DNA of 44,983 bases from a virus, in IMG/VR virus record IMGVR_UViG_3300043395_000903, positions 1 through 44,983 of that record; one strand, 5' to 3'. The position numbers were made by a program, and so were the translations under genes. Shown here in pieces: positions 1 to 44,983 of this stretch. Each line of letters starts with the position of its first letter. Position 1 is the stretch's first letter. The notes beneath the pieces were generated by a model. It worked only from the letters and a program-made list of their open reading frames with translations, was not told the DNA's origin and made no database searches.

Positions 1-2294
1 ACGAAGAGGGGTTCGATCGCAACTTGGCCGAGGACATGGACGAAGGTGAACTGTCAACCCTTGCCGGTGAGTTGGCGCAAGACATCACGACTGACCTTGG
101 CTCTCGTACCGAGTGGGAGAAGGCGTATGTCCAAGGTCTAAAACTGTTGGGCCTCCAGTACGAGGAACGCACTGAGCCGTGGGACGGCGCGTGTGGCGTG
201 TTCCACCCCATGATCACAGAAGCCGTTGTTCGCTTCCAGTCAGAGTCCATCACCGAGACCTTCCCCGCACAAGGGCCTGTGAAGACAAAAATCTTGGGCA
301 AGCAAACGCCTGAGAAAGATGAAGCGGCCAGCCGTGTGCAAGACGACATGAACTACGAGTTGACCGAGGTCATGCGCGAGTTCCGCCCTGAGCACGAACG
401 CATGCTGTGGAGCCTCCCCGCCACGGGTTCAGCGTTCAAGAAGGTCTACTACGACCCCAACCTTGGGCGCCAAGTCTCCATGTTCATCCCAGCCGAGGAC
501 ATCATTCTCCCGTACGGCGCGACCGACCTTGACACCTGCTACCGTGTGACCCACGTCTTGCGCAAAACCAAGAGCGAGATCATCAAACTCCAGCAAGCAG
601 GGTTCTACCGCGACATCGAGTTGCCAGACCCCGACAAGTCCAGAACAGACATCCAGCAAGCCAAGGACAAAGAGACGGGGTTCTCGGCCAACGACGACGA
701 TCGTTACACCCTGTACGAGAGCCATGTTGACTTGGTGGTCCGAAGCGACGAATATACGGAGACGGGCGAGGACGGCGAGCCGCTGGGCATCACCTTGCCG
801 TATGTGATGACGTTGATAAAGGGATCAAACGATGTGCTCGGGCTTCGGCGGAACTGGAAGGCAGAAGACACTCTTCGTCTCAAGCGACAGCACTTCGTCC
901 ACTACCAGTACATCCCCGGCTTTGGGGCGTATGGCTTCGGACTCTTCCACCTCATCGGAGGCTACGCCAAGAGCGCCACGAGCATTATGCGTCAACTGGT
1001 GGACGCAGGAACTTTATCTAACCTCCCCGGAGGTCTTAAATCGCGTGGCCTTCGGATTAAGGGTGATGACACTCCGATTGCCCCGGGAGAATTCCGAGAC
1101 GTAGACATCGGCTCGGGCGCGTTGCGCGACAACATTTTGCCCCTGCCGTACAAAGAGCCCAGCCAAGTGCTGGCGGGCTTGATGAATCAGATCGTCGATG
1201 AAGGTCGCAGGTTTGCCGCAACGGCTGACATGAAGGTCAGCGACATGTCTGCACAGGCACCGGTGGGCACCACGCTGGCTCTCTTGGAGCGGCAGTTAAA
1301 AGTGATGACGGCTGTCTCCGCTCGTTTGCACTTCTCGTTCAAGCAAGAACTCAAACTCTTGGCTGGGCTGATCCGTGACTACACGGACGACGATTACGAC
1401 TACGAACCGGTTGACGCGCCTCGCAAAGCCAAGAAGTCGGACTACAGCCACGTCGAGATCATCCCCGTGAGCGACCCCAACGCGGCCACCATGAGCCAGC
1501 GTGTGGTGCAGTACCAAGCCGTGATCCAGATGGCCCAGATGGCGCCAGACATCTACGACTTGCCCAAACTGCACAGGGGCATGCTTGAGGTCTTGGGCAT
1601 CAAGAATGCCGCCGAGTTGGTGCCTCTGCCCGAGGACCAGAAACCCCGCGATCCGGTCTCCGAGAACATGGCTGTGCTCAAGGGCGAGCCGGTCAAAGCG
1701 TTCATGTACCAAGACCACGAGGCGCATATTCGCGTGCACATGTCGGCGGTTCAGGACCCCCTGATCGCACAGTTGATTGGCCAGAACCCCCGCGCTCCCC
1801 AGATTCAAGCGGCCATGATGGCCCACATTGCAGAGCACGTTGGGTTCGCCTACCGTCAGAAGATCGAGCAACAACTGGGCATGCCCCTGCCGCCTGAGGA
1901 CGAGAAACTGCCGCCTCAGATAGAACTCCAACTCTCGGCCATGATGGCACAGGCGGCCAACCAAGTGCTGATGCAGAACCAAGCGCAAGCCGCCCAGCAA
2001 CAGGCCCAGCAACAGGCCCAAGACCCGGTCTTGCAGATGCAACAACAAGAGTTGGCCATCCGTCAGCAAGAGGCTCAGACCAAGGCAATGAAGGCGCAAG
2101 CCGACATCCAGTTGGCACAGCAGAAGTTGAAGCAAGATGCCGCCACCGACTTGGCCAAACTGGAGGCCGAGAAACAACGCACCGCCGCAACCATTCTTGC
2201 GGACCAGCGCAAAGCGGACAAGGCACGAGACCTTGACGCGCTCAAAACCGTTGCGCAGATGCGCAACAAACCAAAGGAGAAGCCAACTAAATGA
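1..2294 (+). CDS. Portal protein, 5' end cut by window edge
   Basis: The frame is open from base 3 to the TGA at 2292-2294, so at least 763 codons are present and the true start lies to the left. A TTG at base 24 could serve as a start, but the reading continues upstream without a stop (Glu-Glu-Gly-Phe-Asp), so I read the gene as truncated by the edge. The protein resembles portal proteins of podoviruses: an N-terminal region with WDGA and HPMI, a central alpha/beta body, and from about residue 640 a long Gln/Ala-rich coiled coil ending in a basic tail. Portals form the dodecameric ring at the capsid vertex through which DNA enters and leaves. Position ahead of scaffold and capsid genes supports the call. 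The stop overlaps the next start (ATGA). Confidence 0.88.
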   Translation, partial: EEGFDRNLAEDMDEGELSTLAGELAQDITTDLGSRTEWEKAYVQGLKLLGLQYEERTEPWDGACGVFHPMITEAVVRFQSESITETFPAQGPVKTKILGKQTPEKDEAASRVQDDMNYELTEVMREFRPEHERMLWSLPATGSAFKKVYYDPNLGRQVSMFIPAEDIILPYGATDLDTCYRVTHVLRKTKSEIIKLQQAGFYRDIELPDPDKSRTDIQQAKDKETGFSANDDDRYTLYESHVDLVVRSDEYTETGEDGEPLGITLPYVMTLIKGSNDVLGLRRNWKAEDTLRLKRQHFVHYQYIPGFGAYGFGLFHLIGGYAKSATSIMRQLVDAGTLSNLPGGLKSRGLRIKGDDTPIAPGEFRDVDIGSGALRDNILPLPYKEPSQVLAGLMNQIVDEGRRFAATADMKVSDMSAQAPVGTTLALLERQLKVMTAVSARLHFSFKQELKLLAGLIRDYTDDDYDYEPVDAPRKAKKSDYSHVEIIPVSDPNAATMSQRVVQYQAVIQMAQMAPDIYDLPKLHRGMLEVLGIKNAAELVPLPEDQKPRDPVSENMAVLKGEPVKAFMYQDHEAHIRVHMSAVQDPLIAQLIGQNPRAPQIQAAMMAHIAEHVGFAYRQKIEQQLGMPLPPEDEKLPPQIELQLSAMMAQAANQVLMQNQAQAAQQQAQQQAQDPVLQMQQQELAIRQQEAQTKAMKAQADIQLAQQKLKQDAATDLAKLEAEKQRTAATILADQRKADKARDLDALKTVAQMRNKPKEKPTK

Positions 2295-2485
2295 TCCAAG
2301 AATTCGCACGCGTACTGCGCGAGAAGATACGCACCGACATGAACAACTACGCCGATGATTTGGCGGGTGGTCAATGTCGCACATTTGACGAATACCAAAA
2401 ACTCTGCGGTGTCATTCAAGGTCTAGCCATTGCAGAGCGTCACCTCCTCGACCTTGCCGAGAAAGTAGAGAAATCAGATGAGTGA
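2291..2485 (+). CDS. Small hypothetical protein between portal and co-chaperonin genes
   Basis: A 64-residue protein starting at an ATG that overlaps the portal stop by four bases, a sign of translational coupling. It is charged and probably all helical, with a Leu/Ala-rich second half (AIAERHLLDLAEKVEKSDE). There is no signal peptide or membrane segment. Its stop overlaps the next gene, which starts at 2478. I do not recognise a named family. Small helical proteins in this position are common after phage portals, and a role in head assembly is inferred only from its place. Confidence 0.7.
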   Translation: MIQEFARVLREKIRTDMNNYADDLAGGQCRTFDEYQKLCGVIQGLAIAERHLLDLAEKVEKSDE

Positions 2486-2912
2486 AATTCTTCTGCCCCC
2501 GGGCATTAGCCTGCCACCAACGATCCAGCCCAAAGACGAGCCGGAACAGAACGCAACGCCTGAAGAAAAGGCGACGAGTCTGCCCGACCCGACCGGTTGG
2601 AAACTGCTCTGTGTTGTCCCCGATGTTTCCGAGAAACTCGATGGCACCGACTTGGACTTGGTCAAACCCACGTCCTTCATGAAACAGGAAGAACACGCGA
2701 CCACCGTGTTGTTCGTTCTGAAAGTTGGCCCCGACGCCTACAAAGACCAAGCCAAGTTCCCCAACGGCGCTTGGTGTCAAGAGGGCGACTTTGTCTTGGT
2801 GCGAACGTACTCCGGTACCCGCTTCAAGATTTTTGGCAAAGAGTTCCGTCTGATCAACGACGATCAGGTGGACGCAGTCGTGCAAGACCCGCGTGGCATC
2901 ACACGCGCTTGA
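2478..2912 (+). CDS. GroES/Cpn10-like co-chaperonin
   Basis: A 144-residue protein with a Pro-rich N-terminal extension (1-40) and a Cpn10-like part at about 40-137. It aligns by eye with GroES: an early beta strand (WKLLCVVPDV), a polar segment at 51-75 where the mobile loop would be, then LKVGPDAYKD (81-90), where GroES has its VLAVG strand. After that come EGDFVLVRTYSGTRFKIFGKE (102-122) and EFRLINDDQVDAVVQ (122-136), matching the GroES order of VGDIVIF, the Tyr-Gly segment and the final strand that ends in DILAIVE. GroES-type proteins cap the GroEL cage; T4 gp31 and some marine phage proteins do this for capsid folding. The position just before the scaffold gene fits a head-folding role. 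No IVL tripeptide is obvious in the mobile-loop region, so GroEL binding remains an inference. Confidence 0.68.
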   Translation: MSEILLPPGISLPPTIQPKDEPEQNATPEEKATSLPDPTGWKLLCVVPDVSEKLDGTDLDLVKPTSFMKQEEHATTVLFVLKVGPDAYKDQAKFPNGAWCQEGDFVLVRTYSGTRFKIFGKEFRLINDDQVDAVVQDPRGITRA

Positions 2913-2923
2913 AAGGAGCAACC

Positions 2924-3898
2924 ATGGCAGAGTTTAAATTCCCCGACGAAATTGATGGGGCAGAAGACAAGAACCAAGATCAGGACGTCGAGATCAAGGT
3001 GCAAAGCGAAGACGACGATCTTGAGATCGAGATTGTTGACGACACCCCGGAAAAAGACCGAGGTCGCAGGCCCCTCGATCGTGAGGTCAGTGATCCGACC
3101 GACGAAGAACTGGACACCTATACCGAGGGCGTCAAGAAACGCCTGAAAGAACTCACTCACGCTCGGCACGATGAGCGCCGCGCCAAAGAGGCCCTTGCCC
3201 GGGAGAAAGCCGAGCAAGAACGCCTGTTGTTGGCCATGCTGGAGGAGAACAAACGGCTCAAACAATACGTGCAGACGGGCACCGAGCAGTACAAGACCAT
3301 GGCGAACCAAGCCGCCGAGGCCAAACTGGAGAAAGCCCGCCGTGATTTGAAAGCCGCGCAAGAGGCTTACGACACGGATGCCATCATTTCCGCCCAAGAA
3401 GCGTTGGCTGAAGCCACTTGGGAAGTAAAAAATGCGAAAAATTTTGCACCACCCCCTTTACAAGACCGTGAAGAAGAGGTACAAACTCGCTATCAAGAGC
3501 CTCAACAGGCCCGTCCGGACGAAAAAACACTGCGCTGGCAGGCAAGAAACCAGTGGTTCGGGGCTTCGGGGTTCGAAGAAGTCACCAGTTTTGCGCTAGG
3601 ACTGCATCAAAAACTAGTCGCCAACGGGGTTGATCCCCGCTCTGATGAATATTTCGAGCAGATTGACGCTCGCGTGAAGTCTAAGTTCCCTGAAGTTTTT
3701 GGGGGCGAGGACGACAAGCCACGGTCTCAAGGGACTCCGGCTAAAAAACCAGCATCCGTTGTGGCTCCGGCCAGTCGATCGACTGGCAAGAGGAAGGTTG
3801 AACTGACACCGTCTCAAGCGGCGTTAATAAAAAAGTACAACCTTGATCCACAAATGTATGTGAAGGAAATTTTGAAACTGGAGGCCCAAAATGGTTGA
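2924..3898 (+). CDS. Scaffolding protein
   Basis: A 324-residue protein. The chosen ATG at 2924 has AAAGGAG seven bases upstream; the frame is open further left, but that part lies inside the previous gene. The N-terminus is very acidic (residues 10-50, many Asp/Glu), followed by a long predicted coiled coil at about 65-150 and a basic C-terminal region (KKPASVV, RSTGKRKVELTP). This acidic, helical, low-complexity build with a positively charged end is typical of podovirus scaffolds, which guide procapsid assembly and then leave. The place between portal and capsid genes fits. The stop overlaps the next start by 8 bases. Confidence 0.75.
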   Translation: MAEFKFPDEIDGAEDKNQDQDVEIKVQSEDDDLEIEIVDDTPEKDRGRRPLDREVSDPTDEELDTYTEGVKKRLKELTHARHDERRAKEALAREKAEQERLLLAMLEENKRLKQYVQTGTEQYKTMANQAAEAKLEKARRDLKAAQEAYDTDAIISAQEALAEATWEVKNAKNFAPPPLQDREEEVQTRYQEPQQARPDEKTLRWQARNQWFGASGFEEVTSFALGLHQKLVANGVDPRSDEYFEQIDARVKSKFPEVFGGEDDKPRSQGTPAKKPASVVAPASRSTGKRKVELTPSQAALIKKYNLDPQMYVKEILKLEAQNG

Positions 3899-4349
3899 AA
3901 CCCAAGATCGTACCCCCCGTGATTTGAAGTCACGCGAAAAATCCGCTCGTGCAGTCTATGTGCCGCCGAGCAACCTGCCTGATCCGACACCTGAGCCGGG
4001 ATGGGTCTACCACTGGGTAGCCACTCACATTCTGGGACAGGCCGACCCGACCAACGTGTCTCGCAAGATGCGCGAAGGCTGGGAGCCGGTGAAGGCAGAA
4101 GACCATCCGGAACTGATGCTGTTGGGTAATGACAAGACCGGCAACGTGGAAATCGGCGGCCTCATGCTCTGCAAGATGCCTGTTGAGAAATACCGCGCTC
4201 GTCAAGACTATTACAACAACCAAGCGCAGGGACAGATGGACTCAGTGGACAACCACTTTCTGCGAAACAATGACCCGCGCATGCCGCTGTTCTCGGACAA
4301 GAAATCGTCCACGACGCGCGGCGGGGGCTTTGGTTCAGGTTCAAAGTAA
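3891..4349 (+). CDS. Hypothetical protein in the head cluster
   Basis: A 152-residue protein that starts inside the scaffold 3' end. It opens with basic residues and then PPSNLPDPTPEPGWVYHWVA; the middle is mixed alpha/beta with GNDKTGNVEIGGLMLCKMP, and the end is Gly/Ser-rich (GGGFGSGSK). Proteins with this PGW-HW pattern and a KMP segment recur between scaffold and capsid genes in aquatic podoviruses as I recall them; no function is established. There are no membrane segments or catalytic motifs. Head-assembly or minor virion protein is the best inference. Confidence 0.7.
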   Translation: MVETQDRTPRDLKSREKSARAVYVPPSNLPDPTPEPGWVYHWVATHILGQADPTNVSRKMREGWEPVKAEDHPELMLLGNDKTGNVEIGGLMLCKMPVEKYRARQDYYNNQAQGQMDSVDNHFLRNNDPRMPLFSDKKSSTTRGGGFGSGSK

Positions 4350-4364
4350 ACAAGGAGGCCATAA

Positions 4365-4991
4365 ATGGCATCAGTAGCATCCCCGTACGGGCTACGGCCC
4401 GTCAACCAGTTGGGTGGCACCCCCTATGCGGGCGCAACCCGTACTTATCTCATCGACCCCGCAGGTACTGCCGCGAACATTTACAACGGCTCGCCCGTGT
4501 ATGTGAATGCCAGCGGATACTTGGCTGTGGCAACCGCCACTGGCGCTGATGCGACCACCAATGGATTCCCCACCGGCACCGCTAATACCGGTATCGTGGG
4601 TGTGTTTGTTGGTTGCTCGTACTACAACGCCCAAGGGCAGTTGATCTTCTCGCAGTACTACCCCACGGGTACGACTGGCGTCATTCAGGCGTCGGTTGTT
4701 GACGACCCCAACGTGGTGTTTCAGGTCCAGTCCGCTGGCTCTGTTACGCAAGCCGCTGTGGGTGCAAACGTGTTCTTCTCTACTGGCGCTGTGGCGACTG
4801 GTAGCACCTCCACTGGCAACTCCACGGCTTCCATCGTGGCTGGTTCCTCGGCGGTCACTACCACTGCCGCGTTCCGTGTTGTCGGGTTCCCGAACGTGCA
4901 AGGCTTCTCGGTTGTGGGCGACGCTTACACCGACGTCTACGTGAAGATCAACCCCGGCTATCACACCTATACCAACGCTGTTGGTCTGTAA
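4365..4991 (+). CDS. Capsid-associated (decoration-like) structural protein
   Basis: A 208-residue protein with AAGGAGG nine bases before the ATG. It is rich in Gly, Ala, Thr, Ser and Val with few charges, as expected for an all-beta virion protein. It begins ASPYGLRPVNQLGG, a start I associate with structural proteins encoded just ahead of the major capsid gene in podoviruses. The central part alternates short beta strands (VVDDPNVVFQVQ, FRVVGFPN). It probably decorates or stabilises the capsid shell. Assignment rests on composition and place. Confidence 0.7.
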   Translation: MASVASPYGLRPVNQLGGTPYAGATRTYLIDPAGTAANIYNGSPVYVNASGYLAVATATGADATTNGFPTGTANTGIVGVFVGCSYYNAQGQLIFSQYYPTGTTGVIQASVVDDPNVVFQVQSAGSVTQAAVGANVFFSTGAVATGSTSTGNSTASIVAGSSAVTTTAAFRVVGFPNVQGFSVVGDAYTDVYVKINPGYHTYTNAVGL

Positions 4992-5004
4992 GGAGTAACT
5001 CAAA

Positions 5005-5937
5005 ATGGCTATTTCACGCGCACAACTACTCAAAGAGTTGCTCCCCGGCCTGAACGCTCTGTTTGGCATGGAGTACGCCCGTTACGGCGAAGAGCACAAG
5101 GAAATCTACGAGACCGAGAAATCGGAGCGTAGTTTCGAAGAAGAAACCAAACTGGCTGGCTTCAGCGCCGCGCCTGTCAAGAACGAAGGCTCTGCCATCG
5201 CTTACGACAACGCGCAAGAGGCGTTCACCGCCCGTTACACCCACGAGACCATCGCTTTGGGTTTCTCGATCACCGAAGAGGCGATCGAAGACAACCTGTA
5301 CGACAGCCTGTCTGCTCGTTACACCAAGGCTCTGGCCCGTGCCATGTCGTACACCAAGCAAGTCAAAGCCGCCGCTGTTCTGAACAACGGCTTCAATGGC
5401 GCTTACGCTGGTGGCGACGGTGTGTCGCTGTTTGGTAACAACTCTGGTGGTACCCGTGTGGGTCACCCGCTGGTCTCTGGCGGTGTGAACTACAACAGCC
5501 CCACCACTGGTGTTGATCTGAACGAAACCGCTTTGGAAAACGCTGTGATCCAGATCGCCGCGTGGACCGATGAACGTGGTCTGCTGATCGCCGCCAAGCC
5601 TCGCAAACTGGTGATTCCTCCCAGCCTGATGTTCGTTGCCAAGCGTCTGCTTGACACTGAACTGCGTGTGCAAACTGCTGACAACGACATCAACGCGTTG
5701 AAGCAGATGGGTGCGATCCCCGAAGGCTATACCGTCAACCACTTCTTGACCGACACCAACGCGTGGTTCCTGACCACCGATGTACCCAACGGTCTGAAGC
5801 ACTTCGAGCGTATGCCTCTGGCTAACTCGATGGACGGCGACTTCGACACCGGCAACGTCCGCTACAAGGCCCGCGAGCGTTATTCGTTCGGCTGGTCTGA
5901 TCCTCTGGGCATCTGGGGTTCTTCCGGATCGTCTTGA
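5005..5937 (+). CDS. Major capsid protein
   Basis: A 310-residue protein with a strong ribosome site (AAGGAG). The build fits an HK97-fold capsid protein of the Mu gpT-like class: a helical N-terminal arm (LLKELLPGLNALFGMEYARY), a charged segment ending in EEETKLAGFSAAPVKNEG, then RYTHETIALGFSITEEAIEDN, a long spine-like helix (SARYTKALARAMSYTKQVKA), a Gly-rich loop at about 130-170, the KPRKLVIPPSLMFVAKRLL strand-helix and a C-terminal RERYSFGWSDPLGIWG strand. It follows scaffold and decoration-like genes and is followed directly by a strong terminator, as is usual for the most highly expressed head gene. Confidence 0.9.
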   Translation: MAISRAQLLKELLPGLNALFGMEYARYGEEHKEIYETEKSERSFEEETKLAGFSAAPVKNEGSAIAYDNAQEAFTARYTHETIALGFSITEEAIEDNLYDSLSARYTKALARAMSYTKQVKAAAVLNNGFNGAYAGGDGVSLFGNNSGGTRVGHPLVSGGVNYNSPTTGVDLNETALENAVIQIAAWTDERGLLIAAKPRKLVIPPSLMFVAKRLLDTELRVQTADNDINALKQMGAIPEGYTVNHFLTDTNAWFLTTDVPNGLKHFERMPLANSMDGDFDTGNVRYKARERYSFGWSDPLGIWGSSGSS

Positions 5938-5957
5938 TAAGGGTTTGACCTACGGAG

Positions 5958-5982
5958 AAGGGGGCCTTGCGCCCCCTTTTTT
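5958..5982 (+). terminator. Rho-independent terminator after the capsid gene
   Basis: GGGGGC (5960-5965), a CTTGC loop, GCCCCC (5971-5976) and a T6 run form a perfect 6-bp G/C stem, extendable by A-T pairs. It lies 20 bases after the capsid stop and would reduce read-through into the oxygenase gene. The same hairpin recurs with a shorter stem after that gene. Confidence 0.9.
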
Positions 5983-5995
5983 ATAGGAGACCCTC

Positions 5996-6556
5996 ATGTC
6001 TGAATCTTTTATTCTGCAAAGTTACTTGGAAGATATTTCGGTTTGTGATGACCTTATACAACTGCATCAGGCCAATCCAGAAAAACACATTGGCGAAGCC
6101 GTGCGAGATGGGGTTGGGGTTGTTGATAAAACCATAAAAGACTCAGAAGAATCCTATATTACTGGTGATGTTGGTTTAAGGTACATGGTCCAGTTACAAA
6201 AAGTAATAGACCAGTACATTCAAAAATACCCACAATGCAATATGTATAGCCCTTTTGGGTTATACACTTACCCACAAATTCAAAAATATGCCCCCGGCGG
6301 CGGGTATTTTGAGTGGCACACAGAGCGCACAAACGCAAAAACGATACAGGCCGCTTCTCGTCATTTGGTGTTTATGACGTATTTAAACGACGTAACAGAT
6401 GCAGGCGAAACAGAATTTGATTTACAAAAATTAAAAATTCAGCCCCGTAAAGGATTGACTCTAATTTGGCCCGCTGATTGGACGCACACCCACCGAGGGA
6501 TTGCTTCACCAACCCAAGAAAAGTACGTTGTGACTGGGTGGCTACACTACCTTTAA
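5996..6556 (+). CDS. 2OG-Fe(II) oxygenase, prolyl-4-hydroxylase-like
   Basis: A 186-residue protein with the double-stranded beta-helix metal site: H108-x-E110 (FEWHTE) and H166 (THTHRG), with K176 exactly ten residues after the distal His. That His-to-Lys spacing is the one used in collagen prolyl-4-hydroxylases to bind 2-oxoglutarate. The first acidic ligand is Glu rather than the usual Asp. The family couples oxidation of 2-oxoglutarate to hydroxylation of a protein, nucleic acid or small molecule; the substrate here is unknown. The gene is visibly more A+T-rich than both neighbours, uses many A/T-ending codons, and sits between two near-identical terminators, which points to a later-acquired cargo gene. 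Ribosome site TAGGAGA precedes the ATG. Confidence 0.85.
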   Translation: MSESFILQSYLEDISVCDDLIQLHQANPEKHIGEAVRDGVGVVDKTIKDSEESYITGDVGLRYMVQLQKVIDQYIQKYPQCNMYSPFGLYTYPQIQKYAPGGGYFEWHTERTNAKTIQAASRHLVFMTYLNDVTDAGETEFDLQKLKIQPRKGLTLIWPADWTHTHRGIASPTQEKYVVTGWLHYL

Positions 6557-6557
6557 A

Positions 6558-6580
6558 AAGGGCCTTGCGCCCCCTTTTCT
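6558..6580 (+). terminator. Second copy of the terminator, after the oxygenase gene
   Basis: GGGC (6560-6563), loop CTTGC, GCCC (6569-6572), then CC and a T-rich run. The sequence GGGCCTTGCGCCCCCTTTT is identical to the matching part of the terminator at 5958-5982, but the left arm has lost two G residues, so the stem is shorter and should terminate less tightly. Confidence 0.75.
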
Positions 6581-6593
6581 TTTGCTGTATATT
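6565..6593 (+). promoter_or_regulatory. Candidate sigma-70 promoter overlapping the second terminator
   Basis: TTGCGC (6565-6570) followed after 17 bases by TATATT (6588-6593, five of six consensus matches). The -35 match is weak (three of six). It would restart transcription for the structural genes from 6686 after two terminators, and give a leader of about 85 bases. This is an inference from sequence only. Confidence 0.3.
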
Positions 6594-6613
6594 GACTTCA
6601 TTCCGGGGTTCCC

Positions 6614-6674
6614 GGTGTTCTGACAGTCCCGGCTGACGACATGCAGACAGAACACCCAAACATTTCTCGCATGT
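6614..6674 (+). promoter_or_regulatory. Leader with two interleaved inverted repeats
   Basis: GGTGTTCTG (6614-6622) is perfectly complementary to CAGAACACC (6648-6656), and ACATGC (6639-6644) to GCATGT (6669-6674). The two pairings interleave, so they could form a pseudoknot-like fold or act as exclusive alternatives just ahead of the ribosome site (GAGGAAAG) of the gene at 6686. They could be an operator or an RNA leader; I do not recognise a known riboswitch. Confidence 0.35.
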
Positions 6675-6685
6675 GAGGAAAGAAC

Positions 6686-7087
6686 ATGGCAAACACCACA
6701 TTCAGCGGCCCGGTTCGGTCGCAAAACGGCTTCCAATCCATTACTGTCAACAGCACCACCGGTGCAGTCACCGTCAACTCTACTTTTGACACCGGCGTTG
6801 TTCTGGGCACGCAGTCCCTCTCTGGCGCTGGCGCAGTTGACATTACCAACGCGTACACCAACCTGACCACCACTGGCGCGGCTCAAGCCCTGACTTTGGC
6901 TGATGGCACGCTCGGTGAGATCAAAGTGATTGCGCATGCTGTGGATGGCGGTTCTGCTGTTTTGACCCCAACCACCAAGATTGGTTTTTCGACCATCACC
7001 TTTACCGCTGTGGGCGACACCGCCACACTGGTTTACACCTCGGCTGGTTGGGCCATCATCGGTTCTCGCGGCGTCACCATCGCCTAA
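6686..7087 (+). CDS. Beta-rich virion protein
   Basis: A 133-residue protein beginning NTTFSGPVRSQNGF and then Thr/Val/Gly/Ala-rich with many short predicted beta strands (ITVNSTTGAVTVNS, KIGFSTITFTAVGDTATLVY, GWAIIGSRGVTIA). There are few charges, no signal sequence and no Cys. Small proteins of this type lie downstream of the capsid gene in many aquatic podoviruses and are found in virions. Decoration or neck protein is the likely role, but the exact one is not visible. It is the first gene after the candidate promoter and structured leader. Confidence 0.65.
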   Translation: MANTTFSGPVRSQNGFQSITVNSTTGAVTVNSTFDTGVVLGTQSLSGAGAVDITNAYTNLTTTGAAQALTLADGTLGEIKVIAHAVDGGSAVLTPTTKIGFSTITFTAVGDTATLVYTSAGWAIIGSRGVTIA

Positions 7088-7099
7088 TAGGAGGCAGTC

Positions 7100-7399
7100 A
7101 TGCAAACTGACGTCCTTGCGAGTCAGCCGCGAACGACTGACGGTCAGTTGTTGAACCAAGCCGGAGACAGCATCGCGCGCTCGCGTGTGAAGGCACTTCT
7201 GATTGTGCCAACCGCCAGTGCGGGTAGTGTTGTGTTCAAAGACGGTGGTGCCAGCGGTTCCACCAAAATGACTGTCAACACGCTGGCTTCGTCCACCAAC
7301 ACCGATTACCTGATTCTTCCGGGTGAAGGCGTGTTGTTCTCAACAGACATTTACGTCGATCTCACCAACGTGACCTCAGTGATGGTGTGGTATGGCTAA
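7100..7399 (+). CDS. Small beta-rich hypothetical protein
   Basis: A 99-residue protein with AGGAGG ahead of the ATG. The C-terminal two thirds look like a beta sandwich (VKALLIVPTASAGSVVFKDG, TDYLILPGEGVLFSTDIYVD, VTSVMVWYG). No catalytic motif is seen. The end overlaps the next gene by 8 bases. Its place between virion proteins suggests it is structural; no family is recognised with confidence. Confidence 0.6.
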   Translation: MQTDVLASQPRTTDGQLLNQAGDSIARSRVKALLIVPTASAGSVVFKDGGASGSTKMTVNTLASSTNTDYLILPGEGVLFSTDIYVDLTNVTSVMVWYG

Positions 7400-7715
7400 G
7401 ACCCCAGCATGGCAACGCAAAGAAGGCAAGAACCCAAGTGGCGGCTTGAACGCCAAGGGCCGAGCCTCTTACAACGCCGCGAATCCGGGCAAACCGGGGC
7501 TGAAACGGCCCCAACCCGAGGGCGGAGCACGCCGCGACTCTTTCTGTGCCCGCATGAAGGGGATGAAAGAGAAGTTGACCTCTGCCAAAACGGCCAACGA
7601 CCCCAACAGTCGGATCAACAAGAGCCTTCGGGCTTGGAACTGCGCTGACGGTGGGTACGTAAAAGCCGCTGACGGCTGTGCCACTAAGGGCAAAACCAAA
7701 GGACGGATGGTGTGA
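7392..7715 (+). CDS. Small basic protein, DUF6321-like
   Basis: A 107-residue, very basic protein starting KTPAWQRKEGKNPSGGLNAKGR, a segment I associate with the uncharacterised DUF6321 family seen in phages and some bacteria. A second block reads RRDSFCARMKGMKEKLTSAK and the end is CADGGYVKAADGCATKGKTKG, with three Cys in all. The function is unknown. High charge and the neighbouring run of similar small basic proteins make DNA binding or packaging with the genome possible. It carries the short Gly-Gly motif (ADGGYVK) seen in several other proteins of this phage. Confidence 0.65.
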   Translation: MAKTPAWQRKEGKNPSGGLNAKGRASYNAANPGKPGLKRPQPEGGARRDSFCARMKGMKEKLTSAKTANDPNSRINKSLRAWNCADGGYVKAADGCATKGKTKGRMV

Positions 7716-7716
7716 C

Positions 7717-7920
7717 ATGGGTCAACATCAAGATACGGTAAAGCACACGCTTGACATCATGGCCGCTGTTGCGGCTATCTCTTCATTTTTGAACGTGCTT
7801 ACCCCCATCTTTGGTCTTATTGGTGCTGTTTGGACGCTCATGCGTATTGCTGAGATGGTCTCTGGCAAACCTTTTGCGGAATTGATCCGACGAAAGAAGA
7901 AAGATGCCGAGCACGAGTAA
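7717..7920 (+). CDS. Small membrane protein, candidate class II holin
   Basis: A 67-residue protein; I chose the ATG at 7717, just after the previous stop, because the in-frame start further left lies inside that gene. The centre is hydrophobic (MAAVAAISSFLNVLTPIFGLI followed directly by GAVWTLMRIAEM) and the C-terminus strongly basic (RRKKKDAEHE). That layout is like the T7 gp17.5 type of holin and related small phage proteins. Holins collect in the inner membrane and let lysis begin. It is far from the endolysin gene at 20656, so another membrane role is possible. Confidence 0.5.
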   Translation: MGQHQDTVKHTLDIMAAVAAISSFLNVLTPIFGLIGAVWTLMRIAEMVSGKPFAELIRRKKKDAEHE

Positions 7921-8242
7921 GAAACAACACAATTTCATGGCGGCGGTGGCCAACAACCCAGCGTTTGCCAAGAAAGCAGGCGTCCCACAGTCTGTGGGAA
8001 AAGAGTTTGTTAAAGCGGACAAGGAGTCTGGTATGAAAGCGATGAAAAAAATGGCTGGTGGCGGCATGTCCGCTTCTAAAATGGGCGCTGTCAAGTCGGG
8101 TGGCAACAAGCCCCACGGCGAGCACGCGGTGCAGGCCAAAGGCAAGACCAAGGGCAAGCAGATCAGCATGGCTGGCTCCAAGCCGCTGGGCATGAAAAAG
8201 GGCGGCATGACCAAGAAAATGAACTACGGCGGGAAGTGCTGA
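7904..8242 (+). CDS. Small Lys/Gly/Met-rich protein
   Basis: A 112-residue protein starting inside the end of the membrane protein gene. The N-terminal half has a recurring phage motif, SKKQHNFMAAVANNPAFAKK followed by GVPQSVGKEFVKADK, probably a small helical domain. The second half is low complexity with repeated Lys-Gly and Gly-Gly units (MAGGGMSASKMG, GKTKGKQ, MKKGGMTKKMNYGGKC). The function is unknown. It is very basic and probably binds nucleic acid or a virion surface. Similar short proteins are common in uncultured aquatic phages, to my recollection. Confidence 0.65.
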   Translation: MPSTSKKQHNFMAAVANNPAFAKKAGVPQSVGKEFVKADKESGMKAMKKMAGGGMSASKMGAVKSGGNKPHGEHAVQAKGKTKGKQISMAGSKPLGMKKGGMTKKMNYGGKC

Positions 8243-8243
8243 A

Positions 8244-8528
8244 ATGAGGCCCAGCCGTGGCATGGGGGCCATTCTGCCCAGCAAAATGCCGGGCGGGGTC
8301 AAAAAAGCCCGCCGTGACGACACCGACTTTACTCAGTACGCCGAGGGCGGAAAGGTAAAGTCTAAGGTCAATCAGGCTGGTGTTTACACCAAGCCGGGGA
8401 TGCGTAAGTCGCTGTTTGAGTCGATCAAGTCTCGGGCGGTGCAGGGCACTGCGGCAGGGCAATGGAGCGCCAGAAAAGCGCAGTTGCTGGCCAAGCAATA
8501 CAAGGCCAAGGGCGGCGGGTATAAATGA
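8244..8528 (+). CDS. Small basic protein with a GQWSARKAQLLAKQYK motif
   Basis: A 94-residue protein one base after the previous stop. It begins RPSRGMGAI, contains YAEGGKVKSKVNQAGVYTKP and ends in GQWSARKAQLLAKQYKAKGG. The C-terminal block matches the first half of proteins of the DUF5872 type as I remember them, in which it is followed by the block carried by the next gene here. The protein is strongly basic and lacks Cys, signal or membrane segments. The function is unknown. Confidence 0.65.
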   Translation: MRPSRGMGAILPSKMPGGVKKARRDDTDFTQYAEGGKVKSKVNQAGVYTKPGMRKSLFESIKSRAVQGTAAGQWSARKAQLLAKQYKAKGGGYK

Positions 8529-8758
8529 AGAACCCTCAGCAATCGCTCAAGGACTGGACGGCACAGAAGTGGCGCACCAAGTCTGGCAAACCGTCTTCCA
8601 AGACGGGTGAGCGGTATTTGCCTGAAGCGGCCATCAAAGCCCTGTCGCCTGCCGAGTACGCCGCCACGACCAAAGCCAAAAGGGCTGGGAAGAAGGCGGG
8701 CAAACAGTTTGTTGCACAACCCAAAAAGATTGCCCAGAAAACAGCGAGGTACCGATAA
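8525..8758 (+). CDS. Small basic protein, DUF5872-like C-terminal half
   Basis: A 77-residue protein whose ATG overlaps the previous stop (ATGA). It has the block WTAQKWRTKSGKPS, then RYLPEAAIKALSPAEYAA, and ends in KRAGKKAGKQFVAQPKK. This W-x-KW...YLP...LSPAE pattern is what I recall from DUF5872 proteins of phages and giant viruses. It has no known activity. The tight coupling with the gene before suggests that the two work as a pair. Confidence 0.65.
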   Translation: MKNPQQSLKDWTAQKWRTKSGKPSSKTGERYLPEAAIKALSPAEYAATTKAKRAGKKAGKQFVAQPKKIAQKTARYR

Positions 8759-9027
8759 TGGCAAGCAAATTTCCTGATCTAAACAAAGACGGCGAAGTCA
8801 CCCAAGCGGACGTCCTCAAAGGGCGTGGCGTTCTCAAAAAGGGTGGCGCAGTCAAGAGCGATAAATGGATTCAGAAGGCGATCAAAAAACCCGGCGCGTT
8901 AAGGTCAGCACTTGGCGCGAAAGAAGGGAAACCGATCCCCGCGAAAAAACTTGCCGCCGCCGCAAAAGCCCCCGGAAAAATGGGCCAACGTGCTCGGCTT
9001 GCCCAGACCCTAAAGAAGATGAAGTGA
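8758..9027 (+). CDS. Small basic protein with EF-hand-like loop
   Basis: An 89-residue protein whose start overlaps the last base of the previous gene. Residues 6-18 (PDLNKDGEVTQAD) look like a single calcium-binding EF-hand or dockerin loop, with Asp, Asn, Asp, Gly, Glu and Asp at suitable places. The remainder is basic: KKGGAVKSDKWIQKAIKKPG, then ALGAKEGKPIPAKKLAAAAK and QRARLAQTLKKMK. The second part recurs in other phages as I recall. The role is unknown; an acid-loop plus basic-tail build could suit metal-dependent folding in the virion. Confidence 0.62.
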   Translation: MASKFPDLNKDGEVTQADVLKGRGVLKKGGAVKSDKWIQKAIKKPGALRSALGAKEGKPIPAKKLAAAAKAPGKMGQRARLAQTLKKMK

Positions 9028-9028
9028 G

Positions 9029-9439
9029 ATGGAAGAAGACCTCAAACTTTTCAAAGCCAAAGCCAAAGCCGAACTGAACCGGCTTGAAGCAGACTCGACC
9101 GCCAAAGAAGTGGCGGGAAAGGCTATTGGAAAGCAGGGTCTTTTCTACATCACGTTTATTGTTGTGATTGGGGTGCTGGCGTCCTTGGCGTTGGACTCTG
9201 ACAAAATTGCCGCCGTAATGGGTTTGCTGGGTGCGGCATTGACTGCCTTGATTAGTATGCTCAACGGTATTGCCGGGGCTAATCCCAAGCAAGAAAAGCC
9301 TGAGTTTGAGATCATGCGACAGTTGATCGACAAGTTGGACAAACTGGATCGGACTGAACTGCCCATGCGTGTGGATGTGGAAGGCGAAAAAGTCACCGTT
9401 CGCAAGGGCGATGACGTGGTCACCGCAAAGAAAGACTGA
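9029..9439 (+). CDS. Membrane protein with two helices, holin-like
   Basis: A 136-residue protein. The N-terminal helix is charged (LKLFKAKAKAELNRLEAD), followed by two hydrophobic stretches at about 36-54 (GLFYITFIVVIGVLASLAL) and 60-83 (IAAVMGLLGAALTALISMLNG). The C-terminal third is soluble and charged, with a short coiled-coil section (EIMRQLIDKLDKLD) and a small beta part. Two helices with a cytoplasmic tail fit a class II-type holin or a virion membrane protein. There is no endolysin nearby, so the lysis role is unsure. Confidence 0.6.
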   Translation: MEEDLKLFKAKAKAELNRLEADSTAKEVAGKAIGKQGLFYITFIVVIGVLASLALDSDKIAAVMGLLGAALTALISMLNGIAGANPKQEKPEFEIMRQLIDKLDKLDRTELPMRVDVEGEKVTVRKGDDVVTAKKD

Positions 9440-9440
9440 C

Positions 9441-10385
9441 ATGGCAAACACTTCCGGCACCTCTGCATTTAACCTCGATCTGACCGAGATCGTTGAGGAA
9501 GCGTTTGAGCGCGTCGGCTCAGAGATGCGCACGGGCTACGATCTGAAGACTGCCCGCCGGTCGATGAACCTGATGTTCGCAGATTGGGCCAACCGTGGCG
9601 TCAACATGTGGACGTTTGAGCAGGGCACGATCAACCTGATTCAAGGTTTGAATACCTACCCCCTGCCCAACGACACCGTGGACTTGTTGGAACACGTCAT
9701 CCGCACGCAAGCCAACCAGCAAGCCACGCAGGCAGACCTGACCATCACGCGTATTAGTGTTTCTACCTACGCCACGATCCCCAACAAATTGAATCAAGCC
9801 CGACCCATTCAGGTTTGGATTCAGCGCCTTGACGGGCAGATTTCCCCCACCGGCTTCACTTATCAGAGCGCGGATACTGGGGCACAGACTGTGACTTTAT
9901 CCAGTACTGTAGGTTTGCCCACTACTGGATATTTAAACATAGGCACCGAGACCATCTACTACGGCTGGATCGTGGATGGCACCACGGTTGGCGGGGTGTT
10001 TCGTGCGCAAAATGGCACTAGTCAGACCTCGCCCGCCGTCGGTACTGCTGTTTATGTCAACAATATCCCCCGAATCACGGTGTGGCCGACCCCCAACATC
10101 GGCACCACGGCCAGTCCGTACTACCAGTTTGTTTACTGGCGCATGCGCCGGGTCGAGGATGCGGGCGGTGGCGTGAACGTCATGGACGTGCCCTTCCGTT
10201 TCATCCCCTGCATGGTGGCGGGGTTGGCCTATTACATGTCTTTGAAGGTGCCCGGGGCGATGGATCGACTGCCGGTGCTCAAACAACAGTACGACGAGGC
10301 TTGGGACTTGGCGTCTCAGGAAGACCACGAGAAGGCGGCTGTGCGCTTTGTGCCGCGTCGCCAGTACATTGCTGGGAGTTTCTGA
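9441..10385 (+). CDS. Head-tail adaptor / tail structural protein
   Basis: A 314-residue protein; the ATG at 9441 follows the previous stop closely and the frame further left belongs to another gene. The N-terminal helices (LTEIVEEAFERVGSEMRTGY, then ARRSMNLMFADWANRGVNMW) and the C-terminal helical part (PCMVAGLAYYMSLKVPG, LKQQYDEAWDLASQEDHEKA) fit podovirus adaptor proteins that dock to the portal. Between them, at about 128-205, lies a Thr/Gly-rich beta segment with GTETIYYGW and a GVFRAQNGTS motif. It resembles small beta modules found inserted in many phage proteins. The call is by resemblance and place. Confidence 0.72.
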   Translation: MANTSGTSAFNLDLTEIVEEAFERVGSEMRTGYDLKTARRSMNLMFADWANRGVNMWTFEQGTINLIQGLNTYPLPNDTVDLLEHVIRTQANQQATQADLTITRISVSTYATIPNKLNQARPIQVWIQRLDGQISPTGFTYQSADTGAQTVTLSSTVGLPTTGYLNIGTETIYYGWIVDGTTVGGVFRAQNGTSQTSPAVGTAVYVNNIPRITVWPTPNIGTTASPYYQFVYWRMRRVEDAGGGVNVMDVPFRFIPCMVAGLAYYMSLKVPGAMDRLPVLKQQYDEAWDLASQEDHEKAAVRFVPRRQYIAGSF

Positions 10386-10813
10386 TGCCCAACCGGTTTG
10401 CGTCAGGCAAGTACTCGATCGCCCAGTGCGATCGGTGCAATTTTCGGTTCAAGTTGAAAGAACTGAAGACCTACACGCTCAAGACCAAAAACGTCAACAT
10501 GCTGGTGTGCACCGCCTGTTGGGACCCAGATCATCCGCAACTTCAATTGGGTATGTACCCTGTGGACGACCCACAAGGTGTGCGCAATCCTCGGCCTGAC
10601 ATCACGTATCTGTTGGGCGGCACAAGCGGGTTGCAGATTTCAAACACGTCAGGGCCGGGCCCTAACCAAACAGGTACAGAAACCGGCGGTAGCCGGATTT
10701 TTCAATGGGGCTGGAACCCGGTTGGCGGGTCCAGTTTTTTCGATGCCGCACTCACCCCAAACAACTTGGTGATTACGGTAAATTTGGGTACAGTATCGGT
10801 ATCAACGACATAA
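10385..10813 (+). CDS. Zinc-ribbon-like virion-cluster protein
   Basis: A 142-residue protein; the ATG at 10385 overlaps the adaptor stop (TGATG). Residues 15-50 carry CDRC (15-18) and CTAC (42-45), a two-knuckle zinc ribbon, followed by WDPDHPQLQLGMYPVDDPQG. This block recurs in small proteins next to adaptor genes in aquatic phages, as I recall. The second half is Gly/Asn/Thr-rich with a terminal beta stretch (NNLVITVNLGTVSVS). It probably binds zinc for fold stability. Its function in the particle is unknown. Confidence 0.66.
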   Translation: MPNRFASGKYSIAQCDRCNFRFKLKELKTYTLKTKNVNMLVCTACWDPDHPQLQLGMYPVDDPQGVRNPRPDITYLLGGTSGLQISNTSGPGPNQTGTETGGSRIFQWGWNPVGGSSFFDAALTPNNLVITVNLGTVSVSTT

Positions 10814-10823
10814 GGAGTCGGAC

Positions 10824-11018
10824 ATGGACAAGAAAGACTTGGCACAGGACAAAAAGATGGTTGCGGCGGCAGTGCACAAGCACGAAAAACGCATGCACCC
10901 GGGCAAACCTGTGACGAAATTGCGCGCTGGTGGCAAAACCAACGCCGACATGCTCAAGATGGGCCGCAATCTGGCCAAGATTGCCAACCAAAAATCTACT
11001 GGCCGTCGTGGAGGTTGA
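10824..11018 (+). CDS. Small basic hypothetical protein
   Basis: A 64-residue, Lys/Arg/His-rich protein with AAGGAG before the ATG. It contains VHKHEKRMHPGKPVTKLRAGG and a helix MLKMGRNLAKIANQK, ending in STGRRGG. It carries the RAGG version of the short Gly-Gly motif seen across the virion cluster. There are no Cys or membrane segments. Function unknown; a DNA-binding or particle-associated peptide is possible. Confidence 0.6.
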   Translation: MDKKDLAQDKKMVAAAVHKHEKRMHPGKPVTKLRAGGKTNADMLKMGRNLAKIANQKSTGRRGG

Positions 11019-11019
11019 C

Positions 11020-11226
11020 ATGGCTACCACCAAATACAAAGACCCCAAGTATCAGCCCATGGAAGAGGCGGGCAAGGCAAACAACGACAAGTTCATGCGC
11101 GATTCGCAGACGTCCGTTGCCAACGCTCGTAGCGCCGACTATCCCGGTGTGAAAACCAGCGGCATCAAGATTCGTGGCACTGGCGCGGCCACTAAAGGCG
11201 TGATGGCGAGAGGCCCGATGGCATGA
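11020..11226 (+). CDS. Small hypothetical protein
   Basis: A 68-residue protein starting two bases after the previous stop at the ATG at 11020; the open frame further left lies inside that gene. It is polar and basic (KYKDPKYQPMEEAGKANNDK, ADYPGVKTSGIKIRGTGAA) with no hydrophobic core, so it may be unstructured. The stop overlaps the next start (ATGA). Not recognised. Confidence 0.58.
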   Translation: MATTKYKDPKYQPMEEAGKANNDKFMRDSQTSVANARSADYPGVKTSGIKIRGTGAATKGVMARGPMA

Positions 11227-11948
11227 CCTACAACGAGTTGATTGCGGCCATTCAGTCGTACACGGAAAACCAATTTCCGGATACCTACCTTGCCAGTGGG
11301 AGTGCTGTGTCGGCCACGACGCAGTTAAACACTTTCATTCAGCAGGCTGAACAGCGCATCTACAACTCGGTGCAGTTCCCGTCGATTCGTAAGAATGTGA
11401 CGGGCAACCTAACGTCCGGCAACAAGTACTTGTCTGCGCCAGATGATTTTTTGTCTGTGTATTCGTTGGCAGTGATTGACGGATCAGGCAACTACGAGTA
11501 CTTGTTGAACAAGGACGTTAACTTCATTCGTCAGGCGTATCCCAATCCAACAACAGATACGGGCATCCCTAAATATTACGCTTTGTTTGGTCCCACGATT
11601 AATGGCGCAACCATCACCGATGAATTGACTTTTATTGTCGGGCCAACACCTGATTCCTCGTACAACGTTGAGTTGCACTATTACTACTACCCCGAGTCGA
11701 TCACTGTGGCGGCAGACGGGCGTACGTGGTTGGGTGACAACTTTGATTCTGTGTTGCTGTACGGCTCGCTGGTTGAAGCCTACACCTTCATGAAGGGTGA
11801 GGCCGACATGATTCAGTTGTACAACTCCAAGTACATGGAAGCCCTCGGCCTTGCCAAGCGTCTGGGTGACGGTCTGGAGCGCAGTGATGCGTACCGCAGT
11901 GGCCAGTTCCGTGCGGCGCCGTTGCCTCAGAATAACGGGGTGGCTTGA
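11223..11948 (+). CDS. Phage adaptor / neck protein (DUF6682-like)
   Basis: A 241-residue protein. The N-terminus (TYNELIAAIQSYTEN, then LNTFIQQAEQRIYNSVQFPS) and the C-terminal block (DSVLLYGSLVEAYTFMKGEA, MIQLYNSKYMEALGLAKRLG) are the helical parts of the uncharacterised phage adaptor family I know as DUF6682. The central part is beta-rich (FIVGPTPDSSYNVELHYYYY). Such proteins connect portal and tail in podoviruses. The start overlaps the previous stop and the end overlaps the next start, so it is translated within a tightly coupled block. Confidence 0.72.
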   Translation: MTYNELIAAIQSYTENQFPDTYLASGSAVSATTQLNTFIQQAEQRIYNSVQFPSIRKNVTGNLTSGNKYLSAPDDFLSVYSLAVIDGSGNYEYLLNKDVNFIRQAYPNPTTDTGIPKYYALFGPTINGATITDELTFIVGPTPDSSYNVELHYYYYPESITVAADGRTWLGDNFDSVLLYGSLVEAYTFMKGEADMIQLYNSKYMEALGLAKRLGDGLERSDAYRSGQFRAAPLPQNNGVA

Positions 11949-12370
11949 TGGCTTTTACAGGCAACTATTCGTGCAACACCCTGCGTTCTGGTCTGGCCAA
12001 CGGCACGATCAACTTTGCCTCGGACACGTTCTATTTGGCGTTGTACACCAACACGGCCACACTTGACTCGACCACAACGGCCTACACAACCACGGGCGAG
12101 GCATCTGGCGGCAACTATGTTGCTGGTGGGCAGGTTGTGACTGCGTCGATTGCCAGTGAAGTGACTTCCAGCGGGAGCACGACCTACATCAACTTTTCTG
12201 CCCCCGCGTGGACTGGAGCAATCACAGCCCGTGGTGCATTGATCTACACGCCCGGTGACAACGGGGCGGTATGCGTGTTGGACTTTGGTTCCGACAAAAC
12301 TTCAACTGTGTCTTTCACCGTGCAGATGCCAGCCAACACCAGCACATCGGCACTCATTCGACTTGTATAA
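11948..12370 (+). CDS. Small beta-sandwich virion protein
   Basis: A 140-residue protein starting at ATG 11948, overlapping the previous stop by one base. It has a pattern I have seen in many phage structural modules: FTGNYSCNTLRSGLANG, then DTFYLALYTNTATLD and TTAYTTTGEASGG, followed by ITARGALIYTPGDN and VCVLDFGSDKTSTVSFTVQ. Composition is Thr/Ser/Ala/Gly-rich. It may sit at the base of the fibres or on the neck. No enzyme motif is seen. Confidence 0.65.
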   Translation: MAFTGNYSCNTLRSGLANGTINFASDTFYLALYTNTATLDSTTTAYTTTGEASGGNYVAGGQVVTASIASEVTSSGSTTYINFSAPAWTGAITARGALIYTPGDNGAVCVLDFGSDKTSTVSFTVQMPANTSTSALIRLV

Positions 12371-12379
12371 GGAGCCAAC

Positions 12380-12985
12380 ATGACTCAAGAAATTTCCAAC
12401 TTTGGCGACCATGCTGAAGTCACCATGCAGACCCGTCCCGTCATGTCGGAGACCGTGGGTGTTGAAGGCTACTACCATGTGGTGTGCCGCGATAAAGATG
12501 GCAACATCAAGTGGGAAGAAGAGTTTCCCAATTTGGTTGTGGCTGTTGGCAAACAGTTGATGCTGGACACTTTGTTGTCTGGTTCAGCCTACACCACAGT
12601 TGGCCCGTTCCTCGGTCTAATCTCTGGCGCGTCGCCCACCTTCGCCGCTTCCGACACGATGGCAAGTCACTCGGGTTGGACTGAGTTCACCGCTTATACG
12701 GTTGGTGGTTCGGCTGTGCGCGGTACGGCTTCGTTTACATCGGCCACTTCGAGCGGCACCACCCCCTCCAACGTGACTACCAAGTCCGCTTCGGCTATCA
12801 CCTACACCATCACCGGTGGCGGCGGTACGGTTGGCGGCTGTTTCTTGGTGACCGGCTCTGGCGCAGTCAGCACCCAGAGTAGCACTGCTGGTACCCTGTA
12901 TAGCGCAGGGGCTTTCAGTACCGCCAAAGTCACGACCGCAGGGGACACCGTCAGCGTTACCTACAGCACGACCGCAACCTCTTGA
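12380..12985 (+). CDS. Virion protein of the fibre region
   Basis: A 201-residue protein with AAGGAG before the ATG. The N-terminal 60 residues are conserved-looking (GYYHVVCRDKDGNIKWEEEF followed by PNLVVAVGKQLMLDTLL); the rest is Thr/Ser/Gly/Ala-rich beta sequence ending TAGDTVSVTYSTTATS. Similar proteins accompany the previous family in aquatic phages. It is likely a fibre-base or minor tail component. No catalytic residues are seen. Confidence 0.65.
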   Translation: MTQEISNFGDHAEVTMQTRPVMSETVGVEGYYHVVCRDKDGNIKWEEEFPNLVVAVGKQLMLDTLLSGSAYTTVGPFLGLISGASPTFAASDTMASHSGWTEFTAYTVGGSAVRGTASFTSATSSGTTPSNVTTKSASAITYTITGGGGTVGGCFLVTGSGAVSTQSSTAGTLYSAGAFSTAKVTTAGDTVSVTYSTTATS

Positions 12986-12995
12986 GGAGTCCTAA

Positions 12996-15386
12996 ATGGC
13001 CCTCGTTGTCGCAGATCGTGTTCAAGAAACGACCACGACAAGTGGTGTTGGTACACTGTCCCTAGCCGGGGCGGTGTCCGGCTATCAGTCGTTCGTTTCG
13101 GGGATTGGCTCCGGAAACACGACGTTCTATGCCATCTACGATCAAACCGCTCAGGTTTGGGAGATTGGGCTTGGCACCGTCACATCCGGCGCACCCAACA
13201 CTCTAAGCCGCGACACGGTCTATTCCAACTCGTCTGGAACCACCGCCAAAATTAACTTTGCGGGCAACAGTTCGTCCGTGTTTTGCGTTTACCCCGCAAG
13301 CAGGTCGGTCAACCTTGACGCAAGCGGCAACGTCACGCCTCTGGGAACAATTGCCTCTGGCACTTGGCAGGGCACGACTGTGGGGGTCGCCTACGGTGGT
13401 ACGGGAGTCACGACATCTTCGGGCGCAAACTCCGTCATGTTGCGAGACGCCAACCAAAACGTTGCGGTCAATCGTTTAAATCAATCCAACACAGACACGA
13501 CTGCGGCGGCTGGTACCACAACGCTTACTGCGGCATCTAGTTACTCACAGACCCTTGTTGGGACCGGCGGACAGACATTCAAAATGCCGGATGCCACCAC
13601 GCTAACCACCGGTGTGGCGTTTGTGTTTAACAACAATGCGACCGGTACGCTGACCTTACAAGATTACGCCTCCGGTTCAATTGGCACAATCACTTCTGGT
13701 GGTGCGGCAGAATTGGTTTTGCTTGCTAATGGCACGGTAGCGGGCACATGGGATGTTCACGGCTTTCTGCCTGAAGCAGTCACTTGGGGCACCAATGCTC
13801 TTAACATGGGTTCCACCGTTGTTACGGGTGGTACTTGGAACGGTGGCACGATTACATCCGCTTACGGCGGTACCGGGTTGACCACCTTCACTGGTGCAAA
13901 CAACGCTTTGTACTCGACCAGCGCATCTGCGCTTGTGGCTGGTACTTTGCCTGTGGCGGCTGGTGGTACGGGAGCCACAACCCTGACCGGGTATGTGTAC
14001 GGCAACGGCACGGGGGCGATGACGGCATCGACCAGCATCCCCAACTCAGCCACCACAGCAACCAGTGCAAATACCGCAAGTGCCATTGTGGCTCGGGATG
14101 CTTCGGGTAACTTTAGCGCAGGCACCATTACAGCCAGTCTGTCTGGTAATGCGACAACGGCAACAACGGCAACCAACCTTGCAGGTGGTTCCGCTGGAAC
14201 AGTTCCGTATCAATCGGCGGCAGGTACAACGGTTCAACTGGCCGCTGGCACATCAGGTCAAGTTTTAACTTCTAACGGAGCCGCCGCTCCAAGTTGGACA
14301 ACTCCTACCACTGTCAACAACGGCACTTTGACGATGGGTGTGTCTGGTACGGGCCTATCCGGTTCTGCCACATTCACCGCCAACCAATCCGGCGCTTCCA
14401 CCTTTACGGTGACGTCAAACGCCACCAATGCCAACACAGCATCGACCATCGTTGCGCGTGACGCCTCTGGAAACTTCAGTGCAGGCACGATTACTGCCAC
14501 CTTGAGTGGTAACGCCTCAACTGCAACAAGCGCAACAACCGCAACCAATATTGCTGGTGGAGCGGCCAACCAAATCCACGTTCAATCTGGCGCTGGGGCA
14601 ACCACCTTTATTACTGCGCCGACGGTATCCAGCACGTATCTTGGCTGGAACGGGACTGCGTTTGTTTGGTCTGCTACCACCGGACCGACAGGTCCAACCG
14701 GCCCCACTGGACCCACGGGACCAACAGGGCCTACTGGCAGTCCCGGCCCAACAGGGCCATCTGGTGCGGCGGCCACGATTGCCGTTGGGACAACCACTAC
14801 GCTTGCCGCTGGATCGCCTGCAACGGTGACCAACAGTGGAACTTCATCCGCCGCAACGTTTAACTTTGGCATTCCAAACGGCCCTACCGGCGCAACGGGA
14901 CCAACCGGCCCTACAGGGCCTACAGGGCCTAGCGGCCCGACAGGTGCTCCCGGCCCAACAGGGCCGACTGGCCCAACAGGTGCTCCCGGCCCAGTGGCTG
15001 GCTCAAACACTCAGGTGATCTACAACAACCTTGGTTCTGCGGCAGGTTCCGCCAACTTGACTTTCAACGGAACAAACCTGACCTGCGGCGGCTCATTTAT
15101 TGCCAACTCGGATGAGTCTTTGAAGATGAACTGGCGTGATCTGCCAGACAACTTCCTTGAGCAACTCTCTGGGTTGAAACACGGTATTTTTGATCGCATT
15201 GACATCAACGAAACGCAGGTTGGTGTGTCCGCGCAAGGACTTCAAAAGTTTCTGTCAGAGGCTGTGATCAAAAATCCGGCGACCAATCTGTTGGCTGTGG
15301 CTTATGGCAACGCCGCGCTGGTGGCCTGCGTTAAACTGGCTCAACGGGTTTTGGCTTTGGAAGCCAAATTAAAGGATAAAGAATGA
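12996..15386 (+). CDS. Tail fibre with collagen-like tracts and C-terminal S74 chaperone
   Basis: A 796-residue protein. Residues 1-100 form an N-terminal attachment part. Residues 100-560 are beta-rich fibre shaft with short Gly-Gly-Thr-Gly motifs and an internal duplication (starting at residues 359 and 480). Two collagen-like Gly-X-Y tracts follow at 563-592 and 629-667. The C-terminus (705-796) is a peptidase S74-type intramolecular chaperone: it opens SDESLK with Ser705 and Lys710 five residues apart, as in the Ser/Lys pair of endosialidases, and has [11 protein letters not shown] and [11 protein letters not shown], then a coiled coil. Such domains help trimerisation and then cut themselves off. 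The fibre probably binds the host surface. The next gene, an oxygenase, overlaps its end by four bases. Confidence 0.87.
14682..14771 (+). repeat. Collagen-like tract 1 in the tail fibre gene
   Basis: Ten Gly-X-Y triplets, six of them Gly-Pro-Thr in a row, then GSP, GPT, GPS and GAA. The triplet register is unbroken. Such tracts form trimeric triple helices in phage and bacterial fibres. Confidence 0.9.
14880..14996 (+). repeat. Collagen-like tract 2 in the tail fibre gene
   Basis: Thirteen Gly-X-Y triplets, mostly Gly-Pro-Thr with two Gly-Ala-Pro, ending at GPV. It is separated from tract 1 by 36 residues of ordinary beta sequence. The 9-base units are varied in codon choice, so the array is probably more stable than a pure DNA repeat. 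Confidence 0.9.
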
Positions 15387-15922
15387 GCCACCTCCCAATT
15401 TGGTACATGGGTCAACTTGGTGACGAGATGTGTGATCGCGTTGTCAGCGAACTGCATGTCAAAGAAACCGCAGAAGCCACGATGGGTGTTGATGGAGCGC
15501 AAACCAACAACGGAACCCGCAAGACCAAGGTGCATTTTGCCGAAGCCGGGTACTGGTTGGAAGGTATCTTTGAGCGGTTTGCAATGGAGGCCAACAAGAC
15601 CTGCAAGTGGGACTACCATGTCACAGGGTCTGAGCGGGTGCAGTTTGCTGAATACAATCCGGGTCACCATTACACATGGCACACCGACACGTTCACCCTG
15701 TGCGGCAAGCCGGAAGACCGCAAAATCACGGTCGTGTGCCTGTTGAACGATGAATTTGAAGGCGGCGACTTTGAGGTTCGCCTTTACAACGACTACAACG
15801 CTCAACTCAAAAAAGGCACCATGATTGCCTTTCCGGCGATTCTTGAGCATCGAGTGACGCCAATTCTGAGCGGCACCCGGTATTCCGCCACCATGTGGTT
15901 TAGTGGCCCGAGGTTCAGGTAA
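15383..15922 (+). CDS. 2OG-Fe(II) oxygenase of PKHD type
   Basis: A 179-residue protein with H100-x-D102 (WHTDT), H156 (LEHRVTP) and R166 ten residues later ([13 protein letters not shown]). These are the Fe(II) and 2-oxoglutarate ligands of PKHD-type/prolyl-hydroxylase-like enzymes, and [12 protein letters not shown] (121-132) matches the conserved core strand. The family hydroxylates proteins or small molecules; the substrate here is not visible. The gene is coupled to the collagen-like fibre gene by an ATGA overlap and is followed by another fibre-region gene overlapping by one base, so co-expression with the fibre is likely. It is a different subfamily from the oxygenase at 5996 (HxD rather than HxE, Arg rather than Lys). 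Confidence 0.87.
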
Positions 15923-16824
15923 TGCTGTTTGGCGCTGGATCATTTGCCCAGACACCGTTTGCATCGCAAGCGGCGAACCTCTTTGCCTTCTCCATTTCTG
16001 AGAATGTCAATTCGGCAGATGCCAGCAGTCAGTTGTATGCTTTTTTGCAGTCGATCACTGAGCCGATCACGTCTAACGACGACAACTCTTTGGCCGCGCT
16101 GTTCTTTGGTTCGGTGACGGAGACTTTGACGGCAGGGGATTCCAGCACCCAACAGTCAGCCTTCTTGCAATCAATCAGCGAAAACTCAAACCCGGCGGAT
16201 ACTCCGACGATTGCGGCTCAATTTGCGGTGTCCCGAACAGAGAACTCCAACCCAGCGGATACATACGAGGTTTACTCTGCATTTTTGCAGTCGTTGACGG
16301 AAGATCAAACGCTGGCGGACTCAAGCACGCAGGCGTACGCTTTTGGGCAGACGATAACGGAAAACTCCAGTCTAAACGATGTGCGGACTGTGACTGCTCA
16401 ATTTGCCCAATCGGTGTCAGAAAACAGTACTTTTGCTGACGCCCCCAGCATTTCTGCGCAGTTTGCCGCCGCCATCACAGAAGCCACGACGTTGGCTGAC
16501 CTTGAAACCATCATTCAGGTCTTTACCGCAACCGTCACTGAAAATTTGAATTCTGCTGATGCACGGGCAATTACCGCTGGCTTTGCCGTGGCCATTTCTG
16601 AGGCGCTAACTTCAAACGACGTTCGGACGGCACAAGCATCGTTCTTGGCCTCAATTGCAGAAAACGCCACCTTGTTGGACAATCCAACCATATCGGGATG
16701 GTTGAAGATTCAAAACGCAGAAGTGGCAAACTGGCAAATTGCCAGCGACCCCCAAACGCCAAATTGGCAGGTGGTCAACGATGCTCAAAACCCCGGTTGG
16801 ACGGTGATCAACGACGGCCAGTAA
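15922..16824 (+). CDS. Repeat protein with twelve 20-residue units
   Basis: A 300-residue protein. After a 20-residue head (LFGAGSFAQTPFASQAANL) it consists of twelve consecutive 20-residue units without a single insertion or deletion (residues 21-260). Each follows the pattern F-x-x-S/T-hydrophobic-S/T-E-x-x-S/T-x-x-D, with the Phe, Glu and Asp nearly fixed. The last 40 residues hold three 11-residue units built on N-W-Q or G-W-T and ND/SD (ANWQIASDPQT, PNWQVVNDAQN, PGWTVINDGQ). Strict periodicity with regular hydrophobic and acidic positions suggests a solenoid or a fibre that repeats along one axis. It lies in the fibre cluster, so a receptor-binding or fibre-shaft role is inferred. I know of no named family. 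Confidence 0.75.
   Translation: MLFGAGSFAQTPFASQAANLFAFSISENVNSADASSQLYAFLQSITEPITSNDDNSLAALFFGSVTETLTAGDSSTQQSAFLQSISENSNPADTPTIAAQFAVSRTENSNPADTYEVYSAFLQSLTEDQTLADSSTQAYAFGQTITENSSLNDVRTVTAQFAQSVSENSTFADAPSISAQFAAAITEATTLADLETIIQVFTATVTENLNSADARAITAGFAVAISEALTSNDVRTAQASFLASIAENATLLDNPTISGWLKIQNAEVANWQIASDPQTPNWQVVNDAQNPGWTVINDGQ
15982..16701 (+). repeat. Twelve tandem 60-bp coding units
   Basis: Twelve in-frame 60-base units encoding 20 residues each. Conservation is at the protein level (Phe 1, Glu 7, Asp 13); the DNA copies have diverged widely, so expansion is old. Recombination between units could still add or remove whole 20-residue steps without breaking the frame. Confidence 0.85.
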
Positions 16825-16833
16825 GGAACAAAC

Positions 16834-17976
16834 ATGTCAAGCACTTACTCTACAAATCTTGCACTTGAACTGATTGGCACCGGCGATCAGGCCGGTACTT
16901 GGGGTTCAACCACCAACACCAACCTTGGGACTCTGGTTGAACAGGCCATCTCTGGGTATGTCACTCAGGCTGTCGCCACCGGCACGGATACGACCATCAC
17001 GATCCCCAACGGTCTGACGGGCGTTGCCCGTAACATGTTCATTGAGTTGACTGGCACCGGGGGCACCAACACCAACCTGCTGGTTCCCGCTAACAAAAAG
17101 TTGTACTTCATTTACAACAACTCGACCGGCGCGGTTACCGTCAAAGTCAGCGGTCAAACAGGTGTGAGCGTCCCGGCGGCGGCAAAGATTCTTCTGGTCT
17201 GCAACGGCACGGACATTGTGATTGCCACCAATTACATGGTGTCACCGACGTTTACATCTCCCACCATGACCACCCCAGTGCTTGGTACCCCCACATCGGG
17301 TAATTTGACCAATTGCACTTCCTTACCTTTGACGACTGGTGTAACCGGAACTCTGCCGATTGCAAACGGCGGCACGGGGCTAACCTCTACTCCGGCCAAC
17401 GGCGCTCTGGATATTGGTAACGGGACAGGCTTTACCAGAACCACGCTGACTGCGGGTACCAACATCAGCATCACCAATGCGGCTGGTAGCATCACCATCA
17501 ATTCGTCCAACCCGGGCGGCACAGTTACATCGGTGTCTGGCACTGGCACGGTGAATGGCATCACCCTTACTGGCACTGTAACGTCTTCTGGCAGTTTGAC
17601 TCTGGGCGGCACGCTGTCCAACGTGAGCCTGACAAGCCAAGTGACGGGAACCCTTCCTGTGGCAAACGGTGGTTCTGGTGTGGCAACTCTGACGGGTTTA
17701 GCATACGGCAACGGCACCAGCGCATTTACTGCGGCTTCAGCGGCTCAAGTGGTGTCTGTAATTGGCGCCACCGCAGTTCAAAATGCAACGAACGCCACAA
17801 ATGCAACGAACGCAACGAACGCAACAAACGCCACAAATTTGGTGACTTCCAACTTCACCATACAAGAGTCCGGCGGCAAGTTGATCTTTAAATACGGCGG
17901 AACGACAATTGCGTCAATGGATTCGTCTGGCGTTTTCACCACTCTCAGCGACATCACCGCTGGCGGAACACCATAA
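16834..17976 (+). CDS. Tail fibre / tail structural protein with Asn-Ala-Thr tract
   Basis: A 380-residue protein with AAGGAA before the ATG. The N-terminus (YSTNLALELIGTGDQAGTWG) is a familiar start of phage tail proteins and probably attaches to the tail; the next 120 residues look like a beta sandwich. The shaft at 140-310 has Thr/Gly/Ser-rich repeats (TSPTMTTPVLGTPTSGNLTN, TGTLPIANGGTG, TGTLPVANGGSG), which resemble the shaft units of the 12996 fibre. Residues 317-335 are six Asn-Ala-Thr triplets plus Asn, and the end is a small beta tip (GGKLIFKYGGTTIASMDSSG). It probably trimerises. Confidence 0.75.
   Translation: MSSTYSTNLALELIGTGDQAGTWGSTTNTNLGTLVEQAISGYVTQAVATGTDTTITIPNGLTGVARNMFIELTGTGGTNTNLLVPANKKLYFIYNNSTGAVTVKVSGQTGVSVPAAAKILLVCNGTDIVIATNYMVSPTFTSPTMTTPVLGTPTSGNLTNCTSLPLTTGVTGTLPIANGGTGLTSTPANGALDIGNGTGFTRTTLTAGTNISITNAAGSITINSSNPGGTVTSVSGTGTVNGITLTGTVTSSGSLTLGGTLSNVSLTSQVTGTLPVANGGSGVATLTGLAYGNGTSAFTAASAAQVVSVIGATAVQNATNATNATNATNATNATNLVTSNFTIQESGGKLIFKYGGTTIASMDSSGVFTTLSDITAGGTP
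17782..17838 (+). repeat. (Asn-Ala-Thr)6 coding repeat
   Basis: Six 9-base units of the form AAY-GCM-ACR, with a final AAT. Several units are identical at the DNA level (AACGCAACG), so slippage or recombination could change copy number in steps of three residues without a frameshift. Confidence 0.85.
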
Positions 17977-17986
17977 GGAGTAAGAA

Positions 17987-18742
17987 ATGGCAATCACGAC
18001 AAGTGGAACTTCCATCACTTTTAACGACAGCACGGTACAAACCACTGCGTATCAGGCACCCAACTTGCAGACCTTCAACTCGTCTGGCACATGGACTAAA
18101 CCCACCGGATATTCGATGGCCCGCATCCAGGTTTGGGCTGGCGGTGGCGGTGGTGGTAGAGTTGGCGGTGGCGCTGGCGCTGGCCCGGGTGGCGGTGGCG
18201 GCTATAACGAGATGGTTTGCCCCCTTTCCTATTTGAACGCTAGTGTGTCTATAACCGTAGGTGCCGGAGGAACTGGATCAACCACTCCCGCAGTTGGCGG
18301 GGACGGCGGGACATCGTCCGTTCCTCTGAATACCACTTACATGGGCGTTTCGACAGTACAAGCCATTGGAGGTAAAGGAGGCACAGCGAGTGGTAACGGT
18401 GACGGCGGTGCGCCACCGGGGGCACCGGGCACTGCGAGGCCACCGGTAGTTGTTTTTACTGCCACCTCGGGTGGGGGCTTCTTCAGTTCGCTACCTCAGT
18501 GGGCTGGCGGTCCCGGCGGCGGTGGCCTCGGTTGTGGCGAGGCTACCGGCGGCAACGCTATTTTTGGCGGGGGTGGCGGCGCAAGAACCGGAAGCGCAGG
18601 AACGAGCGTTTATGGCGGCGCTGGTGGACTTGGCGCCTCAGGGGCGGGCACTCAACCCGCTGGTGGTGGCGGGTCTTCGACGGTTGCCAATCAAAGCGGT
18701 GGTAACGGCGGCGCTGGCCGAGTGATCATCACCGCTTTTTAA
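17987..18742 (+). CDS. Glycine-rich adhesin-like fibre tip protein
   Basis: A 251-residue protein. Residues 1-50 begin ITTSGTSITFNDSTVQTTAY and contain FNSSGTWTKPTGYSMARIQVW, a tip-like beta domain. From about 50 to the end it is dominated by poly-Gly runs (AGGGGGGRVGGGAGAGPGGG, GGGGGARTGSAGTSVYGGAGG), ending GGAGRVIITAF. Gly-rich sandwiches of this kind form the receptor-binding tips of T4-like gp38-type and S16-type adhesins. The gene directly follows a fibre gene and shares its ribosome-site style, so a distal tip for that fibre is a reasonable inference. Only two Cys and no enzyme motif are seen. Confidence 0.7.
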   Translation: MAITTSGTSITFNDSTVQTTAYQAPNLQTFNSSGTWTKPTGYSMARIQVWAGGGGGGRVGGGAGAGPGGGGGYNEMVCPLSYLNASVSITVGAGGTGSTTPAVGGDGGTSSVPLNTTYMGVSTVQAIGGKGGTASGNGDGGAPPGAPGTARPPVVVFTATSGGGFFSSLPQWAGGPGGGGLGCGEATGGNAIFGGGGGARTGSAGTSVYGGAGGLGASGAGTQPAGGGGSSTVANQSGGNGGAGRVIITAF

Positions 18743-18752
18743 GGAGAACAAA

Positions 18753-19019
18753 ATGGCTTTAACTGATTGGGCAATTTATCGTTTGAGTGACGGATATATT
18801 GACAATGTGATCTGGTTTGATGCAGATACGGCGCAGTACACACCACCAGAAGGCTATGGGATGGTTGATATTCCGGGAGACGGTGTTCTGTCTGGCGAAT
18901 GGTCTATGTGCGGCATCGGTTGGTCTTACATAAACAGCCAGTTTGTTGAGCCACCCAAGCCCCCTGAGCCTGAACCAAGTGCCGATCAGCCCTCTACAAC
19001 TGGCGCACAAACGCTGTGA
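18753..19019 (+). CDS. Small fibre-associated protein
   Basis: An 88-residue protein with AAGGAG before the ATG. It has WFDADTAQYTPPEGYGMV, then GDGVLSGEWSMCGIGWSYIN and a Pro-rich tail (FVEPPKPPEPEPSAD). The PPEGY...GIGW pattern is typical of the small domains that end tail-fibre and fibre-assembly proteins. It may be an accessory or assembly factor of the preceding fibres. The stop overlaps a GTG start of the next gene. Confidence 0.62.
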   Translation: MALTDWAIYRLSDGYIDNVIWFDADTAQYTPPEGYGMVDIPGDGVLSGEWSMCGIGWSYINSQFVEPPKPPEPEPSADQPSTTGAQTL

Positions 19020-19297
19020 CAACCCAAATAAACCCACGACACTCCGTTACCTACGACGGAGCAACAGTCAACGTGTATCACGCTGGCAGGGGGGAGGGTT
19101 TACCTCGCCATCAGCACGTCTATTCGCATCTGACCATGTGTCATGCTGGGTCGTGTGTTGTGCGGAAAGAGGGAAAAGAGTTGGTAATGACCAAAAACAC
19201 TCAACCCGTGAATCTTGTGGCGAACGAATGGCACGAGATCGAGGCTTTAGAAGACGGCACGGTGTTTGTGAATGTCTTTGCCGAGGGCAAATACTGA
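19016..19297 (+). CDS. Cupin-fold protein
   Basis: A 93-residue protein starting at GTG (19016), overlapping the previous stop as GTGA. It has the layout of a single-domain cupin: GLPRHQHVYSHLTMCHAG, with H32-x-H34 and H38 in the place of the usual Glu, then a second motif around ANEWHEIEALEDG with H73. Cupins are small metal-binding beta barrels with many functions, from dioxygenase to sugar binding. Whether this one is catalytic is not visible. The Glu-to-His change at the ligand position is unusual. It lies at the end of the fibre cluster. Confidence 0.7.
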   Translation: MTTQINPRHSVTYDGATVNVYHAGRGEGLPRHQHVYSHLTMCHAGSCVVRKEGKELVMTKNTQPVNLVANEWHEIEALEDGTVFVNVFAEGKY

Positions 19298-19316
19298 CAG
19301 GAAATCCCTTTGAATC

Positions 19317-19805
19317 ATGGACCCAATCACCATCGCCATGACGGCGTTTGCCACCGTCCAAAAGACGGTGCAGGTCATCAAGCAGGCCCAAAAGACTGTC
19401 AATGATGTATCGTCACTTGGCCCCATGTTGGGCCAATACTTTGGTGCCAAACAAGAAACCGTAAAGGCGCTGGAGGAGGCAAAGAAAAAGGGCGGGTCGT
19501 CACTGGCGCAGGCCATCCAGATCGAGATGGAGTTGTTGAGCCAGAAGCAGTTTGAGGATCAGTTGAAGATGATCTTCTTTCAGACCGGTCACGCAGACAT
19601 CTGGGAGAACATCCAAAAACGAGTGCAAGAGGGTGAGCAGGCGCAAAGGGAAGCCCAACGCCGAGCCAGAGATGCGGCGATCAAGAAGGCCAAGAAGATG
19701 GCTGAGATGGTGAACCTGATCATTGGGATCGTGCTGGTTGTGTTGCTTGTGCCCCCGTTGATCTGGCTGGTGATCCAAGGCATTATGTTTGCAAAGGACA
19801 AATGA
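19317..19805 (+). CDS. Membrane-anchored coiled-coil protein
   Basis: A 162-residue protein. A helical N-terminus (TIAMTAFATVQKTVQVIKQA) is followed by a long charged helix at 85-125 (WENIQKRVQEGEQAQREAQR) and one hydrophobic segment at 132-157 (VNLIIGIVLVVLLVPPLIWL). The anchor at the C-terminal end is opposite to the N-terminal anchor of typical i-spanins, so I do not call it a spanin. It is the first gene of the lysis block and its stop overlaps the lipoprotein start. It could be a lysis regulator or a virion membrane protein. Confidence 0.6.
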   Translation: MDPITIAMTAFATVQKTVQVIKQAQKTVNDVSSLGPMLGQYFGAKQETVKALEEAKKKGGSSLAQAIQIEMELLSQKQFEDQLKMIFFQTGHADIWENIQKRVQEGEQAQREAQRRARDAAIKKAKKMAEMVNLIIGIVLVVLLVPPLIWLVIQGIMFAKDK

Positions 19806-19987
19806 TGAGGGCGCTGATTCTGGTTGTTCTGCTGGTAGGCTGTGATGCCCCTGAGTATTACCGCTACCCGTGCATGAACCCCAAGAACTGGGAGCGTGAG
19901 GACTGCAAACGCCCCATCTGCGCCATCACCCAAGAGTGTCCTGATCAGTTGCTCAAGCCCGAAGAGATGAAAGGTGACCAGAGATGA
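19805..19987 (+). CDS. Small lipoprotein, possible outer-membrane spanin
   Basis: A 60-residue protein. Two ATGs stand in tandem (19802 and 19805); the second has the better spacing to AAGGA. The signal sequence RALILVVLLVGC ends in a lipobox with Cys13, followed by a short Cys-rich part (YYRYPCMNPKNW, DCKRPICAITQECPDQL). Export and lipid attachment are likely. Position between a membrane protein and holin genes suggests an Rz1-like role, but the length and five Cys are not typical of Rz1. The stop overlaps the next start. Confidence 0.6.
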   Translation: MRALILVVLLVGCDAPEYYRYPCMNPKNWEREDCKRPICAITQECPDQLLKPEEMKGDQR

Positions 19988-20313
19988 AATGGGACAACGA
20001 GTCTATTGAGGCCAAGATCAAGTTCATGATCGCCTTCACTTTCTGCACCACCGTGCTGGTCATGGTGGGCTTGTCGATGTTTTCCATCGTCTTTGTCCCG
20101 CAACCCATGAACGGGATCGCCCCCGCAGACAAGCAGTTTTTTTACCTGTTGAGTGACATGTCCAAGTACATCTTGGGCAGTCTGGGAACCTTGCTGGCCA
20201 TCAAAGGCAAGGATGTTGTGCAAGAGATGTTGAAGAAGGAGCCGACCGATGATCCCCCTGCCAGCACTGATGGAAGTCGGGAGCAAGATTCTGGACAAGG
20301 TACTCCCAAATGA
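19984..20313 (+). CDS. Membrane protein in the lysis block, holin candidate
   Basis: A 109-residue protein with one clear hydrophobic segment at about 14-37 (FMIAFTFCTTVLVMVGLSMF) and a weaker second one at 54-70 (YLLSDMSKYILGSLGTLLAIK). The C-terminal tail is polar (PTDDPPASTDGSREQDSGQG) and is encoded by bases shared with the next gene. The two-helix form in a lysis cluster fits a holin or antiholin. No start variants of the lambda type are visible. Confidence 0.6.
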   Translation: MKWDNESIEAKIKFMIAFTFCTTVLVMVGLSMFSIVFVPQPMNGIAPADKQFFYLLSDMSKYILGSLGTLLAIKGKDVVQEMLKKEPTDDPPASTDGSREQDSGQGTPK

Positions 20314-20659
20314 GGAGGCCAAGGCCAAGGCTCTTGCTGAACTGAAGAAGATCGAGTCCGACGGGAAACTGGGCGAACTCAACATCAACCTTGAAGAGTA
20401 CAAGACCGAGCAGAACAATGTGTCCGAACGGTGGAAGGCCGACATGTCTAGCGACAGTTGGTTGTCCAAAAACATCCGCCCAATGAGCCTGATTGCGATC
20501 TTTACTGGTTATTTTTTGTTTGCAATGATGAGCGCGTTTGGGTACAACGCCAACGAGTCTTATGTCACGCTTTTGGGCAACTGGGGGATGCTGGTCTTTG
20601 GCGCCTACTTTGGCTCCCGCAGTCTTGAAAAAATCACTGAAATCAGGAACAGAAAATGA
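20249..20659 (+). CDS. Holin, GTA_holin_3TM-like
   Basis: A 136-residue protein. The start at 20249 has AAGGAG seven bases upstream and gives the family-like N-terminus (LMEVGSKILDKVLPNEEAKA), although an ATG at 20270 is also possible. A charged helix leads to WLSKNIRPMSLIAIFTGYF and LLGNWGMLVFGAYFGSRSLE, the membrane part of the three-helix holin family first named from gene transfer agents. Holins form lesions that release the endolysin encoded next. It overlaps the previous gene by 65 bases in another frame, and its stop overlaps the endolysin start (ATGA). Confidence 0.72.
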   Translation: MIPLPALMEVGSKILDKVLPNEEAKAKALAELKKIESDGKLGELNINLEEYKTEQNNVSERWKADMSSDSWLSKNIRPMSLIAIFTGYFLFAMMSAFGYNANESYVTLLGNWGMLVFGAYFGSRSLEKITEIRNRK

Positions 20660-21165
20660 AAGAGAACTTTGACGACGCCCTGAAAGCCCTGTTGAAACAC
20701 GAAGGTGGGTACGTCAACCACAAAGACGACCCCGGCGGAATGACGAACTTAGGTGTTACAAAACGTGTGTGGGAGGAGTATGTCGGACATGAAGTCGATG
20801 AACAAACCATGCGCGGACTCACGCCTGATGTGGTTGCTCCGCTGTACAAGAAACGCTATTGGGATGCCGTTAAAGGCGATGATTTGCCTTCCGGCGTGGA
20901 CTTGTGCGTTTTTGATTGTGCTGTTAATTCTGGCGTTGGACGTGCTTCTAAATTTCTCCAAAGAGCCGTAGGGGTTGCTGACGATGGAAAGATTGGCCCC
21001 GGAACACTTCAGGCCGTCATGGCCGCAGACCCCAAAGAGTTGGTCACCAAATTCTGTGATCAACGGCAGGCTTTCTTGGAGGCCCTGCCCACTTTTGCAA
21101 CCTTTGGCAAAGGGTGGAGCCGACGGGTTGCCGAAGTCCGAGAACAAGGCGAAAATCTAGCCTGA
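20656..21165 (+). CDS. Endolysin, glycoside hydrolase family 108 lysozyme
   Basis: A 169-residue protein with the GH108 N-terminus KHEGGYVNHKDDPGGMTNLG; Glu16 in the EGGY motif is the expected catalytic acid. The core continues with YKKRYWDAVKGDDLPSGVDL and FDCAVNSGVGRASKFLQRA, and the C-terminal part (DGKIGPGTLQAVMAADPKEL to GWSRRVAEVRE) matches the peptidoglycan-binding-3 module usual in this family. It cuts the glycan strands of peptidoglycan at lysis. There is no signal peptide, so it needs the holin encoded just before it. Length is normal for the family. Confidence 0.9.
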   Translation: MKENFDDALKALLKHEGGYVNHKDDPGGMTNLGVTKRVWEEYVGHEVDEQTMRGLTPDVVAPLYKKRYWDAVKGDDLPSGVDLCVFDCAVNSGVGRASKFLQRAVGVADDGKIGPGTLQAVMAADPKELVTKFCDQRQAFLEALPTFATFGKGWSRRVAEVREQGENLA

Positions 21166-21178
21166 AGGAGATTCAGCC

Positions 21179-23212
21179 GTGCCGCTCCAAAAATTGCAAT
21201 TCCGCCCCGGTGTAAACCGCGAAGGCACCACGCTCGCCAACGAAGGTGGCTGGTTTGAATCCGACAAGGTGCGGTTTCGCTCGGGCTATCCTGAGAAGAT
21301 TGGCGGCTGGGTCAAGGATGCTGGCTCGCAATACGCAACATCACCTACCAACACTTTTGCCGCAAGCGGTACATCCACTGCGGTTGCACCGGCCACGGGG
21401 TCTTTTTGGGGTACATGCCGTGCCCTGTATAACTGGCTGAACCTCGCAGGCTTCAATCTCTTGGGGGTTGGCACCAACCTGAAATACTACATTCAGGATT
21501 CAACGGGTGGCAACTTCTACGACATTACGCCCGTGCGCTACAGCCCGACGATAGCCTCTAACGCGTTTACTACGACCAATGGCTCCACCACGGTAACTTG
21601 TAATGTCACCGCTCATGGAGCGCAGGCAGGGGATTTTGTGACCATCTCAGGCGTGGCTTCTGCGGTCAACGGTATCCCGGCTTCTGCTTTAAACAAAGAG
21701 TTTCGGGTGGTGTCTGTTCCGTCGTCCAACACATTCACAATCACTGTGGCGTCTGGCGCCACATCGGCTGGCACCACTGGAGCGGGAACCTTTGCCTTTC
21801 AAATTGTGACGGGTAGTGACGTTTACACGACCGCCGCTGGGTGGGGTGCTGGTGGCTGGGGTGGTGTAACCACGGGTTTTGCCAGCACTGGCTGGGGTTT
21901 GTCTGCCGCCACCGGTGTGGGTGTAAACCTGCGTCTGTGGAGCCAGAGCGCCTTTGGTGAGAACCTGATCTTCAACGCCCGTGGCGGCGCACTGAACTTC
22001 TGGGCGGTTAACCCGTCGCCCACCCTATACGACCGAGGCCAAGTGATTGTGGCTGGCGGCTCCATCACGCAAAAGAACTATGCCACCGGTTCGGGCACAA
22101 CCACGGTATCTATCGACTCCACCTGCCCGTCGATGGTCAATTACGTGTTGGTGTCTGATGCCTCGCGTTTCACAATCGCGTTTGGCTGTAACGACCCCAC
22201 TGGTGTATATGCCAGCACTGTTCTCGACCCGATGCTGGTGCGATGGGCAGATCAAGAATCCTACAGCACATGGACTCCGGCCATCACCAATCAGGCAGGC
22301 TCATACCGACTGAGCCAAGGCTCTGAGATCATCACGGCCTTGCAGACCCGCCAAGAGATTTTGATCTGGACGGACACGTCCATTTACTCCATGCAGTTTG
22401 TCGGTGCGCCTTATGTCTGGTCGTTCCAGATCATGGGTGCCAACCTCTCCATCATCGGTCCCAACGCCGCAGTCACGGTGAACAACATCACTTACTGGAT
22501 GGGCACGGACAAGTTCTACATGTACTCTGGCCGGGTGGAGACTCTGCCCTGTTCCGTGCGCCAGTACATCTACGACGACATCAACCTCCAGCAAGGCTTC
22601 CAAGTGTTTGGCGGTTCCAACGAGGGTTACAACGAAATCTGGTGGTACTACTGCTCGGCCAACTCGACCACCATTGACAAGTATGTGATCTACAACCATC
22701 TGGAGCGCACTTGGGCTTATGGCTCTTTGGCTCGCACGGCATGGCTGGACAGCCCCTTGCGGGACACCCCGATGGGCACGACGTATGGGAATGTGGTGGT
22801 TTATCACGAACAGGGGAATGACGATGGCACGACAAATCCTGCGACTCCTATTTACGCTTATGTACGTTCATCCGACTTTGATATTGGTGACGGCCATAAC
22901 TTTGGTCTGGTTTGGCGGATCATTCCCGATGTGACCTTTGATGGCTCAACGGTGAACCAGCCTGTGGTGAACTTCACGGTCTACCCGCGCCAGAACCCCG
23001 GCACGAACTACGGCTCGACCGACACGCCGACTGTGACGAGTGCCCAAAATTACTCAGCGGTACGCACATACAACGTCCAGCAGTTCACCGAGTATGCGTA
23101 TGTCCGCATCCGAGGCCGTCAGATGGCGTTCCAGATCAGTTCGACAGACCTTGGGGTGTCGTGGCAGTTGGGTTCTCCACGCCTCGATGTGCGTGCAGAT
23201 GGTCGTAGGTAA
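21179..23212 (+). CDS. Large tail / stabilisation protein
   Basis: A 677-residue protein starting at GTG 21179 with GAAGGAGAT upstream. The N-terminus (LQKLQFRPGVNREGTTLANE, then FRSGYPEKIGGW) and the later parts (ARGGALNFWAVN, SDASRFTIAFGCNDPTGVYA, EILIWTDTSIYSMQFVGAPY, QIMGANLSIIGPNAAVTVNN) match the beta-propeller-like phage stabilisation proteins that close the podovirus neck, similar to the P22 gp10 class. At about 120-205 a Thr/Ser/Gly-rich module (FTTTNGSTTVTCNVTAHGAQ) is inserted. It would seal the DNA and bear the tail spikes. A GTG start is less usual here than ATG. Confidence 0.75.
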   Translation: MPLQKLQFRPGVNREGTTLANEGGWFESDKVRFRSGYPEKIGGWVKDAGSQYATSPTNTFAASGTSTAVAPATGSFWGTCRALYNWLNLAGFNLLGVGTNLKYYIQDSTGGNFYDITPVRYSPTIASNAFTTTNGSTTVTCNVTAHGAQAGDFVTISGVASAVNGIPASALNKEFRVVSVPSSNTFTITVASGATSAGTTGAGTFAFQIVTGSDVYTTAAGWGAGGWGGVTTGFASTGWGLSAATGVGVNLRLWSQSAFGENLIFNARGGALNFWAVNPSPTLYDRGQVIVAGGSITQKNYATGSGTTTVSIDSTCPSMVNYVLVSDASRFTIAFGCNDPTGVYASTVLDPMLVRWADQESYSTWTPAITNQAGSYRLSQGSEIITALQTRQEILIWTDTSIYSMQFVGAPYVWSFQIMGANLSIIGPNAAVTVNNITYWMGTDKFYMYSGRVETLPCSVRQYIYDDINLQQGFQVFGGSNEGYNEIWWYYCSANSTTIDKYVIYNHLERTWAYGSLARTAWLDSPLRDTPMGTTYGNVVVYHEQGNDDGTTNPATPIYAYVRSSDFDIGDGHNFGLVWRIIPDVTFDGSTVNQPVVNFTVYPRQNPGTNYGSTDTPTVTSAQNYSAVRTYNVQQFTEYAYVRIRGRQMAFQISSTDLGVSWQLGSPRLDVRADGRR

Positions 23213-23220
23213 AAACCCTT

Positions 23221-23901
23221 ATGGCCACCAGTCGTTTCATCACCAACATCATTCCCCCGGTTGCACCGCGCCTGCCTGCGGCCACGGTGGAGTGGGATCA
23301 CCGCTTCATGGAGCAGTACAGCAACATCTTGCGTCTGTACTTCAACGGCATCGACACGACCTTTGGGGGCTTGCTGGGGTCACCGGCAAACGGTTCCGGT
23401 TTCCATCCGGGTGGGGCATACCTGAACTTCCCCTACGCCGCCATCCAGCGCACAACCGACGTATCTTTCACGATCAACACCCCCACGCAGATCACGTTTG
23501 ACACGACCGACTTCATCAACGACTGCGTGAACAGTGGCACGGACGGCATCAAAGTCAATGTGACCGGTATCTATAATTACCAATTTAGTGTTCAACTGAA
23601 AAACACAGACACTCAGATTCACTCGGCTTGGATTTGGCTCCGGATCAACAACGTGGACGTGGCGGGGACGGGCAGTAAGTTTGACGTGATCTCCAGCCAC
23701 GGCGGTATCCCCGGCTTTGTGATTGCCGCCGCCAATTTCTACGTCGAACTGAACCCCGGCGACACGGTTGAGATGTGGGCCGCAGTCAGCAACGTGAGCG
23801 TGACTTTTGACGCCACTGGAGCCAGCACATCCCCCTTCCCGATGCCGTCCATCCCCTCGGTGGTGGCCACACTTTCATTTGTTTCTTCTGTACCGACATG
23901 A
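23221..23901 (+). CDS. TNF/C1q-like beta-sandwich virion protein
   Basis: A 226-residue protein. The N-terminal 50 residues (VAPRLPAATVEWDHRFMEQY) are probably an attachment part. The C-terminal domain at 95-225 has the pattern of a trimeric TNF/C1q-like jelly roll: GIYNYQFSVQLKN, SAWIWLRINNVDVAGTG, AANFYVELNPGDTVEMWAAV. Phages use such domains as fibre tips or decoration knobs. It follows the stabilisation protein by eight bases. Sugar or receptor binding is possible but not shown. Confidence 0.68.
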   Translation: MATSRFITNIIPPVAPRLPAATVEWDHRFMEQYSNILRLYFNGIDTTFGGLLGSPANGSGFHPGGAYLNFPYAAIQRTTDVSFTINTPTQITFDTTDFINDCVNSGTDGIKVNVTGIYNYQFSVQLKNTDTQIHSAWIWLRINNVDVAGTGSKFDVISSHGGIPGFVIAAANFYVELNPGDTVEMWAAVSNVSVTFDATGASTSPFPMPSIPSVVATLSFVSSVPT

Positions 23902-23907
23902 TAAGAT
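23879..23907 (+). promoter_or_regulatory. Candidate extended -10 promoter before the internal virion genes
   Basis: TTGTTT (23879-23884) with 17 bases to TAAGAT (23902-23907), preceded by TG one base before the hexamer (TGATAAGAT), as in extended -10 promoters. It overlaps the stop of the previous gene and would start transcription near 23914, just before the ribosome site of 23932. Weak -35. Confidence 0.35.
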
Positions 23908-23931
23908 TTGACACATTTAAAGGAGAGCGCC

Positions 23932-25053
23932 ATGGCTGGTGGTGGAATTGGTGAAGCCGCGCTTATAAGTGCGGCAATTGGTGGGGCTACATCCGCCGCT
24001 ACCGGCGGTGATCCTTTGCGCGGTGCTGTGCTGGGTGGCATAACCGGCGGTTTGACCAGCGGTATTGGAGGTTTGATTGATCAAAATGCCGCCAATGCAC
24101 TGGCGGGAGCAGACGTCGGAGCATCCAGCATCATGGGCGGTGGTGTCACCCCCGTTGCATATACCCCATCGGCTGTTGATACTTCTATGGGTTTGCGTTT
24201 TGATACGTTGCCCGATGTAACTAACGCATCTAATTTTGGCCAAGCCGCCGCATCCTCACTTTATACGCCCCCAACGCCAACTACCAGCATGGGGCCGGGT
24301 CTAGCCACTGCGCCCCAACCATCGCCTTCTTTTGGCGATCAGGTAAGCAACTTTTTAAAGTCTGGCAGAGACGTAGGTATTGGCACTTTAGCACTGACCG
24401 GTGGTGGTGCAGGTTTGGCGGAGTCGATGCGTGCAGAGCGTGATCGTTATGGCATGCCCCCTGCTGAAAAATACGAAGGTCCCCTGAGTAAGTTTAGTTA
24501 CGACCCTCGCACCTACACCCCGTACACCTATCGCCCGTATGCAGAGGGTGGCTTGGCCGCGCTGGCCGCCGGTGGTGGTCCCGTTGAGATGATGTCAAAC
24601 GCCAACGCTGTTGGTGCAAACACTGGCTTTCCGATGGCTAACATTGCGAGAGGAGCGTATGCGACACCCTACCAGCAACCTATCTCACAGAACGTCTTGT
24701 CCGGTTCCCAAGACACCCGAGTCGACCCCTACACAGGACAAGAGCGACTGGCTGGGGGCGGTCTGTCTGATCTTGGTGCTTATTCTGATGGCGGTCGCCT
24801 TCTTCGTGGTCCCGGCGATGGTGTCTCAGATTCTATTCCAGCCATGATTGGCAACAAACAACCGGCACGTTTGGCTGATGGTGAGTTTGTGGTGCCTGCT
24901 CGCATCGTCTCTGAAATTGGCAACGGCTCAACCGACGCCGGTGCTCGTGAACTCTACAAGATGATGGATCGCGTTCAGTCTGCTCGTGGCAAAACCACTG
25001 GCAAAGGACGTGTGGCCAAAGACACCCGAGCAACCAAGTATCTGCCCGCATGA
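23932..25053 (+). CDS. Internal virion-type structural protein
   Basis: A 373-residue protein; ATG 23932 has AAAGGAGA at good distance, and a TTG eight codons upstream is less likely. The N-terminal 60 residues are Gly/Ala-rich and hydrophobic (AALISAAIGGATSAATGGDP), like membrane-active N-termini of ejection proteins. A Tyr/Pro-rich middle follows (YDPRTYTPYTYRPYAEGG). The C-terminal domain GDGVSDSIPAMIGNKQPARL, DGEFVVPARIVSEIGNGSTD, AGARELYKMMDRV is a recurring phage structural block. It carries the YAEGG form of the shared Gly-Gly motif. It is likely packaged in the head and ejected with DNA. Confidence 0.65.
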   Translation: MAGGGIGEAALISAAIGGATSAATGGDPLRGAVLGGITGGLTSGIGGLIDQNAANALAGADVGASSIMGGGVTPVAYTPSAVDTSMGLRFDTLPDVTNASNFGQAAASSLYTPPTPTTSMGPGLATAPQPSPSFGDQVSNFLKSGRDVGIGTLALTGGGAGLAESMRAERDRYGMPPAEKYEGPLSKFSYDPRTYTPYTYRPYAEGGLAALAAGGGPVEMMSNANAVGANTGFPMANIARGAYATPYQQPISQNVLSGSQDTRVDPYTGQERLAGGGLSDLGAYSDGGRLLRGPGDGVSDSIPAMIGNKQPARLADGEFVVPARIVSEIGNGSTDAGARELYKMMDRVQSARGKTTGKGRVAKDTRATKYLPA

Positions 25054-25460
25054 GCGTCCTTGTTCAACCTGTTGCCCAGCAGTTTGTTGCCCAGTTGTGG
25101 CCGCAGGTTGAGCCGTTCATCGCCAAAGCCGAGAAACACGGCGGTGGTGACTACAACATGGACCAGATCAAGATGTACCTGCACATGGGGATGTGGTGGT
25201 TGGTGGTGGTCACAAAGGGTGAAGAACTTGTGGGTGCGGTGACTGGCACGTTCATAAGTTACCCCAACGATCGGGTGGCGTTTATTACCACCACGGGTGG
25301 AGAAGAGTTGTGCAACGACGACGCGCTTGCCCAACTCAAACAGATTTTGAAGGCACAAGGCGCAACGAAAATCCAAGCGGCTTGCAGAGAGTCGATGGTT
25401 CGTTTGTTGCAAAAGATTGGTTTTAGCCCCCGCTACATGGTAGTGGAAACGGGCATTTAA
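25050..25460 (+). CDS. GNAT-like acetyltransferase-fold protein
   Basis: A 136-residue protein starting at an ATGA overlap. It shows a compact GNAT-like pattern: an N-terminal helix pair (LWPQVEPFIAKAEKHGGGDY, MDQIKMYLHMGMWWLVVV), central strands (ELVGAVTGTFISYPNDRVAF) and a C-terminal strand-helix (ATKIQAACRESMVRLLQKIG followed by FSPRYMVVE). The acetyl-CoA loop is not a clear Q/R-x-x-G-x-G/A, so enzymatic activity is doubtful. The same family lies among internal virion genes in aquatic phages as I recall it. It may be a virion component. Confidence 0.66.
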   Translation: MSVLVQPVAQQFVAQLWPQVEPFIAKAEKHGGGDYNMDQIKMYLHMGMWWLVVVTKGEELVGAVTGTFISYPNDRVAFITTTGGEELCNDDALAQLKQILKAQGATKIQAACRESMVRLLQKIGFSPRYMVVETGI

Positions 25461-25470
25461 GGAGAACGCC

Positions 25471-26943
25471 ATGGGTGGTGGTGGAAGCGGTGGGGGCGGA
25501 CCCACACAAACAAGGGTAGAAAATACCAACATCCCCGAATACGCAAAGCCGTATGTCGAGTCGATGCTGGGCGCAACTCAGCAACAGTTGTTCAATACCC
25601 AGCAAGGCCCCGGCGGTGAAACGCAAATCACTGGCATCAAGGGCTACACGCCGTTTGGTGCCGCAGGCGCTGGCATGGGACCCACTGAGCAGGCCGCCGC
25701 GCAAGCGGCTGTGGCAGGGTTTTCGCCTCTCCAACAGCAAGCCCAGCAAGGCATTGCCGGTCTGCAAATGCCCGGACAGTTTGGTGCGGCCACCGAAGCC
25801 GCCATGCTGGGTACACAAGCCGCACTCAACGCAGGCCAGTATCAGCCCGGGTATTTTGGCAACCAGTTCCGCGCCCCCGCCTCTTACCAGCCGGGCCAGT
25901 TCTCCATGGTTCAGGCGCAGGCCCCCGAGTTGACTCAGTATCAGATGGGCGGTCCTGAGCGTGTGGGCACCCAAGCCTTTACTGGTGAGAATGTGGGCCA
26001 GTACATGTCGCCGTACATGCAGGCGGTGGTGGACAAACAGCAACGCGAGGCCGTTCGTCAGGCCGGTATTGCTGGCACGCAACTCGCAGGTCAAGCCACG
26101 CAGTCTGGGGCTTTTGGTGGTTCCCGTTACGGTCTGATGGAGGCCGAGCGTCAACGCAATCTGGCCACTCAGTTGGGCGACATCCAAGCCACGGGTAGTC
26201 AAGCCGCGTTCCAAAACGCGCAACAACAGTTCAACGCACAGCAACAAGCCAATCTGCAAGCCGCCCTTGCCAACCAAGGTGCGGGGCTTACTGTAGGCCA
26301 GCAAAACTTGGGCGCTCTTTTGGGCATCCAACAACTGGGCGCGGGGCAAAACCTCCAAGCGCAACTGGCCAACCAGCAGGCACTGCAAGCCGCCCAACAG
26401 GCGGCCGAGCAGTCTCGCCAATACGGCTACGGTCAAGCCATGACAGCGGCACAGCAACGCGCTCAGTATGGGCTGGCGGGGCAACAAGCCGCCGAGCAGT
26501 CTCGTCAGTTTGGCGCAGGTCTGGGTCTGCAAGGCGCACAAACAGGTCTTCAAGGTGCCTCGCAGTTGGCCGGTATTGGGGCGCAACAACTGGGTGCCCA
26601 GCAAGGCATCCTTGGCTTGCAAGCGCAGACGGGGCAACAGCAACAACAGCAACAGCAAAACGTCATCAACCAGATGCTCCAGAACTATGCGACGACCCAG
26701 CAGTACCCGCAACAGCAGTTGGCGTTCATGAACGCCATGCTCCGTGGCCTGCCGTTGCAGACAACCACCACCCAAGCGTATCAAGCACCGCCCAGTGCCA
26801 TCTCGCAACTGACAGGTCTGGGGTTGGCTGGTGCGGGCGCATACGGGCTGATGAACCGCAAAAAAGGTGGCGCGATCAAAGAGCCAAAGAAAGAAGTTCC
26901 GGCTGGGCTGGCGGACTTGGCGCTCATGAAGATGGGAGTTTGA
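25471..26943 (+). CDS. Gln/Ala/Gly-rich internal virion protein
   Basis: A 490-residue protein starting GGGGSGGGGPTQTRVENTNI. It has the segment IPEYAKPYVESMLGATQQQ, then a long Gln/Ala/Gly-rich part with repeats such as AAEQSRQ (twice), AGIGAQQLGAQQ and a run of eight Gln at about residues 390-397. A probable helical bundle or coiled-coil rod results. The end is basic (NRKKGGAIKEPKK), with the KKGG motif. Such proteins form the inner core or ejection tube in podoviruses. The bases around the start are nearly the same as those of the gene at 23932. Confidence 0.65.
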   Translation: MGGGGSGGGGPTQTRVENTNIPEYAKPYVESMLGATQQQLFNTQQGPGGETQITGIKGYTPFGAAGAGMGPTEQAAAQAAVAGFSPLQQQAQQGIAGLQMPGQFGAATEAAMLGTQAALNAGQYQPGYFGNQFRAPASYQPGQFSMVQAQAPELTQYQMGGPERVGTQAFTGENVGQYMSPYMQAVVDKQQREAVRQAGIAGTQLAGQATQSGAFGGSRYGLMEAERQRNLATQLGDIQATGSQAAFQNAQQQFNAQQQANLQAALANQGAGLTVGQQNLGALLGIQQLGAGQNLQAQLANQQALQAAQQAAEQSRQYGYGQAMTAAQQRAQYGLAGQQAAEQSRQFGAGLGLQGAQTGLQGASQLAGIGAQQLGAQQGILGLQAQTGQQQQQQQQNVINQMLQNYATTQQYPQQQLAFMNAMLRGLPLQTTTTQAYQAPPSAISQLTGLGLAGAGAYGLMNRKKGGAIKEPKKEVPAGLADLALMKMGV

Positions 26944-26944
26944 G

Positions 26945-28636
26945 ATGATCAACGTCAATCAGATCACCGCTCAACTGGCTCGCATGCCTGATCAGGCACT
27001 GCAACGCTACGCTCAGATGAATAAGAGCGACCCGTACATTCTGTCACTGGCTTTGTCCGAGTCCAACCGCCGCAAAGAGATGCGTGCTGGCGCACAGATG
27101 AGCGCACCTGAGCAACCCAAAGTAGTAGACCAAGCCATTGCTGGCATGGGCGGACTGCCCACTTTGCCTGCCGACAACCTGCGCGGCATGGAGCAGACCA
27201 TGGCCGCTGGCGGCATCGTTGCGTTTGACGAGGGCGGTGAGGTGCCTAGGTATCAGTACGGCGGTTTGATGGCTGGTACGGAATACGGCATTCCCGGAAT
27301 GACGCAAAGCACGTTGTTGCAAGATGCGTTGGCAAAACTCAACGAGGGCCGCGAACTTTCTGGTCAGGAAAAAGCCCTGTTGTTTGCTTCAAAGCCGTTT
27401 ACCGCCGCCGCTGATGTGGCGTTGTCTCCTATTAACTTGTTGCGTCGAACTGTGCGCAACCCGCTTGACACCAGCCCTTTGCCGAGTATGACCCCGGTAT
27501 CAGATGCCCGCGCTCGTGCGCTAGGGTTGGATCAGGCGCAGGCCCCCACGCCGTCTGGGCAAAATACCCCTTCTGCGCCTGTTGATCTTGGTCCTGTGCC
27601 GGGCTCAAAAGATACCGATGTCATGGGCGGTATGCCCACCAGCGTTGCGCCGCGTCAAACTCCTCCCTCTGCCGCTCCCGGTGGGCCTCGTCCCCCTGCT
27701 GGCCCTGCCGCTGTTGCGCCGGGTGCCGCCCCTGCCGCTGGCATTCCCGGGCTGATCACGACTGCTGAAGGCATCCAGAAAGCCCTCTCTGACGCACAAA
27801 AAGGCGTCACTCCCGAGGTGCCTGAGAGCCTGCGCCGGGGCATCGAAGACACCCAAAAGACCGAACAAGCGGCTCTTAACCGCTACGTGCAGTCAATCCG
27901 TGACGAGCAAGCCGCCCGTCAACCGGCCATGAAAGACTTTGAGGAACGCCTTAAATTGCGCGAAGAGCGCCTTGGCCGTCAGGAACGTGACCTTGGGCCT
28001 TTGGCTATTTTGCAAGCCGGTATGGCCATTATGGGCGGCTCGTCTCCCTTTGCCGCTGTCAACATCGGTGCTGGAGCACAGGTCGGAATTGATCGTTACA
28101 CCAAAGGTGCCGAGAAACTCGAAGCCGCCCGGGACAAACTCGATGACGCGTTTGGCCGCATCGAGGAAATCCGCCGCAACGAGAGCCGCTTGGACGCCAA
28201 AGAGTTGCGCGAAGCCCTGCTCAAAGCCGAGCAACCGGCGATCGAAGCCAAGAAGACCATGTTCAATGCTTTGCATGAGGACTGGAAACTCAAGCGTGCT
28301 GACGCGTCCAAAGGCGTGGAACTGCTCATGCGTACCCAGATGGATTTGTACAAAGAAGCCGAGCAGACCAAGCGCGCGCAAATTGTTGCCACCGCCAACG
28401 ACCCCTTGGCGCTGTACAGGGCTCTGGGGCAGGGTGACGTTGAGAAGGGCTACCAGCGGTCAAAAGAACTGGCGGCGGCACCCAAGACAGACGCTGATAT
28501 TCGTGAAACATGGGCCAAGAGCGTGGTGCTTCGTAACCAGTACCCAAATGTGGAAGATTTCGTTAGAATAATGAAAGGCCAGCAAGGCGGAGACGCAGGC
28601 CAATTCAAAGTTTTGGGGTCTAGACCGGCCCCGTAA
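26945..28636 (+). CDS. Internal virion protein
   Basis: A 563-residue protein, ATG one base after the previous stop, GGAG six bases upstream. The N-terminal block (ITAQLARMPDQALQRYAQMN, SLALSESNRRKEMRAGAQMS) and the segment AAGGIVAFDEGGEVPRYQYG recur in internal virion proteins of aquatic podoviruses, as I recall. The middle is Pro/Ala-rich (APGGPRPPAGPAAVAPGAAP), probably a flexible linker. The C-terminal half (residues 300-510) is strongly helical, with LLKAEQPAIEAKKTMFNALH. It probably joins the giant protein encoded next in the ejected core. Confidence 0.65.
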   Translation: MINVNQITAQLARMPDQALQRYAQMNKSDPYILSLALSESNRRKEMRAGAQMSAPEQPKVVDQAIAGMGGLPTLPADNLRGMEQTMAAGGIVAFDEGGEVPRYQYGGLMAGTEYGIPGMTQSTLLQDALAKLNEGRELSGQEKALLFASKPFTAAADVALSPINLLRRTVRNPLDTSPLPSMTPVSDARARALGLDQAQAPTPSGQNTPSAPVDLGPVPGSKDTDVMGGMPTSVAPRQTPPSAAPGGPRPPAGPAAVAPGAAPAAGIPGLITTAEGIQKALSDAQKGVTPEVPESLRRGIEDTQKTEQAALNRYVQSIRDEQAARQPAMKDFEERLKLREERLGRQERDLGPLAILQAGMAIMGGSSPFAAVNIGAGAQVGIDRYTKGAEKLEAARDKLDDAFGRIEEIRRNESRLDAKELREALLKAEQPAIEAKKTMFNALHEDWKLKRADASKGVELLMRTQMDLYKEAEQTKRAQIVATANDPLALYRALGQGDVEKGYQRSKELAAAPKTDADIRETWAKSVVLRNQYPNVEDFVRIMKGQQGGDAGQFKVLGSRPAP

Positions 28637-28652
28637 AATCAGGAAAGCAGAA

Positions 28653-31600
28653 ATGCCCATTTACAGCGTACAAGGCCCGGACGGACGGATTTACGATGTG
28701 GAGGGGCCTGCTGGTGCCTCTGAAGCCGACATTATTTCTGCGGTAAAACGACAGATTGCCTCCACCCCCAAGCCCGCTGAACCCACGGTGGGCGGCCAAG
28801 TCAAGGAATTTTTCAAAGGTCTGGCCCCCGGAGCCATCGGATTGGTGGAGAGCGCCGCTACTGGTGCGTCTGCCCTGCTCCCCGAAGAGACTGAAAAGCG
28901 TGCTCGTGAGGGTATTGCTAGTTTGGCCAAAACGGCCAAGGCACCGTTTGCCGCCGCTCCCGGGTACGAAGAAACAATTGGACGCAAGTTTGGCGAAGCC
29001 GCCGGTTCAATTGTTCCGTTTCTTGGCCTTGGGCCTTTGGGCGTGGCAGGTCGCGTTGGCATGGCCGCGTTGGGCACCGGTGCTGGGGCGGGCGAAGCCC
29101 GTACACGGGCAGAACAAGAGGGCGCTACTGCTGAACAACGTGCAACCGCTACCGGCCTTGGCTCCGTGGTGGGTATCTCTGAGATGTTTGCGCCTATGCG
29201 CATACTGGGCCGTATTGATGAGCCGATCAAACAGGGCATCGCCGCCAGCCTCAAACGCGTTGCCCTTGCTGGTGGAGAAGAAGCCGCACAAGAAGCCGCC
29301 GCCCAAGCCGCTCAGAACCTAATTGCCAAGGGCATCTACAAGCCCGAACAGGCGATCATTGAGCAAGTGGGCGAGTCTGCCGCGTACGGCGGCGCTGTTG
29401 GTGCGTTGGCGCAGGGTCTGCTGGACATGGCGCTGGGTCGCCGTGCTCGGGGCACAGGCACGCAAGAAGAAATTGCCAAGGCCAGAGAAGAGGCAGAAGC
29501 CGCCCGTGCGGCTGAGGAAGCCCGCAAAGCCGACCCCGGTTACGCCCGTCAGTTTGTCACTGATTACGAAGCCCGCAAGGCAGAGTTCATCACCGCCAAG
29601 AACGCGCTGAAGAAGCCCGGCAAAGATGCCACCCCCGATGTCTGGGATGCCTACCGGGAACAGAAGAAGGCCGTGGATGACATCCGCGAGTCTTTGACCA
29701 AAGACGCCAAGGAATATAACAAGTTGCGCGGGGTGGTGGCCCCTGAACTTGAAGCAGAAAAAATACAGGCCGAGTTGGCGCGTTTGCGCAGTGAAGCCAA
29801 AGGGCAGACCATACTTCCCGGGTTTGAGTCTGAGACCGTCACGTCGCCTGCCGAACCGCAGGCCGATACTGAGTTTGTGGACTACGCCAAGCAAGTTCGA
29901 GACTTGAAGGCCCGCATGGAGGACTTGGCCTCGCAAGCCCAGCAAACCACCGATTTGGCGCAAAAACGAGAACTTAGCCGCCAGTACGGCATGGCGCAGA
30001 CCGCGCTGACTGAGGCAGAACCGCTGGCCGCACAACAGGTTGCCAAACAAAAGAAAGAAGCCGCAGACCCCACCAAGCGTCTTCAAACCTTGGCAGAACA
30101 GATGCGGCTGGCCGAAGAGAACGGGGACTTAGTTGCACAGGGAAAAATTGCCGACAAACTGGAAGCCTTGGGGGTTACCGACTTGTCTCAAATCCCAGCC
30201 AAGGGAACACCGCCTGTGCAGGGAGAGATTCCTCTGGAGCCGTTTAAGTCCAAGACAATGACCCGGGCCGAGGCGGCGGCGCAGTTTTACAAGCCCGGTG
30301 CCCCCGACATTGAGGCGCAAGAGTCTGCGTTACTGGAAGAGCAACGTCTGGCTGACGAACAAGCCCGTGCCGATGCTTTGCGCGAGATCAAAATTGCGCC
30401 TGAAGCCGTGGCTTTGCAACGGATTGCCCAGCGCCCGGCGGGGCTGACCAACATCACGGCTGGGCTGAACGCCCCTGACACCACACCCAGAGGTTCCACA
30501 GCCATGGCCGTGATGAACCAGCGTCTGCGCCTAGAGTCGGGGTTGAGCGCGGCAAGGGAGAAACTGGCCAAAGCGCAGGATTTATATAAAGCCGACCCCA
30601 CACCGTTTGCCGAGAAACGCCTTGAAGCCGCAACTGCGGAATTGGAAGCCGCTCAAAACGCTTACGACGCCTCGCGCCAAGAGATGCTCCAACAGGAGTT
30701 GATTCCAACCGCAGAAGAAACTACGCCGCCCACAGCCCCGGTAGTACGCAAAGCCCCCAGCGAAGGGTTCAAACTGCGCCCCAGCCAAGGCGCACCCGTT
30801 CGTCCGTCTTCTTACCAAGACCTGTCCACTCGACTGGCCAGTGCGTTGGCGCGTGACGACATTGATCAACGTACTTACGACTTCTTGCGTCGCGCTGAAA
30901 ATGTTTTGCCGTCAATCGACGCTCGCATCGAGACTGCCCGTACGGAACCGGCACAGTTTGGTGAAGGGCCTCTGGCAAAGAAGGGGGCGGCAAAAGACAT
31001 TGCCAGCACCGAAGGGTTCTTGACCCTCCTTGACAAGCAACTTGATCTGATTGAACGCGGTCAAGAGGGCGTGATTACTGGTCGACGTTATCTCGATGAA
31101 GAAGGTGGCCGAGCCAGAGGTTCTGCCGCTGAAGTTGCCGAAGCCAGCAAAGCGTCTGGCCGCGATATTAGCAAGTACCGCACCATGGAGCAAGCGTCGT
31201 TTGCCGCCGCTGAAAGCAAAAAACGCGCTCGCAACATTCCTCCCATGCCCGGTGAGACCGAACGTGTTAACGTCCCCGGCGCGCCTGTGAGTCGTCGTCT
31301 AGAGGCTACACGCGGTACCACCCTGCGCATGCCCGCCAAACCCTTGTCTTTGGCTAGGGAGATGGAGCCGTTGTTGCGTTTGCAAGAACAACTGGCTGGC
31401 CCTGACTTAGCAGAAACTAAACAGGCGGAACTGTTCCCGTCCGAAGCGCGTGGTGTTGTTCGTGCAACAGCCGCTAATTTTGCCAAGTTTTTACAGAGCA
31501 AGGAAGTCCAAGCCCTGCGGGGCATGTTGCCCAAGAGTTTGGCGGATGTGGAACGCCAGCGCAAAGCGTTGCCTGATCTGAAAGCCCGTGTTGCCCAGTT

Positions 31601-34600
31601 GCAAAAACAACTTGACGGCATGGAAGAAGCGGCAAAAGAGTACAAGTCTGCACAGGCGGTGCTCAAGTCAAACAAAGACTTGGCCAACGTCGAGATCGCC
31701 ATATCCGACGTTCAGCGCAGTATCACCAAGAACATCACTGATCGCATCACGCTAGAAAAACAAATCCAAGATTTGGGGTCGGAAATCAAACGGTTGGAAG
31801 ATGCCCGTCGAGACCTGCTGGCACCACAGCCCATCGTGCGCAAGATCAAAGGTCGTGCCACCCCAATCGGTGTGGGCGCCGCTGAATTAGTGGAGAGCCG
31901 CCTGCGTGATCTTGAGACCAACCCTGCGCTGGGCATGCAGTTAACCGGACTTGAAAACCGTGTGACTGATTTGCGTGGTCGAGTGCAAGAACTGCTCAAT
32001 GAGCGCACTTTGATTGATGGCGCGTTGAATCGCCTCAATGACTACGTGGCTGTGGTGCGTGCCCGTAACAAGATTGCCGAACTCCAAGAGCGTGCTCCGT
32101 TTGGTTATGAGATGGATCAAGCCAAAGATGCTCTGCGCGCCGCACAAGCCGCTGTTGGAGCCATCGAGTCCGAGACGGGCAAAACCAAAGCGCAAATCAC
32201 CGCCGAGCAAGCCAAAGAACGCCGCCGTCAAGAAGCCATCGAACGTGCTAGAAAAATTGACGACAGTACCGCGAGAGCCAAAGAACAGCAAAAACGACTG
32301 GAAGCCATGTACTCGCAAGAGGTTACAGGCGAACAAGTTCAGGCCGATCCAGAAGCACAAGCCCGGCGTATGGCCAAAGAGATGGGGGAACCAGACTACA
32401 CGGCCACGGAAAAAGTGGAGGTGATGAAAGACCCCAACAAGGTGCTGGGCGGTTTGTTGGCAGAAGCCACACGCATCCAAAAACAAATGGAGGCGGCCAA
32501 GAAAGCGTCGCTGGCGGCAAGGGATGCCGCGCTCAAACCGCTTCGCGCCAAACTGGATGGGTTGGAGAGCGCGTACAAAGTTACCAAAGACTCCGCCACT
32601 CGTGCCGCGCTGTTGCCCAAGATTGAGAAAGCCACGGCTGACTTACAAGAGGCAGTTGATCGCCAAGCCACCGAGCCTTTGACTTGGAAGGGCATGAAAC
32701 AGCAGATTCGCAGTCTGGCTGTTGCGCTCAACAAATACGAAAACTTGGAAACCAAATTAGGTGTTGGGCGTGTAATTGATGCAAGCATTCCTGAGCGTGC
32801 GTCTCCAACATTCAAACCTAGTAAGGGTGAAAAAGCCGCCGCCGCAAAAGAACGCCAACGCATCGAGGCACAAGAGGCCGCCAAACGTGCCGGGGCACCA
32901 ACCACCAGCGGCGAAGCCCTGACCCGCACCGAAGCCAAGAAAGCCGCCGAGGCCGAGCCCACTGTCTATACTGGCAAAGGCGTTGGCCCGGATGTGGCCA
33001 ACCCGATGGCCAAAGGAAAAGAAGGCGGGGAGCCGGGCGTGTTCCGCACGGCTACAAAAGCGGGCCCCAGCCTGAAAGAACAGACTGTCAAGGACATCAC
33101 GGACAAAGTCATGGCAGACTGGGCCGTTACGCCTGACGTGCAGGTGGTAGCGGATGAGTCGGGGTTGCCAGAAAATATCCGTGCCCAAGCCGAAGCACAG
33201 GGCAAGACTGGTCAGATTCCGGGCTTGTATGACCCCAACACCAAAACCGTGTACCTTGTGGCCAGCGGGTTGAAAGACACCAACGATGTGGTGTTGACGA
33301 TTGCCCACGAGGTGACTGGACACTTTGGCTTGCGTGAGATGCTGGGTGCGGCCTACACCAAAAACATGAACCGTTTGTACGACGGCAACAAGTTGGTGAA
33401 AGAACGTGCTGACGCCAAGATGGAGGAAGACCCCAAACTGAGCCGAGAAGTAGCGGTGGAAGAAGTGCTTGCCGACATGGCCGAGATTGGGGCGACGCCG
33501 CAAGAACGCAACATCTTGCAACGCGTTTATGACTTTGTCCGCCGTTGGTTGGCCAACAAGTTTCCGTCGTTCAACATGGACACGGTTACTGAGAACGAGG
33601 TCAAGCAGATCGTTGCCAACGCTCGTCGTTATGTGATCGAGGGTGAAGGTAAAATTGAAGGGGGCACCGCCAAAACCGACGGCCTTCTGTACCGTACAGC
33701 CAAATACGCATCACCTGAGATGGAAGCCGCTGGCAACGCGCTCGATCCGTTCGTGTCCAAATACCGTGGCAACATGGAAAAGGTCAAAGCCAATGCCACG
33801 GGTTTGGCTTTTGAGACCCAACTGGTTGATCGTTTCGCAGGTTTTGAGCGTCTGGCCAAGTATCTGCCTGAGCACATGGGCACCCAGATGATGTACTACC
33901 TGCGCATGTACGACCAGCGCATGAACATGGTGTCACAAGCCGTGGCCGCTGGTGCCCCCAGCATCGTTGAGAAAAAACGGCCCGACGGCAAAACCGAGCG
34001 CATCATCGAGGCCAAAGAGGGCCCGAACATCAAGAATGTGGTCGAGATTTTAAAAGACGCCAACCCCATGGTCGGTAACGCCGAGGCCGTCAACCGCTTG
34101 TTCACCGCCTACATGGCCGCAATTCGCGCCGATAACAAAGGTTTTGAATCGCTGAACTTTGGCGAAGACGTGACCCGCGCCGATTTGGACAAGGCTCTGA
34201 GCGTTGTTGAAAACAACAAAGAACTCAAGGCCATATTCGACAAGGCACGCGGCGAATACAACGAGTACAACCGCAACCTGATCAAGTTCTTGGTTGAAAC
34301 CGGTGCGCTTTCCAAGAAAGTGGCCGAGCGCCTGACCGCTGAAAACGACTACATCCCGTTCTACCGCGAACAGAACGGCGTGGCCCAGTTGCTGATTGGC
34401 GGCGAAGCCCCGATCCGTATTGGTTCGATCAAAGAACAGCCCTACCTGAAAGAGTTGGTTGGCGGTGACCAGCCGATTCTGGATTTCCTGACCAGTTCGG
34501 TGCAGAACACCAACATGCTCGTGGATATGGGCATGCGCAACCTTGCAACCAAGAACGCTGTGTTTGAGTTGATCAACCTCAACGCCGCCAAACTGGTCAA

Positions 34601-36284
34601 GGGCACACCTTCTGGCAAAGACGTGGTCAAGTTCAAGATCGACGGTGACGACCGCTATGCCGTGTTGGCCACGGAGACTGTCACAATTGGTAACAAGACG
34701 TTTGACACCGGGGTGCCTGCTGACATTCTGGTCAAGGGCATGGAGGGTATCCCCACCCAAATGCCGTTTATTTTCCGTGCCATGGCCATGCCCGCCCAGT
34801 TGTTGCGCAAGGGTGTGACGCTCTCGCCCCTGTACATGGCACGCCAGTTGTTCCGCGACTCGTTGGCCGCACCTATTCTGTCGGGGGCTAACTTCACCCC
34901 TGTGCTTGGCGCTCTGCGCCAGATCGGTGCTCCGGCTGGCAAAACACTTGAGCGTCGCGGCATCACCGGCGGTCAGCAATTCAAAGGCACGTCTGAGGAC
35001 CTGTCCATGATTTTGCGTGAGGTGGCCTCTGGTAAGCCGGGCTGGATGACGGCACTGGGTAAATTTGAAGCGGCGGCAATGGAGGCTGATGCGCTGACCC
35101 GCCGCGCCCAGTACAACAGTTACATCAACCAAGGGTTGTCCGAGATGGAAGCCACACTGATGTCACTAGAGTCCATGAACTTCAACAAGCGCGGCGCGTC
35201 ACCCAGCATCCATATTGCCAACGCTTTGATCCCGTTCTTCAACGCCCAGATTCAGGGTCTGAACGTGCTGTACAAGGCTATGTTTGGCAAGATGCCTTTC
35301 AACGACAAACTGAAGATTCGCCAAAAGATGCTCCAGCGCGGGGGCATGATGGCCGTTGCATCCATGGTTTATGCCATGATGATGGAGGACGACGAAGCGT
35401 ACCAAAACGCCGAGCCGGATCAGAAGTATGGCAACTGGTTTGTGCGCCTACCCGGTGTCGATGAGCCTGTTCGCGTGCCGATTCCGTTTGAAGTTGGTTA
35501 CATCTTCAAGGCTTTGCCCGAGGCACTTGTCAATTCGCTCAACAGCGAACATGGCGGTGAAGAGGCAATCAAGGCGTTTAAGCAGATCATTCTCCAAACC
35601 ATTCCCGGCGGCTCCAGTTACGGCATTCCGCAAGCCTACAAACCCGCTATCGAGGTGGGGCTCGGCAAGTCGTTCTACACAGGGCGCGACATTTTGTCAG
35701 CACGCGAGAAAAACTTGTTACCCGAAGATCAGTTCCGCGCCAACACCACGGAGATAGCCAAGGCTTTTGGCAAACTGACTGGTGCGTCCCCAATCTTGGT
35801 TGAACAGTTTGTCAAAGGGTACACGGGCACCATGGGTCTGGCCTTCCTGCAAGCGCTCAGTATGGGTGTGCCCACTGGCGAATCACCTGAGAAAGCCGTC
35901 AAACGCCTGTCTGAGTACCCAGTTATTGGCGGTGCGTTCCAACCCAACGACGCTGGGGGCATCATCAACAGCGTGTACGAGCGCATGAACGATGCTGAGA
36001 AAGTTGCCAACACCTACAAAGATATGGTTAAAGACGGCCGCACAGCCGAGGCCGAGGCGCTACTCCAGCGCCGTGGCAACGACTTCTTCCAAGCCGAAAT
36101 TGCCAAAGAGTTCAAGGCCAACATGAACCAACTGAGTCAGGCCGAGCGCGCAATCCAAGCGTCAGACATGACGGGCGAAGAGAAGCGCAAGCAGTTGGAC
36201 GAGATCAGGAAACTGAAGATTGCTGTGGCAAAAGAGATCAGGGACGTGGCAGACAAGACCGTGAGTTTGTCGTTCTCTTTGTGA
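28653..36284 (+). CDS. Giant internal virion / ejection protein with metallopeptidase motif
   Basis: A 2543-residue protein. The N-terminus (GPDGRIYDVEGPAGASEADI) is a short beta module seen at the start of other phage ejection proteins. Hydrophobic Gly/Ala segments at about 55-75 and 118-147 could enter a membrane. Residues 260-1480 are mostly coiled coil. A zincin motif follows: H1552-E1553-V-T-G-H1557, with E1604 in VAVEEVLADMAEIG as likely third ligand. The last 860 residues (YASPEMEAAGNALDPFVSKY, SPLYMARQLFRDSLAAPILS, IHIANALIPFFNAQIQGLN) resemble the large polyvalent-protein domain called LPD38. Proteins of this size enter the host with the DNA. The protease may process the virion core or cut host cell-wall or membrane proteins. 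No polymerase motif was found. Confidence 0.78.
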   Translation: MPIYSVQGPDGRIYDVEGPAGASEADIISAVKRQIASTPKPAEPTVGGQVKEFFKGLAPGAIGLVESAATGASALLPEETEKRAREGIASLAKTAKAPFAAAPGYEETIGRKFGEAAGSIVPFLGLGPLGVAGRVGMAALGTGAGAGEARTRAEQEGATAEQRATATGLGSVVGISEMFAPMRILGRIDEPIKQGIAASLKRVALAGGEEAAQEAAAQAAQNLIAKGIYKPEQAIIEQVGESAAYGGAVGALAQGLLDMALGRRARGTGTQEEIAKAREEAEAARAAEEARKADPGYARQFVTDYEARKAEFITAKNALKKPGKDATPDVWDAYREQKKAVDDIRESLTKDAKEYNKLRGVVAPELEAEKIQAELARLRSEAKGQTILPGFESETVTSPAEPQADTEFVDYAKQVRDLKARMEDLASQAQQTTDLAQKRELSRQYGMAQTALTEAEPLAAQQVAKQKKEAADPTKRLQTLAEQMRLAEENGDLVAQGKIADKLEALGVTDLSQIPAKGTPPVQGEIPLEPFKSKTMTRAEAAAQFYKPGAPDIEAQESALLEEQRLADEQARADALREIKIAPEAVALQRIAQRPAGLTNITAGLNAPDTTPRGSTAMAVMNQRLRLESGLSAAREKLAKAQDLYKADPTPFAEKRLEAATAELEAAQNAYDASRQEMLQQELIPTAEETTPPTAPVVRKAPSEGFKLRPSQGAPVRPSSYQDLSTRLASALARDDIDQRTYDFLRRAENVLPSIDARIETARTEPAQFGEGPLAKKGAAKDIASTEGFLTLLDKQLDLIERGQEGVITGRRYLDEEGGRARGSAAEVAEASKASGRDISKYRTMEQASFAAAESKKRARNIPPMPGETERVNVPGAPVSRRLEATRGTTLRMPAKPLSLAREMEPLLRLQEQLAGPDLAETKQAELFPSEARGVVRATAANFAKFLQSKEVQALRGMLPKSLADVERQRKALPDLKARVAQLQKQLDGMEEAAKEYKSAQAVLKSNKDLANVEIAISDVQRSITKNITDRITLEKQIQDLGSEIKRLEDARRDLLAPQPIVRKIKGRATPIGVGAAELVESRLRDLETNPALGMQLTGLENRVTDLRGRVQELLNERTLIDGALNRLNDYVAVVRARNKIAELQERAPFGYEMDQAKDALRAAQAAVGAIESETGKTKAQITAEQAKERRRQEAIERARKIDDSTARAKEQQKRLEAMYSQEVTGEQVQADPEAQARRMAKEMGEPDYTATEKVEVMKDPNKVLGGLLAEATRIQKQMEAAKKASLAARDAALKPLRAKLDGLESAYKVTKDSATRAALLPKIEKATADLQEAVDRQATEPLTWKGMKQQIRSLAVALNKYENLETKLGVGRVIDASIPERASPTFKPSKGEKAAAAKERQRIEAQEAAKRAGAPTTSGEALTRTEAKKAAEAEPTVYTGKGVGPDVANPMAKGKEGGEPGVFRTATKAGPSLKEQTVKDITDKVMADWAVTPDVQVVADESGLPENIRAQAEAQGKTGQIPGLYDPNTKTVYLVASGLKDTNDVVLTIAHEVTGHFGLREMLGAAYTKNMNRLYDGNKLVKERADAKMEEDPKLSREVAVEEVLADMAEIGATPQERNILQRVYDFVRRWLANKFPSFNMDTVTENEVKQIVANARRYVIEGEGKIEGGTAKTDGLLYRTAKYASPEMEAAGNALDPFVSKYRGNMEKVKANATGLAFETQLVDRFAGFERLAKYLPEHMGTQMMYYLRMYDQRMNMVSQAVAAGAPSIVEKKRPDGKTERIIEAKEGPNIKNVVEILKDANPMVGNAEAVNRLFTAYMAAIRADNKGFESLNFGEDVTRADLDKALSVVENNKELKAIFDKARGEYNEYNRNLIKFLVETGALSKKVAERLTAENDYIPFYREQNGVAQLLIGGEAPIRIGSIKEQPYLKELVGGDQPILDFLTSSVQNTNMLVDMGMRNLATKNAVFELINLNAAKLVKGTPSGKDVVKFKIDGDDRYAVLATETVTIGNKTFDTGVPADILVKGMEGIPTQMPFIFRAMAMPAQLLRKGVTLSPLYMARQLFRDSLAAPILSGANFTPVLGALRQIGAPAGKTLERRGITGGQQFKGTSEDLSMILREVASGKPGWMTALGKFEAAAMEADALTRRAQYNSYINQGLSEMEATLMSLESMNFNKRGASPSIHIANALIPFFNAQIQGLNVLYKAMFGKMPFNDKLKIRQKMLQRGGMMAVASMVYAMMMEDDEAYQNAEPDQKYGNWFVRLPGVDEPVRVPIPFEVGYIFKALPEALVNSLNSEHGGEEAIKAFKQIILQTIPGGSSYGIPQAYKPAIEVGLGKSFYTGRDILSAREKNLLPEDQFRANTTEIAKAFGKLTGASPILVEQFVKGYTGTMGLAFLQALSMGVPTGESPEKAVKRLSEYPVIGGAFQPNDAGGIINSVYERMNDAEKVANTYKDMVKDGRTAEAEALLQRRGNDFFQAEIAKEFKANMNQLSQAERAIQASDMTGEEKRKQLDEIRKLKIAVAKEIRDVADKTVSLSFSL

Positions 36285-36473
36285 TCAGCGAAAGAACCAT
36301 ACGCCAATAAGGCCGTTTTTAATACCGACCTTGGCTTTGGCGTTGAAGATGCGGTGGCGCAGGGCTTCCTTAAGCCCGGCCTGCCGCACTTCTTCCGTGT
36401 TCAGGCAGGGGACAAAGAACCCCTGACCCTTACTGACGGACTGCCACGGGAACAAGCGGCTGTAGGATGACAT
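36285..36473 (-). CDS. Small basic protein at the convergence point
   Basis: A 62-residue protein on the minus strand, starting at ATG 36473 (a GTG at 36491 is an alternative) inside the 3' end of the primase-helicase gene in another frame. The product (FPWQSVSKGQGFFVPCLNTE, LKEALRHRIFNAKAKVGIKN, LIGVWFFR) looks like a real small folded protein: a GFFVP strand, a basic helix and a hydrophobic end. I recall similar short proteins in phages. The stop abuts the stop of the giant gene. Function unknown. Confidence 0.6.
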   Translation of the reverse strand: MSSYSRLFPWQSVSKGQGFFVPCLNTEEVRQAGLKEALRHRIFNAKAKVGIKNGLIGVWFFR

Positions 36474-39408
36474 CGTCCAACTCGCTGACACGGCGACTTA
36501 TCTTCATGGCCGACACCCGCATCGGCGGTCCATCCGTCTTGGCCAGCATGTCCTTGCGCTGGATGTGGGACACGGCGAACATCTCCGAAATCTGCTTGGT
36601 AAAGGTGGCGAAACTGAAACTCATGGTCGAGCAGTACGACCTGAGCAACCGCTCCTCGATGTAGAAGTCGATCTGACCGACCACCACGCCGTGCTCGACG
36701 CGGCCCATGACCTCGGACTTGGTGGTGTTCTTGCCCACCAGCGACCCATCGCTGAACGCCGCCCCGATACCAGCCGCCTCGCCGTAGCGCACCACGACAA
36801 ACTTGCCCTGATACTCTTGGATGTAGGCGTTCAGGACATCTTCGGCTGTGCGCTTGCCGCTCACGATGCTGGCGCGTTGACTGATGAATGTGCGATGCAA
36901 CTCGTTGATGACTTCTTTCAGGGGGATGTCCACCAGCCCTGCGTGCTGGCTGTTGAACAAGATACCAGCGGCCACGATCGTGCCAGCACCAGCCATCCAG
37001 AACCGCTCGTCGTTGGGCGCCTTGAACTCGGTGTACATCTGCGCCACGGTCTTGGGCACCAGCGTTCTGAGGTAGTCCACGTTGTCCACCATGTAGCGCA
37101 CCAGCACATCGCCAGCCACGGCGTAGTTACTCTGCAAAGACTTGATGATCTCGATCTCTTCAGCGTCCCACTCCAGTTTCTCGTCCATCGCCATCTCAAT
37201 CAGGCGGCGCAACTCACCCTCGGATGAGTGCAGACGGGTGCTGGTCATATAGTCAACGGCAGGGCGGTTTGACGACATTAGGGCAAACGATGCCCAAGTG
37301 GACAGGTTCAGGCGCTCTCGGTTGGTGCCCGACTCCATGCGCTCCTTGCCGCGGCCCTCGGACATGCTGAACAGAAACGCCGGGAACCACTCGAAGTCCG
37401 TGCGGTTGTTGGTGGTGATCTCGTCCGTGATCAAGGGCAGACTACGTAGTAACCCTAATCGCTGTTGCATGGCGACCGCCGAGGTGCCAGACCCTGTGCG
37501 GTAGTGGATCGGGTGCCCCCAGATGGATGCGGCGGCGTCCAAGGCTAGGGATTTACCCGTACCCGACTCAGCCGAGGTGACGTGCATCGTCACGCCAAAC
37601 AGACCCGTGAAGCGCATCAGCGGCGCGGCGGCACCGGCGAGCAAAACGGTCAAGTGTTTCCACATCTTGCGCCGAATCATCATGTTGATCACGGCACGCC
37701 ACGCATCAAGCGACCCCGTGGGTTTGGTGTTGGCCACGATGTTCTCAAGCCCGGGCATGGGCACGACCACCGGGTCGGCCTTGGGGGTGTATATACATCC
37801 AGCAAACACGAACGACTCGTCGTCTTGCCAGCCGTAGGATGCGGGGATTTTGATGGGGTTTTTCTCGATGCTCAATTTCTCGATGCTGGCGCGGACATAG
37901 GCGTACAGGTTGTTGTCATTACCGGCGCCGAACGCGGCCATGATGTTTTGGCTGGCCAGATACTTGATTGTCTCGTCCTTGCTGGCCACGCACTTCTGGG
38001 GCAACAGGACTTCTTGGACTTGCTTGCCGCGCACCGCCAGCATGTGGACTTCGTGCGTTCCGGCGTTGTTGAGAATCTCGATAGGGAAGAGGTCGTATGC
38101 CAACAGCATCAGGTGCTGTTTGACCGAGTTGCCCTGATCGTCGGTGGTGTCTTTCTCAATGAATACGCCACCTTGTCGCCCGTACGCGAAACCTTTGGGT
38201 GGCTCCGGTCGGTACATCTTCTGTGGCTGGTCGCTCACTGGAGTCGCAACTTCGATCTCCACTTCCTCGGTCACCGCCGCCAACTGCCGCCCCCAGATCA
38301 GCGGGTTGGTGATTTTCCCACGGTGTGGGCAGTTGCCACACACTCCGGGGTTTGCATCGTTCATCGCTTCGCATGAATACGGCCCCTTGATCTCGTGCAG
38401 TTTCTGGTGCATCCGATCGTGGCTGTAGGGGTGCATGTCACTGAGCCAGATGGCGGCCTTGGGGCCGTCTTCGCAGAACTTAGTCCAACTCAATAACCCG
38501 CGCCACAGCGGCTCCATTCCATCATCGGATGCGTTCTCGGCGTAGTATGCCAGTTGTCCGCAACCGTTGCCTTGCTTGGTGCGCATGACGATGGGTTTGA
38601 ACTTGGTCACGCTGTTGCCGATGATGGCTTGCGCCGTGGGAGAAAGAGAGGTGACACTAGTTGGCCGCGCTCCGGCCAGCACCATGGAGGACGATGGGGC
38701 GGGTGTGGGCTTCTTTACAAACTCTTTACCGAACCCCTCGGCGGTCAGCACGGCATCGAGGTCGTCCACGGCGAAGCGATCTCCGGTTGACATGAACCTG
38801 ACACGGGTGGCTTCGCGCACGGCTTTGCCGTTCTTGACGCCGGTATTGGTCGAGTCGAATACGCGCAGAACCCGAGAGGCATCGCCTGTCACGGCGGTGT
38901 CGATCTTCAAGCCCTTGGCCACGCACATCTCTTTGAACCGCTGGGCCAGCGGGTACCAGTCCTCTTTGAAGAGCATCTGGTCGAGCGGCCAGTAGGCATG
39001 CACCCCACCGCCAGAGTGAACGAGCCACGGGTCGCCAAGGGCTGAGAGTCCGGTGGACTCACAAAAACTGGACAACGCCTGCGCCGCCGCCTTGGCGCTC
39101 GGGTATGACTTGGGCTTGATGTTGCCCTCATCATCGGGGATGTCCTTGGGGTGGTTGCAGTCAAGGTCTACTGCCAGCACTTGGCTGGCGTGCATGTTGG
39201 GCTTTGTGCGGTCTTTGTTGGTGCCGAACGTGCCCAGTGCGAAATAGGTGTCGTATTGTTTTGCCGCCCACTTCTCGATGGTGGGCATGATCTCCTCAAG
39301 GGTTTCCCCAAAAACGTGTTGTTTTTTCTTTGTTGTCAGTTCTACCGCGCAATAGTACCCGTTACCCGGGGACGGCAAAACCTCCGCTAGAAACTCAAGC
39401 GGTGTCAT
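36430..39408 (-). CDS. Primase-helicase with AEP (PrimPol) and helicase domains
   Basis: A 992-residue protein; ATG 39408 has AAAGGA upstream. Residues 1-230 carry AEP primase motifs: D81-L-D83 (AVDLDC), SGGGVHAYW (132-140, with H137) and ASRVLRVF (177-184). A Cys cluster C347, C358, C361 may bind zinc. Residues 400-900 form a DUF927-like helicase: Walker A SAESGTGKS (613-621), Walker B LITDE (660-664), and a LMSSNRP segment. It would make primers and unwind DNA at the phage fork. No separate DNA polymerase is in the window. It is the last long gene of the minus-strand block, with the small gene overlapping its end. Confidence 0.82.
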   Translation of the reverse strand: MTPLEFLAEVLPSPGNGYYCAVELTTKKKQHVFGETLEEIMPTIEKWAAKQYDTYFALGTFGTNKDRTKPNMHASQVLAVDLDCNHPKDIPDDEGNIKPKSYPSAKAAAQALSSFCESTGLSALGDPWLVHSGGGVHAYWPLDQMLFKEDWYPLAQRFKEMCVAKGLKIDTAVTGDASRVLRVFDSTNTGVKNGKAVREATRVRFMSTGDRFAVDDLDAVLTAEGFGKEFVKKPTPAPSSSMVLAGARPTSVTSLSPTAQAIIGNSVTKFKPIVMRTKQGNGCGQLAYYAENASDDGMEPLWRGLLSWTKFCEDGPKAAIWLSDMHPYSHDRMHQKLHEIKGPYSCEAMNDANPGVCGNCPHRGKITNPLIWGRQLAAVTEEVEIEVATPVSDQPQKMYRPEPPKGFAYGRQGGVFIEKDTTDDQGNSVKQHLMLLAYDLFPIEILNNAGTHEVHMLAVRGKQVQEVLLPQKCVASKDETIKYLASQNIMAAFGAGNDNNLYAYVRASIEKLSIEKNPIKIPASYGWQDDESFVFAGCIYTPKADPVVVPMPGLENIVANTKPTGSLDAWRAVINMMIRRKMWKHLTVLLAGAAAPLMRFTGLFGVTMHVTSAESGTGKSLALDAAASIWGHPIHYRTGSGTSAVAMQQRLGLLRSLPLITDEITTNNRTDFEWFPAFLFSMSEGRGKERMESGTNRERLNLSTWASFALMSSNRPAVDYMTSTRLHSSEGELRRLIEMAMDEKLEWDAEEIEIIKSLQSNYAVAGDVLVRYMVDNVDYLRTLVPKTVAQMYTEFKAPNDERFWMAGAGTIVAAGILFNSQHAGLVDIPLKEVINELHRTFISQRASIVSGKRTAEDVLNAYIQEYQGKFVVVRYGEAAGIGAAFSDGSLVGKNTTKSEVMGRVEHGVVVGQIDFYIEERLLRSYCSTMSFSFATFTKQISEMFAVSHIQRKDMLAKTDGPPMRVSAMKISRRVSELDDVILQPLVPVAVRQ

Positions 39409-39422
39409 GGCTGTCCTTTGGG

Positions 39423-39596
39423 TCAGTGGGGGATGTGTCCGGCGATGTCTTTAACGGTCTCTTTTAGTTCCGCATTTTCGTCAATCAACTTGGCGATGCG
39501 GGAGCACAACTCCAGCACCAGCGGCTGGTCGTGCTCGATGTAGGCGCGGCGGATCAACTCTTCATCCGTCATGTTGGCAAATTGTACTCGTGACAT
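39423..39596 (-). CDS. Small hypothetical protein
   Basis: A 57-residue protein. I chose ATG 39596 because GGAG lies six bases upstream; an ATG four codons earlier lacks this. It begins SRVQFANMTDEELIRRAYIE and continues with a helix (LELCSRIAKLIDENAELKET), so it is probably a helical hairpin or short coiled coil. It overlaps the end of the HTH gene by 28 bases. Not recognised; a small partner of the primase-helicase or the HTH protein is possible from its place. Confidence 0.6.
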   Translation of the reverse strand: MSRVQFANMTDEELIRRAYIEHDQPLVLELCSRIAKLIDENAELKETVKDIAGHIPH

Positions 39597-39847
39597 ATTT
39601 TTCTCCATGCCTCGTCAGCGGTGCGCGAGGACTTCATGATCAGCAACATCAGTTCGACACGGTTCTGGTAGGCGACAAAGACATCTTTGCCAACAAACCA
39701 GTTGTACACGGTCTGGCGGGTGACACCAAGCGCCTTGGCAATCTTGGTGACAGGAAAGTCGAGATGGATCGCCCATCGACCCAACTGGTTGCCCGGGGTC
39801 TTAGGTGCGGCCAGCACGGCGTCAATTGTTTTTTGAGAGTAAGACAT
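39569..39847 (-). CDS. Helix-turn-helix DNA-binding protein
   Basis: A 92-residue protein with an HTH at about 31-52 (FPVTKIAKALGVTRQTVYNW); the second helix GVTRQTVYNW is typical of a recognition helix. The N-terminus APKTPGNQLGRWAIHLD recurs in small phage regulators as I recall. It may repress or activate phage promoters. There is no good ribosome site before the ATG, so translation may be weak. The 105-base gap upstream (39848-39952) holds no clear promoter; I see only short imperfect repeats in it. A palindromic site at 41608-41623 is one possible target, which is speculative. Confidence 0.72.
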   Translation of the reverse strand: MSYSQKTIDAVLAAPKTPGNQLGRWAIHLDFPVTKIAKALGVTRQTVYNWFVGKDVFVAYQNRVELMLLIMKSSRTADEAWRKICHEYNLPT

Positions 39848-39952
39848 GGTTGTTTTGGGTGGGGGTACTCGCTACGTCTGTGATCTAGAAGCGGGGTGGA
39901 GTTGCACCACGACCTGACACCCGCACAGCATCCGCTTTCCCCCCGATTCTCC

Positions 39953-40171
39953 TTATTTCTTGGTCGCCACCAAGGCGCAAGTGACTTTCTCGGCCTCGGA
40001 CTGGTCGTACAGAGCGCATGCCACAGCGATGGGGTCAGCGCCGTTCTTCACAGCGTCTGCCCACTTGGCACGGCGATCCATACCGCTGGCGGTGCAAGAA
40101 CCAATCATAGTGATCAGCACCGCAACGCCAGCCCAAAGGGTGTGGCGATATAACTTGTCATCGTCCAACAT
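39953..40171 (-). CDS. Small membrane-anchored protein
   Basis: A 72-residue protein. ATG 40171 has GAGG upstream; a GTG at 40183 overlapping the previous stop is an alternative. One hydrophobic N-terminal segment (TLWAGVAVLITMIGSC) is followed by a short exported or cytoplasmic part with KNGADPIAVACALYDQ and one more Cys near the end (EAEKVTCALVATKK). The GADPIAV block recurs in small phage proteins as I recall. Function unknown. Confidence 0.62.
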   Translation of the reverse strand: MLDDDKLYRHTLWAGVAVLITMIGSCTASGMDRRAKWADAVKNGADPIAVACALYDQSEAEKVTCALVATKK

Positions 40172-40179
40172 GGCTCGCC

Positions 40180-41154
40180 TCACTCTTCGTCGTCCCAGTC
40201 AGCGACGATGTCGGCCAACTTGGACTTCTTGGCGGGCACGGCGTTTGGCTTCTCGCCACCCTTGCGCACTTCGGGTTCGCCACCATCGTCCTCGTCCACA
40301 GCGGGCTTGGCTTTCGCCTTGGCCGCTTTGGGTGCCGGTGCTGGCTCGTCCTCTTCTTCAGCCTCGACCTTGGGCGCGGCCTTGGTGGGCTTGCCCGGGA
40401 TCGACAACTCAGCCTTGGGCTTGACGCCGTCAGCCTGCGCAACCGTCATGGTCACGGCACGCTTGGCATCATCGCTATCGGCTTGTTTCTGCACGGTGGC
40501 GTACTCGTCTTCTTCCAGCCAGCGCACGGGCGTAAAGAACAGTTTGGGAGACTCGGCCTTGGTGTCGAACTTCATGCGGGTGACAATCTGCTCGGGGTTC
40601 ACAGGCGGGGTCTGCACCGCGAGGAAGCGGGCATAGGCTTGCAAGGGGCGCTTGTCGCCATCTTCTTTACCGAAGATGCTCGTGGCAGGGAGCGTCAGTT
40701 GCAACACATCGCCTTCGAGGTTGTTGGCCAGAGCCACAGCAAGACGCTGTTGGAAGCGGCAGGCGCGGCTGTTGCCGTTGCCTGAACCTGCCTCGTTCTG
40801 GGGGCAACCCATACAGGTTTTGTTTTGCGGAGCCTTGATGGTAGCGTCGGGCTTCTCGCCATCGTTAGACCAGCAGTCGGGACCGCTGATGCGCTCGGGA
40901 TCGTACGCACCCTCGTAGAAGATGCGGCTGACTTTGGGAGCGGCTTTGACGATGACGACATCAAGATGGCGGTCATCAATCGAGGCAATCTCTTTGCCAC
41001 CAGCGACGAGTCGGAAGACCCCGCCTTTGATGGAGATGCGCTTGACTGAGGCACCAGTACCGCCGCCGGTCAGGGCTTTGGCGGTGTCGGACAACTCGTT
41101 GTTACGAGCAAATGCGGGAACATTGGATGACGAAAAAAGCGTGATGTTACTCAT
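40180..41154 (-). CDS. Zinc-cysteine protein with acidic tail, SSB-like
   Basis: A 324-residue protein. The first 230 residues look beta-rich (VKRISIKGGVFRLVAGGKEI, HLDVVIVKAAPKVSRIFYEG), with four Cys (94, 114, 117, 132; TCMGCP) that could bind zinc. A Lys/Ala/Glu/Pro-rich linker at 245-305 leads to a very acidic end, DIVADWDDEE. A DNA-binding body with an acidic tail is the plan of phage single-strand DNA-binding proteins such as T7 gp2.5 and T4 gp32. Its place between helicase and primase genes supports that role. Family membership is inferred, not shown. Confidence 0.6.
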   Translation of the reverse strand: MSNITLFSSSNVPAFARNNELSDTAKALTGGGTGASVKRISIKGGVFRLVAGGKEIASIDDRHLDVVIVKAAPKVSRIFYEGAYDPERISGPDCWSNDGEKPDATIKAPQNKTCMGCPQNEAGSGNGNSRACRFQQRLAVALANNLEGDVLQLTLPATSIFGKEDGDKRPLQAYARFLAVQTPPVNPEQIVTRMKFDTKAESPKLFFTPVRWLEEDEYATVQKQADSDDAKRAVTMTVAQADGVKPKAELSIPGKPTKAAPKVEAEEEDEPAPAPKAAKAKAKPAVDEDDGGEPEVRKGGEKPNAVPAKKSKLADIVADWDDEE

Positions 41155-41161
41155 GATTGCG

Positions 41162-41587
41162 TTACTTTCTGATTGGTGTTACACGAATGTCGAACGACGT
41201 GATGGCGTTCATGCCCGGGGGTACTAGCCCCGGATTTTCCTCAAGGAACTGCGCCATGTTGGTTTGGGCGATGCGCTTCTCCAACAAGTCCACGACCTGA
41301 TGCTCAAGAACAAACTTCTTGAACGAGTCCCAGTCTTGTGTGTTGTAGCGCGTCGACTTCATCAACGACACAGTTCCACTAGAGGTTCTTACCGACGAGA
41401 GCCCAAGGGCTTTCATCTGATCTTTGATGGCCATGCGAAGTTCAGTGCGCTGTTCTTCAAGGTCAGCAATCTCTTTGTCGAGTGCCGCTTGACGCGCTTT
41501 GATCTTTGCATGGATGGCGACAAGTTTATCCAGCGAGATGGTATCTGCTGGCGGCGCTATGTCTTCGCCGTCTTCGATGTCAGTCAT
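41162..41587 (-). CDS. Coiled-coil protein of the replication block
   Basis: A 141-residue protein. ATG 41587 has AAGGAG at good distance; the open frame further upstream crosses the candidate promoter and is not used. A long N-terminal coiled coil (LDKLVAIHAKIKARQAALDK, EIADLEEQRTELRMAIKDQM) is followed by a small C-terminal domain with VRTSSGTVSLMKSTRYNTQD and VLEHQVVDLLEKRIAQ. Coiled-coil proteins of this build lie next to replication or recombination genes in many podoviruses. Its role is unknown; accessory or SSB-partner function is possible. Confidence 0.68.
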   Translation of the reverse strand: MTDIEDGEDIAPPADTISLDKLVAIHAKIKARQAALDKEIADLEEQRTELRMAIKDQMKALGLSSVRTSSGTVSLMKSTRYNTQDWDSFKKFVLEHQVVDLLEKRIAQTNMAQFLEENPGLVPPGMNAITSFDIRVTPIRK

Positions 41588-41607
41588 TTGCTTTCTCCTT
41601 TTGTGTT

Positions 41608-41650
41608 TGTCTAGAGTTAGACAGTGTACATGAAATTTTTGTTCGCGCAA
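41608..41650 (-). promoter_or_regulatory. Candidate promoter with an operator-like palindrome
   Basis: On the minus strand, TTGCGC (41650-41645), 16 bases, then TACACT (41628-41623). The -10 touches a 6-bp palindrome TGTCTA-ACTC-TAGACA (41623-41608) placed at the expected transcription start. A regulator bound there would block RNA polymerase. The -35 hexamer TTGCGC is the same as in the candidate at 6565. It lies ahead of the coiled-coil and SSB-like genes. Confidence 0.4.
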
Positions 41651-41657
41651 CCCCCTT

Positions 41658-43229
41658 TCATGGCTTTAAGCCGTTATAAATTTCAGCCTCAAACATCGCT
41701 GTCAGAAGATCGTTGTCATCAACCTTGGCCGTCAGCGCCTTAAACATTTTGCGTTCAATCGGTGAACTCTGGATATGGATAACGGTTACCTTGTCGCTGT
41801 TCTGACCCTTGCGGTCAGCCCGGGCGATGGCCTGAATGTACTGCTCAACCGACATCAGGGGGCCGTAAAAGATCACGGTGTCCGCCGCAGTTAGGGTAAT
41901 CCCGTGTGCCGTGGCTTGCGGTTGCATCACCAGTATGCGCGGGTCAGGGGTGTTCTGGAACCGCTGGATGATGTCGGCACGCTTGGTCGCCGTCACGCCG
42001 CCGTGGATGACCTCGGCAGTGATGCCGCGCTTGGTGAGATAGGCGTGGATGGTGTCGATGCTTGAGCGGAACAACGCAAAAATAATCACTTTCCTTGAAG
42101 TCTCCTCCAGCACCTCCTCGATCACGCCAAGGCGTGGCCCTGCATCGAACTCGACCACCTCTTTGTCGTCGTTGTAGGCGGCGCCACAACTGATCTGCAA
42201 GAGTTTGCTCACTACAGTAGCGGCGTTGACCGCTGTGATGGTGGTCCCTGCGGCCTGCACCAGCATCTGCTCTTTGAGCAGGTTGTAGTATTTGTTCTGT
42301 TGCGGGGTCAGCGGCACCTCGCGTGTCAGCGTCATGACAGGTGGCAGGTCCAAGCATTGCTCTTTGGTGTACCGGATGGCGGGTTGCAAGGCGTTGAACA
42401 CCTGCTCACGCGCATCTTTCTTTGGCATCCACTTGAACATGGTCGCCTTGTACATGACTTGATCGCGCCACGCCGTGAAGAACTTAGGCACACCATCGGG
42501 GTTGACCAGTTTGGCCAGACCAAACGCATCGGCAGGCGACTGCGATGCGGGTGTTCCCGTCATCATCCACAGGTATGTGTTGGGGCCGACGATCGACTTC
42601 AAGGTTTTCCATCGCTTGGTGGTCGCGGTCTTGTAGGCGTTGGCCTCATCCACGATCACCAGATCGAAGCGTCCGTCGTTCTTGATCTCATCTGCAATCA
42701 GGTTCAGCCCTTCGTAGTTGCACACCACAAAATCGTAGTCAGACTGAATCATCTCGATGCGCTTGGCGGCTTGTGCATGGTGGGCGACGATGGCCGAGCG
42801 GTGGATGATGGAGTTGTTGAGATCGCTCATCCATGCCGAGTGCATGATCGACAGTGGGCACAGGATCAACACACGGCGCACAAGGCCGCGCTCCATCAAG
42901 TAGTCAGCCGCCCACAGGGCAGAGAGCGTCTTGCCAGTGCCGGGGTCGTTGAAGACGAATGCGCGTTTGTTGAGTGTGAGGAAAGCCGCCGTGTCCATCT
43001 GGTGGGACATGGGCTTGTAGCGACCGGGCCACTTGTATCGGCGTGTGATGGGTGAGGGCACATCCTTCACGCCAAGGTTGCGAAGCACACGGGTCTCGTC
43101 GAGTCCCCAGTACACCGCGATGCGGTAGGTGTCACCGTCTTTGTCGAGTACCTTGTGTTTGGGAATGATGCTGTATTTATCGGGGTTGCGGGTGCGAAAG
43201 ACAACCGCTTTGTCTTCTAGGATTTCCAA
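41658..43229 (-). CDS. SNF2-type superfamily 2 helicase
   Basis: A 523-residue protein starting at TTG (43229), with AGGAG eight bases upstream. Helicase motifs are in order: Q motif region SHQ (75-77), Walker A NDPGTGKT (94-101), DEAN (194-197) in place of DEAH, TGTPAS (224-229), and motif VI QAIARADRKGQ (466-476) with two arginines. This is the SNF2/RapA-like group found in many phages, where it probably remodels or unwinds DNA during replication or recombination. The length is normal for phage members, without extra domains. A TTG start is rare in this window and could limit expression. Confidence 0.85.
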   Translation of the reverse strand: MEILEDKAVVFRTRNPDKYSIIPKHKVLDKDGDTYRIAVYWGLDETRVLRNLGVKDVPSPITRRYKWPGRYKPMSHQMDTAAFLTLNKRAFVFNDPGTGKTLSALWAADYLMERGLVRRVLILCPLSIMHSAWMSDLNNSIIHRSAIVAHHAQAAKRIEMIQSDYDFVVCNYEGLNLIADEIKNDGRFDLVIVDEANAYKTATTKRWKTLKSIVGPNTYLWMMTGTPASQSPADAFGLAKLVNPDGVPKFFTAWRDQVMYKATMFKWMPKKDAREQVFNALQPAIRYTKEQCLDLPPVMTLTREVPLTPQQNKYYNLLKEQMLVQAAGTTITAVNAATVVSKLLQISCGAAYNDDKEVVEFDAGPRLGVIEEVLEETSRKVIIFALFRSSIDTIHAYLTKRGITAEVIHGGVTATKRADIIQRFQNTPDPRILVMQPQATAHGITLTAADTVIFYGPLMSVEQYIQAIARADRKGQNSDKVTVIHIQSSPIERKMFKALTAKVDDNDLLTAMFEAEIYNGLKP

Positions 43230-43247
43230 AATGCTTTCTCCTGAGGA

Positions 43248-43493
43248 TTAGAATTTTTCTGCAAAGAATTGGCTGACGGCCTTGTCAAACTCATAGATGT
43301 CAAACGAACCGCCTTCGCCATGGAAGGACATGATGATCACTTTGTCTTTTGTGCGCCCCACCGTGTAGTTGGGAAGGGTGAGCATGTTGACTGAGTTTTT
43401 CTGCGATTCTTCCCACACAAACTTAGCATTGTTTTTGCCGATCAGTTTTTGCTCGGCAGGTGGGAGTGCGTCCCACCATGCGTCAAATGTCAT
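43248..43493 (-). CDS. Small hypothetical protein
   Basis: An 81-residue protein whose ATG overlaps the previous stop (ATGA). It starts TFDAWWDALPPAEQKLIG, with Trp-rich helix and then a beta part (VGRTKDKVIIMSFHGEGGSF), ending in a helix (YEFDKAVSQFFAEKF). It has no Cys and no catalytic pattern. It lies between an HNH-like gene and the helicase gene. I do not recognise it. Confidence 0.6.
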   Translation of the reverse strand: MTFDAWWDALPPAEQKLIGKNNAKFVWEESQKNSVNMLTLPNYTVGRTKDKVIIMSFHGEGGSFDIYEFDKAVSQFFAEKF

Positions 43494-43714
43494 TTGTTGT
43501 CTCCTCTGTTGGATGAACGGGCACGCAAGCGGGTGTTGCCGGGTGTGGACTTGCCGCCCTTGCGCATGGGTTTGATGTGGTCGATGTCTTTGCCTGCGCG
43601 GTCGATACCTTTTTTGTCATACACACGCCGAGCCTTCTGCCGCTCGATCTGATCCTTGTCCTCACCACGCTTCTTCTGAAGTTGGTACTCGTGTTTCCAG
43701 TCTCTGGTTGCCAT
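43490..43714 (-). CDS. Small HNH-like protein
   Basis: A 74-residue, basic protein with AAGGAGA before the ATG. The C-terminal half GKDIDHIKPMRKGGKSTPGN, then TRLRARSSNRGDN, looks like a beta-beta-alpha HNH core: Asp-His in DIDH, the N-terminal Asn of the motif in PGNTRL, and SNRGDN where the last His or Asn ligand would be. HNH nucleases cut DNA; many phages place one near packaging or replication genes. The last catalytic position is Asn rather than His, so it may be inactive or of an N-variant type. Confidence 0.5.
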   Translation of the reverse strand: MATRDWKHEYQLQKKRGEDKDQIERQKARRVYDKKGIDRAGKDIDHIKPMRKGGKSTPGNTRLRARSSNRGDNK

Positions 43715-43724
43715 GGCGGTCTCC

Positions 43725-43988
43725 TTATTGCTTTTTCAAAGCGATGTTGAAGTAGAAGTTGGGTGTGCCGGTAATGGGTGTGGCAGTGAACCCCATCTGT
43801 TTGAGCGCGGCAATACACGAGTCGTTGCTGATGTATGTGCCCATTTGCTTCTCGATGATGTGCTTAAGACCGTAACTTGTCACTGTTTTGTTGACGGTCT
43901 TGCGCTTGGATGCGTGCCCGTTTGACACCCACTCCAGCACCTGTTGCATTTCCACAGGGCTTGTCGAATCGTCTTTAATGATGTCCAT
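43725..43988 (-). CDS. Small hypothetical protein
   Basis: An 87-residue protein. It contains VLEWVSNGHASKRKTVNKTV, then SYGLKHIIEKQMGTYISND and a beta end (ATPITGTPNFYFNIALKKQ). The block with SYGLKH, YISN and FNI recurs in small phage proteins as I recall, without known function. It may be a small winged-helix-like protein, but this is only a guess from the helix-strand order. There is one Cys. Confidence 0.6.
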   Translation of the reverse strand: MDIIKDDSTSPVEMQQVLEWVSNGHASKRKTVNKTVTSYGLKHIIEKQMGTYISNDSCIAALKQMGFTATPITGTPNFYFNIALKKQ

Positions 43989-43990
43989 GT

Positions 43991-44662
43991 TCAGTTCCTT
44001 CTCGGTTTGTGATGTTCACAGGTTTTGACAGGACACCACCCGCACAGCGGTGTCGGCTTGGGGTTCCACACCCCAGCCTCATGCGCTTGTTCGATGCGGG
44101 CAACGCGCTCCCGATAGTCCCACCAATACTCCTCGGCCTCGCCCACCATGAAACTGGCCTTGGCCATGTCGTTCTTGACCACGAAGAGCAGGGCGCCCGA
44201 CACACGACGGATGTGCGGGAAGTGCACGAACACCATCAGCGCCATGAGTTTCAACTGCTCCCGGTCAGGGTACTTGTTGTTGCCCGACTTATAGTCGACC
44301 ACGCGAGCGGTCAAGTTGTCGTCGTCAATGATGAGCAAGTCAGCGATCCCGCGCACCCACACATCTTTGTCGAGGAACCCGCAGGGCTTCAAGTCTTTGG
44401 TCACACCCATCTTGTACTCGCAGAGTTTGCGCCCGGGTTTGGCCTTGAGCACATCTAGGGTGTCTTGCATGAACTCAAACTGGGGAGGCAAAGGTGTGTT
44501 GTCTTGGATGTACAACTCAGCCGCCGTATGCAACTCTTTGCCGTAGATGGTCGCCTCGGTGTCGGTGAACGGGTAGTTCTTGAGAACCTTGACCTCATGG
44601 TACCGACGGGGGCAACCCTCATAGTCTTTGAGGGCGCTGTGCGACCAAGTCACATTCTTCAT
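43991..44662 (-). CDS. Cas4/RecB-like PD-(D/E)XK nuclease
   Basis: A 223-residue protein. Nuclease residues: H45 (GKELH), E82 (CEYKM), D108 (RGIADLL), D123-x-K125 (VVDYKSG) and Q136 in REQLKLMAL. Four cysteines, C17 (EGCPRR), C207, C210 and C215 (CGWCPVKTC), match the iron-sulphur cluster layout of Cas4 and related exonucleases. Such enzymes degrade DNA ends and serve replication or recombination in phages. No CRISPR genes are nearby, so a CRISPR role is not supported. The start overlaps the stop of the upstream gene by four bases (ATGA). Confidence 0.85.
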   Translation of the reverse strand: MKNVTWSHSALKDYEGCPRRYHEVKVLKNYPFTDTEATIYGKELHTAAELYIQDNTPLPPQFEFMQDTLDVLKAKPGRKLCEYKMGVTKDLKPCGFLDKDVWVRGIADLLIIDDDNLTARVVDYKSGNNKYPDREQLKLMALMVFVHFPHIRRVSGALLFVVKNDMAKASFMVGEAEEYWWDYRERVARIEQAHEAGVWNPKPTPLCGWCPVKTCEHHKPRRN

Positions 44663-44850
44663 TGGGGGTCCTTTGGGGGTTGAAACATGTCGTGGATTGG
44701 GATGTGGCCGATCTCAACCTTGCCGTCTTTCGTGTGCGATAACTTAACTACGCCTGTTCCAAACATCATCGCCTCAAACGCGGCGGCAAATGCGGCCTTT
44801 TGTTCGGGCGTCACGGCTTCGCCGTCGTCGTCAAAAACTTCAATCACCAT
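44659..44850 (-). CDS. Small hypothetical protein
   Basis: A 63-residue protein. ATG 44850 has GAGG seven bases upstream; the open frame further upstream lies across the end of the next gene and is not used. The sequence is acidic at the front (VIEVFDDDGEAVTPEQ), with a helix AAFAAAFEAMMFGTG and a beta end (KDGKVEIGHIPIHDMF). It has no Cys and no motif. Its overlap with the nuclease start and close spacing suggest coupled translation. Not recognised. Confidence 0.6.
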   Translation of the reverse strand: MVIEVFDDDGEAVTPEQKAAFAAAFEAMMFGTGVVKLSHTKDGKVEIGHIPIHDMFQPPKDPQ

Positions 44851-44851
44851 G

Positions 44852-44983
44852 TCAAAACCTCGCTGTGCGGATGGCCGCTGACAGGCGGCGAGCAAACTCT
44901 TCGACGAACGACTCGCGGTTGTTGAGTTCGTGTTCGCCCATGCTGTGCAGTATGGCATGTGTCAACTCGTGCCAGAAGGTGTC
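44852..44983 (-). CDS. Zinc metallopeptidase-like protein, cut by the right edge
   Basis: The minus-strand frame is open from the window edge to a TGA at 44852-44854, giving 43 residues with no start inside the window. It reads DTFWHELTHAILHSMG, then ESFVEEFARRLSAAI. HELTH is a zinc-binding HExxH and the downstream FVEEFA supplies a Glu at a suitable distance for the third ligand. This is the pattern of small phage zincins of the ImmA/IrrE or SprT kind. The N-terminal part is outside the window. Only one base separates it from the next gene. Confidence 0.68.
   Translation of the reverse strand, partial: DTFWHELTHAILHSMGEHELNNRESFVEEFARRLSAAIRTARF

Follow-up and report, generated by a model that had tools for sequence, protein, structure and literature searches.

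The question raised by this locus is whether the motif HEVTGH, found near the middle of a very large phage protein, marks a peptidase that enters the host with the phage DNA, and what such a peptidase would act upon. The window, meaning the whole stretch of DNA analysed, is a complete viral record of 44,983 bases, which may still represent part of a phage genome. Genes for portal, capsid, tail-fibre, GH108 endolysin and replication proteins were identified on it, and the window ORFs scanned gave no match to a tape measure or tail tube. The capsid protein (5005-5937) was found to match families of both the major head protein and the head maturation protease; the protein encoded next to it (5996-6556) matched PHROG_61 (2OG-Fe(II) oxygenase) strongly and endonuclease-type families more weakly. 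An ORF check identified 28653..36284 (+) as one open frame with an ATG start, encoding a polyvalent or ejection-type protein of 2543 amino acids and taking up 17% of the window, in keeping with the first-pass annotation of this DNA, in which a protein of that length and position had been estimated at about one sixth of the window.

The N-terminal part of this protein (residues 41-270; 28773..29462, +) is Gly/Ala-rich, was passed over in the first-pass annotation and was delimited by composition and a PHROG match, with residues 95-487 matching PHROG_2206 (N4-type virion RNA polymerase) at an E value of 1.4e-5. It is followed by a variable Ala/Glu-rich region (residues 271-1450; 29463..33002, +), defined by its composition, being high in Ala, Glu, Arg and Gln, and by gappy, low identity to close relatives, in which no recognised enzyme domain was found. 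Its earlier description as a coiled-coil section of 1200 residues was not borne out in that form, as these residues hold no stretch of 60 free of Pro and Gly and an SMC-like match is weak and confined to 950-1055. Four alike short stretches of this region (QTILPGFE, QGEIPLEP, QQELIPTA and QAELFPSE) resemble sliding-clamp binding peptides (QxxLF), though they may be linkers. The C-terminal module (residues 1691-2543; 33723..36281, +) is conserved and mostly helical according to alignment and model (pLDDT 70), with no fold match for it in the PDB, and contains LPD38 (PF18857) at residues 2247-2425 (35391..35927, +; Pfam E value of 1.7e-28), so that the helical, LPD38-like end of about 860 residues proposed at first pass was borne out. 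The 2543-residue protein was matched by 140 phage records, among the matches listed mostly over residues 1691-2543.

The gene for this giant protein is the last in a row of conserved ORFs, the position of an ejection cassette. Directly 5’ of it lies an ORF for a 563-residue protein (26945..28636, +), a probable partner ejection protein with homologues at two other loci (L008, L009) and no Pfam or PHROG match, preceded by an ORF for a 490-residue protein (25471..26943, +), a putative member of the same cassette with homologues at L007-L009, L014 and L018. At locus L012, a single ORF of 970 residues 5’ of the giant gene matches both the 381- and 490-residue proteins of the window. In a Pelagibacter phage, a relative of the LPD38 module comes after the gene for an internal virion protein, and CsCl-purified virions of podovirus JC1 have yielded 51 unique peptides of its LPD38-bearing gp69 (PMC9144972). 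Given the gene position, an N4-like layout and the presence of JC1 gp69 in virions, it is highly likely, by analogy, that the giant protein is packed in the particle and ejected. The overall layout, in which an N-terminal part, variable region, peptidase and LPD38 module stand at the end of a cassette, fits an ejected polyvalent protein. The first-pass proposal of a large protein of ejection type, with a domain resembling a metallopeptidase at its centre, was upheld, its ejection being deduced from layout and gene position.

The metallopeptidase-like domain (approximately residues 1470-1660; 33060..33632, +) was delimited with alignments, an AlphaFold model and Foldseek. It contains HEVTGH at residues 1552-1557 (33306..33323, +), of which H1552 and H1557 are putative metal ligands and E1553 the putative catalytic base, and EEVLAD, of which E1603-E1604 (33459..33464, +) supply a probable third ligand, E1604, on the grounds of conservation and analogy with dipeptidyl peptidase III (DPP III). 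The first-pass annotation had named HEVTGH a zincin motif; its sequence and position were correct, and its spacing is that of H-E-x-x-x-H, with the second His at i+5, a rarer variant than the classical zincin motif HExxH, which a motif search did not find anywhere in the 2543 residues.

H1552, E1553 and H1557 were found to be invariant across 31 non-redundant domains, and E1604 was kept in all 30 of those having that column, with E1603 present in 25 of the 31, A1607 in 29 and E1611 in 26. As these four residues are conserved across divergent relatives, the assignment of E1604 as the likely third ligand, made at first pass, holds. Among 302 matches to the domain, 289 possess HExxxH, two possess HExxH and 11 possess neither, ten of these being partial matches that end short of the active site, while the remaining one (L244) is catalytically dead (RESVAN). 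The two HExxH members are the protein of Pseudomonas phage Rollin (L091, HEMGH) and a Chromobacterium plasmid protein (L085), the first copy of whose domain reads HELLGH and the second HEMFH. Tandem double domains occur in L085, L076, L026 and L081. The dead copy of L244 lies at residues 1981-2168 of a long ORF within a domain that is otherwise well conserved, and an HExxH motif stands apart from it at 1329 of the same protein. As the scans were partly selected on HE..H, most loci having been found with patterns that include HE, loci obtained with plain tblastn were used as a check without motif selection, and these again showed HExxxH, save for HEMGH of Rollin and HEMFH of the Chromobacterium plasmid. 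Close homologues were also inspected for loss of the motif and were found to retain HE-x-x-G-H and the second Glu, which leaves the reading standing. Judged from sequence, HEVTGH is more than a chance occurrence, as hundreds of loci carry the domain with H, E and H kept.

A search with a four-sequence alignment identified the domain in 80 viral loci, with Vibrio, Bacteroides, Escherichia, Achromobacter, Pseudomonas and Aeromonas among the hosts of the phages that bear it, and it is also encoded on plasmids, in polyvalent proteins, and on contigs of bacterial genomes. Escherichia phages Pondi and PTXU04 are among those that match it. Single-sequence scans using the domain of the window or that of L091 returned no viral contigs. 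No model covering the domain was found in Pfam, NCBIfam or PADLOC, and DUF6647 was rejected as its family, the match falling below the cut-off of that model. Comparison with four close relatives showed 52-60% identity for residues 1501-1600, against 10-35%, with gaps, for most 100-residue blocks of residues 1-1450; blocks of the C-terminal module were mostly at 23-66%, decreasing to 8-16% at the extreme end. In three of these four comparisons, conservation peaked at the peptidase centre.

The AlphaFold model of the domain, built from an input of 28 sequences, has a core pLDDT of approximately 90 and shows a helix, a strand, a helix, two strands, the active-site helix (94-109 in model numbering), further helices and the helix bearing the Glu (149-163). 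With strand order taken from this predicted model, the HEXXXH helix comes after a three-stranded sheet, and the helices and strands of the model succeed one another in a zincin-like way. No solved structure matched at an E value of 0.001, the best match having an E value of 0.24 and a probability of 0.20. A Foldseek search against predicted viral structures gave 13 matches, several of which are named as polyvalent, helicase or restriction proteins, with an SprT-like protein among them (E value of 0.14). The domain very probably adopts a metal-binding peptidase fold.

Passages of Iyer et al. 2017 (PMC5512222) describe metallopeptidases as the domain met most often in the polyvalent proteins of phages and plasmids, already include an HEXXXH set among the zincin-like members, and propose self-processing or host targets for these enzymes generally. 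With that set, as described in those passages, the domain of the window shares its motif spacing, an N-terminal helix, three strands and C-terminal helices with a Glu, and it likewise lies inside a large protein with an LPD domain, as do the members of the set in phages and plasmids. The motif helix following the sheet, E1604 on a later helix and the LPD-bearing large protein were all found here, and the protein is, as far as its sequence indicates, a further member of the HEXXXH polyvalent metallopeptidases described in 2017. LPD38 is the polyvalent domain recognised in the protein of the window, and a relative carries ddrB-ParB and a methylase.

A likeness in the metal site was also noted with DPP III (family M49), where the zinc site is unchanged whether the motif is HEXXGH or HEISH and the second Glu of EECKAD serves as ligand (PMC5805324). 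The protein of the window likewise has HEXXGH (HEVTGH) and EExxA[DE] (EEVLAD), and the toggle between hexapeptide and pentapeptide is common to both families. Homology with M49 was looked for and not found, hhalign against one M49 protein giving a probability of 0.3% and no M49 chain being returned by the profile search or among the best 50 of 321 fold matches, which makes this a likeness of the metal site and not membership.

Among the proteins sampled, the domain occupies a fixed slot between the variable N-terminal part and the conserved helical C-terminal module. This slot holds HExxxH in L002-L004, L092 and L141, a different domain of HExxHxxD...E type (HEMAHYLD) in BA3-type phages (L282, L285) and an HEAVH motif, a candidate metal site, 5’ of the same LPD38 module in MinM2 (L284); it is empty in L144, L145 and L283, the short versions (Pelagibacter, Bacillus) having no such domain. 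That peptidases of different kinds are swapped at this one position suggests a function linked to it. Residues 1283-1533 of an Endozoicomonas LPD38 protein (L087) match NCBIfam CLCA_X with an E value of 2e-43, below the cut-off.

The closest layout is that of the N4 virion RNA polymerase (gp50), in which an HExxH subdomain, C1, is followed by C2, a helical part of 110 kDa, at the end of the protein; this C-terminal domain inhibits the polymerase, and the protein has been purified and imaged full length (PMC12633501). Both are the last and largest ejection protein, with a zincin-like domain followed by a helical C-terminal part of roughly 100 kDa, and their N-terminal regions are similar by PHROG_2206, whereas the N4 protein includes an RNA polymerase and its motif is HExxH (HELVH 2228). 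Homology of C1 and C2 with the peptidase and C-terminal module was rejected as not significant, and a single-sequence comparison of the N-terminal part with gp50 was also not significant. A passage of Iyer et al. 2017 gives the N4 polymerase as packaged uncut (PMC5512222); this, together with its isolation at full length, argues against obligatory self-cleavage. A similarity in spirit to DarB-type defence proteins had been suggested at first pass, and DarB-like proteins are likewise giant virion proteins, with JC1 gp69 also bearing LPD38. The 2543-residue protein is not a DarB homologue, however: it was found to contain no methylase, helicase or ParB-like cargo, whereas P1 DarB is without an HExxxH domain. 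Neither P1 DarB nor DdrB, which has HELGHH, gave a significant domain match.

Alignment A3 showed a short motif recurring on both sides of the domain, within poorly conserved linkers. Its pattern, [LMVIRKQF][FY][RS], was picked by eye after the data had been seen. In the protein of the window it corresponds to VFRT upstream (residues 1463-1466; 33039..33050, +), a candidate cleavage or docking site, and LYRT downstream (residues 1679-1682; 33687..33698, +), both enriched in homologue flanks. Of 39 flanks on each side, 20 upstream and 21 downstream contained the motif, compared with shuffle means of 6.2 and 8.7 and 19% of control windows, with about half of the families lacking it on a given side. 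Loci outside the motif definition gave P values of 0.0006 (upstream) and 0.009 (downstream), and a third set from the last two scans gave 0.0002 and 0.0006, all of which serve as guides only, given a pattern defined by eye and relatives that are not fully independent. Agreement of R-type or S-type motif between the two flanks of one protein was not significant (12 to 4, p 0.13). V1463-F1464 is modelled by AlphaFold as a strand, and since it is modelled as belonging to the fold the upstream motif may dock instead of being cut. The motif may be a cut site, a docking element or a general linker feature; it is doubtful that it is the peptidase’s own cleavage site, at which such giants would cut themselves on entry into an N-terminal part, a protease and an LPD38 module, with the protease slot interchangeable. 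The HExxxH/HExxH toggle, slot exchange and flank motif were not found in passages of Iyer et al. 2017 and, as against those passages, are new observations (PMC5512222).

Taken as a whole, the explanation tentatively preferred, at a little short of even probability, is that of an ejected polyvalent giant with an HExxxH peptidase that processes its own chain or sister ejection proteins. The phage would be tailed and of podovirus type, and the giant, as its largest ejection protein, would be stored in the head and pass into the host along with the DNA. Residues of approximately 1470-1660 would form a zinc-dependent peptidase in which H1552, H1557 and E1604 hold the metal and E1553 activates water, the extra residue of the active-site helix being tolerated as in DPP III, with two relatives having the ordinary HExxH; zinc binding, proteolysis, packaging, ejection and target are what we infer for this protein. 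During or after ejection the giant would cleave itself or its sister ejection proteins by limited proteolysis, with cuts in the linkers that flank the domain, close to VFRT and LYRT, allowing the N-terminal part, peptidase and LPD38 module to separate. That such processing is the main role is plausible, at a somewhat lower confidence again. We know of no peptidase activity for any member of the HExxxH family, and the homologue L244, whose catalytic residues are lost, counts against this explanation.

A less likely explanation is an effector role for the domain: once ejected, it would be an active protease cleaving proteins of the host, for instance a factor involved in defence or in the envelope, and would not process its own chain. 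This is one of the options offered in passages of Iyer et al. 2017 (PMC5512222); the domain is found in plasmid-borne polyvalent proteins too, and no further enzyme domain was recognised in the protein, so that the peptidase may be its sole payload. Against a single host target, the fixed slot by the C-terminal module, with other peptidase types substituted there, fits processing better, and the domain stays conserved in phages whose hosts lie as far apart as Bacteroides and Aeromonas. Slightly more improbable is a metal site kept for folding or interaction without essential proteolysis, as one bead in a protein built like beads on a string, which C1 of N4 may also be. The intact purification of the N4 polymerase, with HExxH-C1 and C2 in its polymerase-inhibiting C-terminal domain (PMC12633501), and the existence of L244 agree with this; yet the general base E1553, which mere metal binding would not require, does not vary across the non-redundant domains, and its equivalent is lost in one of approximately 290 domains, most of these loci having been found with patterns that include HE. 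Cutting of the giant or other head proteins inside the procapsid before DNA packaging is very unlikely. It has a precedent in P1 DdrB, for which a passage of Iyer et al. 2017 gives a C-terminal metallopeptidase domain and processing before packaging (PMC5512222), but the match of the capsid protein of the window to head-maturation-protease families indicates that a separate maturation protease may exist, and the LPD38 protein of JC1 is present in virions (PMC9144972), although it may have been cut.

No substrate was found to have been reported for polyvalent metallopeptidases of the HExxxH kind, and the protein of the window offers a clean case, with the peptidase as its sole recognised enzyme and E1553 as an obvious residue to test, while two specific candidate sites, VFRT and LYRT, render self-processing directly testable. 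Together with DPP III, the HExxxH/HExxH toggle within one family makes two natural cases in which a metal site tolerates an extra residue, and the HExxxH domain is very widespread.
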